Part shown: one piece after another, positions 1-50,889 of the stretch
Layout: the number at the start of each line of letters is the position of its first letter
Numbering within the stretch: position 1 is the stretch's first letter
Origin: an uncultured Candidatus Melainabacteria bacterium
Lineage (GTDB): Bacteria > Cyanobacteriota > Vampirovibrionia > Gastranaerophilales > Gastranaerophilaceae
Direction: 5' to 3'
DNA: 50,889 nucleotides
Assembly: GCA_949398305.1 (NCBI GenBank)
Contig: CASLVD010000005.1
Location: 1-50,889 of the forward strand
Notes under the pieces: model-generated
The model's database searches: none
What the model was told of the DNA's origin: nothing
What the model saw: the letters and a program-made list of their open reading frames with translations, nothing else
Position numbers and translations under genes: made by a program

Positions 1-28
1 CGCAGGTGATAGTGTAATAGGAGATTGA
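1..28 (+). other. possible last codons of an upstream gene
   Basis: One frame reads eight codons (AGDSVIGD) ending in TGA at 26-28, just before the trxB start. It could be the C-terminus of an upstream gene in the same operon, but the stretch is too short to identify and could be chance. Confidence 0.2.
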
Positions 29-34
29 GGATAA

Positions 35-976
35 ATGCAGATAAAAGAATTTGATACAGTGATTTTAGGCGGAGGCCCTGCGGGGTTTGCAGCAGGAATG
101 TATGCATCACGAGGAGCGGTTTCAACAGCTATTGTAGATATAAGTATGCTTGGCGGACAGCCTTCAAATTATCTTGAGTTGGAAAACTATCCCGGATTTT
201 CTTGTATCGGCGGATTTGAACTTATGGAAAAGTTCGAAGAACATGCTGATAAATTTGGAATAGAAAAGTTCCCGATGCAGGAAATAGAATCAATTGATTT
301 AGTATCAAGTCCGAAAGTTATTAAAACAAAAGAATTTCAATTTAATGCAAAAACAGTGATAATTGCAACAGGCGCAAAACCAATGAAGCTTGGAGTGCCG
401 GGAGAAGCAGAATTTGTCGGACGCGGGGTAAGTTATTGCGCAGTATGTGACGGCGCTTTTTATAAAGATAAAGTTGTAGCAGTTGTCGGCGGCGGTAATT
501 CTGCAGTTGAAGAAGCTATGTATCTGACAAAATTTGCTTCTAAAGTTTATTTAATTCATAGAAGAAATGAACTTCGTGCAGATAAAATTGTTCAAGAACG
601 AGCATTTAAGTGTGAAAAATTAGAATTTGTATGGGATTCTGTTGTTAAAGAAATTAAAGGCTCAGATTTGGTAAATACTATTGTTTTGGAAAATGTTAAA
701 TCAAATGAGAAATCTGAACTTTCTGTTAACGGAATTTTCCCATATATTGGTATAACTCCAAATGTTGAAGGATTTAGCGGACAAATTGCGCAGGATTCAC
801 GAGGTTTTATCATAACAGATGAAACCATGAAAACATCAATTGACGGTGTTTTTGCAATTGGTGACGTAAGAGTAACTCCTTTAAGGCAAGTTGTCACAGC
901 CGCATCTGATGGTGCTGTAGGTGCTGTTTATGCTGTAAAATACATTGAAGCCCTAAAAGAAGTTACTGTAAGCTAG
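35..976 (+). CDS. trxB: thioredoxin reductase
   Basis: FAD flavoprotein that passes electrons from NADPH to thioredoxin in the cytosol. The N-terminal FAD-binding loop GGGPAGFAA lies at about residues 12-20, the redox-active disulfide is CAVC (Cys135/Cys138), the second dinucleotide fold is GGGNSAVEEA at about 152-161, and the C-terminal FAD contact is AIGDVR near 275. At 313 aa it matches the low-molecular-weight TrxB family (310-320 aa). The start has a GAGG ribosome site a few bases upstream. The NADPH loop is followed by HRRNELRA, a pattern typical of true NADPH TrxB rather than ferredoxin-dependent forms. It ends only 2 bases before the convergent prepilin gene and no terminator hairpin is evident between them. 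Confidence 0.95.
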   Translation: MQIKEFDTVILGGGPAGFAAGMYASRGAVSTAIVDISMLGGQPSNYLELENYPGFSCIGGFELMEKFEEHADKFGIEKFPMQEIESIDLVSSPKVIKTKEFQFNAKTVIIATGAKPMKLGVPGEAEFVGRGVSYCAVCDGAFYKDKVVAVVGGGNSAVEEAMYLTKFASKVYLIHRRNELRADKIVQERAFKCEKLEFVWDSVVKEIKGSDLVNTIVLENVKSNEKSELSVNGIFPYIGITPNVEGFSGQIAQDSRGFIITDETMKTSIDGVFAIGDVRVTPLRQVVTAASDGAVGAVYAVKYIEALKEVTVS

Positions 977-978
977 TA

Positions 979-1659
979 TTATTTTAATTTTATAGCCTGT
1001 TTAAAGTAATCACTGTTTGATTTAGCTTTGATAGCACAAGATATACCATTGATATTATTTGAAACTTTGCTGTTACAATATTGGTTCAAGTCGGTATATA
1101 TTGTTCCGGGGCTGCCCATTGTTCTGAGTTCCCCATCTATAAATTGGAAAGTGAATAAATCGACTCCCCATCTGTTTGGTACATCCAAACCATTTAAATC
1201 TGCTGATAGCCAAACTCCATTTGTATTGTTTTCAAAAAATACAATAGTGCCATCCGGTAATACTATTTGACCATCATCCAATAAGCTCTCACTGATAGTT
1301 GATTTCCCGCTGTAATCTCTATATTTGTATGCTCTTGCATTATAACAAGGCGCGGTTCTGATATCCGGGTCTCCGTAGTTTCCGCCGACTCTGCCGCAAT
1401 TAGTTGTATTTGTCAGGTATTTCATAAATGTTTTATAAAAAGGTTGAGCATAAGGATATGAATTCGGGTCTAATGAAACATCATCCGCTTCCATTTGTTT
1501 AAATACCTGTTGAAGAACCGAATATGTTTTTAAAAATTTAGAATGAAGTCTTTGCGCTTTATAGTTATTAATAAGCCCCGGTATTGTAATTGCTGCAACT
1601 ACTCCGATAATGCCTAGGGTGATTAATACTTCTGCTAAGGTAAAACCTGGTTTTTTCAT
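979..1659 (-). CDS. prepilin-type (type IV pilin/pseudopilin-like) protein
   Basis: A 226-aa protein that begins MKKPGFTLAEVLITLG: a short basic leader, Gly/Phe prepilin peptidase site, Glu at +5, then a hydrophobic helix ending near IPGLINNYKAQ. This is the N-methylation/cleavage signature of type IV pilins and type II secretion pseudopilins. The mature part has at least four Cys residues and a WGVDLFTFQFIDG-like stretch resembling the C-terminal beta region of minor pilins. Many such genes occur in gut Melainabacteria. The start at 1659 is chosen because AAGGAG sits five bases upstream and the leader fits; a longer reading back to 1788 would add 43 residues overlapping the divergent gene. 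Role could be pilus, secretion or DNA uptake; the sequence does not say which. Confidence 0.85.
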   Translation of the reverse strand: MKKPGFTLAEVLITLGIIGVVAAITIPGLINNYKAQRLHSKFLKTYSVLQQVFKQMEADDVSLDPNSYPYAQPFYKTFMKYLTNTTNCGRVGGNYGDPDIRTAPCYNARAYKYRDYSGKSTISESLLDDGQIVLPDGTIVFFENNTNGVWLSADLNGLDVPNRWGVDLFTFQFIDGELRTMGSPGTIYTDLNQYCNSKVSNNINGISCAIKAKSNSDYFKQAIKLK

Positions 1660-1679
1660 ACATTCTCCTTTTTTATATT

Positions 1680-1697
1680 TTAGGTATACATGCCTAA
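1680..1697. promoter_or_regulatory. candidate operator (imperfect palindrome TTAGG-N8-CCTAA)
   Basis: TTAGGTATACATGCCTAA has perfect 5-bp arms and lies between the divergent prepilin and XRE genes. Relative to the best prepilin promoter (-10 at 1706-1711) it covers roughly +2 to +19, a usual repressor position. That the neighbouring XRE protein binds it is inference. Confidence 0.4.
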
Positions 1698-1705
1698 CAA
1701 CTAAA

Positions 1706-1734
1706 ATTATATCACTCATAATTAAAGTATGCAA
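1706..1734 (-). promoter_or_regulatory. sigma70-type promoter of the prepilin gene
   Basis: On the minus strand TTGCAT (1729-1734) and TATAAT (1706-1711) are separated by exactly 17 bp. Transcription would start near 1699, leaving about 40 nt of leader containing AAGGAG. The -35 box overlaps the first codons of the XRE gene. Confidence 0.55.
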
Positions 1735-2004
1735 TATAAGAACGAAAAGACTTTGATATATATAAAAACTTTGGGGAAAATAATTCATGAAAAACGCTTG
1801 AAATTTAGCGAAAAATCCCGTTATAATTTTTGTAACTCTTATGAACTGGATTCAACAAATTTACGCAGAATTGAAAACGGAGAAATTGAACCTAAAATTA
1901 CAATGCTTTTAAGAGTTGCTGAAGCTCTTGGTATTCCGCTGTCAGAGTTGATAAAAGATGTTGAAGCCGAGCTCGGCGATGATTTTCATGTTATTGAACA
2001 ATAG
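1729..2004 (+). CDS. small XRE-family helix-turn-helix regulator
   Basis: A 91-aa protein made almost entirely of one HTH_3/XRE (Cro/C1-type) domain: LGKIIHEKRLKFSE as helix 1, the LDSTNLRRIENGEIEP recognition region, and LLRVAEALGIPLSELI as closing helices. The last 15 residues are acidic. No Shine-Dalgarno sequence precedes the ATG, so either the message is leaderless or translation begins at an in-frame TTG (1753 or 1771). It is divergent from the prepilin gene with a 69-bp gap that holds a palindrome and a promoter, so it most simply regulates itself and/or that gene. DNA binding is well supported; the target is inferred. Confidence 0.8.
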   Translation: MQYKNEKTLIYIKTLGKIIHEKRLKFSEKSRYNFCNSYELDSTNLRRIENGEIEPKITMLLRVAEALGIPLSELIKDVEAELGDDFHVIEQ

Positions 2005-2127
2005 AATGATGTAAAGAAGATATTAATATTATGTTCAGGATATAAAGATTATGTAAGGAAATCTAATTTTGCATATTTTTTAAATTATAATAATAATGTA
2101 AATAAGATTTAAATGGAGAAAAGAAAT

Positions 2128-2409
2128 ATGCAATCATTAAATGAAATTCTTTCAGAACTTGAAAATGCTGATAATAATACAAAAAATAAATTAGAAAACG
2201 AACTTGTAAGTATCGGTGATTCTGTTGTTCCTCAATTAGTTGATCAATTACAAGTTGTAAGAGGTGTAAAAAGAGGTGTTGTTGCAATGACTCTTATCCG
2301 CCTTGGCGATGTTTCTGTTAAGTACTTAAAACAAGCAGCTCAAGATAATAAAGATTTTGAATGGGTTGCACAATATCTTATCAGAGAAATCAAAGGATTA
2401 GCAGCATAA
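2128..2409 (+). CDS. small HEAT-repeat-like protein
   Basis: About 93 aa, all helical in appearance: an N-terminal SLNEILSELENADN segment followed by two helix pairs (LVSIGDSVVPQLVDQL and VAMTLIRLGDVSVKYLKQAA) with the spacing of HEAT/armadillo units. Such proteins are protein-protein adaptors; no catalytic motif is visible. The start at 2128 is preferred to the ATG at 2113 because GGAG lies nine bases before it, while the earlier ATG has no ribosome site. The gene stands alone with its own terminator. Function unknown. Confidence 0.7.
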   Translation: MQSLNEILSELENADNNTKNKLENELVSIGDSVVPQLVDQLQVVRGVKRGVVAMTLIRLGDVSVKYLKQAAQDNKDFEWVAQYLIREIKGLAA

Positions 2410-2428
2410 GTTATAAATTTTTAAAATA

Positions 2429-2472
2429 AAAGGAAGGGTTGATTAAGGTAATATCAATCCTTTCTTTTTTTT
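2429..2472 (+). terminator. rho-independent terminator after the HEAT-like gene
   Basis: Arms of about 15 bp (AAAGGAAGGGTTGAT against ATCAATCCTTTCTTT, with G-T pairs) enclose a short loop and run into a T tract ending just before the patatin gene. Confidence 0.75.
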
Positions 2473-2487
2473 GATAGAATAGGTTTT

Positions 2488-3690
2488 ATGAGAGAGCACA
2501 GCAATTTTAAATATACATGTTTATTTGGCGGCGGAGCAATACGTGGTGCGGCGCATGTCGGGGTGCTGAATGCACTAAAAGATTTAAATATAGAGTTAAC
2601 AACCCTTGCAGGTTCTTCGGTCGGTGCTATGGTTGCGGCTTTGTATGCGGTTGGATATTCTCCGGACGAATTATCGGAAGTATTTTTGTCTGTGAATTTT
2701 GAGCTTTTTAGAGATATTTCACTGGGATTTAATCAAAAATTCGCTTTAAGTAAGGGGGAAATCTTTTTGGAATGGCTTAGAGAGCTTATTGAACGTAAGT
2801 TTTACGGCGAAAATTATACCAAAGGGCAGTGTGAGCCTGTTACTTTCAAAGATTTAAATAAGAATTTAATTATAATCACAACTAATATGAAGGATTTTTC
2901 CTGTAAAGAATTTTCAAATTTTGAAACTCCTGATTTTGAAGTCGCGATGGCGGTTAGGATTTCTTGCTGCATGCCTGGCTTGATGCGTGCAGTGACACTT
3001 GAAGATGAATTGCTTGTTGACGGTGATTTAATGAAAGGTAAACCTATGTGGTCGCTTTCTAAAAATATTCAAAATTGCCCTGACAGGATTCTTGAAGTGC
3101 GTTTGGAAGGTTCTTTTGCTGGTTCTGATCAAAGTCCGATTGAATATGTAAATGGCATGTACACTTGTATGACTTCATCTGAAACGTCATTTATCAGTAA
3201 ACTCTACGGAAAGCGTGACCGATATGATTATCTTATAATTGATACAGGAGATGTCGTTGTTGTTGATTTTAATTACCCCGGTGAAAAACGTCAGGCTATT
3301 ATTGATGACGGGTACAAGCAGACTTTATCGTATTTTAAAGAAAAAATTCTGTCCAAAAAACATGATATCTTTGAAATTTATTCGCAAATTCTTGATAAAT
3401 TAAAACAGATTCAAGGTTTTTTGCTAAGAAAAAAATATTTAGCTGTAAAAACCTCTATAGCAGACCTTTTTATCTATCTTTCAACTGTAAAAGATGTGAT
3501 TGATTCTGATTTATTTGAAGCAATTTATCTGTTTCAAAAGCTGGTTTATGCAAATGTTAAATCAGGATTACTGGGACGTTCATCCTGTACAAATTCAGAT
3601 ACTGTAAGAAATTCTCTCAAAGCAATAACAGCAGATGTTCAACTGAGGGTAACAGAAATTGAAAAATATATAACCAAATTTTCTGTTTGA
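2488..3690 (+). CDS. patatin-like phospholipase
   Basis: A 400-aa serine lipid acyl hydrolase of the patatin/RssA type. The glycine-rich oxyanion loop GGGAIRG is at residues 14-20, the nucleophile elbow GSSVG puts the catalytic serine at 44, and the dyad aspartate is Asp178 in VDGDLMKG. The patatin domain fills roughly residues 8-280. Residues 285-400 form an extra predominantly helical region with no recognised motif, so the protein is longer than bacterial RssA (about 300 aa). No signal peptide is seen, so a cytoplasmic or membrane-edge role is likely; substrate unknown. Its TGA stop overlaps the -35 box of the following tRNA-Leu promoter. Confidence 0.88.
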   Translation: MREHSNFKYTCLFGGGAIRGAAHVGVLNALKDLNIELTTLAGSSVGAMVAALYAVGYSPDELSEVFLSVNFELFRDISLGFNQKFALSKGEIFLEWLRELIERKFYGENYTKGQCEPVTFKDLNKNLIIITTNMKDFSCKEFSNFETPDFEVAMAVRISCCMPGLMRAVTLEDELLVDGDLMKGKPMWSLSKNIQNCPDRILEVRLEGSFAGSDQSPIEYVNGMYTCMTSSETSFISKLYGKRDRYDYLIIDTGDVVVVDFNYPGEKRQAIIDDGYKQTLSYFKEKILSKKHDIFEIYSQILDKLKQIQGFLLRKKYLAVKTSIADLFIYLSTVKDVIDSDLFEAIYLFQKLVYANVKSGLLGRSSCTNSDTVRNSLKAITADVQLRVTEIEKYITKFSV

Positions 3691-3715
3691 CAATAAGAAA
3701 TGTTTGTTATACTAT
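3687..3715 (+). promoter_or_regulatory. sigma70-type promoter of tRNA-Leu
   Basis: A perfect TTGACA (3687-3692), 17-bp spacer and TACTAT (3710-3715) put the start of transcription about 12-15 nt before the mature tRNA. The -35 hexamer overlaps the patatin stop codon. Confidence 0.8.
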
Positions 3716-3735
3716 AAAAAGGTAGCCGAACACTT

Positions 3736-3822
3736 GCTCCAGTGGCGGAATCGGTAGACGCGTTGGACTTAAAATCCAATTGGGCGTATAACCCAGTGCC
3801 AGTTCAAGTCTGGCCTGGAGCA
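3736..3822 (+). tRNA. tRNA-Leu (anticodon TAA)
   Basis: An 87-nt class II tRNA: 7-bp acceptor stem GCTCCAG/CTGGAGC, D arm with GGTAGACG, anticodon stem TTGGA/TCCAA around loop CTTAAAA (anticodon TAA, reads UUA/UUG), a long variable arm (GGGCGTATAACCC) and a T arm with TTCAAGT. Discriminator A73; the CCA end is not encoded and must be added. It has its own strong promoter and terminator. Confidence 0.97.
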
Positions 3823-3831
3823 TATTTAAAA

Positions 3832-3860
3832 AGACCCACGCAAGTGGGTCTTTTTTTTTT
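3832..3860 (+). terminator. terminator of tRNA-Leu
   Basis: An 8-bp stem AGACCCAC/GTGGGTCT with a GCAA tetraloop is followed by about nine T. A near-identical copy recurs at 3977-4003. Confidence 0.9.
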
Positions 3861-3950
3861 ACGGCCATCCTTTCCTTCCAGTTCAGCTGGTCGCTTCGCG
3901 CCTGCGCATACAAGCTCACAAGGCTCATAAATTCGCCTGTTCGTTTTGTA
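3861..3950 (+). other. G+C-richer spacer between the two tRNA-Leu 3'-end copies
   Basis: Ninety bases with composition unlike the AT-rich surroundings (for example GTCGCTTCGCGCCTGCGC). No open frame or tRNA body is recognisable. It contains AAGGCTCAT (3920-3928), also present at the same relative place beside tRNA-Arg. It is read as the interior of an insertion remnant. Confidence 0.45.
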
Positions 3951-4003
3951 AAGTCTGGCCTGGAGCATATTTAAAAAGACCCACGTAAGTGGGTCTTTTT
4001 TTT
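3951..4003 (+). repeat. partial duplicate of the tRNA-Leu 3' end and its terminator
   Basis: Fifty-three bases identical to 3806-3858 except one C-to-T change in the hairpin loop. The copy begins in the T loop (AAGTCTGGCCTGGAGCA), runs through the acceptor strand and trailer, and includes a full second terminator (3977-4003). The rest of the tRNA is absent, so this is a 3'-end duplication, the pattern left by insertion at a tRNA gene. Confidence 0.9.
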
Positions 4004-4044
4004 AGTGTTATTATCTACTGGCAATAGATTCAATCAGAAAATAT

Positions 4045-5166
4045 TTATTTATAATAAATTCCTGCGTACTTTTTTCTCAATTCATTGTAGTTTGTGCGAA
4101 AGTTACTCATAACACGGTTTACGTACTGCTTATTTTCGACAATTATTTCCGTGAAATTCTTATTAAACATATTATTAATGGATGTGAAATCAAACATATT
4201 TTCTTCAAATGTTTTATTCGGATTCATGTTTGCACATCTTGAAATCTCTTCAACCTGTTCTTCTTCTGTAATAGTTATGAATCTCATTGATTCCGGATAA
4301 ATTACAACCTGATTCCCGGCACCCATGATTGTTATAACATCTGTAAATCCTGAACGAAGTGTTATATTTGAATGACATAATGTCGCAAAATAACATTGTT
4401 CTATCAATGGCAAAAATACAGATTCAAAATCCTTATAATCAGGACTTTTACTGTTAAAAACTACTTTATAGCCTTCTTGTTCGAGCTGTTTTGCTATTGT
4501 AATCCAGAATTGATAACTTATTTCTCTTTCGTCAAATGAATGAGCATGAGGTGTAATCATTATTACTTCTTTGCCTTCTGAAACTTCATCAAAAATATCT
4601 TCAACTTTGCTTTTTATTTTTCTGGTTAAATTTAATTTTGAAAATTGTGGTACTGCAAGTTGAAGCATTTTTATGTATACTTCATAGAAGTTTCTTGATT
4701 TATCGTTTTCAGCTTCTTTAAATACGTGGTGTGATAATTCATAAATATGACCTTTTTTAAGACCGGCTTTATTGTGTTTGCAGTATGGTCTGTCTGTTGT
4801 GCAAAGACTGTAGTAAATATCTAAAGGAATTGGCAAAATCTCATCTGCAAAATCAAATGCTTTGAGAAATTCAAGCTGGCTTTTATTTGCGTAAAAAATT
4901 AAAATATTTCCGCCTTTTTCTCTTTTGAATTGTTCAAGCATTGCACATGCCATCATAAAATCGCCCCACGGCCAAAAAGGTACAAAAATCCAATAATCTT
5001 GGTATTCTTCTTCAATTATTTGCTTGAAATTTTCAATAGCCGGCGGAATAAAAATATCATCAAGAAAATGTTTTACCCATGATCTTGCCGGTCTATATGG
5101 AATTAGTGCCGCTATTGTTTTTTTTATAATTTTATTTGCAAGTAAAAGTATTTGATAGTTTTCCAC
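4045..5166 (-). CDS. glycosyltransferase-like protein (GT-B/family 9-like)
   Basis: A 373-aa protein closing the glycan operon. The C-terminal half looks like a GT-B nucleotide-sugar domain: MITPHAHSFDE, then KLEQEGYKVVFNSK-type helix-strand units, and a LRSGFTDVITIMG loop followed by VIYPES, comparable to the acceptor-end motifs of heptosyltransferase-like (GT9) enzymes. The N-terminal half has FVPFWPWGDFMMACAMLEQF, resembling the GD loop of GT9 proteins. Start is GTG at 5166, immediately after the stop of the epimerase-like gene, indicating translational coupling. A related protein is encoded at 8639-9757. Donor and acceptor cannot be inferred; the family call is moderate. Confidence 0.6.
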   Translation of the reverse strand: MENYQILLLANKIIKKTIAALIPYRPARSWVKHFLDDIFIPPAIENFKQIIEEEYQDYWIFVPFWPWGDFMMACAMLEQFKREKGGNILIFYANKSQLEFLKAFDFADEILPIPLDIYYSLCTTDRPYCKHNKAGLKKGHIYELSHHVFKEAENDKSRNFYEVYIKMLQLAVPQFSKLNLTRKIKSKVEDIFDEVSEGKEVIMITPHAHSFDEREISYQFWITIAKQLEQEGYKVVFNSKSPDYKDFESVFLPLIEQCYFATLCHSNITLRSGFTDVITIMGAGNQVVIYPESMRFITITEEEQVEEISRCANMNPNKTFEENMFDFTSINNMFNKNFTEIIVENKQYVNRVMSNFRTNYNELRKKYAGIYYK

Positions 5167-5829
5167 CTAAACACCCTCATATACATAATTGATTGATTTT
5201 ATTGCGTCTTTGAATGTTGTATCTTTTCTAAACAGAGTTGCTGTTCCAAGGATAAATCCTTTGACTCCGCGCGGATTCCAAAATTGAATTCTTTCTTTGG
5301 TTACAGCTCCATCTAAAAATATTTCAAAATTATACCTATTTTTTAGCATTAATAATCTTTGGATTTTATCATCCACATAGGGAAGATATTTCCTGCCCGC
5401 ATGGCCGGGGTTGACTCCTAAAACCAGTACCCTGTCTACTGTATTTAACAGCTCTTCTATGCTTGAAAGAGATGTTCCGGGATTTATTGCAATTCCTGCG
5501 ATTGCTCCTGCATTATGTATTTTTTCAATTGTTGTAGCAGGATCAGGATCAACTTCAGGGTGGATATAAATAATATCAATTCCAAGCCTGAAAAGGATAT
5601 CAAGATAATTGTAAGGTTTTCTTACCATAAGATGAGCATCGACGGTTTTGTTTGTAAGTTGTTTAATAAATGCCATATCCTGATATCCCATGCCGAAATT
5701 ATCAACAAAACTTCCGTCCATAATATCTATATGAAAAGAATCTATTCCGGCATTTTCAAGCTCTGTTACTTCTTTTTCTAAGTTTGCATAATTCGCACAC
5801 ATCATTGATGCAGATAATTCTATATTCAT
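5167..5829 (-). CDS. ribulose-phosphate 3-epimerase family protein
   Basis: A 220-aa TIM-barrel epimerase (PF00834). The metal and catalytic residues of Rpe are present: Ser near residue 6-8 in LSAS, His33 and Asp35 in HIDIMDG, His66 in DAHLMV, and Asp173 in FLDGAV, where the usual DGG is DGA. The phosphate loop GVNPGHAGRKYLP replaces the usual NPGFGGQ, hinting at a changed substrate. It overlaps the ManA-like gene by 4 bp (ATGA) inside the glycan operon, so it more likely makes a sugar phosphate for a surface polymer than serves the pentose phosphate pathway. It could still be the cell's only Rpe; a second copy elsewhere would settle this. Confidence 0.75.
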   Translation of the reverse strand: MNIELSASMMCANYANLEKEVTELENAGIDSFHIDIMDGSFVDNFGMGYQDMAFIKQLTNKTVDAHLMVRKPYNYLDILFRLGIDIIYIHPEVDPDPATTIEKIHNAGAIAGIAINPGTSLSSIEELLNTVDRVLVLGVNPGHAGRKYLPYVDDKIQRLLMLKNRYNFEIFLDGAVTKERIQFWNPRGVKGFILGTATLFRKDTTFKDAIKSINYVYEGV

Positions 5830-6737
5830 TCGTTATTTTCTCCTGTAATTGGTCTTGCTGTAATAAATGTCATTCTATTATTGAAATTAGTTTCTTCATC
5901 AGGTTCTAGTATTATAGTTGTACCCGTTTTTACAGGTAAACCTTCAAGCAGACTTTCGCCCATAAGTATTGTTATGCATTCAATTGTATTTGAATTGTTT
6001 TTATATGTTGTTGAATTCTCAAATAACCTTGTAGAATAAAGTCTTTCTTTTATTTCTTCATTATTGTATTTGCGAACTTTTGATTTTAATTTAGGATTTA
6101 TTGCTTTTAATGCTTTTTCAATGTGCAGTTCTCTTGTATTGCCGTTTTTATCTTTTCTGTCAAAATCATAAAATCTGTATGTAAGATTACAGTTTTCTTC
6201 GATTTCATAGAATAGTGCCCCGTGGGTTGCGGCATGCATTGTACCTTGTTCAACAAAAACATAATCACCTTTTTCGACTTGAAGGTGGTCAATAACATCT
6301 TCTTCTATTCGTTTCTCTTTAATTTTTTCTTCAATTTCTTTTGTTGAATCTACTTTACAACCGTTGTACAGCCATCTATTTGTTGGTGGTTCAATGAAAT
6401 ACCAGGATTCGTTTTTCCCGAATTCTCTGTTTTCGATATTAAGTGCACATTTATCATCAGGATGCACCTGAATACTTAAATCTTCTTTCGGGTCTACAAG
6501 CGCTATTACAAACGGAAATTGATTAAATTTATCCATGCCAAATTTAGATTTGGTGTTATCAAAATATTCTTTGAAGGTTTTACCCTTATATTCGCCGTTT
6601 AAAATACGGCTTTCAAATTCTCCGTTAGAAACAAGAGAATACAGGTGACCTAGTTTTGAATGTTTTTCTGGAGCGAAAGGAAGTAATTTTTCTCCGCCCC
6701 AGATTGTTTCATGTGATACGGGTTCAAGTATTAACAT
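5826..6737 (-). CDS. manA: type I mannose-6-phosphate isomerase-like protein
   Basis: A 303-aa cupin-type sugar phosphate isomerase of the short Bacillus-like class. Visible landmarks: WGGEKL near the N-terminus, IQVHPDD (Zn-binding His), GKNESWYFI (Zn-binding Glu), and GTMHAA (Zn-binding His). It interconverts mannose-6-phosphate and fructose-6-phosphate, feeding GDP-mannose or related sugars. The start at 6737 has AGGAG eight bases upstream. It lies between a HAD phosphatase gene and an epimerase-like gene in a polysaccharide operon, so a related aldose/ketose substrate is possible. Confidence 0.8.
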   Translation of the reverse strand: MLILEPVSHETIWGGEKLLPFAPEKHSKLGHLYSLVSNGEFESRILNGEYKGKTFKEYFDNTKSKFGMDKFNQFPFVIALVDPKEDLSIQVHPDDKCALNIENREFGKNESWYFIEPPTNRWLYNGCKVDSTKEIEEKIKEKRIEEDVIDHLQVEKGDYVFVEQGTMHAATHGALFYEIEENCNLTYRFYDFDRKDKNGNTRELHIEKALKAINPKLKSKVRKYNNEEIKERLYSTRLFENSTTYKNNSNTIECITILMGESLLEGLPVKTGTTIILEPDEETNFNNRMTFITARPITGENNE

Positions 6738-6745
6738 ATTTACTC

Positions 6746-7132
6746 CTATAAATTTTCATCTAATTCAATATTGATATTATTAAAACCTTCGTTACGATTT
6801 GGGCATAAGGCATATGCACATTTTAGTCCTGAGGGTTTGTTATCATTTATCAAAATTCTTTCGCCCATCGGCATTTCAAAAAGAATTCTGTCGTATCTTA
6901 TGTTATTTTCTTTTAGAAATTTTTCAGTTTTATCTTTTGCTGCGGTTTCTCTTGCTGTCATAATTATTACAAAATCGTCTTCCGGAATTGATTGAAGAAA
7001 TTCTTTCGCTCCGTCAAGAAATCTATCTTCTCCGGTTTTGTAACCGTTATGAACAACAAGTGTGCCGTCAAAGTCAAAAATCCATGTTTTATTAAGCGTT
7101 GATAGTTTCAAAGTATTCTCTTTTAAAAGCAT
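6746..7132 (-). CDS. small HAD-superfamily phosphatase
   Basis: A 128-aa minimal HAD hydrolase with motif I FDFDGT (nucleophile Asp20, general acid Asp22), motif II in IIMTARE (Thr), a Lys in the KTEKFLKENNI region, and acidic motif INDNKPSG near 95-100. Minimal HAD phosphatases of this size act on small sugar or polyol phosphates, such as in activated-heptose or capsule precursor synthesis. The ATG at 7132 has an excellent AAGGAG site and makes the gene overlap the preceding nucleotidyltransferase gene by 41 bp, so the two products are probably made in step. Substrate unknown. Confidence 0.75.
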   Translation of the reverse strand: MLLKENTLKLSTLNKTWIFDFDGTLVVHNGYKTGEDRFLDGAKEFLQSIPEDDFVIIMTARETAAKDKTEKFLKENNIRYDRILFEMPMGERILINDNKPSGLKCAYALCPNRNEGFNNINIELDENL

Positions 7133-8642
7133 TCTTTTCTCCTTCTATACATTCATACAGCAGATAAATTCCGTTATAGAAAGCAAGACACATTGAGTCA
7201 TAATCTTCCCAGCAGTGGCTTGCCAGTGATATCCAAATTATTGCGTGGATAAGTTTTAATTGTTCAATTTGAACATCAGGAATTTTAGCAAGGAAATAAT
7301 CAGTTAATTCATCCCAGCCGCCTGAATTTATTTCATATTTAACATCGTATTCGGAAATTTTTAATTTGAAGTTTTTAATATTGAACTGATCAAAATTACC
7401 AGCAATAGAATAGTAAAGTTTAGCCCAATCATATCGGATATCTCCAAGGACTTTTTCTGAACCAAAATAACCTCTGGCATCAATGAAATAAATATTATTA
7501 TCTTTATCAATCATTGTATTAGTAAGTGTACAATCGCCGTGAATTGGACAGTAAATTGTATCCATAAGATTTTCTTCTACTATTTTTTTTAATGCATAAG
7601 TGTCTGTTAAAATATTTCTGCATTTTTTACCGTTGATTGTAATATATTCATTATTTGCAAACGGAATCGATGGTGCGATACTGCGGATTCGCTTTATAGT
7701 TTTTGTATAGTATTCCTGCTCTATATCTAATCTGTTACTGTTTTTAGTCTCATATGAGTGCATTTTATTAACAGAATCAATAAGATTATCTATTACTTTT
7801 TTCTTATCATCTGTAGATAATTTCGCATTAAAAATATTTGTACCGTTGATTTTTTCCATTGTAAGCGGATTTAATGAGTGAATTTTCGGTATTGAATCGA
7901 AACCGTAATCTGTCATTTTTTTGTACCAAACGATTTCTCTATCAATAAGTTTTTGTCCTTCTTCTGTTAAGCCTGTTTTAATAACTTTATTTTCCGTAAA
8001 TTCCATTTTATTATAAGGTCTGCAGCGGTTTTCTGTAGAAGAAATTTTATTTATTGCATCAATTGTTCCTGTTTCAACGGAATCTTCTATTGAAAACGGT
8101 GTTAATTTTATACCCGAATTTGCAAGCCAGCTTGTGAAAGAACCGGTTTGCGGTATATTTTGAAGCTCATTTTTATTATTAAAAATATAGCACCCTGAAA
8201 CTCCGTTGTCTGTTGACGGTGTCTTTTTTAATCTTCCATTTGAAAAACTCCAGCTGCATTGGAATTTATCTGTCAAACCTATATAACATTTCGATTTATC
8301 AAGATTATAAATGTTAAATTTATCACCAAGTATCAAGTCAGACCAGATAAGCATAAACTGTTCGTTTTTGTTGACAAAATTTAAGGCTTCTTTTATTCCG
8401 CAGATATTGCCTTCACCATGTGCTTTTATTAGTACAAATTTAGCATTGCTGAATGTTTCAAGATATTTTTCAAGAACTTCAAATTTGTAATCACCAATGA
8501 TTATAAATTCCGCTTGCGGATATTTTTTAAACATGTGGAATATAATTGGTAAATTGTTAACAGGTACAATACATTTTGGACGGTTGAGGGTTAAATCACC
8601 TAATCTTGTACCTTTTCCCCCGGCTTGGATAATGATTTTCAT
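7092..8642 (-). CDS. fused sugar nucleotidyltransferase / APH-type kinase
   Basis: A 516-aa two-domain protein. Residues 1-230 are a nucleotidyltransferase: AGGKGTRLGD (residues 7-16), RPKCIVPV with the activating Lys, and IWSDLILG with a metal Asp. Residues 240-510 resemble aminoglycoside/choline kinases: catalytic loop HGDCTLTN with Asp370 and Asn375, then FIDARG giving the Mg-binding Asp, and DIRYDWAKL further on. The fusion would phosphorylate a substrate and then transfer a nucleotide to it, paralleling the separate LicA/LicC or HddA/HddC pairs. It overlaps the genes on both sides (4 bp and 41 bp). The nucleotide (CTP, GTP or UTP) and substrate cannot be read from sequence. Confidence 0.75.
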   Translation of the reverse strand: MKIIIQAGGKGTRLGDLTLNRPKCIVPVNNLPIIFHMFKKYPQAEFIIIGDYKFEVLEKYLETFSNAKFVLIKAHGEGNICGIKEALNFVNKNEQFMLIWSDLILGDKFNIYNLDKSKCYIGLTDKFQCSWSFSNGRLKKTPSTDNGVSGCYIFNNKNELQNIPQTGSFTSWLANSGIKLTPFSIEDSVETGTIDAINKISSTENRCRPYNKMEFTENKVIKTGLTEEGQKLIDREIVWYKKMTDYGFDSIPKIHSLNPLTMEKINGTNIFNAKLSTDDKKKVIDNLIDSVNKMHSYETKNSNRLDIEQEYYTKTIKRIRSIAPSIPFANNEYITINGKKCRNILTDTYALKKIVEENLMDTIYCPIHGDCTLTNTMIDKDNNIYFIDARGYFGSEKVLGDIRYDWAKLYYSIAGNFDQFNIKNFKLKISEYDVKYEINSGGWDELTDYFLAKIPDVQIEQLKLIHAIIWISLASHCWEDYDSMCLAFYNGIYLLYECIEGEKNAFKREYFETINA

Positions 8643-9757
8643 TTCGTTTTTTCCTTCTTATGCAATAATGTTTCAGTAATGCTTTTTATTATTTTAGTTT
8701 TTGAGTTATCAGAATACTCAATTTCAATGATTTTGTTAGCTGCGGGGGTAATTGTTTTTATCGAATATCCGTTAATAATTTTATCTTTTGTGATTGGTTT
8801 AAATCTAAATCTATTTATAAAATCTGTGTATAAAATTATATGAGGTTTGCCGGATTCTGATAATATCTCGGACAAACCGCATCTTAAGCTTATTATTGCT
8901 TCTGATTTAGCTGCAAGATAATATGTTTCATCTAAAGGCATTGTTTCGTCGTTATAAATGACTTTTATGCTTAATGATTTTTCTAATTCATTCCAAAATT
9001 TGTCAGGTATTGTAGTACAAGTTTTGGCGTTTTTAACAATGAAAATGAATTTTTTAATATTATTTTTTGCAAGATAATTATCAATCTTTTGAGTTGCCGC
9101 TTTAGATATATGTAAAGTATTTTCAGTAGAGTGCTTAGCGGATATATTGAAATATTTATATATTTCATCTAAATAAACTGCGTTATTATTGTTTATCGCT
9201 GATTCTGTATTAATATAAAATTTCATTGGAAATGCAATATAGTATTGTTGATTCCCTATTTTAAACGTATTATATTCAATTTCGGGTAAAGTATTTGAAA
9301 GCAATTTTGTTTCAACATTAGGCAGCAGCATATTAGCAATACTTACATGTGACTTTTTAGTGCAGGCAATAAGTATCTTATCTTCATTTTCTGTAAGATT
9401 ATTTATAATATATTTTAGAAAAATATATGCTTCGCCAAGATTTGATTTGAGTATAAAAATTTTGGTATATTTTGAATCTATTTGTGTGTTTAAATATTTT
9501 TTCAAAGCTGATAATTTATTAGTGTATTTTTTATGAAATTCGCTTTTTGAATAGATAAAATCATTAGTTTCAGTTTGCTCAAAGAATGTATAATTAAAAA
9601 TCTTGAACCTTTTAGTTTCAGCAGAATTTGTAAATTTTCTAACTTTAAAGAAAGTATTGAAAAAGTTTTCATATTTGATTCTGTGATCAAGAAGTGCAGA
9701 ATATATAGGAATCCCAAGAACTTTAAATTTAAATTTTCTGTCTGTTATAAATTTCAT
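8639..9757 (-). CDS. glycosyltransferase-like protein, related to the 4045-5166 product
   Basis: A 372-aa, very Lys/Asn/Ile-rich protein. The C-terminal half carries alternating strand-helix units (FIFIVKNAKT, IKVIYNDE) and the loop SEAIISLRCGLSEILSESGKP followed by HIILY, which aligns by eye with the LRSGFTDVITIMG...VVIYP loop of the operon's last gene. The N-terminal FKVLGIPIYS start resembles leader regions of some polysaccharide transferases. It is translationally coupled to both neighbours by 4-bp overlaps. GT-B fold and transferase role are inferred from that loop and context; it could be a non-catalytic relative. Confidence 0.5.
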   Translation of the reverse strand: MKFITDRKFKFKVLGIPIYSALLDHRIKYENFFNTFFKVRKFTNSAETKRFKIFNYTFFEQTETNDFIYSKSEFHKKYTNKLSALKKYLNTQIDSKYTKIFILKSNLGEAYIFLKYIINNLTENEDKILIACTKKSHVSIANMLLPNVETKLLSNTLPEIEYNTFKIGNQQYYIAFPMKFYINTESAINNNNAVYLDEIYKYFNISAKHSTENTLHISKAATQKIDNYLAKNNIKKFIFIVKNAKTCTTIPDKFWNELEKSLSIKVIYNDETMPLDETYYLAAKSEAIISLRCGLSEILSESGKPHIILYTDFINRFRFKPITKDKIINGYSIKTITPAANKIIEIEYSDNSKTKIIKSITETLLHKKEKTK

Positions 9758-11541
9758 CTAACCCCTGCCAATTCTTCCTGATTTCTAAACTGTGCATTGT
9801 ATAAGCTTTTATATGCTCCGTTTGAAATGCTTAAAAGCTCATCGTGTTTTCCCGATTCAACTATATGACCGTCATTAATAACAATGATATTATCAGCGTT
9901 TTTAATAGTTGAAAGCCTGTGCGCTATGACAAATACTGTTTTATCTTTCATAAGGTTGTCTATAGCTTTTTGAACAATAACTTCCGCCTTGTTATCAAGT
10001 GCGCTTGTAGCTTCATCTAAGATTATTACCGGCGCATTTTTGATAAATGCACGAGCAATTGCAATTCTTTGTTTCTGACCGCCGGAAAGTCTTATTCCAC
10101 GTTCTCCGATTTCTGTTTCCAAACCAAATTCAAGACTGTTTATGAATTCCTCAAGACACGCCATTTTAACAGCAACTCTGATGTCTTCTTCTGTTGCAGA
10201 CGGGTTTCCAAGAATAATATTTTCTCTTATAGTGCCAGAAAATAGAAAATTATCCTGAAAAACCACTGCAATATTTTCTCTAAGAGATTTAACAGAGTAT
10301 TGATTAATATTTTTACCATCTATAATAATTTCTCCGCCTGTAATATTGTAAAATCTGGGTAATAAATTTACTATTGTTGTTTTTCCGCCGCCGGAATTCC
10401 CGACAAATGCTGTTGTTGTACCCGCATAGGCTTTGAACGTTATATTATTTAAAACTTGCGGTAATCTTTCGCCATAAGAAAATGAGACATTGTTGTATTC
10501 AATGTAATCCGTAATGTCAGAAAGTGCTGCTGCATTATTGTTGTCTTTTATAAGTGTATCCTGATCAAATAATTCAAATATTCTATCAATAGCCATAAAT
10601 GAGAACTGAACCTGATTTAAGTTGTTCCCAAGGTTTTTAATCGGTGTATAAAGCATAATCAATGCTGTAATAAATGATACAAAATTACCGCTTGTGATTT
10701 CTTTAGTTATTATAAGGTGGCTTCCATAACCTATTGCAGCACCTATCCCGATTGAAACTATAACGTGCATCATTGGAGATAACCAGGATGTACGCTGAGT
10801 AATTTTTATGCTGAGATTAAAAATATTATTTAAAATATCATCAAATTTTTTCATTTGGATATTTTCAAGATTATAGGCAAAAATTGTTTTGTTACCTGAA
10901 AATGTTTCATTAAAAATAGTAATAATATGAGCTCCGGCGGCTACTGATTTATTCATAACATCTTTAATACGTTCTCTTAGTTTTGCAAGCGGTAAAAATG
11001 CACAAATAAGTATTGTGATTGCAATAATTGCAAGCTGCCAGGAGTTATAAATTAATACACCAATTAAAGAAATTGATGAAAACAGGCGTGAAGTAAAGCT
11101 TTTAAGATTATTTAATAACCCAGCACATGCACAATCCGCATCATTGTTAAATCTAAAAACAATATCTCCGGAGTTTCTGCAATCAAAGAAACCTGTTTCA
11201 AATGTTAATAATTTTTTATATAAGTCATGTTTTAATGCGTTTGTGATTTTACCGCCAACCCAGGTATTAAGATATACTGCCATGTAGTTTAAGAATCCTT
11301 GCAGGCAGGTAAATAGAACAATTCCTAAAGGAATATACCACGGTGATTGAATTGATTTTTCAACCATGACAATATCCATATAAGGTTTTAGGGATAATGC
11401 TATAACAGCATCCAGTGAACCTATCGGAATACAAATCAATAAAGCCGCGAGTGCCCGAAAACTGTATGGCTTAATATACGGCCACATTCTTTTATAGTTT
11501 TTTACAAAATCAATATTCCCAAATTTACCCTTAATACTCAT
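9754..11541 (-). CDS. ABC exporter, fused membrane and ATPase domains (MsbA-like)
   Basis: A 595-aa half-transporter: six hydrophobic spans in residues 20-320, then a nucleotide-binding domain with Walker A GNSGGGKTT, signature LSGGQKQRIAIARAF, Walker B VIILDEATSAL and the switch His in IAHRLSTI. This architecture exports lipid-linked glycans, lipid A or peptides as a homodimer. Embedded in a polysaccharide operon, it most likely flips or exports the lipid-linked product made by its neighbours. The ATG at 11541 is used; a TTG at 11553 would add four residues. A 112-bp gap to the upstream csaB-like gene is the largest in the operon and could hold an internal promoter. Confidence 0.88.
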   Translation of the reverse strand: MSIKGKFGNIDFVKNYKRMWPYIKPYSFRALAALLICIPIGSLDAVIALSLKPYMDIVMVEKSIQSPWYIPLGIVLFTCLQGFLNYMAVYLNTWVGGKITNALKHDLYKKLLTFETGFFDCRNSGDIVFRFNNDADCACAGLLNNLKSFTSRLFSSISLIGVLIYNSWQLAIIAITILICAFLPLAKLRERIKDVMNKSVAAGAHIITIFNETFSGNKTIFAYNLENIQMKKFDDILNNIFNLSIKITQRTSWLSPMMHVIVSIGIGAAIGYGSHLIITKEITSGNFVSFITALIMLYTPIKNLGNNLNQVQFSFMAIDRIFELFDQDTLIKDNNNAAALSDITDYIEYNNVSFSYGERLPQVLNNITFKAYAGTTTAFVGNSGGGKTTIVNLLPRFYNITGGEIIIDGKNINQYSVKSLRENIAVVFQDNFLFSGTIRENIILGNPSATEEDIRVAVKMACLEEFINSLEFGLETEIGERGIRLSGGQKQRIAIARAFIKNAPVIILDEATSALDNKAEVIVQKAIDNLMKDKTVFVIAHRLSTIKNADNIIVINDGHIVESGKHDELLSISNGAYKSLYNAQFRNQEELAGVR

Positions 11542-11653
11542 TAACTTTCCCAAATATGAATTCTCTAAAGTTAATTTTAATATGGTAAATTTCGAATAAG
11601 TCCTTGCTATGATTAAATTTAGCCCGAATGGCTAATATTTCTGTAATATATAT

Positions 11654-12676
11654 TTACACATCACTGTTTAAAACCTTTTCAAAACCGCTCCAGTCGAATG
11701 TTTTTAACTCTATTTTTGACTTTATTTCGTTTAAATCTTGTTGTTTAAGCCGTGAAAACTGATTTTTAAACGCTTTTTGCATACTTAAAAGCGGAAGATT
11801 AAATTCTGATGTTATTTTTTCGATTTTGATATCGTAATTAATTCCAAGTGTTTTAACTTGTGCAAGCAATCCGATAATTATGGCATGGAACCTCATAGCA
11901 ATTAAGTATTCACATCCGGCAATACTTTGTACTATCTGTTCGTCTGTCATATTTGAAAATATTTTGGTTTTTATATCCGGATTGAGCATGTTTAGTGCTT
12001 TTTCAAATCTTTTGCAGACTTCAAGGTCTAATGTATCCTGAAATGAATATATTTGAATCTGTTTATCCGCAAATTCCCGTGCTATTTTTTGCGCCAGTCT
12101 GTCTATAAAATCCTCTGTTAATAATTTACAACTGCGTAATTGAACAGCAACTGTATTATTCTTTTCTACAGGTGGAATTTCTGTTGAAAAAATAGGATCA
12201 CATAATAAATCCGAATCTATTCCCCAGCTTTTTAGAAGTTCATGACTTTTTGAATCTCTAACACTGATGTATGAACAGTGTTTTAAGATGTTTTTTGTCA
12301 AAAAGATTCCGATAGGATTAGAAATCGGACCAATACCCTGTGCAAAAATTACAACTTTTTTCTTCATAACAAGTGCTGTAAAAATTACAAATAGGTAATA
12401 AATAAGACTTTTTAAGCTTGTTGTGTCTTGCAAAAGGCTTCCGCCGCCAGAAATTAAAAAATCAGATTTTGAAATTGCTCCGATAATATCCGGAATCTTA
12501 AACGTATAAACACTTCTGATATGTTTAAATTTTCCTGTAGTATATTGCGGATCTGAAGATATTACTGTAATTCGCTTATCAAGCTGTTTTAGTTTTTGCA
12601 CAAGAACAGATAAAATCGCTTCGTCACCGAAGTTCTTAAATCCGAAATACCCTGATAAAACAACTCTTTTTTTCAT
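11654..12676 (-). CDS. csaB: polysaccharide pyruvyl transferase family protein (CsaB-like)
   Basis: A 340-aa PF04230 protein. It begins RVVLSGYFGFKNFGDEA, the family's glycine/GDE N-terminal motif, has ISGGGSLLQD near residue 80, and a C-terminal AMRFHAIIIG segment that carries the conserved Arg/His. Members transfer a pyruvate ketal from phosphoenolpyruvate to a sugar; CsaB proteins pyruvylate wall polymers that anchor S-layer-homology proteins. The start at 12676 is chosen because GAGGAAT lies upstream and it follows the kinase stop by one base. Pyruvylation of this operon's glycan is the simplest reading. Confidence 0.8.
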   Translation of the reverse strand: MKKRVVLSGYFGFKNFGDEAILSVLVQKLKQLDKRITVISSDPQYTTGKFKHIRSVYTFKIPDIIGAISKSDFLISGGGSLLQDTTSLKSLIYYLFVIFTALVMKKKVVIFAQGIGPISNPIGIFLTKNILKHCSYISVRDSKSHELLKSWGIDSDLLCDPIFSTEIPPVEKNNTVAVQLRSCKLLTEDFIDRLAQKIAREFADKQIQIYSFQDTLDLEVCKRFEKALNMLNPDIKTKIFSNMTDEQIVQSIAGCEYLIAMRFHAIIIGLLAQVKTLGINYDIKIEKITSEFNLPLLSMQKAFKNQFSRLKQQDLNEIKSKIELKTFDWSGFEKVLNSDV

Positions 12677-12677
12677 A

Positions 12678-13619
12678 TTATTCCTCAGATTTAAAGATAT
12701 TATAAACTTCATCGCGGTAAGGAGTTGATTTTATTGCACCTATTCCCTGAGCTTGAAGTCCTGCATCAATTGAAGCGATTTTTGCGGCTTCAAGCGGTGT
12801 GTATGAATTAGCAAGTGCATGCAAAAATGCACCGTTAAATGCATCACCGGATGAGGTTGTATCAATTACATTATCTGTATAAAAAGGTATAAATGAGGTA
12901 CTTCTTCCGTCATTTAAAAAGTAACCTTTGTCATGGCTTGATTTAATTACAATTGTTTGGACACCGGTATCTGAAATTATTTTTATAATATTTTCAAGTG
13001 ATTCAATTTCGTAGATACTTTTTGTATCGTATTTTGAACTCATAAAAAGAATATCCGTAAGCGGCAATATTTCATCAAAATACTCTTTGGCATCTTCTCT
13101 TGTAGAAATCATTGTTGAAAAGTTCGGATCATATGCTGTTAATACCCCGTTTTCTTTTGCAATTGTGAAGGCTTTTTTTACTGCTTCACGTGAGGCAATT
13201 GAAAGTGATTGTGTAATCCCTGATGCGTAAACTATTTTTGAACTTTTTATGTATTCTTCATCAATATCATCAATTGAAAGTTTTGCCGGCGCGATTTTTT
13301 TACGGTAGTAAATAAATTCTTTTTCTTCTTCTGGAGCGCGTGAAACCATATAAAGCCCGTTTTTCTCATCAACAATTTTTACATGCGTTAAATCAAGTCC
13401 TTCTTTTTCCCAGCTTGAAAGCATGTAGTCTTTGAACGCATCGTTTCCAAGGCATGTTACAAAGCCAACCGAAGAACCTAATCTTTTGGCTGCTACAGCA
13501 ACAACAAGAGAATCTCCGCCGTAATACTTATGCAGGCATTCTGCATCTTTAAGTTTTTGGTTTGTTGAAAATTCAATTAAGCTTTCGCCAATGGTTATAA
13601 TATCAAATGTTTTTGTCAT
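12678..13619 (-). CDS. kdgK: PfkB-family sugar kinase (2-keto-3-deoxygluconate kinase-like)
   Basis: A 313-aa ribokinase-fold kinase. N-terminal GESLIEFS and YGGDSLVVAVAAKRLG match KdgK-type substrate motifs; the C-terminal catalytic motif is DTTSSGDAFNGAF with the base Asp in SGD, where most family members have GAGD. It starts 3 bases after the KDPG aldolase stop, and kinase plus aldolase together would convert 2-keto-3-deoxygluconate to pyruvate and glyceraldehyde-3-phosphate. Their place at the head of a glycan operon suggests uronic-acid breakdown or supply of a keto-deoxy sugar; other ketose substrates are possible. Confidence 0.78.
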   Translation of the reverse strand: MTKTFDIITIGESLIEFSTNQKLKDAECLHKYYGGDSLVVAVAAKRLGSSVGFVTCLGNDAFKDYMLSSWEKEGLDLTHVKIVDEKNGLYMVSRAPEEEKEFIYYRKKIAPAKLSIDDIDEEYIKSSKIVYASGITQSLSIASREAVKKAFTIAKENGVLTAYDPNFSTMISTREDAKEYFDEILPLTDILFMSSKYDTKSIYEIESLENIIKIISDTGVQTIVIKSSHDKGYFLNDGRSTSFIPFYTDNVIDTTSSGDAFNGAFLHALANSYTPLEAAKIASIDAGLQAQGIGAIKSTPYRDEVYNIFKSEE

Positions 13620-13622
13620 GGA

Positions 13623-14228
13623 TTATTTTAATTGCTCCAATAAATCTTTTGTACGTTCTGTTATATCTTTGTAAGAGTTTCCGCCTGTTAAATGTCTTCC
13701 GACACCTACTGCGATTGCTCCTGCTTCAATATAAGATTTTACCTCATTTAGCTGGACATTTCCCTGAGGAATTACATTCAAAAAAGGCATTGGTCTTAGA
13801 AGGTTTTCGATATATTCAACTCCTCCCATTGCGGTAATCGGATAAATTTTTACAACAGGAATTCTTGATTTCCAGGCATTGTAAGCTTCATTTGCGGTTG
13901 ATGTTCCTGCAATGAACGGTAATCTTTTATCCTTTGAAATCTTTAATAAATTTGATTGAAAAATCGGTGAAGAAATAATTTTTGCACCGGAATCAATTGC
14001 AGCTTGTGCCTGAATTGATGTTATAATACCGCCGGCGCAGATTATCGCATCATTTGAAACAGCTTTTATTGCATTAAAAATATTAGGAGTTTCAACGTTA
14101 ACTTCCATTACATCAAGTCCGCCGTCAAGCAATGCTTTGACTTTATTGATTACATCCTGCGGATCTGTACTTCTGATAATTGGAAGCACCTTATTTTCTT
14201 TTAATTTTTCTATTAAGTTTATGTTCAT
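13623..14228 (-). CDS. eda: KDPG/KHG aldolase
   Basis: A 201-aa class I aldolase (PF01081) that cleaves 2-keto-3-deoxy-6-phosphogluconate, or the 4-hydroxy-2-oxoglutarate analogue, into pyruvate and an aldehyde. The Schiff-base lysine is Lys127 in VVKIYP, the general acid-base glutamate is Glu42 in MEVNVET, and GGIIT and VGVGRHL supply phosphate and carboxylate contacts. Length is typical (200-213 aa). It is first in the ten-gene minus-strand operon, preceded by AAGGAC and divergent from the adenylate cyclase gene, so the operon promoter should lie in 14229-14284 or within the cyclase start. Confidence 0.88.
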   Translation of the reverse strand: MNINLIEKLKENKVLPIIRSTDPQDVINKVKALLDGGLDVMEVNVETPNIFNAIKAVSNDAIICAGGIITSIQAQAAIDSGAKIISSPIFQSNLLKISKDKRLPFIAGTSTANEAYNAWKSRIPVVKIYPITAMGGVEYIENLLRPMPFLNVIPQGNVQLNEVKSYIEAGAIAVGVGRHLTGGNSYKDITERTKDLLEQLK

Positions 14229-14284
14229 AATTTGTCCTTTTTTCCTAATTTATTATATCATAACATTAATAATGGGAGCATTTT

Positions 14285-16273
14285 ATGAAAAAGTTTAAAT
14301 TTCGTTGGTTTTATTTCAATTCATTTATATTGTATTTTGTTTTGATTGTAGTTTTTTCTATAATAACTTTAATGTTTTTGGAACAGCCGGCGTATAATTT
14401 TATAATATCTGTGTTTGCGGCAAATAAATCAGGTTCTGCTGATATTATTGAGATTATAGTTGATGATACATCGACCCAGCAGGCAGATTATAAATGGCCA
14501 TGGGCAAAAGATAAATATGCAGATATTTTAGATTATTTTAGGACATATGCCTCTCCGAAAGTTGTCGGAATGGATATGAATGTTACAGCATTTGATGAAA
14601 ATAATCCTAATGACAAAAAGTTTTTGAATGTTGTTTCCAAGATGGATAATCTTGTATTTGGCTTTGTCCCCGAAGTTGTTAATGATGATTCTGATGTTGA
14701 GTTGTTAAAATATTTTAAAAATAATCAGGCGCTGGAAGTAAAATCTAATCTCGGTTATGATGTGAATTCATATTATAACGGAATTATAAATTCTTCTGAA
14801 AAACTTTCAAAAGCGACTAAAAACTACGGTTCTGTTTTGATAAATTCATCAGAGTCAGGTTCGATTTCGTCTGCATTGAGTGTTGTAAAAATTGATGATT
14901 CATATTATCCTTCGCTGGCATTAAAAATGTTTTTATTGAGCAATAATACTAATAAAGTTGAATTCCATGATGAATTTATGTATATACCGTCTGCCGGGGT
15001 TAAAGTTCCGTATTATTTAAACAGATATAACGGATTATTCAGGACAAATATAAGATTTTACCAAAATATTCCAAATTCAGATTATTCGCATTCTGCGTAT
15101 TCGGCTTATTCAATATTGGAAACCTATTCAGCTTTGAAATCAGGTATTACACCTGAAAATAATCCTGACTTATTTGATATGTCAAAGGGTGGGAAATTGT
15201 TAAATCCTGAAATGTTTAAAGATAAAGTTGTACTTATAGGTGCTAATGTTTCAGGCCCGTCTGCCGATGTGCATGTTACACCTATGGCAAAACGTCATCC
15301 GGGAACTGATATTCAGGCAACCTGTTTTGATAACCTTCAAAATTCTTATTTCCTTAAACAAAGCGGTATAGGAACTCTGTTTTTATCATTTATAGTTTTA
15401 TCACTGCTAGCGTTTATTTTTATTATGCGAAACCATTTTATAAACGGATTGCTTGCAATAGCACTGCTGGATTTAATTTATTTTACAATTGTTTGTGTTT
15501 CTGCATTTAACGGAAATATAATGAATTACTCAGTTCCTTTAACCTGTCAGTTTGTTACTGTAATTTTCGGTTATTCGTTTAAATTTATAACTGAAAACCG
15601 TAACAAAGAAAAAATTAAGCAGGCAATGGGTAAATACCTGTCGCAAGATATTATGAAAAATGTTGTAAGTAACATTGATGACTTAAAACTTGGTGGTAAG
15701 CGTGCGGTTGTAACGGTTTTATTTTCTGATATAAGAGGTTTTACAAGTCTTAGCGAAAAAATGACAGCAGAAGAAGTTTCAATGATTTTGAACGAGTATT
15801 TTGCGGAGATGGAACCGATAATTACAAAATACAACGGGGTGATTAATAAATTTATCGGAGATGCTGTAATGGCAATATTTGGTGAACCGATTCAAGATAT
15901 AAACCATCCGAAAAATGCTGTAAAATGTGCTTACGAAATGCTTAAAAAAGTTGAATATCTTCGAGATAAATGGATTTATGAAGGCAAGCCGAAAATTGAA
16001 ATCGGTGTGGGTATAAATACAGGTGAGGTTTTTATCGGCAATATAGGTACCGAAACCCGTATGGAATATACTGTTATAGGTGATACGGTAAACCTTGCAT
16101 CCCGTATTGAAAGCTATAATAAAGTTTATAAGACTAATCTTTTAGTAAGTTCATCAACATATGAGCACATAACAGATATTGCTGATGTTATAAAAATTAA
16201 TGAGGTTCAGATTCGCGGAAAAGCTAAGAAGATGAACATATATGAAGTTTTGAGAATAGATAGAAACAGTTAA
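14285..16273 (+). CDS. CHASE2-domain class III adenylate cyclase
   Basis: A 662-aa membrane receptor cyclase. One N-terminal membrane span (about 12-35) leads to a CHASE2 sensor domain (about 40-350) outside the membrane, followed by three closely spaced spans (about 360-430). A class III cyclase domain follows (470-650): metal aspartates Asp482 in FSDIRGFT and Asp526 in FIGDAVM, adenine-selecting Lys522, Thr in YTVIGD, and the NLASR transition-state Asn and Arg. The Lys/Thr pair is the cyanobacterial CyaC-type arrangement and predicts ATP rather than GTP. It should make cAMP in response to an external signal. SD GGGAGC precedes the start; a bidirectional terminator follows. Confidence 0.9.
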   Translation: MKKFKFRWFYFNSFILYFVLIVVFSIITLMFLEQPAYNFIISVFAANKSGSADIIEIIVDDTSTQQADYKWPWAKDKYADILDYFRTYASPKVVGMDMNVTAFDENNPNDKKFLNVVSKMDNLVFGFVPEVVNDDSDVELLKYFKNNQALEVKSNLGYDVNSYYNGIINSSEKLSKATKNYGSVLINSSESGSISSALSVVKIDDSYYPSLALKMFLLSNNTNKVEFHDEFMYIPSAGVKVPYYLNRYNGLFRTNIRFYQNIPNSDYSHSAYSAYSILETYSALKSGITPENNPDLFDMSKGGKLLNPEMFKDKVVLIGANVSGPSADVHVTPMAKRHPGTDIQATCFDNLQNSYFLKQSGIGTLFLSFIVLSLLAFIFIMRNHFINGLLAIALLDLIYFTIVCVSAFNGNIMNYSVPLTCQFVTVIFGYSFKFITENRNKEKIKQAMGKYLSQDIMKNVVSNIDDLKLGGKRAVVTVLFSDIRGFTSLSEKMTAEEVSMILNEYFAEMEPIITKYNGVINKFIGDAVMAIFGEPIQDINHPKNAVKCAYEMLKKVEYLRDKWIYEGKPKIEIGVGINTGEVFIGNIGTETRMEYTVIGDTVNLASRIESYNKVYKTNLLVSSSTYEHITDIADVIKINEVQIRGKAKKMNIYEVLRIDRNS

Positions 16274-16274
16274 T

Positions 16275-16304
16275 AAAAAATCCCGCATAACGCGGGATTT
16301 TTTT
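16275..16304. terminator. bidirectional terminator between cyclase and YajQ genes
   Basis: AAAAAATCCCGC, loop ATAAC, GCGGGATTTTTTT: a stem with A and T tracts on both sides serving both convergent genes. It overlaps the yajQ stop codon. Confidence 0.9.
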
Positions 16305-16803
16305 ATCTGTAGTTTGTGAATTGAAGCGGATAATTGTATTTGTCTTCGTTTTGTCGAAGGGTTTGGATTACCGCTTGCAGGTCATCTTTATCTTTTCCTG
16401 ATACTCTTACTTGTTCGCCTTGAATTGAAGCCTGAACTTTTAATTTAGTTGCTTTAATATCAGCTACAATGGTTTTAGCAAGTTCCTGAGTTAAGCCTTT
16501 TTTAAGCTCAAAAACCTGTCTTACGTTGCCGCCAAGAGCATTTTCGATTGGTTTCGGATCTAAGATTTTGATGCTTAGATTTCTTTTTACAAGTTTTGAT
16601 TGAAGAATATCAATAATATTTTTTAATTTCATTTCATCATTTGTAGTAATTGTAACAGATTTATCAGCTTCTAAGTTTACATCTGAGTTAGAATTTTTAA
16701 GATCAAATCTTGAAGTTAATTCTCTTTTAACCTGATCGATTGCGTTAACAAGTTCTTGTTTGTCGTATTCAGATACGATATCAAAACTGCAGTCTTTTGC
16801 CAT
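16303..16803 (-). CDS. yajQ: YajQ family nucleotide-binding protein
   Basis: A 166-aa UPF0234/DUF520 protein of two ferredoxin-like domains. The N-terminus (SFDIVSEYDKQELVNAIDQ) and the C-terminal SGKDKDDLQAVIQTLR are the family's hallmark segments. Members bind nucleotides, and some bind cyclic di-GMP and modulate transcription with partners. The ATG at 16803 is chosen over the GTG at 16812 because AAGGAG is 8 bases before the ATG and only about 2 before the GTG. It is monocistronic and convergent with the adenylate cyclase gene, whose cAMP product raises an untested functional link. Confidence 0.92.
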   Translation of the reverse strand: MAKDCSFDIVSEYDKQELVNAIDQVKRELTSRFDLKNSNSDVNLEADKSVTITTNDEMKLKNIIDILQSKLVKRNLSIKILDPKPIENALGGNVRQVFELKKGLTQELAKTIVADIKATKLKVQASIQGEQVRVSGKDKDDLQAVIQTLRQNEDKYNYPLQFTNYR

Positions 16804-16843
16804 AACATACACTCCTTTTCTTTTTTATTTTTTCAATATAACA

Positions 16844-16872
16844 TAAAAAAGCAGGATTTACTAATCCTGCCT
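16844..16872 (-). terminator. terminator of the small orphan gene 16910-17272
   Basis: On the minus strand GCAGGAT, loop TAGTAA, ATCCTGC is followed by a T run (complement of AAAAAA at 16845-16850). Confidence 0.8.
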
Positions 16873-16909
16873 ACACACACTATTTCTTTTCTATTACGGG
16901 GATATCTTA

Positions 16910-17272
16910 TTATGGTTTTTTGAATAAGTTTTTAATTTTTTGAGGTAATGTTTTAATACCGTTCCAAAGTTTTGTTAAACCTGTTTTGCCGTATTTCCAG
17001 CAGAGAACTCCGCCTACAGCAACTGCTGCAATTTTTAATACAGTTTTCCAGGTCTTTTTATCTTTTTCTTTTTGAGATTCGATTTCTACTTTATCTCCAA
17101 GAAGGCTTCCTCTCATTGTAACTCCGTCCATAGAACCTGTTACACCCGGGATGAACCCCATACTTCCGCCAAAAGTTGAAGGTGCCATCGGGAGCATTCT
17201 GTTAAGATTGGCATAACCGATATCTTCAGTTAATGCCGGATGGCTTAAATTATATTGAGAACTGTCAAACAT
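16910..17272 (-). CDS. orphan protein with one membrane segment
   Basis: I do not recognise this 120-aa protein. Residues 1-60 are rich in Met, Gly, Ser and Pro and look unstructured; a charged stretch (EIESQKEKDKKTWK) precedes a single hydrophobic segment TVLKIAAVAVGGVLCWKYG; the tail is strongly basic (LPQKIKNLFKKP). This could be a small inner-membrane protein with a basic cytoplasmic tail. It has its own terminator and a promoter-like block shared with two other small orphan genes in this window. No clear Shine-Dalgarno directly precedes the ATG, although AGGT-rich sequence lies upstream. Confidence 0.65.
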   Translation of the reverse strand: MFDSSQYNLSHPALTEDIGYANLNRMLPMAPSTFGGSMGFIPGVTGSMDGVTMRGSLLGDKVEIESQKEKDKKTWKTVLKIAAVAVGGVLCWKYGKTGLTKLWNGIKTLPQKIKNLFKKP

Positions 17273-17293
17273 AATAACTAACCTATAACCTTA

Positions 17294-17312
17294 CCTACAT
17301 CTATATAAAGTA
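17294..17312 (-). promoter_or_regulatory. promoter-like block, copy A (orphan gene 16910-17272)
   Basis: Minus strand TACTTTATATAGATGTAGG lies 21 nt before the start codon. It matches the block before the orphan gene at 43586 in 17 of 19 positions and partly matches one before 49225. TATATA could be the -10; no consensus -35 is seen at normal spacing. Confidence 0.45.
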
Positions 17313-17383
17313 TTTTTTTGTAAAATAATTTACTTTTTTGTTAAAATTTGGTTTAATATTCTTAACAAAAAGAGGGTTAAGAT

Positions 17384-17686
17384 ATGAACATGTTTAAAAG
17401 ATGGTATGATGCAGATGCCGCTGTAAGCCGTGCAATTAAAGAACTTGAACAGTCAAGTGAAGAAGTTCAGGTAAGATGTGCGGATTTTATTATTGATTTA
17501 CTTAAAGATGTTGAACTGGAAAAGTTAAGCCTTGAGGATCAGTACAATTACATTATGCGCAGATGGTACGATAAAAATGTTAAAGTATCTCATGCTATTG
17601 AATATTTGAGATTATCTCCAAAAGACGTTAGGCGCGAAACTGCATTAAAGGTTTTGGATTTTCTTAAAGAATTGTCAAAAAAATAG
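17384..17686 (+). CDS. small protein of two internal repeats
   Basis: A 100-aa protein built from two copies of a 37-40-residue unit: RWYDADAAVSRAIKELEQS starting at residue 6 and RWYDKNVKVSHAIEYLRLS starting near 60. Each continues with a second helix ending in a hydrophobic stretch (ADFIIDLLKD and ALKVLDFLKE). RWYD, VS-AI and the closing helix are conserved. It looks like an all-helical domain with internal symmetry; no family recognised. AGAGGG is 7 bases before the start. A 7-bp inverted repeat TTGTTAA/TTAACAA (17338-17344, 17362-17368) upstream may be regulatory. The next gene follows after 58 bp and may be co-transcribed. Confidence 0.75.
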   Translation: MNMFKRWYDADAAVSRAIKELEQSSEEVQVRCADFIIDLLKDVELEKLSLEDQYNYIMRRWYDKNVKVSHAIEYLRLSPKDVRRETALKVLDFLKELSKK

Positions 17687-17744
17687 TCTTAACATTTAGA
17701 CATTTTATTTATTCTGTAGTTTAATTATTGTATGGAGAGATATT

Positions 17745-18092
17745 GTGTCTGAGGATAGATGTAAAAAGGTTATCAACCTGTTTTCAAATCATAATAACAA
17801 CTGTATAACACCCGAAGTTCAGGAACGGGTGAAGTTCTATGCAGGATTTAATTATGTTAAACTTAAGAAAGATACAAACGGTAATAGATTTAATAAGGAA
17901 AATTTGTTAAATTATTCATCGAAATGCCATTATATGGTTACTGTAATGAGAGAACTCGATGGAGAAGTAATTTTATACAGCTATGATGTTCCGAATTCTG
18001 ATTTGTTTAAGTTTATGAAATCGTTTGAAGAAAATACGCTGGATGGTACAATTATTGAAATTGACAAATATTTTCCTGATGATTTAGCTTAA
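17745..18092 (+). CDS. hypothetical protein of unknown family
   Basis: I do not recognise this 115-aa protein. It starts with GTG, supported by GGAG 7 bases upstream. It is soluble, with CITPEVQERVKFYAGFNYVKL near the middle, YMVTVMRELDGEVILYSYDVP as alternating strands and an acidic end (IIEIDKYFPDDLA). It sits 14 bp before the radical SAM gene with no terminator between, so it is probably the first gene of that operon. Confidence 0.7.
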   Translation: MSEDRCKKVINLFSNHNNNCITPEVQERVKFYAGFNYVKLKKDTNGNRFNKENLLNYSSKCHYMVTVMRELDGEVILYSYDVPNSDLFKFMKSFEENTLDGTIIEIDKYFPDDLA

Positions 18093-18106
18093 AAGAGAAA
18101 AGAAAA

Positions 18107-20665
18107 ATGTGTTTTTTTGAAAAATATCACGAAAGTTTATTTAAATGTACAAAGCCTTATCAGTATGTAGGCGGAGAGTATTTATCCCACAATAAAGATT
18201 TTGACAGTGCACGGGTAAAGTTTGCACTTGCGTTTCCGGATAAGTATGAAATCGGGATTTCTAATTTAGGTGTTCGTGTTTTGTATGAACTTATTAATCG
18301 TGAAGACGGTTTTATGTGTGACAGAGTTTATGCTCCAGAACCTGATTTTAAACCTGAAACTTTGTATGGTGTTGAATCTAAGAGAGCGTTAAAAGATTTT
18401 GATGCAGTCGGATTTTCGCTTCAATATGAAATGGCATATCCTACAGTTTTAAAAATGCTTGAAATGTCAGGAATTCCTTATAAAAATACTGATCGTTCTG
18501 ATAATGACCCGATAATTATTGCAGGCGGACCTTGTGCATATAATCCTTTGCCTTTATCTGAATTTATTGATGTTTTTATGATAGGTGACGGGGAAGATTC
18601 TATTATTGAGGTTTGTCAAATATTAGAAAAAACTAAAGGGTTGCCTCGTGCTGAACGTATAAAAGCGCTTTGCGAAGGAGAAAATTCCGGACGCTGGGGG
18701 ATAAGTACCGGCGGCAGTGTAAAAAAACGTATTGCTGAGTTAAAGTATGAAACTGCACCAAAATCTTATCCAATACCGTTTTCTTCATCGATTCAGGATA
18801 GGGCAGTTGTTGAAATTCGCCGCGGCTGCGGAAGAATGTGCAGATTTTGCCAGCCGGGTCATGTTACATTACCTATCCGCGAACGAAATGCTGAAGATAT
18901 TATAAAAATATCAAAAGAGCTTGTTAACAATACCGGATATGACGAGTATTCATTACTTTCTTTATCTTCAAACGATTATGCTAATATCAATGAAGTTATC
19001 AAAGAACTTGCGGTTGATTTTAATGATAGAAAAATATCTGTATCTCTTCCTAGCCAAAGAATTGACGGTTTTAATTTAGAGCTTGCGAATTTGGTTCAAA
19101 GTGTTCGCAAATCAACAATGACGCTTGCGCCTGAAGCAGGCAGTCAGCGTTTGCGTGATGTAATTAAGAAAAATATCACAGAAGAGCAGATTTTGAATGC
19201 TGTTTTAACTCTTTATGAAAACGGCTGGTCACGGGTTAAATTTTACTTTATCTGCGGACTTCCTACAGAAACTACTCAAGATATGGAGGAAATGGCAGAA
19301 TTATTTAGAAGAATTCGTTACCGCTCAAGACTTTTGAAAAAAGAAAAAGGTTTGAAACATTCGCTTGATTTGACTTGTACATTGTCTATTTTTGTACCGA
19401 AACCTTTTACCCCGTTCCAATGGTGTCCTCAGATGGATTTAGATAAGGTTACAGAACATATTCATTATTTAATGGAACAGGTTAAACATATCAAAGGTGT
19501 TAAAATTAATTATCATGAGAAGTTTGTATCAATTCTGGAGGCTGTTTTAACCCGCGGAGACGCTTCTTTATGCAGATATATTGAAGCTTTGTATAAAAAA
19601 GGCTGTTATCTTGATGCATGGGGTGAATACTTTGATAAGAATGTCTGGTTTGAAACAGCAAAAGAACTGGGAATCGATTTAGATGCTTTAGCACAAAAAC
19701 AGTATTCACTCGAGGAAATTTTGCCATGGGAATTTATTGATATCGGAATAAATAAAGACTGGTTTAAAAGTGAATACAATAAAGCTTTTGCGGTTGATGA
19801 AAACTCTCCTCACGTTGTACAGACCTGTCAGCAGCACTGTGTAGGATGCGGTGTCTGTCAAAACTTTGGAGTTAAAAAGATTATGGATAGACCATTTAAG
19901 GCAAGTGAAGCTGCACAGATTAAATCTGTTGAAATTCAAGAACCTGTAGATCCTTCTTTATCTCCTAAAAATGTTAAAGAAACTTTCAGATATCGTGTAA
20001 AACTTACAAAAACAGGTACTTTAAAGTATTTTTCACATTTAGATTGGCAAAATACTTTCTTTAAATCAATTTCGCGCTCTGAACTTAAAGTTGCATTTTC
20101 ATATGGTTATAATCCTACGATGAAAATTTCAATGGGGATAGCTTTGCCATTATTCTGTGAAAGTATGACAGAGCTTGTAGATATTGAATTTCTGGAAAAT
20201 TATGATACTGAATTTGTAAAAACAGAACTTTCAAGAGTGCTGCCAAAAGAATCGCAGGTTCTTGAGGTTAAGCAAATTGCAAAATCTGATCCGTCAATTG
20301 ATCAAACCGTCTGCTGGGCTGAATATAAGATTAAAGTATTTACCTCTAAAACTTGTGGACCTGGGGATGGTTTACCTCTTTACTCATTTGATGATTTAGT
20401 ATATAATACAGAAAAAGTTTTATCTTCTGATGAAATTGTTATTGAGAAGAAAAACAAAAAAGGTTTAGTAAAAAAAACAGATATTAAAAAATCTATAGGA
20501 GCATACCGCTTTGAAGATGGTTATCTGTTCATAGTATTAAAGACCGGTCAGGGAACAGATGTTCCGCCGTTAAGAGCTGATGTCCTTATGGATGTAATTG
20601 CGCCCGGTGTAGTGTTTGATATTTCACGCGTGAAGTTTCTAACCGAGTCTTTGCATGAGTTATAG
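18107..20665 (+). CDS. TIGR03960-family radical SAM protein with DUF2344 C-terminus
   Basis: An 852-aa protein. Residues 1-225 resemble a B12-binding-type fold without an obvious cobalamin DxHxxG motif. The radical SAM cluster site GCGRMCRFC gives Cys241, Cys245 and Cys248 as [4Fe-4S] ligands. About residues 570-585 hold a further Cys group (CQQHCVGCGVC), suggesting an auxiliary cluster. The end (about 620-835) is the TIGR03936/DUF2344 domain, beginning YRVKLTKTGTLKYFSHLD. The family often neighbours ribonuclease E/G, as here, implying a role in RNA or ribosome modification, but the reaction is not known. It overlaps no neighbour and its stop lies 13 bp before the RNase start. Confidence 0.88.
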   Translation: MCFFEKYHESLFKCTKPYQYVGGEYLSHNKDFDSARVKFALAFPDKYEIGISNLGVRVLYELINREDGFMCDRVYAPEPDFKPETLYGVESKRALKDFDAVGFSLQYEMAYPTVLKMLEMSGIPYKNTDRSDNDPIIIAGGPCAYNPLPLSEFIDVFMIGDGEDSIIEVCQILEKTKGLPRAERIKALCEGENSGRWGISTGGSVKKRIAELKYETAPKSYPIPFSSSIQDRAVVEIRRGCGRMCRFCQPGHVTLPIRERNAEDIIKISKELVNNTGYDEYSLLSLSSNDYANINEVIKELAVDFNDRKISVSLPSQRIDGFNLELANLVQSVRKSTMTLAPEAGSQRLRDVIKKNITEEQILNAVLTLYENGWSRVKFYFICGLPTETTQDMEEMAELFRRIRYRSRLLKKEKGLKHSLDLTCTLSIFVPKPFTPFQWCPQMDLDKVTEHIHYLMEQVKHIKGVKINYHEKFVSILEAVLTRGDASLCRYIEALYKKGCYLDAWGEYFDKNVWFETAKELGIDLDALAQKQYSLEEILPWEFIDIGINKDWFKSEYNKAFAVDENSPHVVQTCQQHCVGCGVCQNFGVKKIMDRPFKASEAAQIKSVEIQEPVDPSLSPKNVKETFRYRVKLTKTGTLKYFSHLDWQNTFFKSISRSELKVAFSYGYNPTMKISMGIALPLFCESMTELVDIEFLENYDTEFVKTELSRVLPKESQVLEVKQIAKSDPSIDQTVCWAEYKIKVFTSKTCGPGDGLPLYSFDDLVYNTEKVLSSDEIVIEKKNKKGLVKKTDIKKSIGAYRFEDGYLFIVLKTGQGTDVPPLRADVLMDVIAPGVVFDISRVKFLTESLHEL

Positions 20666-20678
20666 AAAAGGAATTTGT

Positions 20679-22499
20679 ATGAACGAAAGAAATCGAAATT
20701 CAAATCAAACTATTGAGAAAAAAATTGTTATTGCAGAACGTGATAATATCGCGGCTGTTCTTGAAAATAAAAAAGTAACAGACTTTTTTATTCACCGCGG
20801 AGAAGTTTTGTTAGGTGATGTTTACCTTGCAACAGTTGATAATATTTTACCAAGTATTGATGCTGCATTTGTCAATGTCGGAACTGATAAAATGGGCTTT
20901 TTACACGCACAGGATGTTATGGGTAAAGGTACTTTAAAAGAAAAACTTTCACCAAAACAAAAACTTGTAGTTCAGGTAGTAAAAGAACCGACAGGACACA
21001 AAGGCCCGCGTGTTACTACAGAAATTAGTCTTCCGGGACGTTTTCTTGTCTTGATGCCAAATGAACCGGGTGTTAGTGTAAGTAAAAAAATCGAAAATTC
21101 TAAAGAACGCGCAAGATTAAAATCAATTGTGAATTTAATCAAGCCTGTAGGAGTCGGTGTTATTATCAGAACAGAAGCTGAAGGACAATCAGAATCTGAT
21201 ATTCAGGAGGATTTGGAAATATTGTTGGAAAAATGGAACAATATTATAACTTCTGCTGAATCTCTAACTCCTCCGAATCTAATTTACAGAGATCAAGACC
21301 TGCTTTATAGAGTTATCCGTGAAGCTTGTACTGATGATGTTAAAGAAATTATTGTTGATACTCCGTTTGCGCTTAACAGAGTTCAGAATATATTACAAAA
21401 CTGGCATATGGCAAAAGGTATTCAGGTAACTTTATACAAAGGCACTGAACCATTATTAATTGCTATGGATATTCATAAAGAAATAAAAGCCGCACTTAAT
21501 GTTAAGGTTAATATGCCATCAGGCGGATATTTATTTATCCAACAAACAGAAGCTTTAACCGTAATTGATGTAAACAGCGGTAAATTTATAAGTTCTGCAA
21601 CTCAGGATGAAACAATTTTAAAAACAAATATTGAAGCAGTTCATGAAATCGCACGCCAATTAAGACTTCGCAATATCGGTGGTATGATTATTGTCGACTT
21701 TATTGATATGATGTCCAGAGCTGACAAGCTTGCTATGATGGAAGAACTTGAAATCGCGCTTGAACCAGATAAAGCAAAACCTCAGGTTGGTCAATTGTCA
21801 GATTTAGGACTTGTTGAACTTACCCGTCACCGTCAGGGACAGTCTTTATCTGAAATCTTTACTAAAAAATGTCCGCATTGTCAGGGCAGCGGCTATTTTA
21901 TGAACGAATTTAACTTTGCAACACCAACTGCAGAAGGTGAATATCGTGCAAAAGCAGCAAAAGTAAAAATGCCGGCAGGTAACTTTAAGAAAAATAATAA
22001 GTTTAATAACAAAAACAATAATCAACAGGTTCAAGCCGAACCGGTACAAGAACAACCGCAAAAAATTGCAATTGAAACAGAACCGTCAGCAGTTGTAGCA
22101 GAAGAAGTTGTTAAAAAAGAAAACAACAGACGTAAAAACAATCGCAGAGGGGCAAATAAAGGAGTAAATAAGGATAATGATTCTACTTCACCGGTAGAAG
22201 AAATTACACCTGTAGTTGAAGTACCTGTTGCAGTTGAGGCTGTAGAAGAAGTTACTCCGGTTGAAGAACCGAAAATTAAAGGTAAATCAAGAAAAAGAAA
22301 AACTACAGCTAAAAAGACAGCAGAACCTACAGCAGAGGAAGCTCCTCAAGTTCAAGTCGCAGAAGTTCCGGCAGAACAACCTGTTGAACCTCCGGTTGCT
22401 GAAGAACCGAAAAAGAAAACAAGACGTCCTAATCGCGGATCTTCAAAAACTAAAACAACAAGAAAATCTAAAAAAACAGAGGAAACAAGTGAAGAATAA
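20679..22499 (+). CDS. rng: ribonuclease E/G family endoribonuclease
   Basis: A 606-aa single-strand endoribonuclease. An S1 domain is at about 30-115 (LGDVYLATVDNILPSIDAAFV), the DNase I-like catalytic core has Asp in VIDVNSGKF and in IVDFIDM as metal ligands, and the Zn-link CPHCQG (CPxCxG) near 400 ties subunits into the dimer. Residues 440-606 form a low-complexity tail alternating Lys/Arg clusters with Glu/Pro/Val runs; such tails in RNase E bind RNA and degradosome partners, so this is closer to an RNase E-like architecture than to short RNase G. ATG at 20679 is chosen for its AAAAGGA site. Its stop overlaps the next gene's GTG start. Confidence 0.9.
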   Translation: MNERNRNSNQTIEKKIVIAERDNIAAVLENKKVTDFFIHRGEVLLGDVYLATVDNILPSIDAAFVNVGTDKMGFLHAQDVMGKGTLKEKLSPKQKLVVQVVKEPTGHKGPRVTTEISLPGRFLVLMPNEPGVSVSKKIENSKERARLKSIVNLIKPVGVGVIIRTEAEGQSESDIQEDLEILLEKWNNIITSAESLTPPNLIYRDQDLLYRVIREACTDDVKEIIVDTPFALNRVQNILQNWHMAKGIQVTLYKGTEPLLIAMDIHKEIKAALNVKVNMPSGGYLFIQQTEALTVIDVNSGKFISSATQDETILKTNIEAVHEIARQLRLRNIGGMIIVDFIDMMSRADKLAMMEELEIALEPDKAKPQVGQLSDLGLVELTRHRQGQSLSEIFTKKCPHCQGSGYFMNEFNFATPTAEGEYRAKAAKVKMPAGNFKKNNKFNNKNNNQQVQAEPVQEQPQKIAIETEPSAVVAEEVVKKENNRRKNNRRGANKGVNKDNDSTSPVEEITPVVEVPVAVEAVEEVTPVEEPKIKGKSRKRKTTAKKTAEPTAEEAPQVQVAEVPAEQPVEPPVAEEPKKKTRRPNRGSSKTKTTRKSKKTEETSEE

Positions 22500-22794
22500 A
22501 TTTATTCATAAACTTATGTATGCAATTTCAGTAGTGATTTTATTCACTGCTGACTTTGCGTATTCTGCACCTTCAGCCAAAGCTGTTGTAAAAACTCTTA
22601 TTACAAAGTATTCTCTTGCTATGTTTGGAGTTGCGTTTTTTACTATTCTTATTTATGTAGGACTTGCTGTTTATAACAAATTTTTTGTATCTTCTCAGAT
22701 TAAGGATTTTAAGCTTAGTAAGGATTCACTCAGGACCCCGTCTGATAAGGATGAAGCAGTTATGATGTTTATTACAAAAAATCGTTTGAAGTAA
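22489..22794 (+). CDS. small membrane protein, coupled to rng
   Basis: A 101-aa unrecognised protein starting at GTG 22489, inside the last codons of rng, with GAGG six bases upstream. It has an N-terminal signal-like segment (KLMYAISVVILFTADFAYSAPSA) and a second hydrophobic helix MFGVAFFTILIYVGLAVY, followed by a charged cytoplasmic-looking tail (LSKDSLRTPSDKDEAVMMFITKNRLK). Frame reading further upstream within rng is lysine-rich shadow sequence and is not counted. The overlap indicates translational coupling with RNase E/G. Function unknown. Confidence 0.7.
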   Translation: MKNKFIHKLMYAISVVILFTADFAYSAPSAKAVVKTLITKYSLAMFGVAFFTILIYVGLAVYNKFFVSSQIKDFKLSKDSLRTPSDKDEAVMMFITKNRLK

Positions 22795-22804
22795 AGAGGT
22801 TGTG

Positions 22805-23026
22805 ATGAGAAAAGCTTTTGGCGCTGTTGAACTTTTGTTAGTAATAGTTGTGATTACAATTTTGTATTTTACTTGTTTTCACTCTAATTACGGACGCTCA
22901 AATCCGTTTGATGATAATGCAAAGATAAATTCACAGCAAGAAGTAATAGATGATAAAATACAACAAATTGAAGATACAAAAGCTTTGCGTAAAAGAATTG
23001 AAGAAAATTTAAATAAGGGATACTAA
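22805..23026 (+). CDS. prepilin-like small membrane-anchored protein
   Basis: A 73-aa protein: basic MRK, then AFGAVELLLVIVVITILYF, a hydrophobic helix with Glu placed as in pilins (F1-G2-A3-V4-E5 if cleavage follows Ala), then a short soluble region ending in a charged coiled-coil-like helix. Prepilins normally have Gly at -1; Ala is tolerated in some, so processing is uncertain. The ATG at 22805 is preferred to the adjacent in-frame GTG at 22802; GAGG is upstream. It follows the previous membrane gene by 10 bp and its stop abuts the sdaAB start. Confidence 0.65.
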   Translation: MRKAFGAVELLLVIVVITILYFTCFHSNYGRSNPFDDNAKINSQQEVIDDKIQQIEDTKALRKRIEENLNKGY

Positions 23027-23695
23027 ATGAAAAAATCAACATTATTTGATATAATTTCGCCTGTGATGGTCGGACCATCGAGTTCTCATACTGCAGGAGC
23101 TGTAAGATTAGGACTTTTGGCTAGAAATATTTATAAAAATAAGCCTGAGAAAGTTATTTTTAAACTTTATAATTCCTATGCGCATACAGGAAAAGGGCAC
23201 GGTACAGAAAAAGGACTTCTTGCCGGAGTTCTGGGGCTTCGTGTAGATGATAGACGGATAAAAGATATTTTTAACTCTGATATTGCAAAAGAAATTGAGT
23301 ATGAATTTGAGTACTGTGACAATTTCAAATATCATCCAAATGCTGTTGATATGACATTTATCGGTAAAAACAATATGTTCATTTCAGGAGAATCTGTCGG
23401 GGCAGGCGAAATCGCTGTTAGAAAAATCAATGATTTTACTGTTAAGCTTACCGGAAAATATAATACAGTTTTAATTGTTTATAAGGACATGCCTGGTATG
23501 ATTTCACAGGTTTCATCTGTTTTGCAGTATCACAATATAAATATTGCATCTTTGTTTTGTGACAGAAATGCAAAAGGAAAAGAAGCTTCAATGGTTATAA
23601 GTGTTGACGGTAATATTAGCCCTGATATTGTTGATATTATTGAAGAAATTCCTGAAGTTTATTTTGTTAGTTATATAGAGAAATTGGAACATTAA
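23027..23695 (+). CDS. sdaAB: L-serine dehydratase, beta subunit
   Basis: A 222-aa subunit of the iron-sulfur serine deaminase that converts L-serine to pyruvate and ammonia. The N-terminal motif GPSSSHTAGAVRLG is diagnostic, and an ACT regulatory domain fills roughly 145-220 (IVYKDMPGMISQVSSVL). Paired directly with the alpha subunit gene 2 bp downstream, the two-gene Gram-positive-type arrangement. It begins right after the preceding pilin-like gene, suggesting readthrough from that operon. Confidence 0.93.
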   Translation: MKKSTLFDIISPVMVGPSSSHTAGAVRLGLLARNIYKNKPEKVIFKLYNSYAHTGKGHGTEKGLLAGVLGLRVDDRRIKDIFNSDIAKEIEYEFEYCDNFKYHPNAVDMTFIGKNNMFISGESVGAGEIAVRKINDFTVKLTGKYNTVLIVYKDMPGMISQVSSVLQYHNINIASLFCDRNAKGKEASMVISVDGNISPDIVDIIEEIPEVYFVSYIEKLEH

Positions 23696-23697
23696 TT

Positions 23698-24576
23698 ATG
23701 GAAATGAATATTAATACATTTGAACAGCTTCACAATGAGTGTATTTCAAGAAATAAAGCAATTTATGAGATTGCACAGGAGAATATGGCATCTTCAGCTG
23801 ATATTTCTGTGGATGAAGTGAGAGCTTTTACAAATAGAAGTTTGTTTGCAATGAAAGAAGCAATACAAACAGGTATGGCAAGCAGGGAGCTTTCAATGAG
23901 CGGAATGTGCGGTCAGGATTGTCATAGAGTTCAAAGAAGATTTGAAACAGTGCCGGCAATTTTTGGAAAAACGTTTGAAAAAATTATTGAATACGCACTT
24001 GCAACAAGTGAAGAAAATATAAGAATGGGTAAAATTGTAGCATGCCCTACTGCGGGTTCTTGCGGTATTTTACCAGCAACTTTAACTGCGGTTAGCGAAG
24101 ACTTTAATTATTCTGAACGCGAACAAATTAATGCTTTAATTACGGCAGGAGAAATTGGCAGAATAATTTCTGTTAAAGTTGCTTTAGCCGGAGCTGTTGC
24201 AGGATGCCAGGCAGAATGCGGTACAGCATCAGCTATGAGTGCGGCGGCAATTTGCCAGCTTAGAGGCGGAAATGTTTCTCAAATCCTTAACGCTTCAGCG
24301 CTTGCATTAAAAAATCTTTTAGGTTTAACCTGTGACCCTGTAGCTGGGCTTGTTGAAGTCCCGTGTGTAAAGCGTAATCCGTTTTTGGCTATTCATTCTA
24401 TTACAGCAGTTGAGCTTGCTCTATCAGGTGTAGAATCCAAGATTCCTATTGATGAAGTTATTGATGCGATGGAACAAACAGGTGCTTTAATGTCGCCAAC
24501 TTTAAAAGAAAGTTCTCAGGCAGGGCTTGCAACAACAAAAACAGCGCTAGAAGTTCAAAAACGTGTATTTGGATAA
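23698..24576 (+). CDS. sdaAA: L-serine dehydratase, alpha subunit
   Basis: A 292-aa catalytic subunit. Conserved cysteine motifs that hold the oxygen-sensitive [4Fe-4S] cluster are all present: CPTAGSCGILPAT, CQAECGTASAMSAAA and CDPVAGLVEVPC. The cluster itself binds and activates serine. Start ATG is 2 bp after the beta gene with GGAAC nearby. A strong terminator follows directly. Presence of this enzyme fits an anaerobic, amino-acid-using metabolism. Confidence 0.94.
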   Translation: MEMNINTFEQLHNECISRNKAIYEIAQENMASSADISVDEVRAFTNRSLFAMKEAIQTGMASRELSMSGMCGQDCHRVQRRFETVPAIFGKTFEKIIEYALATSEENIRMGKIVACPTAGSCGILPATLTAVSEDFNYSEREQINALITAGEIGRIISVKVALAGAVAGCQAECGTASAMSAAAICQLRGGNVSQILNASALALKNLLGLTCDPVAGLVEVPCVKRNPFLAIHSITAVELALSGVESKIPIDEVIDAMEQTGALMSPTLKESSQAGLATTKTALEVQKRVFG

Positions 24577-24580
24577 ATAG

Positions 24581-24611
24581 AAAACCCTTCCGGTGAGAGA
24601 AGGGTTTTTTA
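24581..24611 (+). terminator. terminator after sdaAA
   Basis: A 10-bp perfect stem AAAACCCTTC/GAAGGGTTTT with an 8-base loop and trailing T. Confidence 0.9.
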
Positions 24612-24811
24612 GTATGTCATAGTAGTTATACTAAAGAAGAAGATAAAGAGTTATATATTACATATGTAGTAGAATATACTTTTATTTGAATTTTGTCAAA
24701 TGTTTATGAAGTTATGTAAATGATATAGGATGATATAATAGGTGAACTAAATTATAGTGGAATATACGCAAACTAATTACTAATGATAATGAAACTATTA
24801 TTAATAGTAAA
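24612..24811. other. AT-rich spacer without genes
   Basis: Two hundred bases dominated by A and T. Only very short frames occur, and no RNA structure or repeat is evident. Confidence 0.6.
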
Positions 24812-24836
24812 TAAAAAAGATCCCTTTAGGAGTCCC
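24812..24836 (-). terminator. second terminator downstream of tRNA-Arg
   Basis: On the minus strand GACTCC, loop TAAA, GGGATC (one mismatched pair) is followed by six T. It closes the duplicated tRNA-Arg trailer, just as a second terminator closes the tRNA-Leu copy. Confidence 0.5.
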
Positions 24837-24838
24837 TG

Positions 24839-24854
24839 TTATTTATGCTTGGAG
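24839..24854 (-). repeat. diverged partial duplicate of the tRNA-Arg 3' end
   Basis: Minus-strand CTCCAAGCATAAATAA matches the tRNA-Arg acceptor end and trailer CTCCAGGCGTAAATAA (25026-25041) at 14 of 16 positions, both differences being G-to-A. The copy lies 187 bp from the original and is followed by another terminator. Confidence 0.6.
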
Positions 24855-24996
24855 TGGTTGTCTTGTTCGCTTGCGTTAATGAGCCTTCGGATTTTCTTTT
24901 CATAACCTCTGCTCATTCCAAAGAAAACTCCTCCGCCCTTAGCTCGCTCCCGCTCAAACCTAAACAAAGCTTCCGCTTTGTGGGTTCTCATTCCAT
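24855..24996 (-). other. G+C-richer spacer between the two tRNA-Arg 3'-end copies
   Basis: About 140 bases lacking any credible open frame. On the minus strand it has a perfect hairpin ACAAAGC-GGAA-GCTTTGT, the string GAGCGGGAGCGAGC, the direct repeat GGAATGAG twice, and AAGGCTCAT shortly before the duplicated tRNA end. It is interpreted with the matching locus at 3861-4003 as an insertion remnant; a structured RNA is an alternative. Confidence 0.45.
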
Positions 24997-25023
24997 AAAA
25001 AAAGACGGCTTGTAACCGTCTCT
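24997..25023 (-). terminator. terminator of tRNA-Arg
   Basis: Minus strand AGACGG, loop TTACAAG, CCGTCT followed by about seven T. Confidence 0.88.
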
Positions 25024-25030
25024 TTTTATT

Positions 25031-25104
<74 letters not shown>

Positions 25105-25122
25105 ATATCTGTTTACCTGTTC

Positions 25123-25151
25123 ATCATATTAGAAACATAATAAAATTTCAA
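25123..25151 (-). promoter_or_regulatory. sigma70-type promoter of tRNA-Arg
   Basis: Minus strand TTGAAA (25146-25151), 17-bp spacer, TATGAT (25123-25128); transcription would begin about 12 nt before the mature tRNA. Confidence 0.8.
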
Positions 25152-25206
25152 GCTTCTTAATAAAATTAATCTAAACTGGAAATATTATTAATTTGGTGCT
25201 ATATAT

Positions 25207-25230
25207 AATACAATATAATTAATTTGTATT
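25207..25230. promoter_or_regulatory. inverted repeat before the LuxR-type gene
   Basis: AATACAA and TTGTATT form perfect 7-bp arms around 10 bp that contain TATAAT (25214-25219); a second TATAAT overlaps the left arm. The position fits autoregulation by the downstream HTH protein, which is inference. Confidence 0.4.
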
Positions 25231-25245
25231 GTTAAGGAGAATAAT

Positions 25246-25443
25246 ATGAGATTATCACAACGAGAAATGGAGATTTGTAAGTATCTAGCAGAGGGCAAAA
25301 AAAATATCGAAATTGCTAAAATTTTGTATTTGAGTGAACACACAATAAAATCACATGTCAGTGATATTATTGCTAATTTAGGAGCTGTTAACAGAACTCA
25401 GGTTGCATATATTCTGGGTAAAGAAAATATTATAAAGATTTAA
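25246..25443 (+). CDS. stand-alone LuxR/GerE-type HTH protein
   Basis: A 65-aa protein that consists of only the DNA-binding domain: LSQREMEICKYLAEGKKNIEIA, LYLSEHTIKSHVSDIIANLG and a closing helix. The usual N-terminal receiver or ligand domain is absent, so activity must be set by expression level or a partner. AAGGAG gives a strong start. GerE of Bacillus (74 aa) is a precedent for a bare domain. An inverted repeat precedes it. It may be transcribed with the amidase gene 50 bp downstream. Confidence 0.85.
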   Translation: MRLSQREMEICKYLAEGKKNIEIAKILYLSEHTIKSHVSDIIANLGAVNRTQVAYILGKENIIKI

Positions 25444-25493
25444 CATTTTTGCTATTTCAAATAATCGATATATAATCTTGATAGGAAAAGGTT

Positions 25494-27329
25494 ATGAAGA
25501 ATATTTGTACAAAATTGTTATGTATATTTGCATTTATCCTATGCTTTGCCGGCAGTGTGTTCTCTGCTGACTTTAATATAACGTCTGTTACATATGATAA
25601 TTCTTCTGCTCTTTTTTCTATAAATACACTTGATAATGAGGATGTAAATCTTTCGCCTTCAAAGTTATATATTGTACCGGATGAACAAAAAGCTTATTTC
25701 GATATAAATTCAGCAATATTAAAGTGTCCTGCACAGGATTTAGTTGTAAATTCTCTCGGAATAAGTCAAATAGCTGTAAAACAGTTTTCACTAAATCCTG
25801 ATGTAGTAAGGGTTTTAATTCGTTATAATGAAGGTTATAATCCGAAAAATATTCAGTTGCGAAAACTTAATAATACGTTGTTTGTGTGGTTTAGGCAGCC
25901 GCAGGTGCAGAATTATTATTTTCAGCAAATTTACGGTGATGTACTGTCAGGGATTTCAAGATTTTATGAATCTATATCAATTCAGATTCCTGTAATTGCT
26001 AATCAAAATAATATTATGAATCAAATAAATTCAGCATTTAATATTGCTTCAAATACTGAACCGGAATATGTTTTGACCAAAAAAGATATTATTTTACCTA
26101 CAAAATACTATCTTGATAATGTAAGTGTTAAAAACGGGTCTGTACATATTACAGGAAACGGCTCTGTTACACTTTCAAAACCATTTATATTATCTAATCC
26201 TTCAAGGATTGTTTATGACTTACCTAACGCATTTGTTAATTCTGTTTTGCGAAATAAAGACATTACTATAAATCAGGAAGAGTCTATTAAAGTCGGACAA
26301 TTTAACCGTGATACAGCCAGGATTGTTATAACTACTCCGAATGCTGATAAATATATTCCGGTAATTTATGGAGATGCGCAAAGAGTTGCATTTATTAACA
26401 AGTCTGCAAATACTCAAAATTCATTATTTTCTACAAAAGCTGTTTTAACATCTTTATATGATGAAGTTAACGATGCAAGTTCTCATTCTGTCAAACTTGT
26501 ATTTAACAAACCTGTTATTTATGCGCTTGACAGAACTTCAAATTCTTTGGATTTACTTTTGTATAATGCTGAAAAATCTCAAAGTTTAAATATGCATACA
26601 ATATTACCGGGCAGTACAATAACTGCTTTAAAATCCGGCGGATTAAAATTATCTATACCGCTATCTGAGGGTGATAATTTAGATATTCATGCCGGAAATG
26701 ATGCCAAAACTTTAAGAATAAAGATTAAATCTGATAAATTACAATTGCCGGTAAAAAATGATGAACCGGTGGTTTCTCCTGTAGTTCCTGCCAGAAATAC
26801 AAATAAAAAATATATTGTAATTGATCCGGGTCATGGCGGTTCTGATCATGGTGCGATACGTAATAATATTTCAGAGAAAAATATTACTCTTGATATTTCA
26901 AAACGTGTTCAAAAACTTCTTGAAAAGAAAGGTTATGAAGTTTATATGACGCGCGATACGGATGAAACCGTTTCACTTCAGGAAAGAGTTGAAATCAGTG
27001 AAAATATTAGTCCTGATATATTTGTAAGTATTCACGTAAATTCTAGTAACAGTGAGTCTCCAAACGGTTTAGAAACTCATTATTATAAAGCTAACAGTTT
27101 ACGGCTTGCAAAAACAGTACACGCTTCGCTTTTAAATCATATCAATGCAAATAACCGCGGGTTGTTTAAATCTAAATTTTATGTTATAAATCATACGACA
27201 GCTCCTGCAATACTTGTGGAAATCGGATTTTTGTCAAATCCGTCCGAGCGGGCGCAGCTTGTCACTGAAAGCCGTAAGCAGGCAACTGCTAAGGCTATAG
27301 CTGAGGGTATAAATGATTACTTCAAATAA
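25494..27329 (+). CDS. amiC: N-acetylmuramoyl-L-alanine amidase with AMIN-like regions
   Basis: A 611-aa exported wall hydrolase that cuts the bond between MurNAc and L-alanine, usually for daughter-cell separation. Signal peptide at 1-24 (LLCIFAFILCFAGSVFSA). Residues 25-420 form a long beta-rich region that appears to hold AMIN-type units, which target septal peptidoglycan. The Amidase_3 domain (about 440-608) keeps the Zn ligands in DPGHGG, SEKNITLD and SIHVNS and the catalytic Glu in VEIGFLSN. The AMIN-amidase layout is that of cyanobacterial and proteobacterial AmiC. Its end overlaps the murI start by 17 bp. Confidence 0.88.
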   Translation: MKNICTKLLCIFAFILCFAGSVFSADFNITSVTYDNSSALFSINTLDNEDVNLSPSKLYIVPDEQKAYFDINSAILKCPAQDLVVNSLGISQIAVKQFSLNPDVVRVLIRYNEGYNPKNIQLRKLNNTLFVWFRQPQVQNYYFQQIYGDVLSGISRFYESISIQIPVIANQNNIMNQINSAFNIASNTEPEYVLTKKDIILPTKYYLDNVSVKNGSVHITGNGSVTLSKPFILSNPSRIVYDLPNAFVNSVLRNKDITINQEESIKVGQFNRDTARIVITTPNADKYIPVIYGDAQRVAFINKSANTQNSLFSTKAVLTSLYDEVNDASSHSVKLVFNKPVIYALDRTSNSLDLLLYNAEKSQSLNMHTILPGSTITALKSGGLKLSIPLSEGDNLDIHAGNDAKTLRIKIKSDKLQLPVKNDEPVVSPVVPARNTNKKYIVIDPGHGGSDHGAIRNNISEKNITLDISKRVQKLLEKKGYEVYMTRDTDETVSLQERVEISENISPDIFVSIHVNSSNSESPNGLETHYYKANSLRLAKTVHASLLNHINANNRGLFKSKFYVINHTTAPAILVEIGFLSNPSERAQLVTESRKQATAKAIAEGINDYFK

Positions 27330-28119
27330 ATTAAACAGCGATTCACCTATCGCGTTTTTTGATTCGGGAATCGGCGGGCTTACTGTTTTAAATAAGGTTA
27401 AAAAAGTTTTACCGGATGAAAGTTTTATTTATTACGGTGATACTGTTCATATGCCTTATGGGGAAAAAACAAAAGAGCAGCTTTTAGAATATTCTGATAA
27501 TATATTCCGCTTTTTTGAGGAAAAGGGGTGTAAGGCTGTTGTAATGGCTTGTAATACGACTTCATCCGTTATATATAATGATGTAGCGGGTAAATATAAT
27601 TTTAAGCTGTATCCGATTGTACAGTCTGTAGCTGAAGTTTTATCAGGACTTAATATCAAAAGACTTGGTATTTTTGCTACTCGTGCAACTATTGAATCTA
27701 AGGCTTATAGTAAAAATATTGCACGTTATAACCAAAATATTGAGGTTTTTGGGCAATTTTGTCCTGACTGGGTGCATTTTGTAGAAGAAAACAGTATGGA
27801 TAAGCCCGAAAATATTAAAATAATCAAAGCGGACTTGGATAAAATGCTTGCAAATGAACCGGAAAGAATAGTTTTAGGATGTACTCATTATCCGTTTTTA
27901 CTCGATGTGTTGTCTCAATTTGCACCAAAAGACATGTTTATAGATCCGGCTTTATATTTCGCTGAATATATTAAAAATGATTTAACTGAAAATAATTTGA
28001 TAACGCAAGCGGCTAACCGATTTGAGGAATTTTATGTAAGTTCATCTCCTGAGCTTTTCAAATCATCTTCAAAAATGTTTTATGATGTAGAAAACATGCC
28101 TGAACTTTTAACTTTTTAA
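27313..28119 (+). CDS. murI: glutamate racemase
   Basis: A 268-aa cofactor-independent racemase making D-glutamate for peptidoglycan. The two catalytic cysteines are Cys80 in ACNTTSS and Cys190 in GCTHYPF, and the substrate loop is FFDSGIGGLTV. Translationally coupled to the upstream amidase through a 17-bp overlap. Its 3' end overlaps the convergent DUF3326 gene by 12 bp, so no room for a terminator remains. Confidence 0.94.
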   Translation: MITSNKLNSDSPIAFFDSGIGGLTVLNKVKKVLPDESFIYYGDTVHMPYGEKTKEQLLEYSDNIFRFFEEKGCKAVVMACNTTSSVIYNDVAGKYNFKLYPIVQSVAEVLSGLNIKRLGIFATRATIESKAYSKNIARYNQNIEVFGQFCPDWVHFVEENSMDKPENIKIIKADLDKMLANEPERIVLGCTHYPFLLDVLSQFAPKDMFIDPALYFAEYIKNDLTENNLITQAANRFEEFYVSSSPELFKSSSKMFYDVENMPELLTF

Positions 28120-29094
28120 TATAGTTTTAAGAGCTTTTTCATAAGTTTCGATCTCAATAATATTAGAGTTTTTGAAAAGTTTATTTTTTGTAACCTCAAG
28201 TTCTGTTGAATTTTCTTTTATTGCATATATAGGAATATTTTGTTTAATTGCTTCAAAAACAGGTGTTGAGCCAAGAGAATTGTATGGCATTATAAGGAAA
28301 TCCAAATCTGAAATATTTAACCCCGTATTTAAATCTTTTGTAATTTTTGGTGCTTGTGAAAGTCCTAAAAGAATACAAGGTAAAAATGTTGGTGTGATAT
28401 ATTCAGAAGCTGATTTTTCACTAACTAAATCCGGATATATCTTGTAATCTTTAAATGCCGGAGAATGAGCACATGGAACTTCAAAATATTTGGAAATATA
28501 ATGTGATATTATTGCTTCGACTCCTCCTACAGGATCTGCACCTTCTCCGTTTGCGTAATCAGGATTGTCATCTTCCGGTTCTTCAAACAGGCACACTATT
28601 GCAATAGCTTCACAACCGCGGTTTAGAAGCTCCTGGCAGGCTTTCCCGATTGTTTCCATGTTTTTAACAGTACCGACAGAAATATTATCTTCTGTCATGT
28701 AAAATTCAACGCCGGCTTCTTCGTCTGTGATAATATATTCTGCCACATCTATACCATAGACACATTTTACGGCATTATGAGTGTTTATATGAATATTTAA
28801 AACATCTTCCGGTATTGCCTTATCGTATATAATCCCGATTTTATTTTGTGTTGATGGGATTAGATTGATTTCACCTTTAAAAAATGAATCTAAGGTGTAG
28901 CCTTCAGTGTAAAGCATAGATTCTGTTATTGCAGAAAATCCGCCGGCGTTTACGACATTTGGGTTTACAATAAGGTTTGTTTCTTTAGCAAATTTTCTTG
29001 CATAACTTCCCGCATCTCCTGCGTAGCCGCCGATTGAGGCGCCTATTCCTGTCGGTACAATAAATGCTCCTGTCTTTTTATTATTGAACTTCAT
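28108..29094 (-). CDS. probable DUF3326-family protein
   Basis: A 328-aa protein with no enzyme motif I can name. VPTGIGASIGGYAGDAG near the N-terminus and VNPNVVNAGG match what I recall of DUF3326, a family of Cyanobacteria and plants; PCAHSPAF and IMPYNSLGSTPVFEAI suggest a substrate-binding alpha/beta fold. The start at 29094 overlaps the end of the upstream amidase gene by 14 bp, and GGAG lies ten bases before. Function unknown; family call from memory of the motif, so moderate. Confidence 0.65.
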   Translation of the reverse strand: MKFNNKKTGAFIVPTGIGASIGGYAGDAGSYARKFAKETNLIVNPNVVNAGGFSAITESMLYTEGYTLDSFFKGEINLIPSTQNKIGIIYDKAIPEDVLNIHINTHNAVKCVYGIDVAEYIITDEEAGVEFYMTEDNISVGTVKNMETIGKACQELLNRGCEAIAIVCLFEEPEDDNPDYANGEGADPVGGVEAIISHYISKYFEVPCAHSPAFKDYKIYPDLVSEKSASEYITPTFLPCILLGLSQAPKITKDLNTGLNISDLDFLIMPYNSLGSTPVFEAIKQNIPIYAIKENSTELEVTKNKLFKNSNIIEIETYEKALKTILKS

Positions 29095-30490
29095 TAAAAT
29101 AATTCTCCAATCCGTGTAATATAGCGTCAGCTGCTTTTTCCTGAAAATCACAATCAATTAGTTTTGCATTATCTTCAGGGTTAATCATATATCCAAGCTC
29201 AATTAAAACAGCCGGAGATTCGGTATTTCTGATAACTGCAAAGCTTTCTTGTCTAACTTTATCGTTATTCATACATAATTCGCCAGTTAAGGCATCCAGA
29301 ATCCTGTTCGCAAGTTCCTTTGACTGTGGATAAAAATAATATACGCTTGAACCGCTTCTGTTAGATTTTGCGGCAAAATCAGGCAGAGCATTGTTGTGAA
29401 TACTTATAAAAACATCAGCTTTATTGTTTTGTGAAATTTCTACGCGCTTAGTTAAAGAAATTGCTGTGTCATCAATTCTTGTCGTAGCAACTTTCGCACC
29501 TGCATTTTCTAATTTTTCTTTTAGTTTTTGCGAAATTGAAAGGTTAACGTCTTTTTCTTTGTCTCCCAAACAGCCAATAGCTCCGAACTCGTTTCCGCCA
29601 TGACCGGGATCGATTGTAATTTTCAAACCTTCTAGTGGCTTTGGATTATTAATTTGCGGGAAATTTTTGACCTCAATAACAAGTTCTGATTCATTTTTAT
29701 AGTAAGTTTTGTATCCAAACGCTTTTCCTGTACGGTTAATGTGAAATTCAAACTTATCTTCCGGGAAACCGTTAACATTGTATACAACTAAATCTAAACC
29801 GTTCACGATTGGTTCAAGTTTGGTAAAGTTATCTTTTTGAAGAAATGAGCGGGTTTCACTTAGAATATATGGTGCTTTTTTATTAAGTTTAAGCGTATAT
29901 ATACGTTTTTCAGGGGTTTCATCATAAGTATAGCTTGCAATTTCTGCCGGCGTTATATTTTCTTTTGTCTTAATTACATGACTTTTACTAATCCATGCAT
30001 AATCATCACGTGCTAACTGAACTTTGTAAAAACTTCCGAATTCACCAATGATACTTAGCGGAATATCTTTTTCTAAGTGCTGTAAGCGGTTTATTCCGCC
30101 ATCATATGGTGTTGCTCTTAGAGGAACATTGTTTTCTTTTGTTATATAAGTATTTGGCTGTTCATAAGAAATTTGAGTTGTATTTACAACCGGATGATTT
30201 TGAATAACTTTTCTTGTAATCTTGTATGTTTTTGTATCAGTGCCATTTGAGATGTTGAAAATATTTTCTCCGATATTTAAATCAACAGGCTGAAAAAATC
30301 CGCCTGACGAATGAATATTAACTTTTTCCGAGTTTATAAAAAGTTCTTTGTTCGGATTTTCATTACCGACAAAAAATGTTACTGGCGAATTTATAGTTAC
30401 ATTGTCATATTTAGGATAAATTATTTCTGCAGAGTTCGCAGATAGCCCTAAAACTAAAGTAAGTAAAAGTATTGTAAGTTTTATTTTCAT
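29081..30490 (-). CDS. second N-acetylmuramoyl-L-alanine amidase, with SH3-like domain
   Basis: A 469-aa exported amidase. Signal peptide 1-21 (LTILLLTLVLGLSANSA), a beta region, an SH3b-like domain near 115-175 (VPLRATPYDGGINRL...YAWISKSHVI), a second beta region, and Amidase_3 (about 292-465) with DPGHGG, DKEKDVNLS, SIHNNA and IELGYMIN providing Zn ligands and catalytic Glu. It differs from the AMIN-type enzyme at 25494 by its wall-binding module, so the two probably act at different sites or times. It is divergent from ftsI. Confidence 0.88.
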   Translation of the reverse strand: MKIKLTILLLTLVLGLSANSAEIIYPKYDNVTINSPVTFFVGNENPNKELFINSEKVNIHSSGGFFQPVDLNIGENIFNISNGTDTKTYKITRKVIQNHPVVNTTQISYEQPNTYITKENNVPLRATPYDGGINRLQHLEKDIPLSIIGEFGSFYKVQLARDDYAWISKSHVIKTKENITPAEIASYTYDETPEKRIYTLKLNKKAPYILSETRSFLQKDNFTKLEPIVNGLDLVVYNVNGFPEDKFEFHINRTGKAFGYKTYYKNESELVIEVKNFPQINNPKPLEGLKITIDPGHGGNEFGAIGCLGDKEKDVNLSISQKLKEKLENAGAKVATTRIDDTAISLTKRVEISQNNKADVFISIHNNALPDFAAKSNRSGSSVYYFYPQSKELANRILDALTGELCMNNDKVRQESFAVIRNTESPAVLIELGYMINPEDNAKLIDCDFQEKAADAILHGLENYFNEVQ

Positions 30491-30583
30491 ATTAACAATA
30501 TACTATAAAATTTCGTAAATTTATTTAATAATTATGAAAATCTCATCACGTTGTGCTAAAATTGGATTGTTAAGGGATAGAAG

Positions 30584-32341
30584 ATGAGTAGAGAAAAATC
30601 CGGAAAAAATAATAAACTTTCTAACGGTAAATATTGTAATAAAGTGGCGAATGTTTTGGATATTGCATACATTGCAATTATAGTAATTCTTGTTATCCAT
30701 CTTTTTGTTTTACAGATATTTGACCCCAGAAAATACAGAGAACGTGGGAAAATGCAGCGTTCAAGTCATGATTTTGCTGTGCGCGGTGATATTTATGACA
30801 GGCACGGTATAAAACTTGCAACAGATAGAATTTATTATAATATCTATGCAAGACCTGTTGATTACTCAAAAACAGAGACTCCGAGGAAAATAGCACATCT
30901 TTTTGCACCTGTTTTGGGTATTCCGGAGGCTAAATTATATCAAACTCTATCTAATTCTAAATTGCAGGTTATTGCTGTAAAAAAAGATGTTGATAGAGAT
31001 ACAGCTAAGAAAATCATGAAAATTATCAGCGAAAACAGTTTCCGCTCGATAAGTCTTGATAAGAAAAATACAAGAGAATATCCGCAAGGTGTCTTTGCCT
31101 CTCATGTTCTTGGTTTTTATAACTTTGATGCCGGAGTTTCAAACGGTGTAGAATTAACTGCAAAAGATAAACTAGAACATGCGGTGCGCGCAACTTATGA
31201 AAAAACACGCGATGGAAAAATTATATATAGAATTCCGACAGATCCTGTTTTACCGACTAAAAATCCGAAAGGCCAGGATATAACACTTACCATTGATGCG
31301 GCAATCCAGCATGTTTGTGAAAAAGAACTTCAAAAAATGATTCAGGAGAAGGAAGCCTTACGCGGTGCTGTAATTGTTATGAACCCTAAAAACGGTGAGA
31401 TTTTAGCATACGCGGTTTATCCGACTTATGATCCTAATCAGTTCCAAAAAGCAACAAATACCCAGATTAAAAACTGGACGCTTACTGATGTTTACCCGCC
31501 GGGGTCTACATTTAAAACGATCACCGTTACAAGTGCAATGGAACTTGGAAAAATCAATGAAAATTCTATAATTGAAGATTCCGGACGTATGAAATTTGGC
31601 GGATACACTATCGAAAATTATGATTACCGTGAAAAAGGCGCTCCGGGTAGAATTAATCTGGTATATTTGTTTGAACACTCAAGTAATATCGGCTCGGTAA
31701 ATGTTGGATTTTTGATGAGTCATAAAGAGTTTTACGACATGCTGCGTAAATTCGGATTCGGAGAAAAATCAGGAATTGATTTACCGGGTGAATCTTCAGG
31801 GCTTTTGGCTTCACCTAAATTCTGGGACAGAGGTTTACATATGACAATGTCCTACGGGTATGGAACATCGGTTTCTATTATGCAGATGGTGTCAGCTGTT
31901 TCAGCTCTTGCAAATAACGGTGTAAGGGTTACTCCGCATGTTATAAAATATTCACCGGAGGAAGAAGTAGAAAAAGTTAAACATATTCCGACAATTAATC
32001 CTGAAACTGCAAGAACAATTACAAAACTTCTTGCTATGAGTGTGAATAACGGAAAATCATGCATAAAAATGGATAAATATAATGTTGCGGCAAAAACAGG
32101 AACATCGCGTAAACCTTTAGAAAACGGAAGAGGATATTCCGGTGCAATGTATACTTCTACTATCGGTTACTTACCGGCATCAGATCCGCAAGTGTTAATC
32201 TATGTAGTCGTAGATAGCGCTAAAAAAGGACCTGTCTGGGGTAATACGGTTGCAGGACCTGTGTTCCACGAAGTTGCAGAACAAACAGCAAGAATTTTAG
32301 ACTTAAAACCAGATAAAATTTCGGCTAAACAAAAAAATTAG
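30584..32341 (+). CDS. ftsI: class B penicillin-binding protein (FtsI-like transpeptidase)
   Basis: A 585-aa septal cross-linking enzyme. A short cytoplasmic tail is followed by one membrane anchor (about 25-46), the dimerisation region with RGDIYDRHG at about 66-74, and a transpeptidase domain with Ser308 in STFK, HSSN and KTGTS near 505. It would cross-link peptidoglycan with FtsW at division. Being directly upstream of murE, as in the classical division/cell-wall cluster, supports FtsI over the elongation PBP2. Confidence 0.9.
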   Translation: MSREKSGKNNKLSNGKYCNKVANVLDIAYIAIIVILVIHLFVLQIFDPRKYRERGKMQRSSHDFAVRGDIYDRHGIKLATDRIYYNIYARPVDYSKTETPRKIAHLFAPVLGIPEAKLYQTLSNSKLQVIAVKKDVDRDTAKKIMKIISENSFRSISLDKKNTREYPQGVFASHVLGFYNFDAGVSNGVELTAKDKLEHAVRATYEKTRDGKIIYRIPTDPVLPTKNPKGQDITLTIDAAIQHVCEKELQKMIQEKEALRGAVIVMNPKNGEILAYAVYPTYDPNQFQKATNTQIKNWTLTDVYPPGSTFKTITVTSAMELGKINENSIIEDSGRMKFGGYTIENYDYREKGAPGRINLVYLFEHSSNIGSVNVGFLMSHKEFYDMLRKFGFGEKSGIDLPGESSGLLASPKFWDRGLHMTMSYGYGTSVSIMQMVSAVSALANNGVRVTPHVIKYSPEEEVEKVKHIPTINPETARTITKLLAMSVNNGKSCIKMDKYNVAAKTGTSRKPLENGRGYSGAMYTSTIGYLPASDPQVLIYVVVDSAKKGPVWGNTVAGPVFHEVAEQTARILDLKPDKISAKQKN

Positions 32342-32359
32342 TACAGGAGATAATATATT

Positions 32360-33835
32360 ATGAAATTAGATGAATTAATTGAATATTTAAAATACGAAGA
32401 CCTAATTAACTTTAAAAATGTTGAAATATCAGGCATATCATATAACTCAAAAACAACTAAAAACGGTGATATTTTTATTTGTTTAACAGGCGAACATGCA
32501 GATGGGCATGAGTATGCACAAATGGCAATTGAAAACGGTGCAGCTGCTCTGCTTGTAGAACATAAAGTTGAAGGTGTTAAAGTTCCGCAGGTTCAGGTAG
32601 ATTCAACAAGACACAAAATTGCAGATATCGCCGACAGGTTTTATTCAAGCCCTTCTAAAGGTATTAATTTAATAGGTATAACAGGAACTAACGGCAAAAC
32701 AACAGTTACTCACCTTATTCAAAAGATTTTTGAAGAAAATAACGAAAAATGTGCACTTATCGGTACTTTAGGTTATAAATTATCCTCGAACGGAGAATAT
32801 CGTGATGCAAAACATACAACACCGCAAGCACCTGAACTTCAGGCAACTTTGCGTATGATTAAAGATGTTGAAAAAATTGATAATGTAGTAATGGAAGTAA
32901 GCTCACATGCTCTTGAACAAAACCGTGTCGGCGGATGCCGTTTTAATGGGGCTGTACATACCAATCTTACGCAGGATCATTTGGATTACCATATTACAAT
33001 GGATAATTATTTTGAGGCAAAAGCATTATTATTCAGTCGTTTAGAAGAAAATGATTTTGCTGTTATCAATAACGATGATGAGTACGGCGCTAAGTTTTTG
33101 GCATGTGTTCCTGAAGACGTAAGAAAATATACTTATGGTGTAAAAAATAATGCTGATATTATGGCACGTGATATTCATTTTTCACTAAACGGGGCTGAAT
33201 TTAAGCTTTGTGTAAACGGAGAAGAATATAGCGTAAATCTGCATATGAACGGTATGTTTAGTGTTTATAACGTGCTTGCTGCGTTAACTGCTGCTCTTGC
33301 TCTTAATATTGATATTAAAATTGCTCTAAAAGCGCTTCAAAATGTTCACGGTGTTGCGGGAAGATTTGAAGTTGTTAATAAAAAACCGCTTGTAATTGTT
33401 GATTACGCACATACTCCTGACGGTTTGGAAAATGTTTTAAAATCGGCAAGAGAAATTACACCGGCAGATGGTAAACTTATCTGTCTGTTTGGCTGCGGCG
33501 GTGACAGAGATGCTACAAAGCGTCCAAAAATGGGTGCTATAGCACAAAAACTTTCTGATAAAATTGTAATAACAAGCGATAATCCGCGCTCAGAAGATCC
33601 ACAACAAATTATTACAGATATTATTGCAGGTTTGCAGTCAGTAAATCCTGAAATTGTTACTGTAGAACCTGATAGAGGTGAAGCTATTGCTCTTTTAAAA
33701 ACAATTGCTGATAACAATGATGTTGTTGTTATTGCCGGTAAAGGACACGAAGATTATCAGATTCTGAAAGATAAAACAATTCATTTTGACGATAGAGAAC
33801 AGGCAAGAAAAGTTTTTGCAGGAAGCGTAATATAA
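32360..33835 (+). CDS. murE: UDP-MurNAc-tripeptide synthetase (meso-DAP adding)
   Basis: A 491-aa Mur ligase that adds the third stem-peptide residue. The ATP loop is GITGTNGKTT near 110, the carbamylated-Lys and Mg region follow in the central domain, and SDNPRSEDP in the C-terminal domain carries the DNPR motif that selects meso-diaminopimelate over L-lysine. AGGAG precedes the ATG. It is 18 bp after ftsI. The wall is thus DAP-type. Confidence 0.95.
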   Translation: MKLDELIEYLKYEDLINFKNVEISGISYNSKTTKNGDIFICLTGEHADGHEYAQMAIENGAAALLVEHKVEGVKVPQVQVDSTRHKIADIADRFYSSPSKGINLIGITGTNGKTTVTHLIQKIFEENNEKCALIGTLGYKLSSNGEYRDAKHTTPQAPELQATLRMIKDVEKIDNVVMEVSSHALEQNRVGGCRFNGAVHTNLTQDHLDYHITMDNYFEAKALLFSRLEENDFAVINNDDEYGAKFLACVPEDVRKYTYGVKNNADIMARDIHFSLNGAEFKLCVNGEEYSVNLHMNGMFSVYNVLAALTAALALNIDIKIALKALQNVHGVAGRFEVVNKKPLVIVDYAHTPDGLENVLKSAREITPADGKLICLFGCGGDRDATKRPKMGAIAQKLSDKIVITSDNPRSEDPQQIITDIIAGLQSVNPEIVTVEPDRGEAIALLKTIADNNDVVVIAGKGHEDYQILKDKTIHFDDREQARKVFAGSVI

Positions 33836-33845
33836 TTTATTTATA

Positions 33846-33885
33846 CCCTCGCCCCTTGTGGGAGAGGGATAGGGTGAGGGGGCGA
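33846..33885. repeat. REP-like palindromic intergenic repeat
   Basis: A 40-bp G-rich element ending directly at the nagA ATG, with outer arms TCGCCCC (33849-33855) and GGGGCGA (33879-33885) and the core GGGAGAGGGATAGGG. Its C+G-rich sequence stands out in this AT-rich genome and resembles the widespread family of intergenic repeats read as SPTRGEG-type peptides in spurious frames. It supplies GAGGGGG as the only candidate ribosome site for the next gene. Confidence 0.7.
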
Positions 33886-34791
33886 ATGAAAACACCACTT
33901 TTTATAGAACAGCATTTTCACGGATGCTACGGTATTGATTTTAATACCGCATGGGTAAATGATATTTTAGATCTATCACATTCTATATTAAAAGAAGGTG
34001 TCGGATATATTTTTCCGACACTTGTTACTGATTCTGTGGAAAATATTAAGCGTCAGATTCAGGTTATAAAAAATGCTGCCGGTAAGCAAACTCCCGATAT
34101 GGCAAAAATTTGCGGTGTCCATTTGGAAGGTATTTTTCTTAATCCCGCGAAAAAAGGGATTCATGATGAAAAATATTTCATGCCGCCAACTGTTGAAAAT
34201 TATAAATTGCTAGAAGATGATTTTATAAAAATTGTGACACTTGCACCTGAATTAGCTGACAAAGGACTTTTATCATATTTACATTCAAAAGGAATAAAAG
34301 TGCAGGCAGGACATTGTACCGGCGCAGATTTATCGGGTTGTGACGCTGTTACGCATATGTTTAATGCTATGAGTGGGGTTACTCATCGCGGTGAATCAAC
34401 TGCATTAACTGCTTTAATAAAAGATAATTTATTTACTGAAGTAATTGCAGATGGAGTTCATGTATCTGATGATGCTTTGAAATTACTTTTTAAAATAAAA
34501 CAAATGACACAAATATTGCTTATTTCTGATTGTCTGCCTTGCACTCATAGTGATGTTAGAGAGTTTGATTTTGCAGGATCTAAAATCTATTTTGACGGAG
34601 TTAAAGCTACATCAGCTGATGGTACTCTTGCTGGAAGTACAATGCTTTTACCAGACATTATAAAAATTCTTGGTAAAAAAGATTTGCTTAATAGACAATA
34701 TATTTCTAATTCATACACATATCATGGTTTAATTCCAAGTGGTGAAATTGAATGGGATGATGAGTATAATATAATAAAGGTAAAATATTAA
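33886..34791 (+). CDS. nagA: N-acetylglucosamine-6-phosphate deacetylase-like, short form
   Basis: A 301-aa amidohydrolase. Metal and catalytic residues of NagA are visible: HFHG, HLEG (Glu), AGHC (His), THMFNAM (His) and the catalytic Asp in ISDCLP. The usual protein is about 380 aa; this one begins at the strand that leads into the barrel, so the N-terminal half of the beta-sandwich is missing and the C-terminal part is shortened. It may be a compact working form or a divergent deacetylase. The ATG at 33886 is used; an upstream reading to 33856 runs through a palindromic repeat. Its stop overlaps the ilvD start. Confidence 0.8.
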
Positions 34792-36449
34792 TGAGAAGTG
34801 AAAATATTAAACAAGGGATAGCAAGAACTCCGCACAGAGGCCTTTTAATGGCAACAGGTGTCAGCAAAAATAATATGAAAGCTCCTTTTATAGGGATTGC
34901 AAGTTCTTTTTCAGATTTAGTTCCGGGACATATCGGGATGAGGGATTTAGAACGTCAAATTGAAAAAGGAATTCACTCTGCAGGCGGTCAGGCTTTTATT
35001 TTTGGAGTTCCCGCTGTGTGTGACGGGATTTCAATGGGACATTGCGGAATGAGATATTCGCTTCCTTCACGTGATTTGATTGCAGACTGTGTTGAAACAG
35101 TTGCAGAGGCTCATCAGTTAGATGGACTTGTATTGCTGTCAAATTGCGATAAAATTACTCCGGGAATGCTTATTGCAGCTCTTAGAATAAATATTCCTAC
35201 AATTATTGTAACAGCCGGTCCAATGCTTGATGGTGAAAGCAGATGTGAAAAACTTACGATGATAAAAGGTTCTTTTGAAGCTGTCGGAAGATTCAGAAGC
35301 GGTGAAATTGATGAAAAAAGACTTCTGGAGCTGGAAGAAGAATCCTGTCCTACTGCAGGCTCTTGTCAGGGAATGTATACTGCTAATACTATGGCTTGTC
35401 TTGCAGAATGTATGGGAATGAGTTTACCATATTGTGCGACAGCTTCTGCTGTTTCTTCTAAAAAACGAAGAATAGCATTTGAATCAGGTATGCAAATTGT
35501 TGATTTAGTCAAAAATAATATCTGCCCGCAAGATATTATAGATAAAAATACTTTGCGCAATGCTATTATTTGTGATTTGGCAATGGGCGGTTCGACAAAT
35601 TCATTCCTCCATATCTTAGCTCTTGCAAGTGCAGGTGGAATTGATGTTACTTTAAAGGATTTTGAAGAATTAAGTCATAAAATTCATCAGGTTGTAAAAC
35701 TTGATCCTGCTGCTGTTCCTACAATGAGTGATTTTCATAAAGCAGGCGGTGTTCCTGCATTATTAAAAACCTTAATTGATGCAAATGTCGGGATTAAAGA
35801 TAAGCTTACAACAAGCGGTTTAAATATCTCACAAATTGCAAATGAGGCTTATGTTGATACGAATTTAATTCATCCTTACAATGAACCGTTTACAACAAAA
35901 CCGGGACTTGGTATTTTATACGGGAATCTTGCACCTGACGGCTGTGTAACTAAAATTTCAGGTATTGATGAATCTTGTTACGAATTTGAAGGGATTGCAA
36001 GGTGTTTTGATTCTGAAGAAGATGCGATGAAGGCTTTGGAAGATGATAAAATAAAAGCCGGCGATATTGTAATCATCCGTTATGAAGGTCCTAAAGGCGG
36101 ACCGGGTATGCGCGAAATGCTTGCTCCAACTTCACTTCTTGTCGGTAAAGGACTTGGAACATCCTGTGCGCTTATAACAGATGGAAGATTCTCAGGCGGT
36201 ACACGCGGGGTTTGTATCGGTCACGTTTGCCCTGAAGCTGCTAATGGCGGAACTATAGCACTTATTAAGGACGGGGATAAAATAAAAATTGATATAAATA
36301 CAAGACGCATTAATCTTCTTGTTTCAGATGAGGAACTTGAACTGCGCCGTAAAGAATTAAAGCCGTTTGAACTGAAATGTAAGTCAGGTTACCTTGCAAA
36401 GTATGCAAAAAATGTTCAAGATGCATCTCACGGGGCTATTGTGGAGTAA
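34791..36449 (+). CDS. ilvD: dihydroxy-acid dehydratase
   Basis: A 552-aa iron-sulfur enzyme of valine, leucine and isoleucine synthesis, making 2-oxo acids from dihydroxy acids. Cluster cysteines lie in [18 protein letters not shown] and [18 protein letters not shown]-like [10 protein letters not shown] closes the active site. Length is typical. It begins with ATG sharing its A with the nagA TAA stop, so it is translated by coupling. Other ilv genes are not in this window. Confidence 0.95.
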
Positions 36450-36452
36450 ATT

Positions 36453-37166
36453 ATGGAAACTGAAATTAAAAATATAATAAATGATACTGATTTAAAACAT
36501 ATTGCAATAATAATGGACGGTAACAGGCGCTGGGCAAAAGAAAGAAATCTTCCATCTGCTCTTGGTCACAAAAAAGGCGTTGAAGCTTTAAAGACGACTC
36601 TTCGTGCCTGTAATGATTTTGGAGTAAAATATCTTACTGTTTATGCTTTTTCAACCGAAAACTGGAATCGCAAAAAAGAAGAAGTTGACTTTTTGATGAA
36701 TCTTGTTGCGGTTACGCTTACTAACGAACTTGAAGAAATGCACAAAGAAAATGTTCAAATTCATTTTATTGGAGATTTAACAAAATTGTCAGATAGTTTA
36801 CAAAAAATTCTTGTCAATGCCGTTGAAACTACAAAAAATAATACAGGTGTAGTTTTACAGATTGCACTAAATTACGGTTCTCGCGATGAAATTGTAAATG
36901 CAGTTAAAAAGATTGTATCCTCCGGTATCAATGCAGATGACATCTCTGAAAAGATTATTTCTGATAATTTATACACTTCAAACGTACCTGATCCGGATAT
37001 TTTAGTTCGAACAGGCGGAGAACAGAGAATTTCAAATTATTTGTTGTGGCAGATTGCATACTCGGAAATTATTATCCGCAATGAATTCTGGCCGGAGTTT
37101 GACAAAAATCTGCTTGCTGAATGTATTAAAGAATTTGGAAAAAGGCAAAGACGTTATGGAAAATAA
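36453..37166 (+). CDS. uppS: isoprenyl transferase (undecaprenyl pyrophosphate synthase)
   Basis: A 237-aa cis-prenyltransferase that builds the C55 lipid carrier for wall and surface glycans. IMDGNRRWA holds the catalytic Asp22; YAFSTENW and RTGGEQRISNYLLWQ are the other family signatures. GGAG precedes the ATG. It overlaps rdgB by 11 bp. Confidence 0.95.
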   Translation: METEIKNIINDTDLKHIAIIMDGNRRWAKERNLPSALGHKKGVEALKTTLRACNDFGVKYLTVYAFSTENWNRKKEEVDFLMNLVAVTLTNELEEMHKENVQIHFIGDLTKLSDSLQKILVNAVETTKNNTGVVLQIALNYGSRDEIVNAVKKIVSSGINADDISEKIISDNLYTSNVPDPDILVRTGGEQRISNYLLWQIAYSEIIIRNEFWPEFDKNLLAECIKEFGKRQRRYGK

Positions 37167-37743
37167 AACAATAAAAATTGTATTTGCAACAGGAAATCCT
37201 CATAAATTACAGGAGATTAATGAGATTTCAAAAGGTTCGGGAATTGAATTTATTTTACCGCCTGATAATTTTGACCCAGATGAAACAGGAACAACTTTTG
37301 AAGAAAATTCTTATATAAAAGCAAAAGAAGCTGCAATTTTATCTAAAAATATATCTTTAGCAGATGATTCAGGGTTATGTGTAGAGGCTTTAGACGGCGG
37401 ACCGGGAATTCACACAGCCCGTTATGCGCCTACTGTTCAGGAAAGAATTGATAAGCTTTTAGCAAATCTTACCCACGCGTCTAATAGAAAGGCAAAATTC
37501 GTTTGTGCTATGACTTTAGTTGATGAAAACGGTAATATTTTAGATGAAGAAATCGGAGAATGTTACGGTGAAATCGCAAAATCACAGTCAGGAATCAACG
37601 GTTTTGGCTATGATCCTGTGTTTGTGGTTGACGGATATGGTGTAACTATGGCAGATATGAGTGAAGACTTGAAAAATAAAATTTCTCATCGCAGTAAAGC
37701 CTTAGAAAAAATCATTTCTTATATTCACTCAGAATTAATGTAG
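37156..37743 (+). CDS. rdgB: XTP/dITP (non-canonical purine NTP) pyrophosphatase
   Basis: A 195-aa Ham1/RdgB house-cleaning enzyme that hydrolyses XTP and dITP to the monophosphate. FATGNPHKLQEI binds the nucleotide, ADDSGLCVEAL carries the metal/catalytic acidic residues, and FGYDPVF with SHRSKAL complete the site. ATG at 37156, within the end of uppS, is chosen from the conserved start IVFATGN; a longer frame is shadow sequence. Confidence 0.94.
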   Translation: MENKTIKIVFATGNPHKLQEINEISKGSGIEFILPPDNFDPDETGTTFEENSYIKAKEAAILSKNISLADDSGLCVEALDGGPGIHTARYAPTVQERIDKLLANLTHASNRKAKFVCAMTLVDENGNILDEEIGECYGEIAKSQSGINGFGYDPVFVVDGYGVTMADMSEDLKNKISHRSKALEKIISYIHSELM

Positions 37744-37753
37744 AAAGAGTTTA

Positions 37754-38926
37754 ATGAAAAAAAAGATACTTATAATAGTTATAATTGTCTTGCTTGCGAT
37801 AATTGGCAGGTATCTTTATTCGCTGTTTGGAACATATATGAAAATGCAAATGGTGAAAAAACGTCCTGCACCTGAAGTTGTTGTTGAAACAGTTAAAGAT
37901 GAAAATGTTATCCAAAATTTTGAAGCTCCGGGACGTGTTGTTTCTAAATATCAAGTTAGTATTATGGCAAGAATTTCAGGATATCTTCAAAAAAGTTTCT
38001 TTAAAGAAGGAGATTATGTAAAAGCCGGTGATACTTTGTTTCTTATTGAACCGGTTGAATATCAAAATGCATCCAGTGTTGCAGGTGCAAATATTCAAAA
38101 TATCAAAGCTCAACTTGCTTATGCAAATAAACAGTTAGCAAGAGCAGATGAACTTGTTAAACAGGATTATATTGCAAAATCCAGATATGATGAAATTCTG
38201 GCAAACAGAGATGCACTTCAGGCACAATTAAATGCCGCTCAATCCAATTTTGAAGATACAAACAGAAATTTAAGTTACACTCAGGTAAAAGCCCCTGTTA
38301 ACGGCAGAATTGGTATTATTGATGTAACCGTTGGAAACTACGTTACTCCTTCTTCAGGTTCGCTTACAACAATAAACAGTACAAACCCGATTTATGTTAC
38401 ATTCCCTTTGTCATCTGAAGATTATGCCGCTCTGTCATCTATTGATAAAAAAGCTGATGAAAAACGCCGTGTTGAATTGTTTTTCCAAAACGGTACGAAA
38501 TATAATTTTGAAGGTGTTCAAGACTTTTTGGATAACAAAGTTGACCAATCAACAGGTACTGTTACAATGAGGGCAACTTTCCAAAACCCTGATAATAAAT
38601 TATTGCACGGAGAATTTGTTAACATAAAACTTTATGCAAATCATCCTGTTAAAGTTCCTGTTGTCCCTGTTGTTGCTGTTCAGGAAAATCAGGAAGGAAA
38701 ATATGTTTATATCATTGATAATGAAGGGCTTCCAAAACTTACATATATAAAAGTTCAAGGTCAATCCGGCGATAATTGGATTGTCAGAAGCGGTTTAAAA
38801 GCCGGTGATAAAGTTATTGTTGACGGCATATTAAAAGTTACCCCGGGAGTTCCGGTTAAAATTGTATCCAAAGAAGAAATGGGAAAATTAAATTCTGCCC
38901 CTGCAGAAACTGAAAATAAAAAATAA
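37754..38926 (+). CDS. RND efflux pump periplasmic adaptor (membrane fusion protein)
   Basis: A 390-aa AcrA/HlyD-type adaptor linking inner-membrane pump to outer-membrane channel. An N-terminal anchor segment (KILIIVIIVLLAIIGRYLYSL) without a lipobox Cys implies a membrane-spanning or signal-anchored form. Then come a lipoyl-like half (GYLQKSFFKEGDYVKAGDTLF), a coiled-coil hairpin at about 100-165, the second lipoyl half (VKAPVNGRIG), and beta-barrel and membrane-proximal domains. First of three pump genes. Confidence 0.92.
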   Translation: MKKKILIIVIIVLLAIIGRYLYSLFGTYMKMQMVKKRPAPEVVVETVKDENVIQNFEAPGRVVSKYQVSIMARISGYLQKSFFKEGDYVKAGDTLFLIEPVEYQNASSVAGANIQNIKAQLAYANKQLARADELVKQDYIAKSRYDEILANRDALQAQLNAAQSNFEDTNRNLSYTQVKAPVNGRIGIIDVTVGNYVTPSSGSLTTINSTNPIYVTFPLSSEDYAALSSIDKKADEKRRVELFFQNGTKYNFEGVQDFLDNKVDQSTGTVTMRATFQNPDNKLLHGEFVNIKLYANHPVKVPVVPVVAVQENQEGKYVYIIDNEGLPKLTYIKVQGQSGDNWIVRSGLKAGDKVIVDGILKVTPGVPVKIVSKEEMGKLNSAPAETENKK

Positions 38927-38954
38927 TAACAGATAAAACAGGATATAAATAGCA

Positions 38955-41900
38955 ATGTCAGATGGTAATTTATTTATTAAACGACCAAAACTTGCGATTG
39001 TAATTTCGCTTGCGATATTACTAGCAGGAATACTAATGTTAAAAACACTTCCATTGGAAGAATACCCTTCAATTACACCGCCTCAGGTCGTTGTAAGTGC
39101 AACTTATGCCGGTGCAAGTTCCGATGTTATTGAATCAACCGTGGCAGCTCCGATTGAAGCTCAATTAAACGGTGTTGACGGTATGATATATATGAGCTCA
39201 ACCTCATCAAACGGAACTTATAAATTAACATTATATTTTGCAGTCGGTTCAGATCCTGATATGGCAGTAATTAATGTTCAGAATGAATTACAGCTTGTTA
39301 CCCCGCGGCTGCCTGAAGAAGTCAGACGCTACGGTTTATCTGTAAAAAAATCAACAGGCGGACCGGGATTGTTAATGATATCTGTCAATTCACCTCATAA
39401 TACTTATGATAATTTATTTATTTCTAATTATGCGGATATTTTTATAAAAGACGAATTAGCACGTATTAAGGGGGTTGGTACGGTATCAGTTTTCGGTTCA
39501 TCGAATTACTCAATGCGTATTTGGTTAAATGCAGATAAAATGGCAAGTTACGGATTATCAACATCTGACATAACAACTGCGATTCAATCCCAAAACATTC
39601 AATCTCCGGCTGGTGATTTGGGAGTAGAGCCTATGAAAGATAAGCAGATGATAAAACTTACCATGCGTACAAAAGGAAGGCTTAAAGATGCTTCAGAGTT
39701 TGAAGATATTATTGTTAAATCATTACCGACAGGTGCTCAGGTAAGGTTAAAAGATGTAGCGCGTGTTGAACTGGGTGCTGAAAGCTATTCTAACTTTTCC
39801 AGAATCAGTGGACAAAACGCCGCAATTATCCCTGTAAGTCAGCTTCCGGAAGCTAATGCAATTGAGCTTTCTAATAAAATTCGTAAAAAAATGGAAGAGT
39901 TAAGTAAAAATTTTCCAAAAGATATTGCATACAAAATCCAACACGATGAAACAGAATTTGTACGCGAATCAATTCATGAAGTTGTAGATGCGGTTATTTT
40001 GGCTGTATTACTTGTTTCTGTTGTAACGTATTTATTTTTAGGAACTGCAAGGGCTGCTTTTATTCCTTTTGCGGCGATTCCGGTATCACTTATCGGTGTA
40101 TTTATATTTATGAAGTTTTTTGGATTTTCAATAAACCTGCTTATTCTGTTTGGACTTGTACTTGCGGTAGGGCTTGTTGTTGATGATGCAATTGTTGTTC
40201 TGGAAAATACGCAAAGGCATATTCAGGAAGGTAAATCACCGAAAGAAGCTACAGAAGTTACAATGAAAGAAGTATTCGGGGCAGTTCTTGCCACATCACT
40301 TGTTTTGATGGCTGTATTTGTACCGGTTTCTTTTATGGGAGGAATAACAGGGCAAATGTTTAGACAATTTGCACTTTGTATTGCTTCCTCAATCGGACTT
40401 TCAACACTTGTCGCTCTTACTCTTGCTCCGGCATTATGTTCAATAATTCTTAAACAAGGAGAAGAAAAAGCTGATTTTAAATTTATTCAAAAATTTGATG
40501 ATTGGTTTAATAATATTCGTGATAAATATCTTGAGCATACAAAATCTTTTATAAATTCAAGCGCTTTAACATTAGGTGTATTAGGTTTAATTTTGCTTTT
40601 TACTCTTGGAATGTTTATGATAATTCCAAGCGGATTTTTACCGGTAGAAGACAGAGGTGCTGTTTATACTCAGGTTCAGCTGCCTGACGGCTCATCTGCA
40701 TCAAGAACAGATGAAGTAGCACAAGATGTTGAAAATAAGCTTATTAAAGTACCGGGGGTGAAAGATGTTATTTCACTTGTCGGTATGAATGGTGAAAATA
40801 CAGCATTTATTGTGTCAGATTTCTTGCCATGGTCAAAACGTAAGAAAAAAGAAGAATCTCTTAACGGTATTCTGCAAAATATAAATAAGCAATTTTCTCA
40901 TTATCCTTCAGCAACAGTTGCGACATTTTCTCCGCCTGCAATTTCAGGACTTGGCATGTTTGGCGGGTTTGAGTATCAACTTTTGGATAAAGGTGATAGA
41001 GATGCCGGTGAGATTTATAAACAAGCTCAAAAACTTATTGCTGAAGCTATGCAAAATCCTGATTTTGCGATGATTTATACATCATATAGTGCTAATTTAC
41101 CACAACTGCTTATAGATGTTGATGTTGATAAAGCAATGGCGCAGGGCGTTCCTGTTACTGAAATCTATAACGCAATTGCTGCTTATTTTGCAAAATCTTA
41201 TATAAACGATTTTAATAAATATGGCAGGGTTTATCGTGTTTATTTGCAGGCAGATTCACAATACAGGGCAAAAGTATCTGATTTAAGCAAAATTTATGTA
41301 AAAAATAATCAGGGAAAAATGGTCCCGCTAATTTCAGTAATAAAAACAAAAAACATTGTTGGGCCGTATAGCAGAACACGTTTTAACATGTATCCTGCAA
41401 TTACTATAAACGGAAGTGCACGCTCAGGTGTAAGTTCCGGTAAGGCTATGAATATGATGGAGGAAATTTCTAATAAAGTTTTACCGCCGGATATGGGGTT
41501 TGCCTGGTCGGGTTCTTCTTTGCAGGAAAAAGAATCAAGCGGACAAATTGTGCCTATTTTATTTATGTCACTTGTATTTATTTTCTTATTTCTTGTAGGT
41601 TTATATGAAAGCTGGTTTTTGCCAATCAGCGTATTATTGGTTACACCTGTTGCAATTGCCGGAGCGTTGATTTTTCAATATGTATCAGGGTATTCGCTTG
41701 ATATTTATTCCCAAATCGGACTTGTTATGTTAATCGGTTTAAGTACTAAACAGGCAATTTTAATTATTGAATTTGCAAAAGATGCTCACGAAAATGGTAT
41801 GTCAATTAAAGATGCGGCAATTCAGGCAGCTAAATTAAGATTTAGAGCAGTTATGATGACAAATATCGCATTTATTTTAGGGTTATTGCCGCTTGTATTT

Positions 41901-42080
41901 GCATCAGGTGCAGGTGCAGCTTCCCGTCATTCTGTTGGGTTAACTGTACTTGGCGGAATGGCTGCTGTAGCATTTATCGGTACATTTTTAGTACCCGCAT
42001 TTTATGTGATGATTGAAGAATTTAAAATAAATATTTCGGAAAAAATTAAAAAATACACAGAAAGTAAGAAAAATGCTTAA
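38955..42080 (+). CDS. RND multidrug efflux transporter (HAE1/AcrB-like)
   Basis: A 1041-aa proton-driven exporter with the AcrB layout: TM1 (LAIVISLAILLAGILML), a large periplasmic loop, TM2-6, a second loop and TM8-12. Proton-relay aspartates are in GLVVDDAIVVLEN (TM4), and a relay Lys may be in STKQAILIIEF (TM10). Expected substrates are hydrophobic or amphiphilic compounds such as bile salts or antibiotics. It overlaps the TolC-like gene by 8 bp. Confidence 0.95.
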   Translation: MSDGNLFIKRPKLAIVISLAILLAGILMLKTLPLEEYPSITPPQVVVSATYAGASSDVIESTVAAPIEAQLNGVDGMIYMSSTSSNGTYKLTLYFAVGSDPDMAVINVQNELQLVTPRLPEEVRRYGLSVKKSTGGPGLLMISVNSPHNTYDNLFISNYADIFIKDELARIKGVGTVSVFGSSNYSMRIWLNADKMASYGLSTSDITTAIQSQNIQSPAGDLGVEPMKDKQMIKLTMRTKGRLKDASEFEDIIVKSLPTGAQVRLKDVARVELGAESYSNFSRISGQNAAIIPVSQLPEANAIELSNKIRKKMEELSKNFPKDIAYKIQHDETEFVRESIHEVVDAVILAVLLVSVVTYLFLGTARAAFIPFAAIPVSLIGVFIFMKFFGFSINLLILFGLVLAVGLVVDDAIVVLENTQRHIQEGKSPKEATEVTMKEVFGAVLATSLVLMAVFVPVSFMGGITGQMFRQFALCIASSIGLSTLVALTLAPALCSIILKQGEEKADFKFIQKFDDWFNNIRDKYLEHTKSFINSSALTLGVLGLILLFTLGMFMIIPSGFLPVEDRGAVYTQVQLPDGSSASRTDEVAQDVENKLIKVPGVKDVISLVGMNGENTAFIVSDFLPWSKRKKKEESLNGILQNINKQFSHYPSATVATFSPPAISGLGMFGGFEYQLLDKGDRDAGEIYKQAQKLIAEAMQNPDFAMIYTSYSANLPQLLIDVDVDKAMAQGVPVTEIYNAIAAYFAKSYINDFNKYGRVYRVYLQADSQYRAKVSDLSKIYVKNNQGKMVPLISVIKTKNIVGPYSRTRFNMYPAITINGSARSGVSSGKAMNMMEEISNKVLPPDMGFAWSGSSLQEKESSGQIVPILFMSLVFIFLFLVGLYESWFLPISVLLVTPVAIAGALIFQYVSGYSLDIYSQIGLVMLIGLSTKQAILIIEFAKDAHENGMSIKDAAIQAAKLRFRAVMMTNIAFILGLLPLVFASGAGAASRHSVGLTVLGGMAAVAFIGTFLVPAFYVMIEEFKINISEKIKKYTESKKNA

Positions 42081-43482
42081 AAAAATAATCATAGTTTTAA
42101 TTTTGATATTATTTATGCCTTGTTGTTTTTCAAAGGAGCTTGGAAACAAGATTAATCCGGACGAATTCCCTATTGGAGAGGATGTTTTGCCTGAATTTGA
42201 GAAAAATTCTGATTTTATAATCTCCGGTTCTGTTGAGAAAAATATTGATATGTCTCTTGATAATTGTATAAGATTAGCACTGGGAAATAATCCTAAAATT
42301 AACGCGGCATTTCAGGATATTTTAGCCGCAGATGCGCGTGTAAAACAGGTTTGGTCTAACTATTTCCCGACTTTATCATGGCAAACCGGCTATACTCGCT
42401 TAAGACAACTTCAATTATCTGATGCGTTGGGTGAAAATCTTGAATTCAATTATTATTTGTTAGGACAAGCATCTTTACAGCAAATGTTATACGATTTTGG
42501 AGTTACCCAGAATCAGGCAACCATTCGAAAACTTGATTATGAAGGCTATAAAAAAACTTTTGAAGCTACAGTAAATGATGTTATTTATCAAACTAAAAAT
42601 GCTTATTATAATGTTTTGTATGCGTATGAAAATAAGCGTATAGCACGTGATACCGTAGCTAAGTATCAGTTATTTTACAATCAGGCAAAAGCCTATTATT
42701 CAAGCGGTATGAATCCAAAAGTAGATGTTACTATCGCTGAAACTAATTTAAGTAACGCGAAACTTAAGCTTATTGAAGCTGATAATGCTATAAATTTAGC
42801 AATAGCAAATCTAAATAATGTAATGGGAGTACCTTATATTGAAAAATATAAAATTGTAGACAGATTACAATACAAACCGGTAAAAATTACATTTGAAGAA
42901 GCAATTGATATTGCACGCGATGCCCGTCCCGAATTAAAGCACGCAGAAATTAGAGTTGAAGGCGTAAATCAAACAATAAAACTAACAAAGAAATCATTTC
43001 TTCCAACAATCTCAGTTGAAGGTCAATACCAACGAGGCGGTAAATCATGGACTTCAAATTACGGTTTTAACCTTGGAGGATATTTAACTTTTCCTGCCGT
43101 AAATATTATGCTTTTGAGAAACGAAATTAAAGAGGCACGATATTTGTACGATAGAGAGCTTGCAAACGCCCGTGATATGCAAAATAATATATATTTAGAA
43201 ATCCAAACTGCTTACCTCAAGGTAGAAGAAAAGCGTAATCAGCTTCCTGTAGCTATTTTACAGGTAAAACAGGCAAAAGAAAATTATGAATTATCTTTCG
43301 GTCGTTACAGAGTGGGTGAAGGTTCTCCAACTGAACTTAAAGATTCTGAAAACACATATGAGCAAGCTCAGCTTACTTATTATACAGCATTATACGAATA
43401 CAATTCTGCGCGTGCACAGCTTGAAAAAGCTATCGGTAAAAACCTTTTAACAGATGATGAAGTTGTCGAACTTATTAATTAG
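42073..43482 (+). CDS. TolC-like outer membrane efflux protein
   Basis: A 469-aa exported outer-membrane factor: signal sequence IIIVLILILFMPCCFS (a Cys pair follows; lipidation is possible but not clear), then two similar OEP halves (about 60-260 and 275-465) rich in long helices, such as YQTKNAYYNVLYAYENKRIA and IQTAYLKVEEKRNQLPVA, the barrel-and-helix repeat of TolC. It completes the three-gene pump and confirms an outer membrane. Confidence 0.92.
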   Translation: MLKKIIIVLILILFMPCCFSKELGNKINPDEFPIGEDVLPEFEKNSDFIISGSVEKNIDMSLDNCIRLALGNNPKINAAFQDILAADARVKQVWSNYFPTLSWQTGYTRLRQLQLSDALGENLEFNYYLLGQASLQQMLYDFGVTQNQATIRKLDYEGYKKTFEATVNDVIYQTKNAYYNVLYAYENKRIARDTVAKYQLFYNQAKAYYSSGMNPKVDVTIAETNLSNAKLKLIEADNAINLAIANLNNVMGVPYIEKYKIVDRLQYKPVKITFEEAIDIARDARPELKHAEIRVEGVNQTIKLTKKSFLPTISVEGQYQRGGKSWTSNYGFNLGGYLTFPAVNIMLLRNEIKEARYLYDRELANARDMQNNIYLEIQTAYLKVEEKRNQLPVAILQVKQAKENYELSFGRYRVGEGSPTELKDSENTYEQAQLTYYTALYEYNSARAQLEKAIGKNLLTDDEVVELIN

Positions 43483-43540
43483 AATTGTTAACTTTTGTTA
43501 ATATAACTCTTTTTAAAAAGGCAATTTTTTTAAATGTATT

Positions 43541-43559
43541 TACTTTATATATATGTAAG
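43541..43559 (+). promoter_or_regulatory. promoter-like block, copy C (orphan gene at 43586)
   Basis: TACTTTATATATATGTAAG, 26 nt before the start codon, matches copy A (17294-17312, minus strand) at 17 of 19 positions. Confidence 0.45.
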
Positions 43560-43585
43560 ATATAAATAAGAGAGAGAAAAAAGTT

Positions 43586-43834
43586 ATGTTAGCAACATCA
43601 GGTCAAGCATTTGGCACAATGACAAATAGAGCTTCAAGAAAAAGAAATAAATCTGTTGAAGATTTTTGTTATTTAGCTAATAAAGATAAAAGAATGAGAT
43701 TTAATAATTCACAAGATCCGATATATTACGTTTTTGACTGTATCGAAAACAGACCGGTCGGAGTTTTAGCAAAGGAATTCGTAAAAGATTCACTTTTTGA
43801 AGTTGTGAATTTTGTATCAAAAGTTGTTGGATAA
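43586..43834 (+). CDS. small orphan protein
   Basis: An unrecognised 82-aa protein. A Lys/Arg-rich N-terminal third (MTNRASRKRNKS) precedes SVEDFCYLANKDKRMRF, then DPIYYVFDCIENRPVGVLAKEFV and a hydrophobic end FEVVNFVSKVVG. No membrane helix is certain. It has its own terminator and a promoter-like block shared with two other small genes, arguing it is real and expressed. Confidence 0.65.
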   Translation: MLATSGQAFGTMTNRASRKRNKSVEDFCYLANKDKRMRFNNSQDPIYYVFDCIENRPVGVLAKEFVKDSLFEVVNFVSKVVG

Positions 43835-43884
43835 TCAATAGGAAATAAGAGAAAAGAATTAAGGAAAAAGGATAGGAAACAAAT

Positions 43885-43913
43885 AAAACGGTCAAATAAA
43901 TGACCGTTTTTTT
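43885..43913. terminator. bidirectional terminator between orphan gene and GH38 gene
   Basis: A 10-bp perfect stem AAAACGGTCA/TGACCGTTTT with a 6-base loop and T tract; it can serve both convergent genes. Confidence 0.88.
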
Positions 43914-43918
43914 ATTGT

Positions 43919-45982
43919 TTAAAATAAAATTGTCTGCGGATAAACTTCTTCGACATAATTTGCCCATTCTTTTACAGGGAAAAAGCCTATCGAAAACTCT
44001 GCTGTATTTTCACCAAGCTGCTGCAATCCCGGAACTTCAATCGGCGGGCCGGCAGGTGTTGTTCTTGAAGGGTTTTTAGGATTAGAAATTACTCCTGTAC
44101 TTCTTAAAAGTGTTATCATTAAAGCGTTTTTAGAAACTTCATATTCTGTTAACCCTTTTGTAATTACTCCAAATCCATTTGTCCAGACAAATCTTTGGAA
44201 AGGTGCAGTATTTGTTTTAGCTTCAAGCCCTTTTTCTGTAGGCAGATTTTGGCGGATGTCGTATTCTGGATCAAATTTTCTTGATATTAAAAGGTTCATA
44301 TCTTCGGATTGAACTTCTTTTACAGACTTATTGAGGTTAAATCTTACCTGCCAAAGTTTATTTGATGATAAATTCAGCCATTTAATTTTAAAATTTAACA
44401 ATTTTGAGCGTTTATTTAAGTAAACATCTACGTTAAAAAATGTTGTATTTATTCTAATTGCTGAACGTAAAGGCCCGTCCATTAATATTCTTGCAGATTT
44501 AATCTGTGCTATTTCATAAGCATCATTTTCTACCGGACCGCAATTATATGAATCACCGTTATCCTTACAACGAATAAATTCAATAAAATTCTCATAGCAA
44601 TCAGACTTGTTATAAATATTTAGTTTACCGTTTTCAACAGCTACTCTGATATTTGAATTAAAAAGGTTTGTATTATCTACAACAATATCAGACGGCTTGT
44701 TATCTGCATTAAATTCCTTAAGAAGTGTATAAATAGTGGTATAATCTTCTGTTACAGGAATTTTATTAGTATCGTGAAGAAGTCTTGTCGGAAATCCTCT
44801 ACGCTGTGAAATTACCTGTGAATTTTCATCAATTTCAGTTCTTTCAACTTCCAGCAGTTTATATTTATCCAGATATTTGAAGGTAATAGACATATTATCA
44901 GGCTGGGTCAGTCTGATTTCTTCAATTATAGTATCTGCAATCTGAAGAATTTTTTTATAACGGGTTATATTTTCTTCATGCACATCATCTGTAGAACAGC
45001 CGCAAATACTATCGTGTGCTTGATTTTGAAGAAGTAATTTGTATGCATATTCAATTACATTATCATAGCAGCTTCCAAAATTATATTGTAATTTATCTGC
45101 TATATCTAATTTATAAGAACATTCTGTATTAAGCTGCTTTAATTTCATTCTGGAGGAGTATGTCCCAGGCAAAATGAATGTTTTACTATTATCTCTCAAT
45201 TCATCATTATGTGCTTTTTTGAATTTTACGGAATCAAAATATTCAAACGGAGAACCAAGTCTTATTTCATAATTTTCAAGATATTGATTGACCTCTTCAA
45301 TTTGTTCTGCAATATCTTCCGGAATTCCTAAATGATCAGCTCCGATAGGTAAAAGAAGTGTTTTACCTGATTTTTCAGCAATCATATCAAGGTTTTTCTT
45401 AAGAAATTCGGCTTTATCTTCAATTGATTTATCTGATGAAAAAATATCCATAAAATAACCGCGTACAAGATTTACTGTGTTAATTCCGCAGAACTTAAAT
45501 TCTGATGGCAAATCTCCGCATCCGCGCCATACTATAGCTTTATCAATTTCAAATTCTTTTAAAATATCGGGAATATTTTTGCTGTGTCCGAATGTATCTG
45601 CTAAGTACGCTATATAATCATTACAGCCAAATTCTTTAGCAATTTTAACACCGATTTCAAGGTTTTTCCTGAAGCAAATGCCGTCTGTTAAAAACTCATC
45701 TACCAAGCAGTAAAACGGACCTATAAACAATTTTTTCTCATAAATTAGACGTCTTATTTGTTCTTCGCGCTCGGGTCTGATTTCTAAATAATCAAGAAGC
45801 GCTGAAACCTGTCCGTCAAAATAAAAAGACGGAATTCTGTTTTCTTCAAGCATATCAAGAACATTATCAAAAACCTTTAAAAGTCTTAATCTAAAGACTT
45901 CAAATTCTCTGTACCATTCTCTATCCCAATGAGTATGCAAGTAAGCAATAACTTCTTTTTTCTTTTTATTTAAATTAAACAT
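43919..45982 (-). CDS. glycoside hydrolase family 38 alpha-mannosidase-like
   Basis: A 687-aa retaining alpha-mannosidase. HTHWDREW places Zn ligands His18 and Asp20, and LADTFGHS gives the nucleophile Asp129; QNQAHDSICGCS-like motif (QAHDSICG near 325) holds the fourth Zn ligand His. The N-terminal catalytic barrel is followed by a helical bundle and beta-sandwich domains. Bacterial GH38 enzymes such as MngB are usually 800-1000 aa, so this is a short form. No signal peptide, so it should act in the cytosol on imported mannosides or mannosylglycerate-like compounds. Confidence 0.85.
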   Translation of the reverse strand: MFNLNKKKKEVIAYLHTHWDREWYREFEVFRLRLLKVFDNVLDMLEENRIPSFYFDGQVSALLDYLEIRPEREEQIRRLIYEKKLFIGPFYCLVDEFLTDGICFRKNLEIGVKIAKEFGCNDYIAYLADTFGHSKNIPDILKEFEIDKAIVWRGCGDLPSEFKFCGINTVNLVRGYFMDIFSSDKSIEDKAEFLKKNLDMIAEKSGKTLLLPIGADHLGIPEDIAEQIEEVNQYLENYEIRLGSPFEYFDSVKFKKAHNDELRDNSKTFILPGTYSSRMKLKQLNTECSYKLDIADKLQYNFGSCYDNVIEYAYKLLLQNQAHDSICGCSTDDVHEENITRYKKILQIADTIIEEIRLTQPDNMSITFKYLDKYKLLEVERTEIDENSQVISQRRGFPTRLLHDTNKIPVTEDYTTIYTLLKEFNADNKPSDIVVDNTNLFNSNIRVAVENGKLNIYNKSDCYENFIEFIRCKDNGDSYNCGPVENDAYEIAQIKSARILMDGPLRSAIRINTTFFNVDVYLNKRSKLLNFKIKWLNLSSNKLWQVRFNLNKSVKEVQSEDMNLLISRKFDPEYDIRQNLPTEKGLEAKTNTAPFQRFVWTNGFGVITKGLTEYEVSKNALMITLLRSTGVISNPKNPSRTTPAGPPIEVPGLQQLGENTAEFSIGFFPVKEWANYVEEVYPQTILF

Positions 45983-46093
45983 GGTATTATATTAGCATTT
46001 TTATTAAATAATGGCTAATTGTTAAGATTAGACATCAGTTGAATGTAAATATTCTTACACCTATTTAGAATAAATTTATCAAAAGAGGTGTTT

Positions 46094-46645
46094 ATGAAAA
46101 ATTTATTAGCAATCGGATTTACGTTATTATTATTTTCAACATTTGTTGTTACTGCAGATGCAACAACGGTAAAGAGATATAGTGTTGGAGAATCTCCGGA
46201 TTACAGCATGCTTAATCAAACTAATAACAATACAAATTCTATATATAACAATGATCTGGCAAGAGTTGAAGATTATCTGTTCGGTACAACATACAGAAAA
46301 GAATCAACTGCGTCAAGGCTTAATCGTATAGAAAGACGTTTATTTAATAGAAACTATGCAAATATGAATATTGCTCAGCGCATGAATAATATTCTGGCAA
46401 ATTACCATGGAGATGACTATTATAATAGAAATTATCTTGCAGATTACAATAGAAGGACACCTGCTCAACGTATTATGAACAGATTTATAGGACAGCCTAC
46501 TGGATTTACGCCATCAATTATTGATACACCTTTTGGCGGAAGTTTTTCACCGGCATTCAGCAGAGGATACACCTCAAACAGAGGGTACGGATATAATAAC
46601 TCCATACCGGCAATGACGCGCGCAGGTATTAGAATTTTAGACTAA
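46094..46645 (+). CDS. secreted Asn/Tyr/Arg-rich protein of unknown function
   Basis: A 183-aa protein with a clear signal peptide (MKNLLAIGFTLLLFSTFVVTADA). The mature part has repeated arginine-spaced units around VEDYLFGTTYRKE, RLNRIERRLFNRNY and RMNNILANY, then PAQRIMNRFIG, and a Gly/Ser/Tyr-rich tail. RxxRIExxLFxxxY-type units recur in secreted proteins of this lineage, but I cannot name the family. The ATG at 46094 (SD AGAGG) is preferred to the in-frame GTG at 46088. Likely periplasmic or surface. Confidence 0.7.
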   Translation: MKNLLAIGFTLLLFSTFVVTADATTVKRYSVGESPDYSMLNQTNNNTNSIYNNDLARVEDYLFGTTYRKESTASRLNRIERRLFNRNYANMNIAQRMNNILANYHGDDYYNRNYLADYNRRTPAQRIMNRFIGQPTGFTPSIIDTPFGGSFSPAFSRGYTSNRGYGYNNSIPAMTRAGIRILD

Positions 46646-46674
46646 TGTAAAAAATTTATTAAGGTATAAAAAAC

Positions 46675-46702
46675 TTGTTATTTTAATGATACTATATATA
46701 TT
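46675..46702 (+). promoter_or_regulatory. candidate promoter of glmS
   Basis: TTGTTA (46675-46680), 16-bp spacer, TATATT (46697-46702), leaving a leader of about 20 nt. No glmS self-cleaving ribozyme fits in the 85-bp gap. Confidence 0.5.
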
Positions 46703-46730
46703 GTAAATATTAAAAGGGAGATAATACAAT

Positions 46731-48575
46731 ATGTGCGGTATTGTTGGATATATAGGTAAAAAGCCGGTTGTTGATATATTATTAGACGGGCTTGAACAGT
46801 TGGAATACAGGGGATATGATTCTTCAGGTATTGCAGTAAAATGTTCTGATAAAATAAATGTATACAAGGCTGAAGGCAAGTTAAAAAATCTAAGAGAAGA
46901 ACTTGTTCCGCATGCTTATGATATTTCAAAAGCAACAAGCGGTATCGGACATATCAGATGGGCTACCCATGGCGCTCCAACTGTTGTTAATGCTCACCCG
47001 CATACTTGTACTTGCGGAAATCTTGTACTTGTTCATAACGGTATTATCGAAAATTACAAAGAATTAAAAGAAGAATTAGAAGCAAAGGGCTGTAAATTCA
47101 AATCACAAACAGATACAGAAACTGTAGCTCACCTTGTGGCTTCAATTTACGGTGAAGTAAAAGATTTAACCAAGGCTGTTGCACTTGCCGTAAAGAAAAT
47201 AGAAGGTGCTTATGCTCTTTGTATTATGCATAATAATGAACCGGAAAAACTAGTTGTAACTAAAAGAAATGCTCCGTTAATTGTTGGTATCGGTGAAAAT
47301 GAATTTTATGTGGCATCTGATGTTCCGGCATTTATCAAACATACAAAACAAGCTGTATATCTTTCTGATAACCAAATTGCTGTATTAACATCAGATTCAA
47401 TGAAATTGTTAAACGACCACGGTGAAGAAATTACACCAAAAGTTGAGCTTTTGCCTTGGGAACCAATTGCGCTTAGCAAAATGGGCTACAAACACTTTAT
47501 GCTGAAAGAAATTCACGAACAGCCTGATGTTATTAGAAATATTTTAGTCGGAAAACTTCATACATCTGATTCTCCGATTGTGTTAGATGAAGTTAAGCTT
47601 AACCGTGAAACACTGAAAAATCTTAACAGAATTCAGATTATTGCCTGCGGAACATCTCTTCATGCTGCAATGATTGGTAAATATATTATCGAAAATTTCT
47701 GTGAAATACCTGTTGATGTTGAGGCTTCAAGTGAATATATTTACAGAAAAACAGTAACAGATGAACATACTCTTGTTATCGGGGTTTCTCAATCTGGTGA
47801 AACCGCTGACACTCTTACTGCAATTAAGCAATCAAAAGCTCGCGGCTCACATATTTTAATTATTACAAACCGACCTGATAGTGCTATGGCACGTGAAGCT
47901 GATAGTTTAATTCCTGTAAGTGCGGGTATTGAAGTTTCAGTTGCTGCTACTAAGTCATATATTGCACAGTTAACTTCATTCTATCTTTTAGCACTTTATA
48001 TGGCTGAAATTAAAGGTACAATGGCTGAATCTGATTTGACAAATCTAAAAGCCGAAATGCTTCTTTTACCGCAAAAAATTGAACAAATTTTAGCACATAA
48101 AGAAGAAATTCAAGCTTGTGCAAGAAAGTATTCAAATACCCGTGATTTTATCTATATTGCCCGCGGTATCAATTATCCGACAGCTTTAGAAGGTGCATTA
48201 AAACTAAAAGAAATCAGTTATATTAATGCAACAGGTTATCCTGCAGGAGAATTAAAACACGGTCCGATTGCAATGCTTGACGAAACAATGCCTGTTTTAT
48301 CAATACTTATGAAGGGTTCTGTTTACGAAAAACTTCTTTCTAACAGCGAAGAAGCAAAAGCTCGTAATGCGCGAATGATAGTATTAACAAACTCTACAGA
48401 TAAAAAACTTGATGATTTATTTGATTTTATAATAAGAGTTCCGGATGTTATTGAACTTTTATCTCCGATAATTGCAATGATTCCGCTTCAGTTAATTGCG
48501 TACTATATTGCAGAATTCTTAGGAAAAGATGTTGACCAGCCAAGAAATCTTGCAAAGTCTGTTACCGTTGAGTAA
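46731..48575 (+). CDS. glmS: glutamine-fructose-6-phosphate aminotransferase (isomerizing)
   Basis: A 614-aa enzyme that makes glucosamine-6-phosphate for peptidoglycan and other envelope glycans. Mature Cys2 in MCGIVGYIG is the glutaminase nucleophile; LEYRGYDSSG, SHTDTE-like SQTDTETVAHL and HNGIIENY line that domain. Two SIS domains (GTSLHAA, SQSGETADT, KSYIAQLTSFY) follow, ending in the canonical DQPRNLAKSVTVE. Confidence 0.97.
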   Translation: MCGIVGYIGKKPVVDILLDGLEQLEYRGYDSSGIAVKCSDKINVYKAEGKLKNLREELVPHAYDISKATSGIGHIRWATHGAPTVVNAHPHTCTCGNLVLVHNGIIENYKELKEELEAKGCKFKSQTDTETVAHLVASIYGEVKDLTKAVALAVKKIEGAYALCIMHNNEPEKLVVTKRNAPLIVGIGENEFYVASDVPAFIKHTKQAVYLSDNQIAVLTSDSMKLLNDHGEEITPKVELLPWEPIALSKMGYKHFMLKEIHEQPDVIRNILVGKLHTSDSPIVLDEVKLNRETLKNLNRIQIIACGTSLHAAMIGKYIIENFCEIPVDVEASSEYIYRKTVTDEHTLVIGVSQSGETADTLTAIKQSKARGSHILIITNRPDSAMAREADSLIPVSAGIEVSVAATKSYIAQLTSFYLLALYMAEIKGTMAESDLTNLKAEMLLLPQKIEQILAHKEEIQACARKYSNTRDFIYIARGINYPTALEGALKLKEISYINATGYPAGELKHGPIAMLDETMPVLSILMKGSVYEKLLSNSEEAKARNARMIVLTNSTDKKLDDLFDFIIRVPDVIELLSPIIAMIPLQLIAYYIAEFLGKDVDQPRNLAKSVTVE

Positions 48576-48585
48576 TTTGAAAGGG

Positions 48586-48756
48586 ATGAAATTGATTTTA
48601 TCTGAAATTATATGGATAACTCCCGAAAATATTTCAAACAGGGAAGAAATAGAAAAAATTCTTACTCAACAGTACGGAAGTCTGATAAGATGGGCGATTG
48701 TTGATCTTAGTGGTAATAAGCTAAAAATAAGTGTTACATATGAAAAAGGGGTATAA
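48586..48756 (+). CDS. small protein downstream of glmS
   Basis: A protein of up to 57 aa, with EIIWITPENISNREEIEKILTQQYG and RWAIVDLSGNKLKISVTYEK; no family recognised. ATG 48586 has AAAGGG directly against it, too close for a ribosome site; an in-frame TTG at 48592 would sit 6 bases after that AAAGGG and fits better, giving 55 aa. It lies 10 bp after glmS and ends in a terminator stem, so it is probably in the glmS transcript. Confidence 0.55.
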   Translation: MKLILSEIIWITPENISNREEIEKILTQQYGSLIRWAIVDLSGNKLKISVTYEKGV

Positions 48757-48774
48757 TTAAATACCCCTTTTTAT
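48743..48774 (+). terminator. terminator of the glmS transcript
   Basis: AAAAAGGGGTAT, loop AATTAA, ATACCCCTTTTT: a 12-bp perfect stem; it overlaps the stop codon of the small gene and could also end the convergent gene. Confidence 0.9.
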
Positions 48775-48778
48775 TATA

Positions 48779-49225
48779 TTAATCTAAAATTACGTTTTTA
48801 GTACCTTCTAGTTTTGCGGCATCAGCATATTTTTGATCAATTTGACCGGCGTTGTAGCTTCCTTTGCATAATCTATTGATAACCCATAAACCGCCTGCTG
48901 CTATCAAACCTACAGCACCGGCTTTTGTAGGATTATTAAGAATTTTATTCAATAGACCGGTACCAAAACCTTTTTTAAATACTTTTTCTGCCAGGAATTT
49001 ACCGACTTTGCCAATAGCATTACCTGTTGCTTTTGCTAATTTTGTAATATAATCAGGCTTTTTATATGCTACAATACCGGCAGCACCACCTGCTAATAAC
49101 AACGGTACAGCGGTTTTTACATCATTTTTAAGATGTTCTGCAGCACAGTTTACTCTATTATTTACACTGCCTTTAGTTGTCACTAATTTTTGCGCTACAT
49201 GAGCTGTTCCAACACCTGTTACCAT
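48779..49225 (-). CDS. orphan protein with two membrane-prone segments
   Basis: An unrecognised 148-aa protein. Two hydrophobic Gly/Ala-rich segments (VPLLLAGGAAGIVAY and AGAVGLIAAGGLWVI) flank a basic amphipathic middle (KLAKATGNAIGKVGKFLAEKVFKKG). The general build, a glycine-rich helix with a basic cytoplasmic part, resembles the product at 16910-17272, but no clear homology is seen. AAAGG precedes the ATG. It carries a weaker version of the promoter block found before two other orphans. Confidence 0.65.
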   Translation of the reverse strand: MVTGVGTAHVAQKLVTTKGSVNNRVNCAAEHLKNDVKTAVPLLLAGGAAGIVAYKKPDYITKLAKATGNAIGKVGKFLAEKVFKKGFGTGLLNKILNNPTKAGAVGLIAAGGLWVINRLCKGSYNAGQIDQKYADAAKLEGTKNVILD

Positions 49226-49259
49226 AATTTACCTACCTTTCAAAACACAATAAATTTAA

Positions 49260-49277
49260 CCTACTCTTTTATAAAGT
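49260..49277 (-). promoter_or_regulatory. promoter-like block, copy B (orphan gene 48779-49225)
   Basis: Minus strand ACTTTATAAAAGAGTAGG agrees with copy A at 14 of 18 positions and, like A, is preceded by ACAAAAAAA. It lies 34 nt before the start codon. Confidence 0.35.
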
Positions 49278-49327
49278 TTTTTTGTCGGTTAAAATTGCTT
49301 CGCAAATAAATTAAGGCTTAATGAATC

Positions 49328-49513
49328 TTAACAATCTTCGATTTCAATGGCATTTACTGGGCATGTAATAGCCGCATCAATACATAAATCTTCGGTATCA
49401 TCTACTCTTTCAGAATTTACATTTGCTTTATTCCCATTCATCTCAAAAACTTCAGGATTAATAATTGCACATGCTCCGCAACCAACACAAGAATCTAAAA
49501 CTGTAACGTACAT
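49328..49513 (-). CDS. small [4Fe-4S] ferredoxin
   Basis: A 61-aa electron carrier. CVGCGAC provides three ligands and CPVNAI near the C-terminus the fourth; the remaining Cys near CIDAA could form a disulfide, and the second cluster motif of 2[4Fe-4S] ferredoxins is absent. This is the single-cluster layout of Thermotoga/Desulfovibrio-type ferredoxins. It lies alone, with AAGGAGG-like GGAGG upstream of the ATG. Confidence 0.9.
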   Translation of the reverse strand: MYVTVLDSCVGCGACAIINPEVFEMNGNKANVNSERVDDTEDLCIDAAITCPVNAIEIEDC

Positions 49514-49602
49514 AAAATTTCCTCCATTTAACCAAGATAAGCCATTATGGAGGAATTATATAAAATTTTAATCAGCATAATTTCTAATAAAATATGGTAA
49601 TA

Positions 49603-50553
49603 TTAAACATCATCGTTTGAAATAATCTGTGCACCGTTATTTTCAACAGATAAAGTTTTAATATCACATTTAATATTTTGATCAGTCCACGTATCTTTTA
49701 CTACAGTACGAATTCTGTCAATATCATTCTTTTCTGAAATAATAAGAATTGATGAACCGGCACCGCTCAAAACGCATCCAAGAACGTTATCAAAGTGTTT
49801 TAGATTATCAATAATCTTATCTAATCCGGGTACAAGCTTCATTCTGTATGGCTGATGAAGTCTGTCACGAAGTGCAAGTTTCATTAATGCTGAATCTTTA
49901 GTATGAACAGCTTGTACAAACATTGCAAGTCTTTGAGCGTTAAATATAGCATCTTTCATTGGGACTTCTTTAGGAAGAACTGAACGTGCAATATCTGTTG
50001 AAAGCTCAAAATCAGGCACACACACTGTTATAGCCCATTCATCAGGCCAATCTAATTTTCTATATACAACACTTCCATCATCTTCCTGAGATGAAATTAC
50101 AAGCCCGCCGACAATTGCAGGTGTAATATTATCCGGATGTCCTTCAATTTCACACGCAATTGATAACAAAGCAACTTCATCTGCCGGACGTCCTAAAAGC
50201 TCATTTGCAGCTATTAAAGCACCGACAATAACAGAAGAACTGCTTCCTAAACCTCTTGCAACCGGAATATTAGAATGAACATTTATTCTTAATTCACTGG
50301 GTGTTTGACCGATTAAATTATATAAAAGCTCAACAGCCTTATAAATTATACTGTTTTCATCCATTGGTATATGTTCAAGTGACATCTGATCAACTGCATC
50401 ACTTTCTGCTATAACATTTATTTCAACACCTGTTCCCGGTAATACGGTTTCTTCAATAGTAATTGTATTATATATTGGTAAAGCCATACCCAGACAATCA
50501 AAACCCGGACCGATATTTGCCGTTGTTGCCGGTACTTTTACGCTAACTTTCAT
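49603..50553 (-). CDS. thrB: homoserine kinase
   Basis: A 316-aa GHMP-family kinase that phosphorylates homoserine on the route to threonine. VKVPATTANIGPGFDCLGMAL is the family's N-terminal block, ARGLGSSSSVIVG the ATP phosphate loop, and VLSGAGSSILI the C-terminal GHMP motif. AAAGGTAG lies upstream of the ATG. thrA and thrC are not in the window. Confidence 0.95.
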   Translation of the reverse strand: MKVSVKVPATTANIGPGFDCLGMALPIYNTITIEETVLPGTGVEINVIAESDAVDQMSLEHIPMDENSIIYKAVELLYNLIGQTPSELRINVHSNIPVARGLGSSSSVIVGALIAANELLGRPADEVALLSIACEIEGHPDNITPAIVGGLVISSQEDDGSVVYRKLDWPDEWAITVCVPDFELSTDIARSVLPKEVPMKDAIFNAQRLAMFVQAVHTKDSALMKLALRDRLHQPYRMKLVPGLDKIIDNLKHFDNVLGCVLSGAGSSILIISEKNDIDRIRTVVKDTWTDQNIKCDIKTLSVENNGAQIISNDDV

Positions 50554-50674
50554 AATCTTAATCTACCTTTCAATATAATTATACCAAAAACAGGGGTAAA
50601 TTGAGCAGGAGTAAATAAATTTTGCAAGATATTAAGAAATTGCATGTGTATAAAATCAGGTGTAAAATAAGACT

Positions 50675-50889
50675 ATGTATGAATTTCACCCGTATTTTAC
50701 TAATGATGGTTCTGTAGGACTGTACAGTCCGGAATTTAATGATATATACCATAGCGCTACAGGTGCTCTGACAGAAGCATATGAAAAGTTTATATTGCCT
50801 GTAGATATGAAAAATTTATTAAAAAAAGATTCAATAAAAGTTTTGGATATTTGTTACGGAATCGGATACAACTCAAAAAGTTTTTTAAA
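50675..50889 (+). CDS. MnmC-like methyltransferase, 5' part (runs off the window)
   Basis: The first 71 codons of a gene cut by the window end. YSPEFNDIYHSATGALTEA is the recognition region of PF05430 (MnmC2-type) methyltransferases, and VLDICYGIGYNSKSFL is the SAM-binding glycine loop. In these proteins the domain methylates 5-aminomethyl-2-thiouridine in tRNA anticodons. ATG at 50675 is the first suitable start; no strong ribosome site is seen. Confidence 0.75.
   Translation, partial: MYEFHPYFTNDGSVGLYSPEFNDIYHSATGALTEAYEKFILPVDMKNLLKKDSIKVLDICYGIGYNSKSFL

What the first reader, a model, noticed from the sequence alone, without database searches (positions are those of the whole stretch)
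3920..3950. Shared AAGGCTCAT motif at a fixed distance from both duplicated tRNA ends
Both spacers contain AAGGCTCAT(T)AA, at 3920 on the plus strand and in 24855-24890 on the minus strand, and in each case it lies 22-24 nt before the duplicated tRNA piece. Same motif, same orientation to the tRNA and same distance suggests a defined element end, i.e. a family of non-coding micro-elements targeting tRNA 3' ends. This may be an undescribed element type; it could also serve as a buffer that restores the tRNA end and terminator after insertion.
Basis: partly seen in the sequence, partly recalled or inferred. Interest (0 to 1): 0.7.

Follow-up and report, generated by a model that had tools for sequence, protein, structure and literature searches.

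The report
Structured non-coding units rebuilding tRNA ends
Gut bacteria of the order Gastranaerophilales carry up to about 26 copies per genome of a roughly 180-base non-coding DNA unit that sits inside the ends of many different tRNA genes, restores the gene it interrupts and folds into a conserved shape; no described element or RNA family that I could test matches it.

Summary
The inference drawn from it is largely right. Behind tRNA and tmRNA genes of Candidatus Gastranaerophilales lies a family of non-coding units of about 120-305 nt (mostly 160-215). Each runs from the T-loop cut (nt 58/59) through a copy of tRNA nt 59-73, usually a terminator, and a structured body X, to the next copy of nt 59-73. 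X shows strong covariation (120 double-changed cells against 37 shuffled) and folds best on the tRNA-sense strand. Part of it is antisense to the host tRNA's T-arm. A covariance model finds X in 49 of 59 relatives and in none of 84 genomes of other orders in the phylum; 38 of 41 best hits inspected lie directly behind a tRNA or tmRNA. Units form arrays, differ between orthologous loci and share bodies between tRNAs; one tRNA-specific unit sits in another tRNA's array. I read them as cassette-like integrative micro-elements whose folded strand recombines with the T-arm, much like integron attC x attI. The enzyme is unidentified, so the mechanism is inference; the family is not.

The parts
3735..3823 (+). 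tRNA-Leu(TAA), the host gene; unit boundary in its T-loop between 3807 and 3808
   Evidence: ARAGORN and Rfam; duplication mapped
3808..3952 (+). Type-B unit, 145 nt: tRNA nt 59-73 (3808-3822), terminator (about 3830-3860), body (about 3861-3952)
   Evidence: Boundaries from the exact repeat; no ORF; type B shared in kind with units at Gln(ctg), Leu(gag), Val(tac)
3951..4003 (+). Second copy of tRNA-Leu 3' end plus terminator (AAGTCTGGCCTGGAGCATATTTAAAAAGACCCACG...)
   Evidence: Direct repeat of 3806-3859
3920..3928 (+). AAGGCTCAT of the finding; inside the type-B body, not conserved in the family
25030..25105 (-). tRNA-Arg(ACG), the host gene; unit boundary between 25046 and 25045
24859..25045 (-). 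Type-A unit: tRNA nt 59-73 (25045-25031), terminator (about 25023-24998), structured body X (24996-24859) ending CAAGACA
   Evidence: Covariance model R1 hit at G000:C5:24851-24996 (-), E 1.6e-22; 85% to family consensus
24844..24858 (-). Degenerate second copy of tRNA-Arg nt 59-73 (11 of 15)
24879..24887 (-). AAGGCTCAT of the finding; decayed form of the type-A P4/CCGTT region
   Evidence: alignment; family count

Best explanation
These are non-autonomous, non-coding integrative micro-elements that insert at one fixed point, between nt 58 and 59 in the T-loop of tRNA and tmRNA genes. A unit is [tRNA nt 59-73 | usually a terminator | X]. Because the unit carries nt 59-73, the tRNA gene is whole again after insertion and the old 3' end is pushed downstream. 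X folds on the tRNA-sense strand into a three-way junction. Helices P1 and P2 rebuild a T-arm-like duplex: the 5' strand is antisense to the T-arm, and the 3' strand of P1 is supplied by the next copy of nt 59-65. The arm P3-P4-P5 leaves exactly at the cut point. I think X acts as a single-stranded folded recombination site and the tRNA T-arm as the double-stranded target, the logic of integron attC x attI. A recombinase acting in trans cuts at 58/59 and inserts units at the tRNA, where they accumulate as arrays whose distal members decay. Shown: the family, the boundary, the fold, the tRNA association, the arrays, differences between orthologous loci, shared bodies between tRNAs and one case of a tRNA-specific unit in another tRNA's array. 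Inferred: that X is DNA rather than RNA when it acts, recombination as the route, and any enzyme.
For: Location: 76 of 91 distinct core matches in GTDB contigs lie 12-430 nt behind a same-strand tRNA or tmRNA, 7 more are at locus edges; 38 of 41 covariance-model best hits likewise. Boundary: copies of nt 59-73 bracket 134 distinct units, mostly 160-215 nt. Structure: 91.7% of cells paired, 120 cells with changes on both sides against 36.6 shuffled (0 of 500 as high), slid controls 27-47% paired; P3 variants GACCTGT/ACAGGTC, GAGTTGC/GCAACTC, GGATTTG/CAAATCC, GCGAGTG/AACGAGC; sense strand more stable in 75 of 78 units, z about -4. Local T-arm: variable stem positions match the local tRNA 551 times against 377 (sd 11.6, maximum 415) after label permutation. 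Presence/absence: tRNA-Gly(gcc) without a unit in G000, with one in G018 and G008; tRNA-Ala(ggc) without in G008, with in G000; native terminator displaced in the Gly case. Movement: X identical at tRNA-Ser(gga) (L188) and tRNA-Ser(gct) (L203) of one MAG, with a Ser(gga)-type unit as second member of the Ser(gct) array; nearly identical bodies at His and Ser, and at Arg and Tyr, within one genome. Most units have a terminator between tRNA and X, which speaks against co-transcription with the tRNA.
Against: No enzyme is tied to the units. The 181-187 aa solo tyrosine recombinases occur in 24 of 36 genus genomes, but genomes without one also have intact units, and several lie next to restriction-modification genes. 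Body exchange between tRNAs and the Ser case could come from homologous recombination between repeated bodies. GNRA-like loops and tandem G-A pairs are at least as typical of RNA as of folded DNA. attC uses the bottom strand, X folds on the sense strand. No circular or excised unit has been seen. Deletion between the direct repeats could also produce the 'empty' loci.
Confidence: 0.42

Rival explanations
1. X is a structured RNA and the units are SINE-like retroelements: X RNA ending in tRNA nt 59-73 is copied into the tRNA gene by target-primed reverse transcription, with staggered nicks at the T-loop and at the tRNA 3' end giving the ~15-17 nt duplication.
For: Sense-strand folding and GNRA-like loops; duplication bounded at the T-loop on one side and near the discriminator base on the other; units carry no ORF.
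Against: A terminator usually lies between tRNA and X and I saw no conserved promoter before X; encoded CCA is often missing from the duplicates, so they were not copied from mature tRNA; a Ser(gga)-type unit with its own tRNA end and terminator lies in a Ser(gct) array, so tRNA ends travel with units.
Confidence: 0.2
2. X encodes the guide of an RNA-guided system (IS110 bridge RNA, or TnpB/omega-RNA with TTCGA as the motif next to the target), so that antisense and sense T-arm pieces of X pick the tRNA target.
For: X holds an antisense T-arm (GTGGGAT-GA-GAACCCAC) and a sense half (GGGTTCGA) matched to the local tRNA above chance; the sequence right after X is the tRNA target.
Against: IS110 transposase absent from G000 and from 29 of 35 genomes; guide order is not that of the described bridge RNA (from my knowledge); TnpB was not searched.
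Confidence: 0.1
3. The units are scars: attachment-site remnants of larger tRNA-integrating islands or phages that lost their genes.
For: tRNA-end duplication is the hallmark of tDNA islands (PMC4383910, abstract); tRNA downstream flanks turn over strongly between relatives; cargo-bearing DNA abuts X in L126, L175, L184, L200, L202.
Against: A covarying 140-nt structure shared across about 20 tRNA species is not expected of random remnants; no long unit with exact duplication in the held loci, though most of these reach only 1.5-8 kb; no match in phage contigs beyond chance.
Confidence: 0.13
4. A sedentary structured RNA or regulatory element of tRNA operons, duplicated locally by slippage and homologous recombination.
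For: Tandem near-identical units (L030, L134, L195, L222) fit local amplification.
Against: Presence/absence differences at orthologous tRNAs, shared bodies between tRNAs, and 0-26 copies per genome.
Confidence: 0.1

Closest known systems
tDNA genomic islands and prophages integrated by tyrosine integrases (Islander set, PMC4383910)
   Same: Insertion splits a tRNA or tmRNA gene, the insert restores the 3' part, the displaced fragment marks the far end; the T-loop is a known crossover place (from my knowledge).
   Different: About 120-305 nt, no integrase, no genes, many tRNA species per genome, tandem arrays, conserved folded body with antisense T-arm.
Integron gene cassettes and attC sites (PMC8946536)
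   Same: Cassette ends in a folded site whose outer stem is completed by the start of the next cassette; insertion at one fixed site, array with oldest members distal (my mapping).
   Different: No cargo gene, no IntI found in G000, target is the tRNA T-arm, outer stem sequence differs per tRNA, sense strand folds best.
REP/BIME elements moved by RAYT (Y1) transposases
   Same: Short, structured, non-coding, multi-copy.
   Different: Strict tRNA location and 59-73 duplication; RAYT-type genes in a minority of genomes, not next to X, no co-occurrence.
IS110 elements with bridge RNA
   Same: Internal segments matching both sides of the target.
   Different: No transposase in G000 or most relatives; tRNA-end duplication; guide order differs.
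Tycheposons
   Same: tRNA-linked elements in Cyanobacteriota with partial tRNA copies (from my knowledge).
   Different: Tycheposons are kilobase-sized and gene-bearing; these units are not.

Membership tests
tDNA island (tyrosine integrase type) | Intact tRNA upstream and displaced identical 3' fragment downstream | tested here: met
   134 units
tDNA island (tyrosine integrase type) | Element encodes an integrase | tested here: not met
   Units hold no gene; no longer unit found in held loci
Integron cassette | Integron integrase IntI in the genome | tested here: inconclusive
   PF00589 hits in G000 are two full-length recombinases of 298 and 305 aa, two solo catalytic domains and one fragment; the solo proteins score far below the IntI cut-off; no IntI model was run over relatives
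Integron cassette | Folded recombination site completed by the next cassette's start | tested here: met
   P1 covaries with the start of the next copy
Integron cassette | Bottom-strand recombination | tested here: inconclusive
   Fold is stronger on the sense strand; no recombination assay
IS110 / bridge RNA element | DEDD transposase PF01548 available in the genome | tested here: not met
   0 in G000; 6 of 35 genomes
REP/RAYT element | RAYT gene flanked by the repeat | tested here: not met
   RAYT-like genes have no X motif at their flanks and do not track X
Known structured RNA (Rfam 15) | Match at or above a family threshold | tested here: not met
   Only tRNA found in window; nothing credible on four loci at E up to 5
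Phage-borne element | Present in viral contigs | tested here: inconclusive
   Two exact patterns in IMG/VR: four matches, all chance matches in GC-rich phages
Casposon / Cas1-type insertion | Cas1 homologue and terminal inverted repeats | not tested
   No search slot left
Retroelement | Reverse transcriptase tracking copy number | not tested
   No search slot left

The most novel reading that the evidence does not exclude
A new class of mobile element: gene-free cassettes that use the tRNA T-arm as an attI-like dock and a folded single strand as their attC-like site, rebuilding the tRNA each time and building tRNA-anchored arrays throughout one bacterial order.
Probability: 0.4. Interest if true: 0.93.

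Novelty: categorically new. Interest (0 to 1): 0.82.

Why it matters
tRNA genes are among the commonest integration sites in bacteria. Here is a lineage in which many of them (about 16 of 37 in the window genome, counting decayed copies) carry gene-free units that rebuild the tRNA end. If the folded-strand reading holds, it is a second natural case of single-strand site recombination beside integrons, with a near-universal dock (the T-loop GTTCGA). If X is an RNA instead, it is a new structured RNA family tied to tRNA genes. Either way the covariance model makes the question testable at once: copy number per genome ranges from 0 to about 26, so gene association can point to the enzyme.

Tried and rejected
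Motif as element end: rejected, absent from the units outside the window. Local slippage alone: rejected, shared bodies between tRNAs and presence/absence differences. Phage origin: IMG/VR matches are chance. IS110: absent in most. RAYT/Y1: no co-occurrence. Solo tyrosine recombinase as the enzyme: present in 24 of 36 genus genomes but only loosely tied to units, several copies near restriction-modification genes; left open. Retroviral-type copying of mature tRNA up to position 58: unlikely, because the duplicates often lack CCA. Long cargo-bearing units with exact duplication: none in held loci, most of which reach only 1.5-8 kb. Literature: seven searches found no description of such units (only open-licence papers held).

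Full report
Observation. The window (G000:C5 of a 1.92 Mb, 109-contig genome) has two tRNA genes, tRNA-Leu(TAA) at 3735-3823 and tRNA-Arg(ACG) at 25105-25030 on the minus strand. AAGGCTCAT occurs at 3920 and 24879 as stated. Behind each tRNA there is a spacer and then a second copy of the tRNA's own 3' end. So the description is right at the letter level.

The motif is not the point. The Arg spacer recurs in the same genome behind tRNA-Tyr (C33) and tRNA-Ala (C93). In the family alignment the place of AAGGCTCATTAACGC reads (T/A)AGACCCGTTAAACGC, so the Arg copy is decayed. The Leu spacer belongs to another type. In 134 distinct units the 9-mer is found only in the window Leu unit; that set leaves out the window Arg unit, whose copy of the tRNA end is degenerate.

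The family. A consensus search found copies in 27 of 59 relatives, and nearly every fetched locus had a tRNA or the tmRNA just upstream. Measured from the tRNA end, the duplicated piece begins about 17 nt before it, in the T-loop (TTCGA|ATCC), whatever the tRNA. GTDB contigs name the host: mostly Candidatus Gastranaerophilales or Melainabacteria. Of 91 distinct core matches there, 76 lie 12-430 nt behind a same-strand tRNA or tmRNA, 7 are at locus edges, and the other 8 were read one by one: most end in a tRNA-like copy or have a masked or broken tRNA upstream. About 20 tRNA species are used. In the window genome roughly 16 of 37 tRNA genes carry a unit or a relic by my reading.

Control for the duplication. 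In 95 unselected tRNA genes of three genomes, 12.6% have a copy of their own nt 59-73 at 13/15 or better downstream; with tails swapped between genes it is 0.05%.

Anatomy. A unit runs from the cut at 58/59 through nt 59-73, usually a terminator or a T-rich stretch, and body X, to the next copy. Nearly all are 160-215 nt; the extremes are about 120 and 305 nt, and none holds a gene. X reads: P1 5' strand (GTGGGAT for a tRNA with stem GTGGG), GA, P2 (GAACCC - capped hairpin such as CAAAGCGAAAGCTTTG - GGGTTC), GA, P3, P4, variable hairpin P5, P4, P3, CAAGACA, then the next copy ATCCCAC, which is the other strand of P1. On 36 aligned units 91.7% of cells pair; 120 cells are changed on both sides against 36.6 in shuffles; slid versions pair at 27-47%. 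P3 alone has six or more different paired versions, and many units carry a tandem G-A pair in it. The sense strand folds better than its complement in 75 of 78 units, mean z about -4. The sequences are related, so shuffles overstate significance; the slid controls and the many stem versions are the safer evidence.

T-arm link. The P1/P2 5' strand is the reverse complement of the T-arm with the central two bases changed. At variable stem positions it matches the unit's own tRNA 551 times; permuted labels give 377 (sd 11.6, maximum 415).

Distribution. Model R1 hits 49 of 59 relatives in 12 of 17 genera, up to 26 copies, including genomes in a handful of contigs (G041, G046), which argues against an assembly artefact. 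In a wider draw across the phylum it hits 57 of 62 genomes of the window's own family and none of the 84 genomes of other orders. 27 of 30 and 11 of 11 inspected best hits are behind a tRNA or tmRNA.

Mobility. Comparing orthologous tRNA loci of G000, G026 and G008, upstream flanks are usually alignable and downstream flanks often are not. tRNA-Gly(gcc) has no unit in G000 but one in G018 and a decayed one in G008, with the native terminator displaced downstream; tRNA-Ala(ggc) has none in G008 and one in G000; tRNA-Lys(ctt) has none in G008 and relics in G000 and G026. Loss by deletion between repeats would look the same, so direction is not proven. Tandem arrays are common and distal members are often truncated or decayed. 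Bodies of 95% or more identity occur at different tRNAs in 11 pairs, some in one genome: His and Ser(cga) in L169, Arg and Tyr in G029. In one MAG (CAMEWS01), tRNA-Ser(gct) is followed by its own unit and then by a unit beginning with the Ser(gga) 3' end and terminator, the same unit that follows tRNA-Ser(gga) itself. Units therefore move between loci as modules, by site-specific or by homologous recombination.

Mechanism. The boundary at 58/59, the restored tRNA, the arrays, and a folded site completed by the start of the next unit all match integron logic with the T-arm as dock; the integron facts used are in PMC8946536. Differences are listed under Closest known systems. The solo tyrosine recombinases (181-187 aa) are the only candidate seen and I do not claim them. 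I have not excluded an RNA-based route, and the strand preference and GNRA-like loops leave it open.

Type B and C. Type B (window Leu; Gln(ctg) L058, L314; Leu(gag) L057) and type C (Asp L059; Gly L216) share the boundary; type C has the same scaffold with P3 GGATTTG/CAAATCC. Type B also holds a T-arm antisense piece, but I did not model it. In L153 types A and B alternate in one array.

Limits. Most data are metagenome-assembled genomes. E-values of R1 are rough. The 36 aligned units were chosen for an intact GAGAA and AAGA end, so the model leans to type A. Counts of tRNA genes with relics in G000 are by eye. The literature search covers only open-licence full text, so the novelty claim is provisional.

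Noticed in passing
L126 4940-8000, L175 ~1320, L184 ~365, L200 ~5560, L202 ~3085: DNA ending in ...TTTACA, with repeats such as AATCAAACCATGTG near the end, abuts or interrupts X; in L126 it carries what look like DarT/DarG and HsdR-type genes (by eye, not searched). Looks like a Tn7/Mu-like element carrying defence genes that lands behind tRNAs.
   Followed up: partly
L385 320-1100 (G000:C27, behind tRNA-Phe): Three spaced repeats like GACAGATGGTGTGATTATTTTGGGCA followed by a 153-aa MuA-like fragment (by eye): a probable relic of the same kind of transposon next to a tRNA.
   Followed up: partly
L079 1426-1989, L078 1456-2001, L098, L105: Solo tyrosine recombinases of about 185 aa, several copies per genome in the genus, some next to type I restriction or methyltransferase genes; possibly phase-variation enzymes.
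   Followed up: partly
L326-L335, L339-L342: RAYT-like Y1 transposases (about 175-200 aa) in a minority of the genomes, with no X at their flanks.
   Followed up: partly
L185 around 7138: A tRNA-Val gene that appears broken in the T-loop by a unit-like sequence that does not restore the tRNA.
   Followed up: no
L153 1050-1800: Type A and type B units alternate (A-B-A-B) behind one tRNA-Ser(gct).
   Followed up: no
L144 behind tRNA-His: A 239-nt type-B-like unit with several hairpins, the longest B unit seen.
   Followed up: no
L005 870-1120 (G000:C93): An 84-aa ORF lies between the unit and the gene that directly follows the empty tRNA-Ala in G008; possibly cargo of an older insertion.
   Followed up: no
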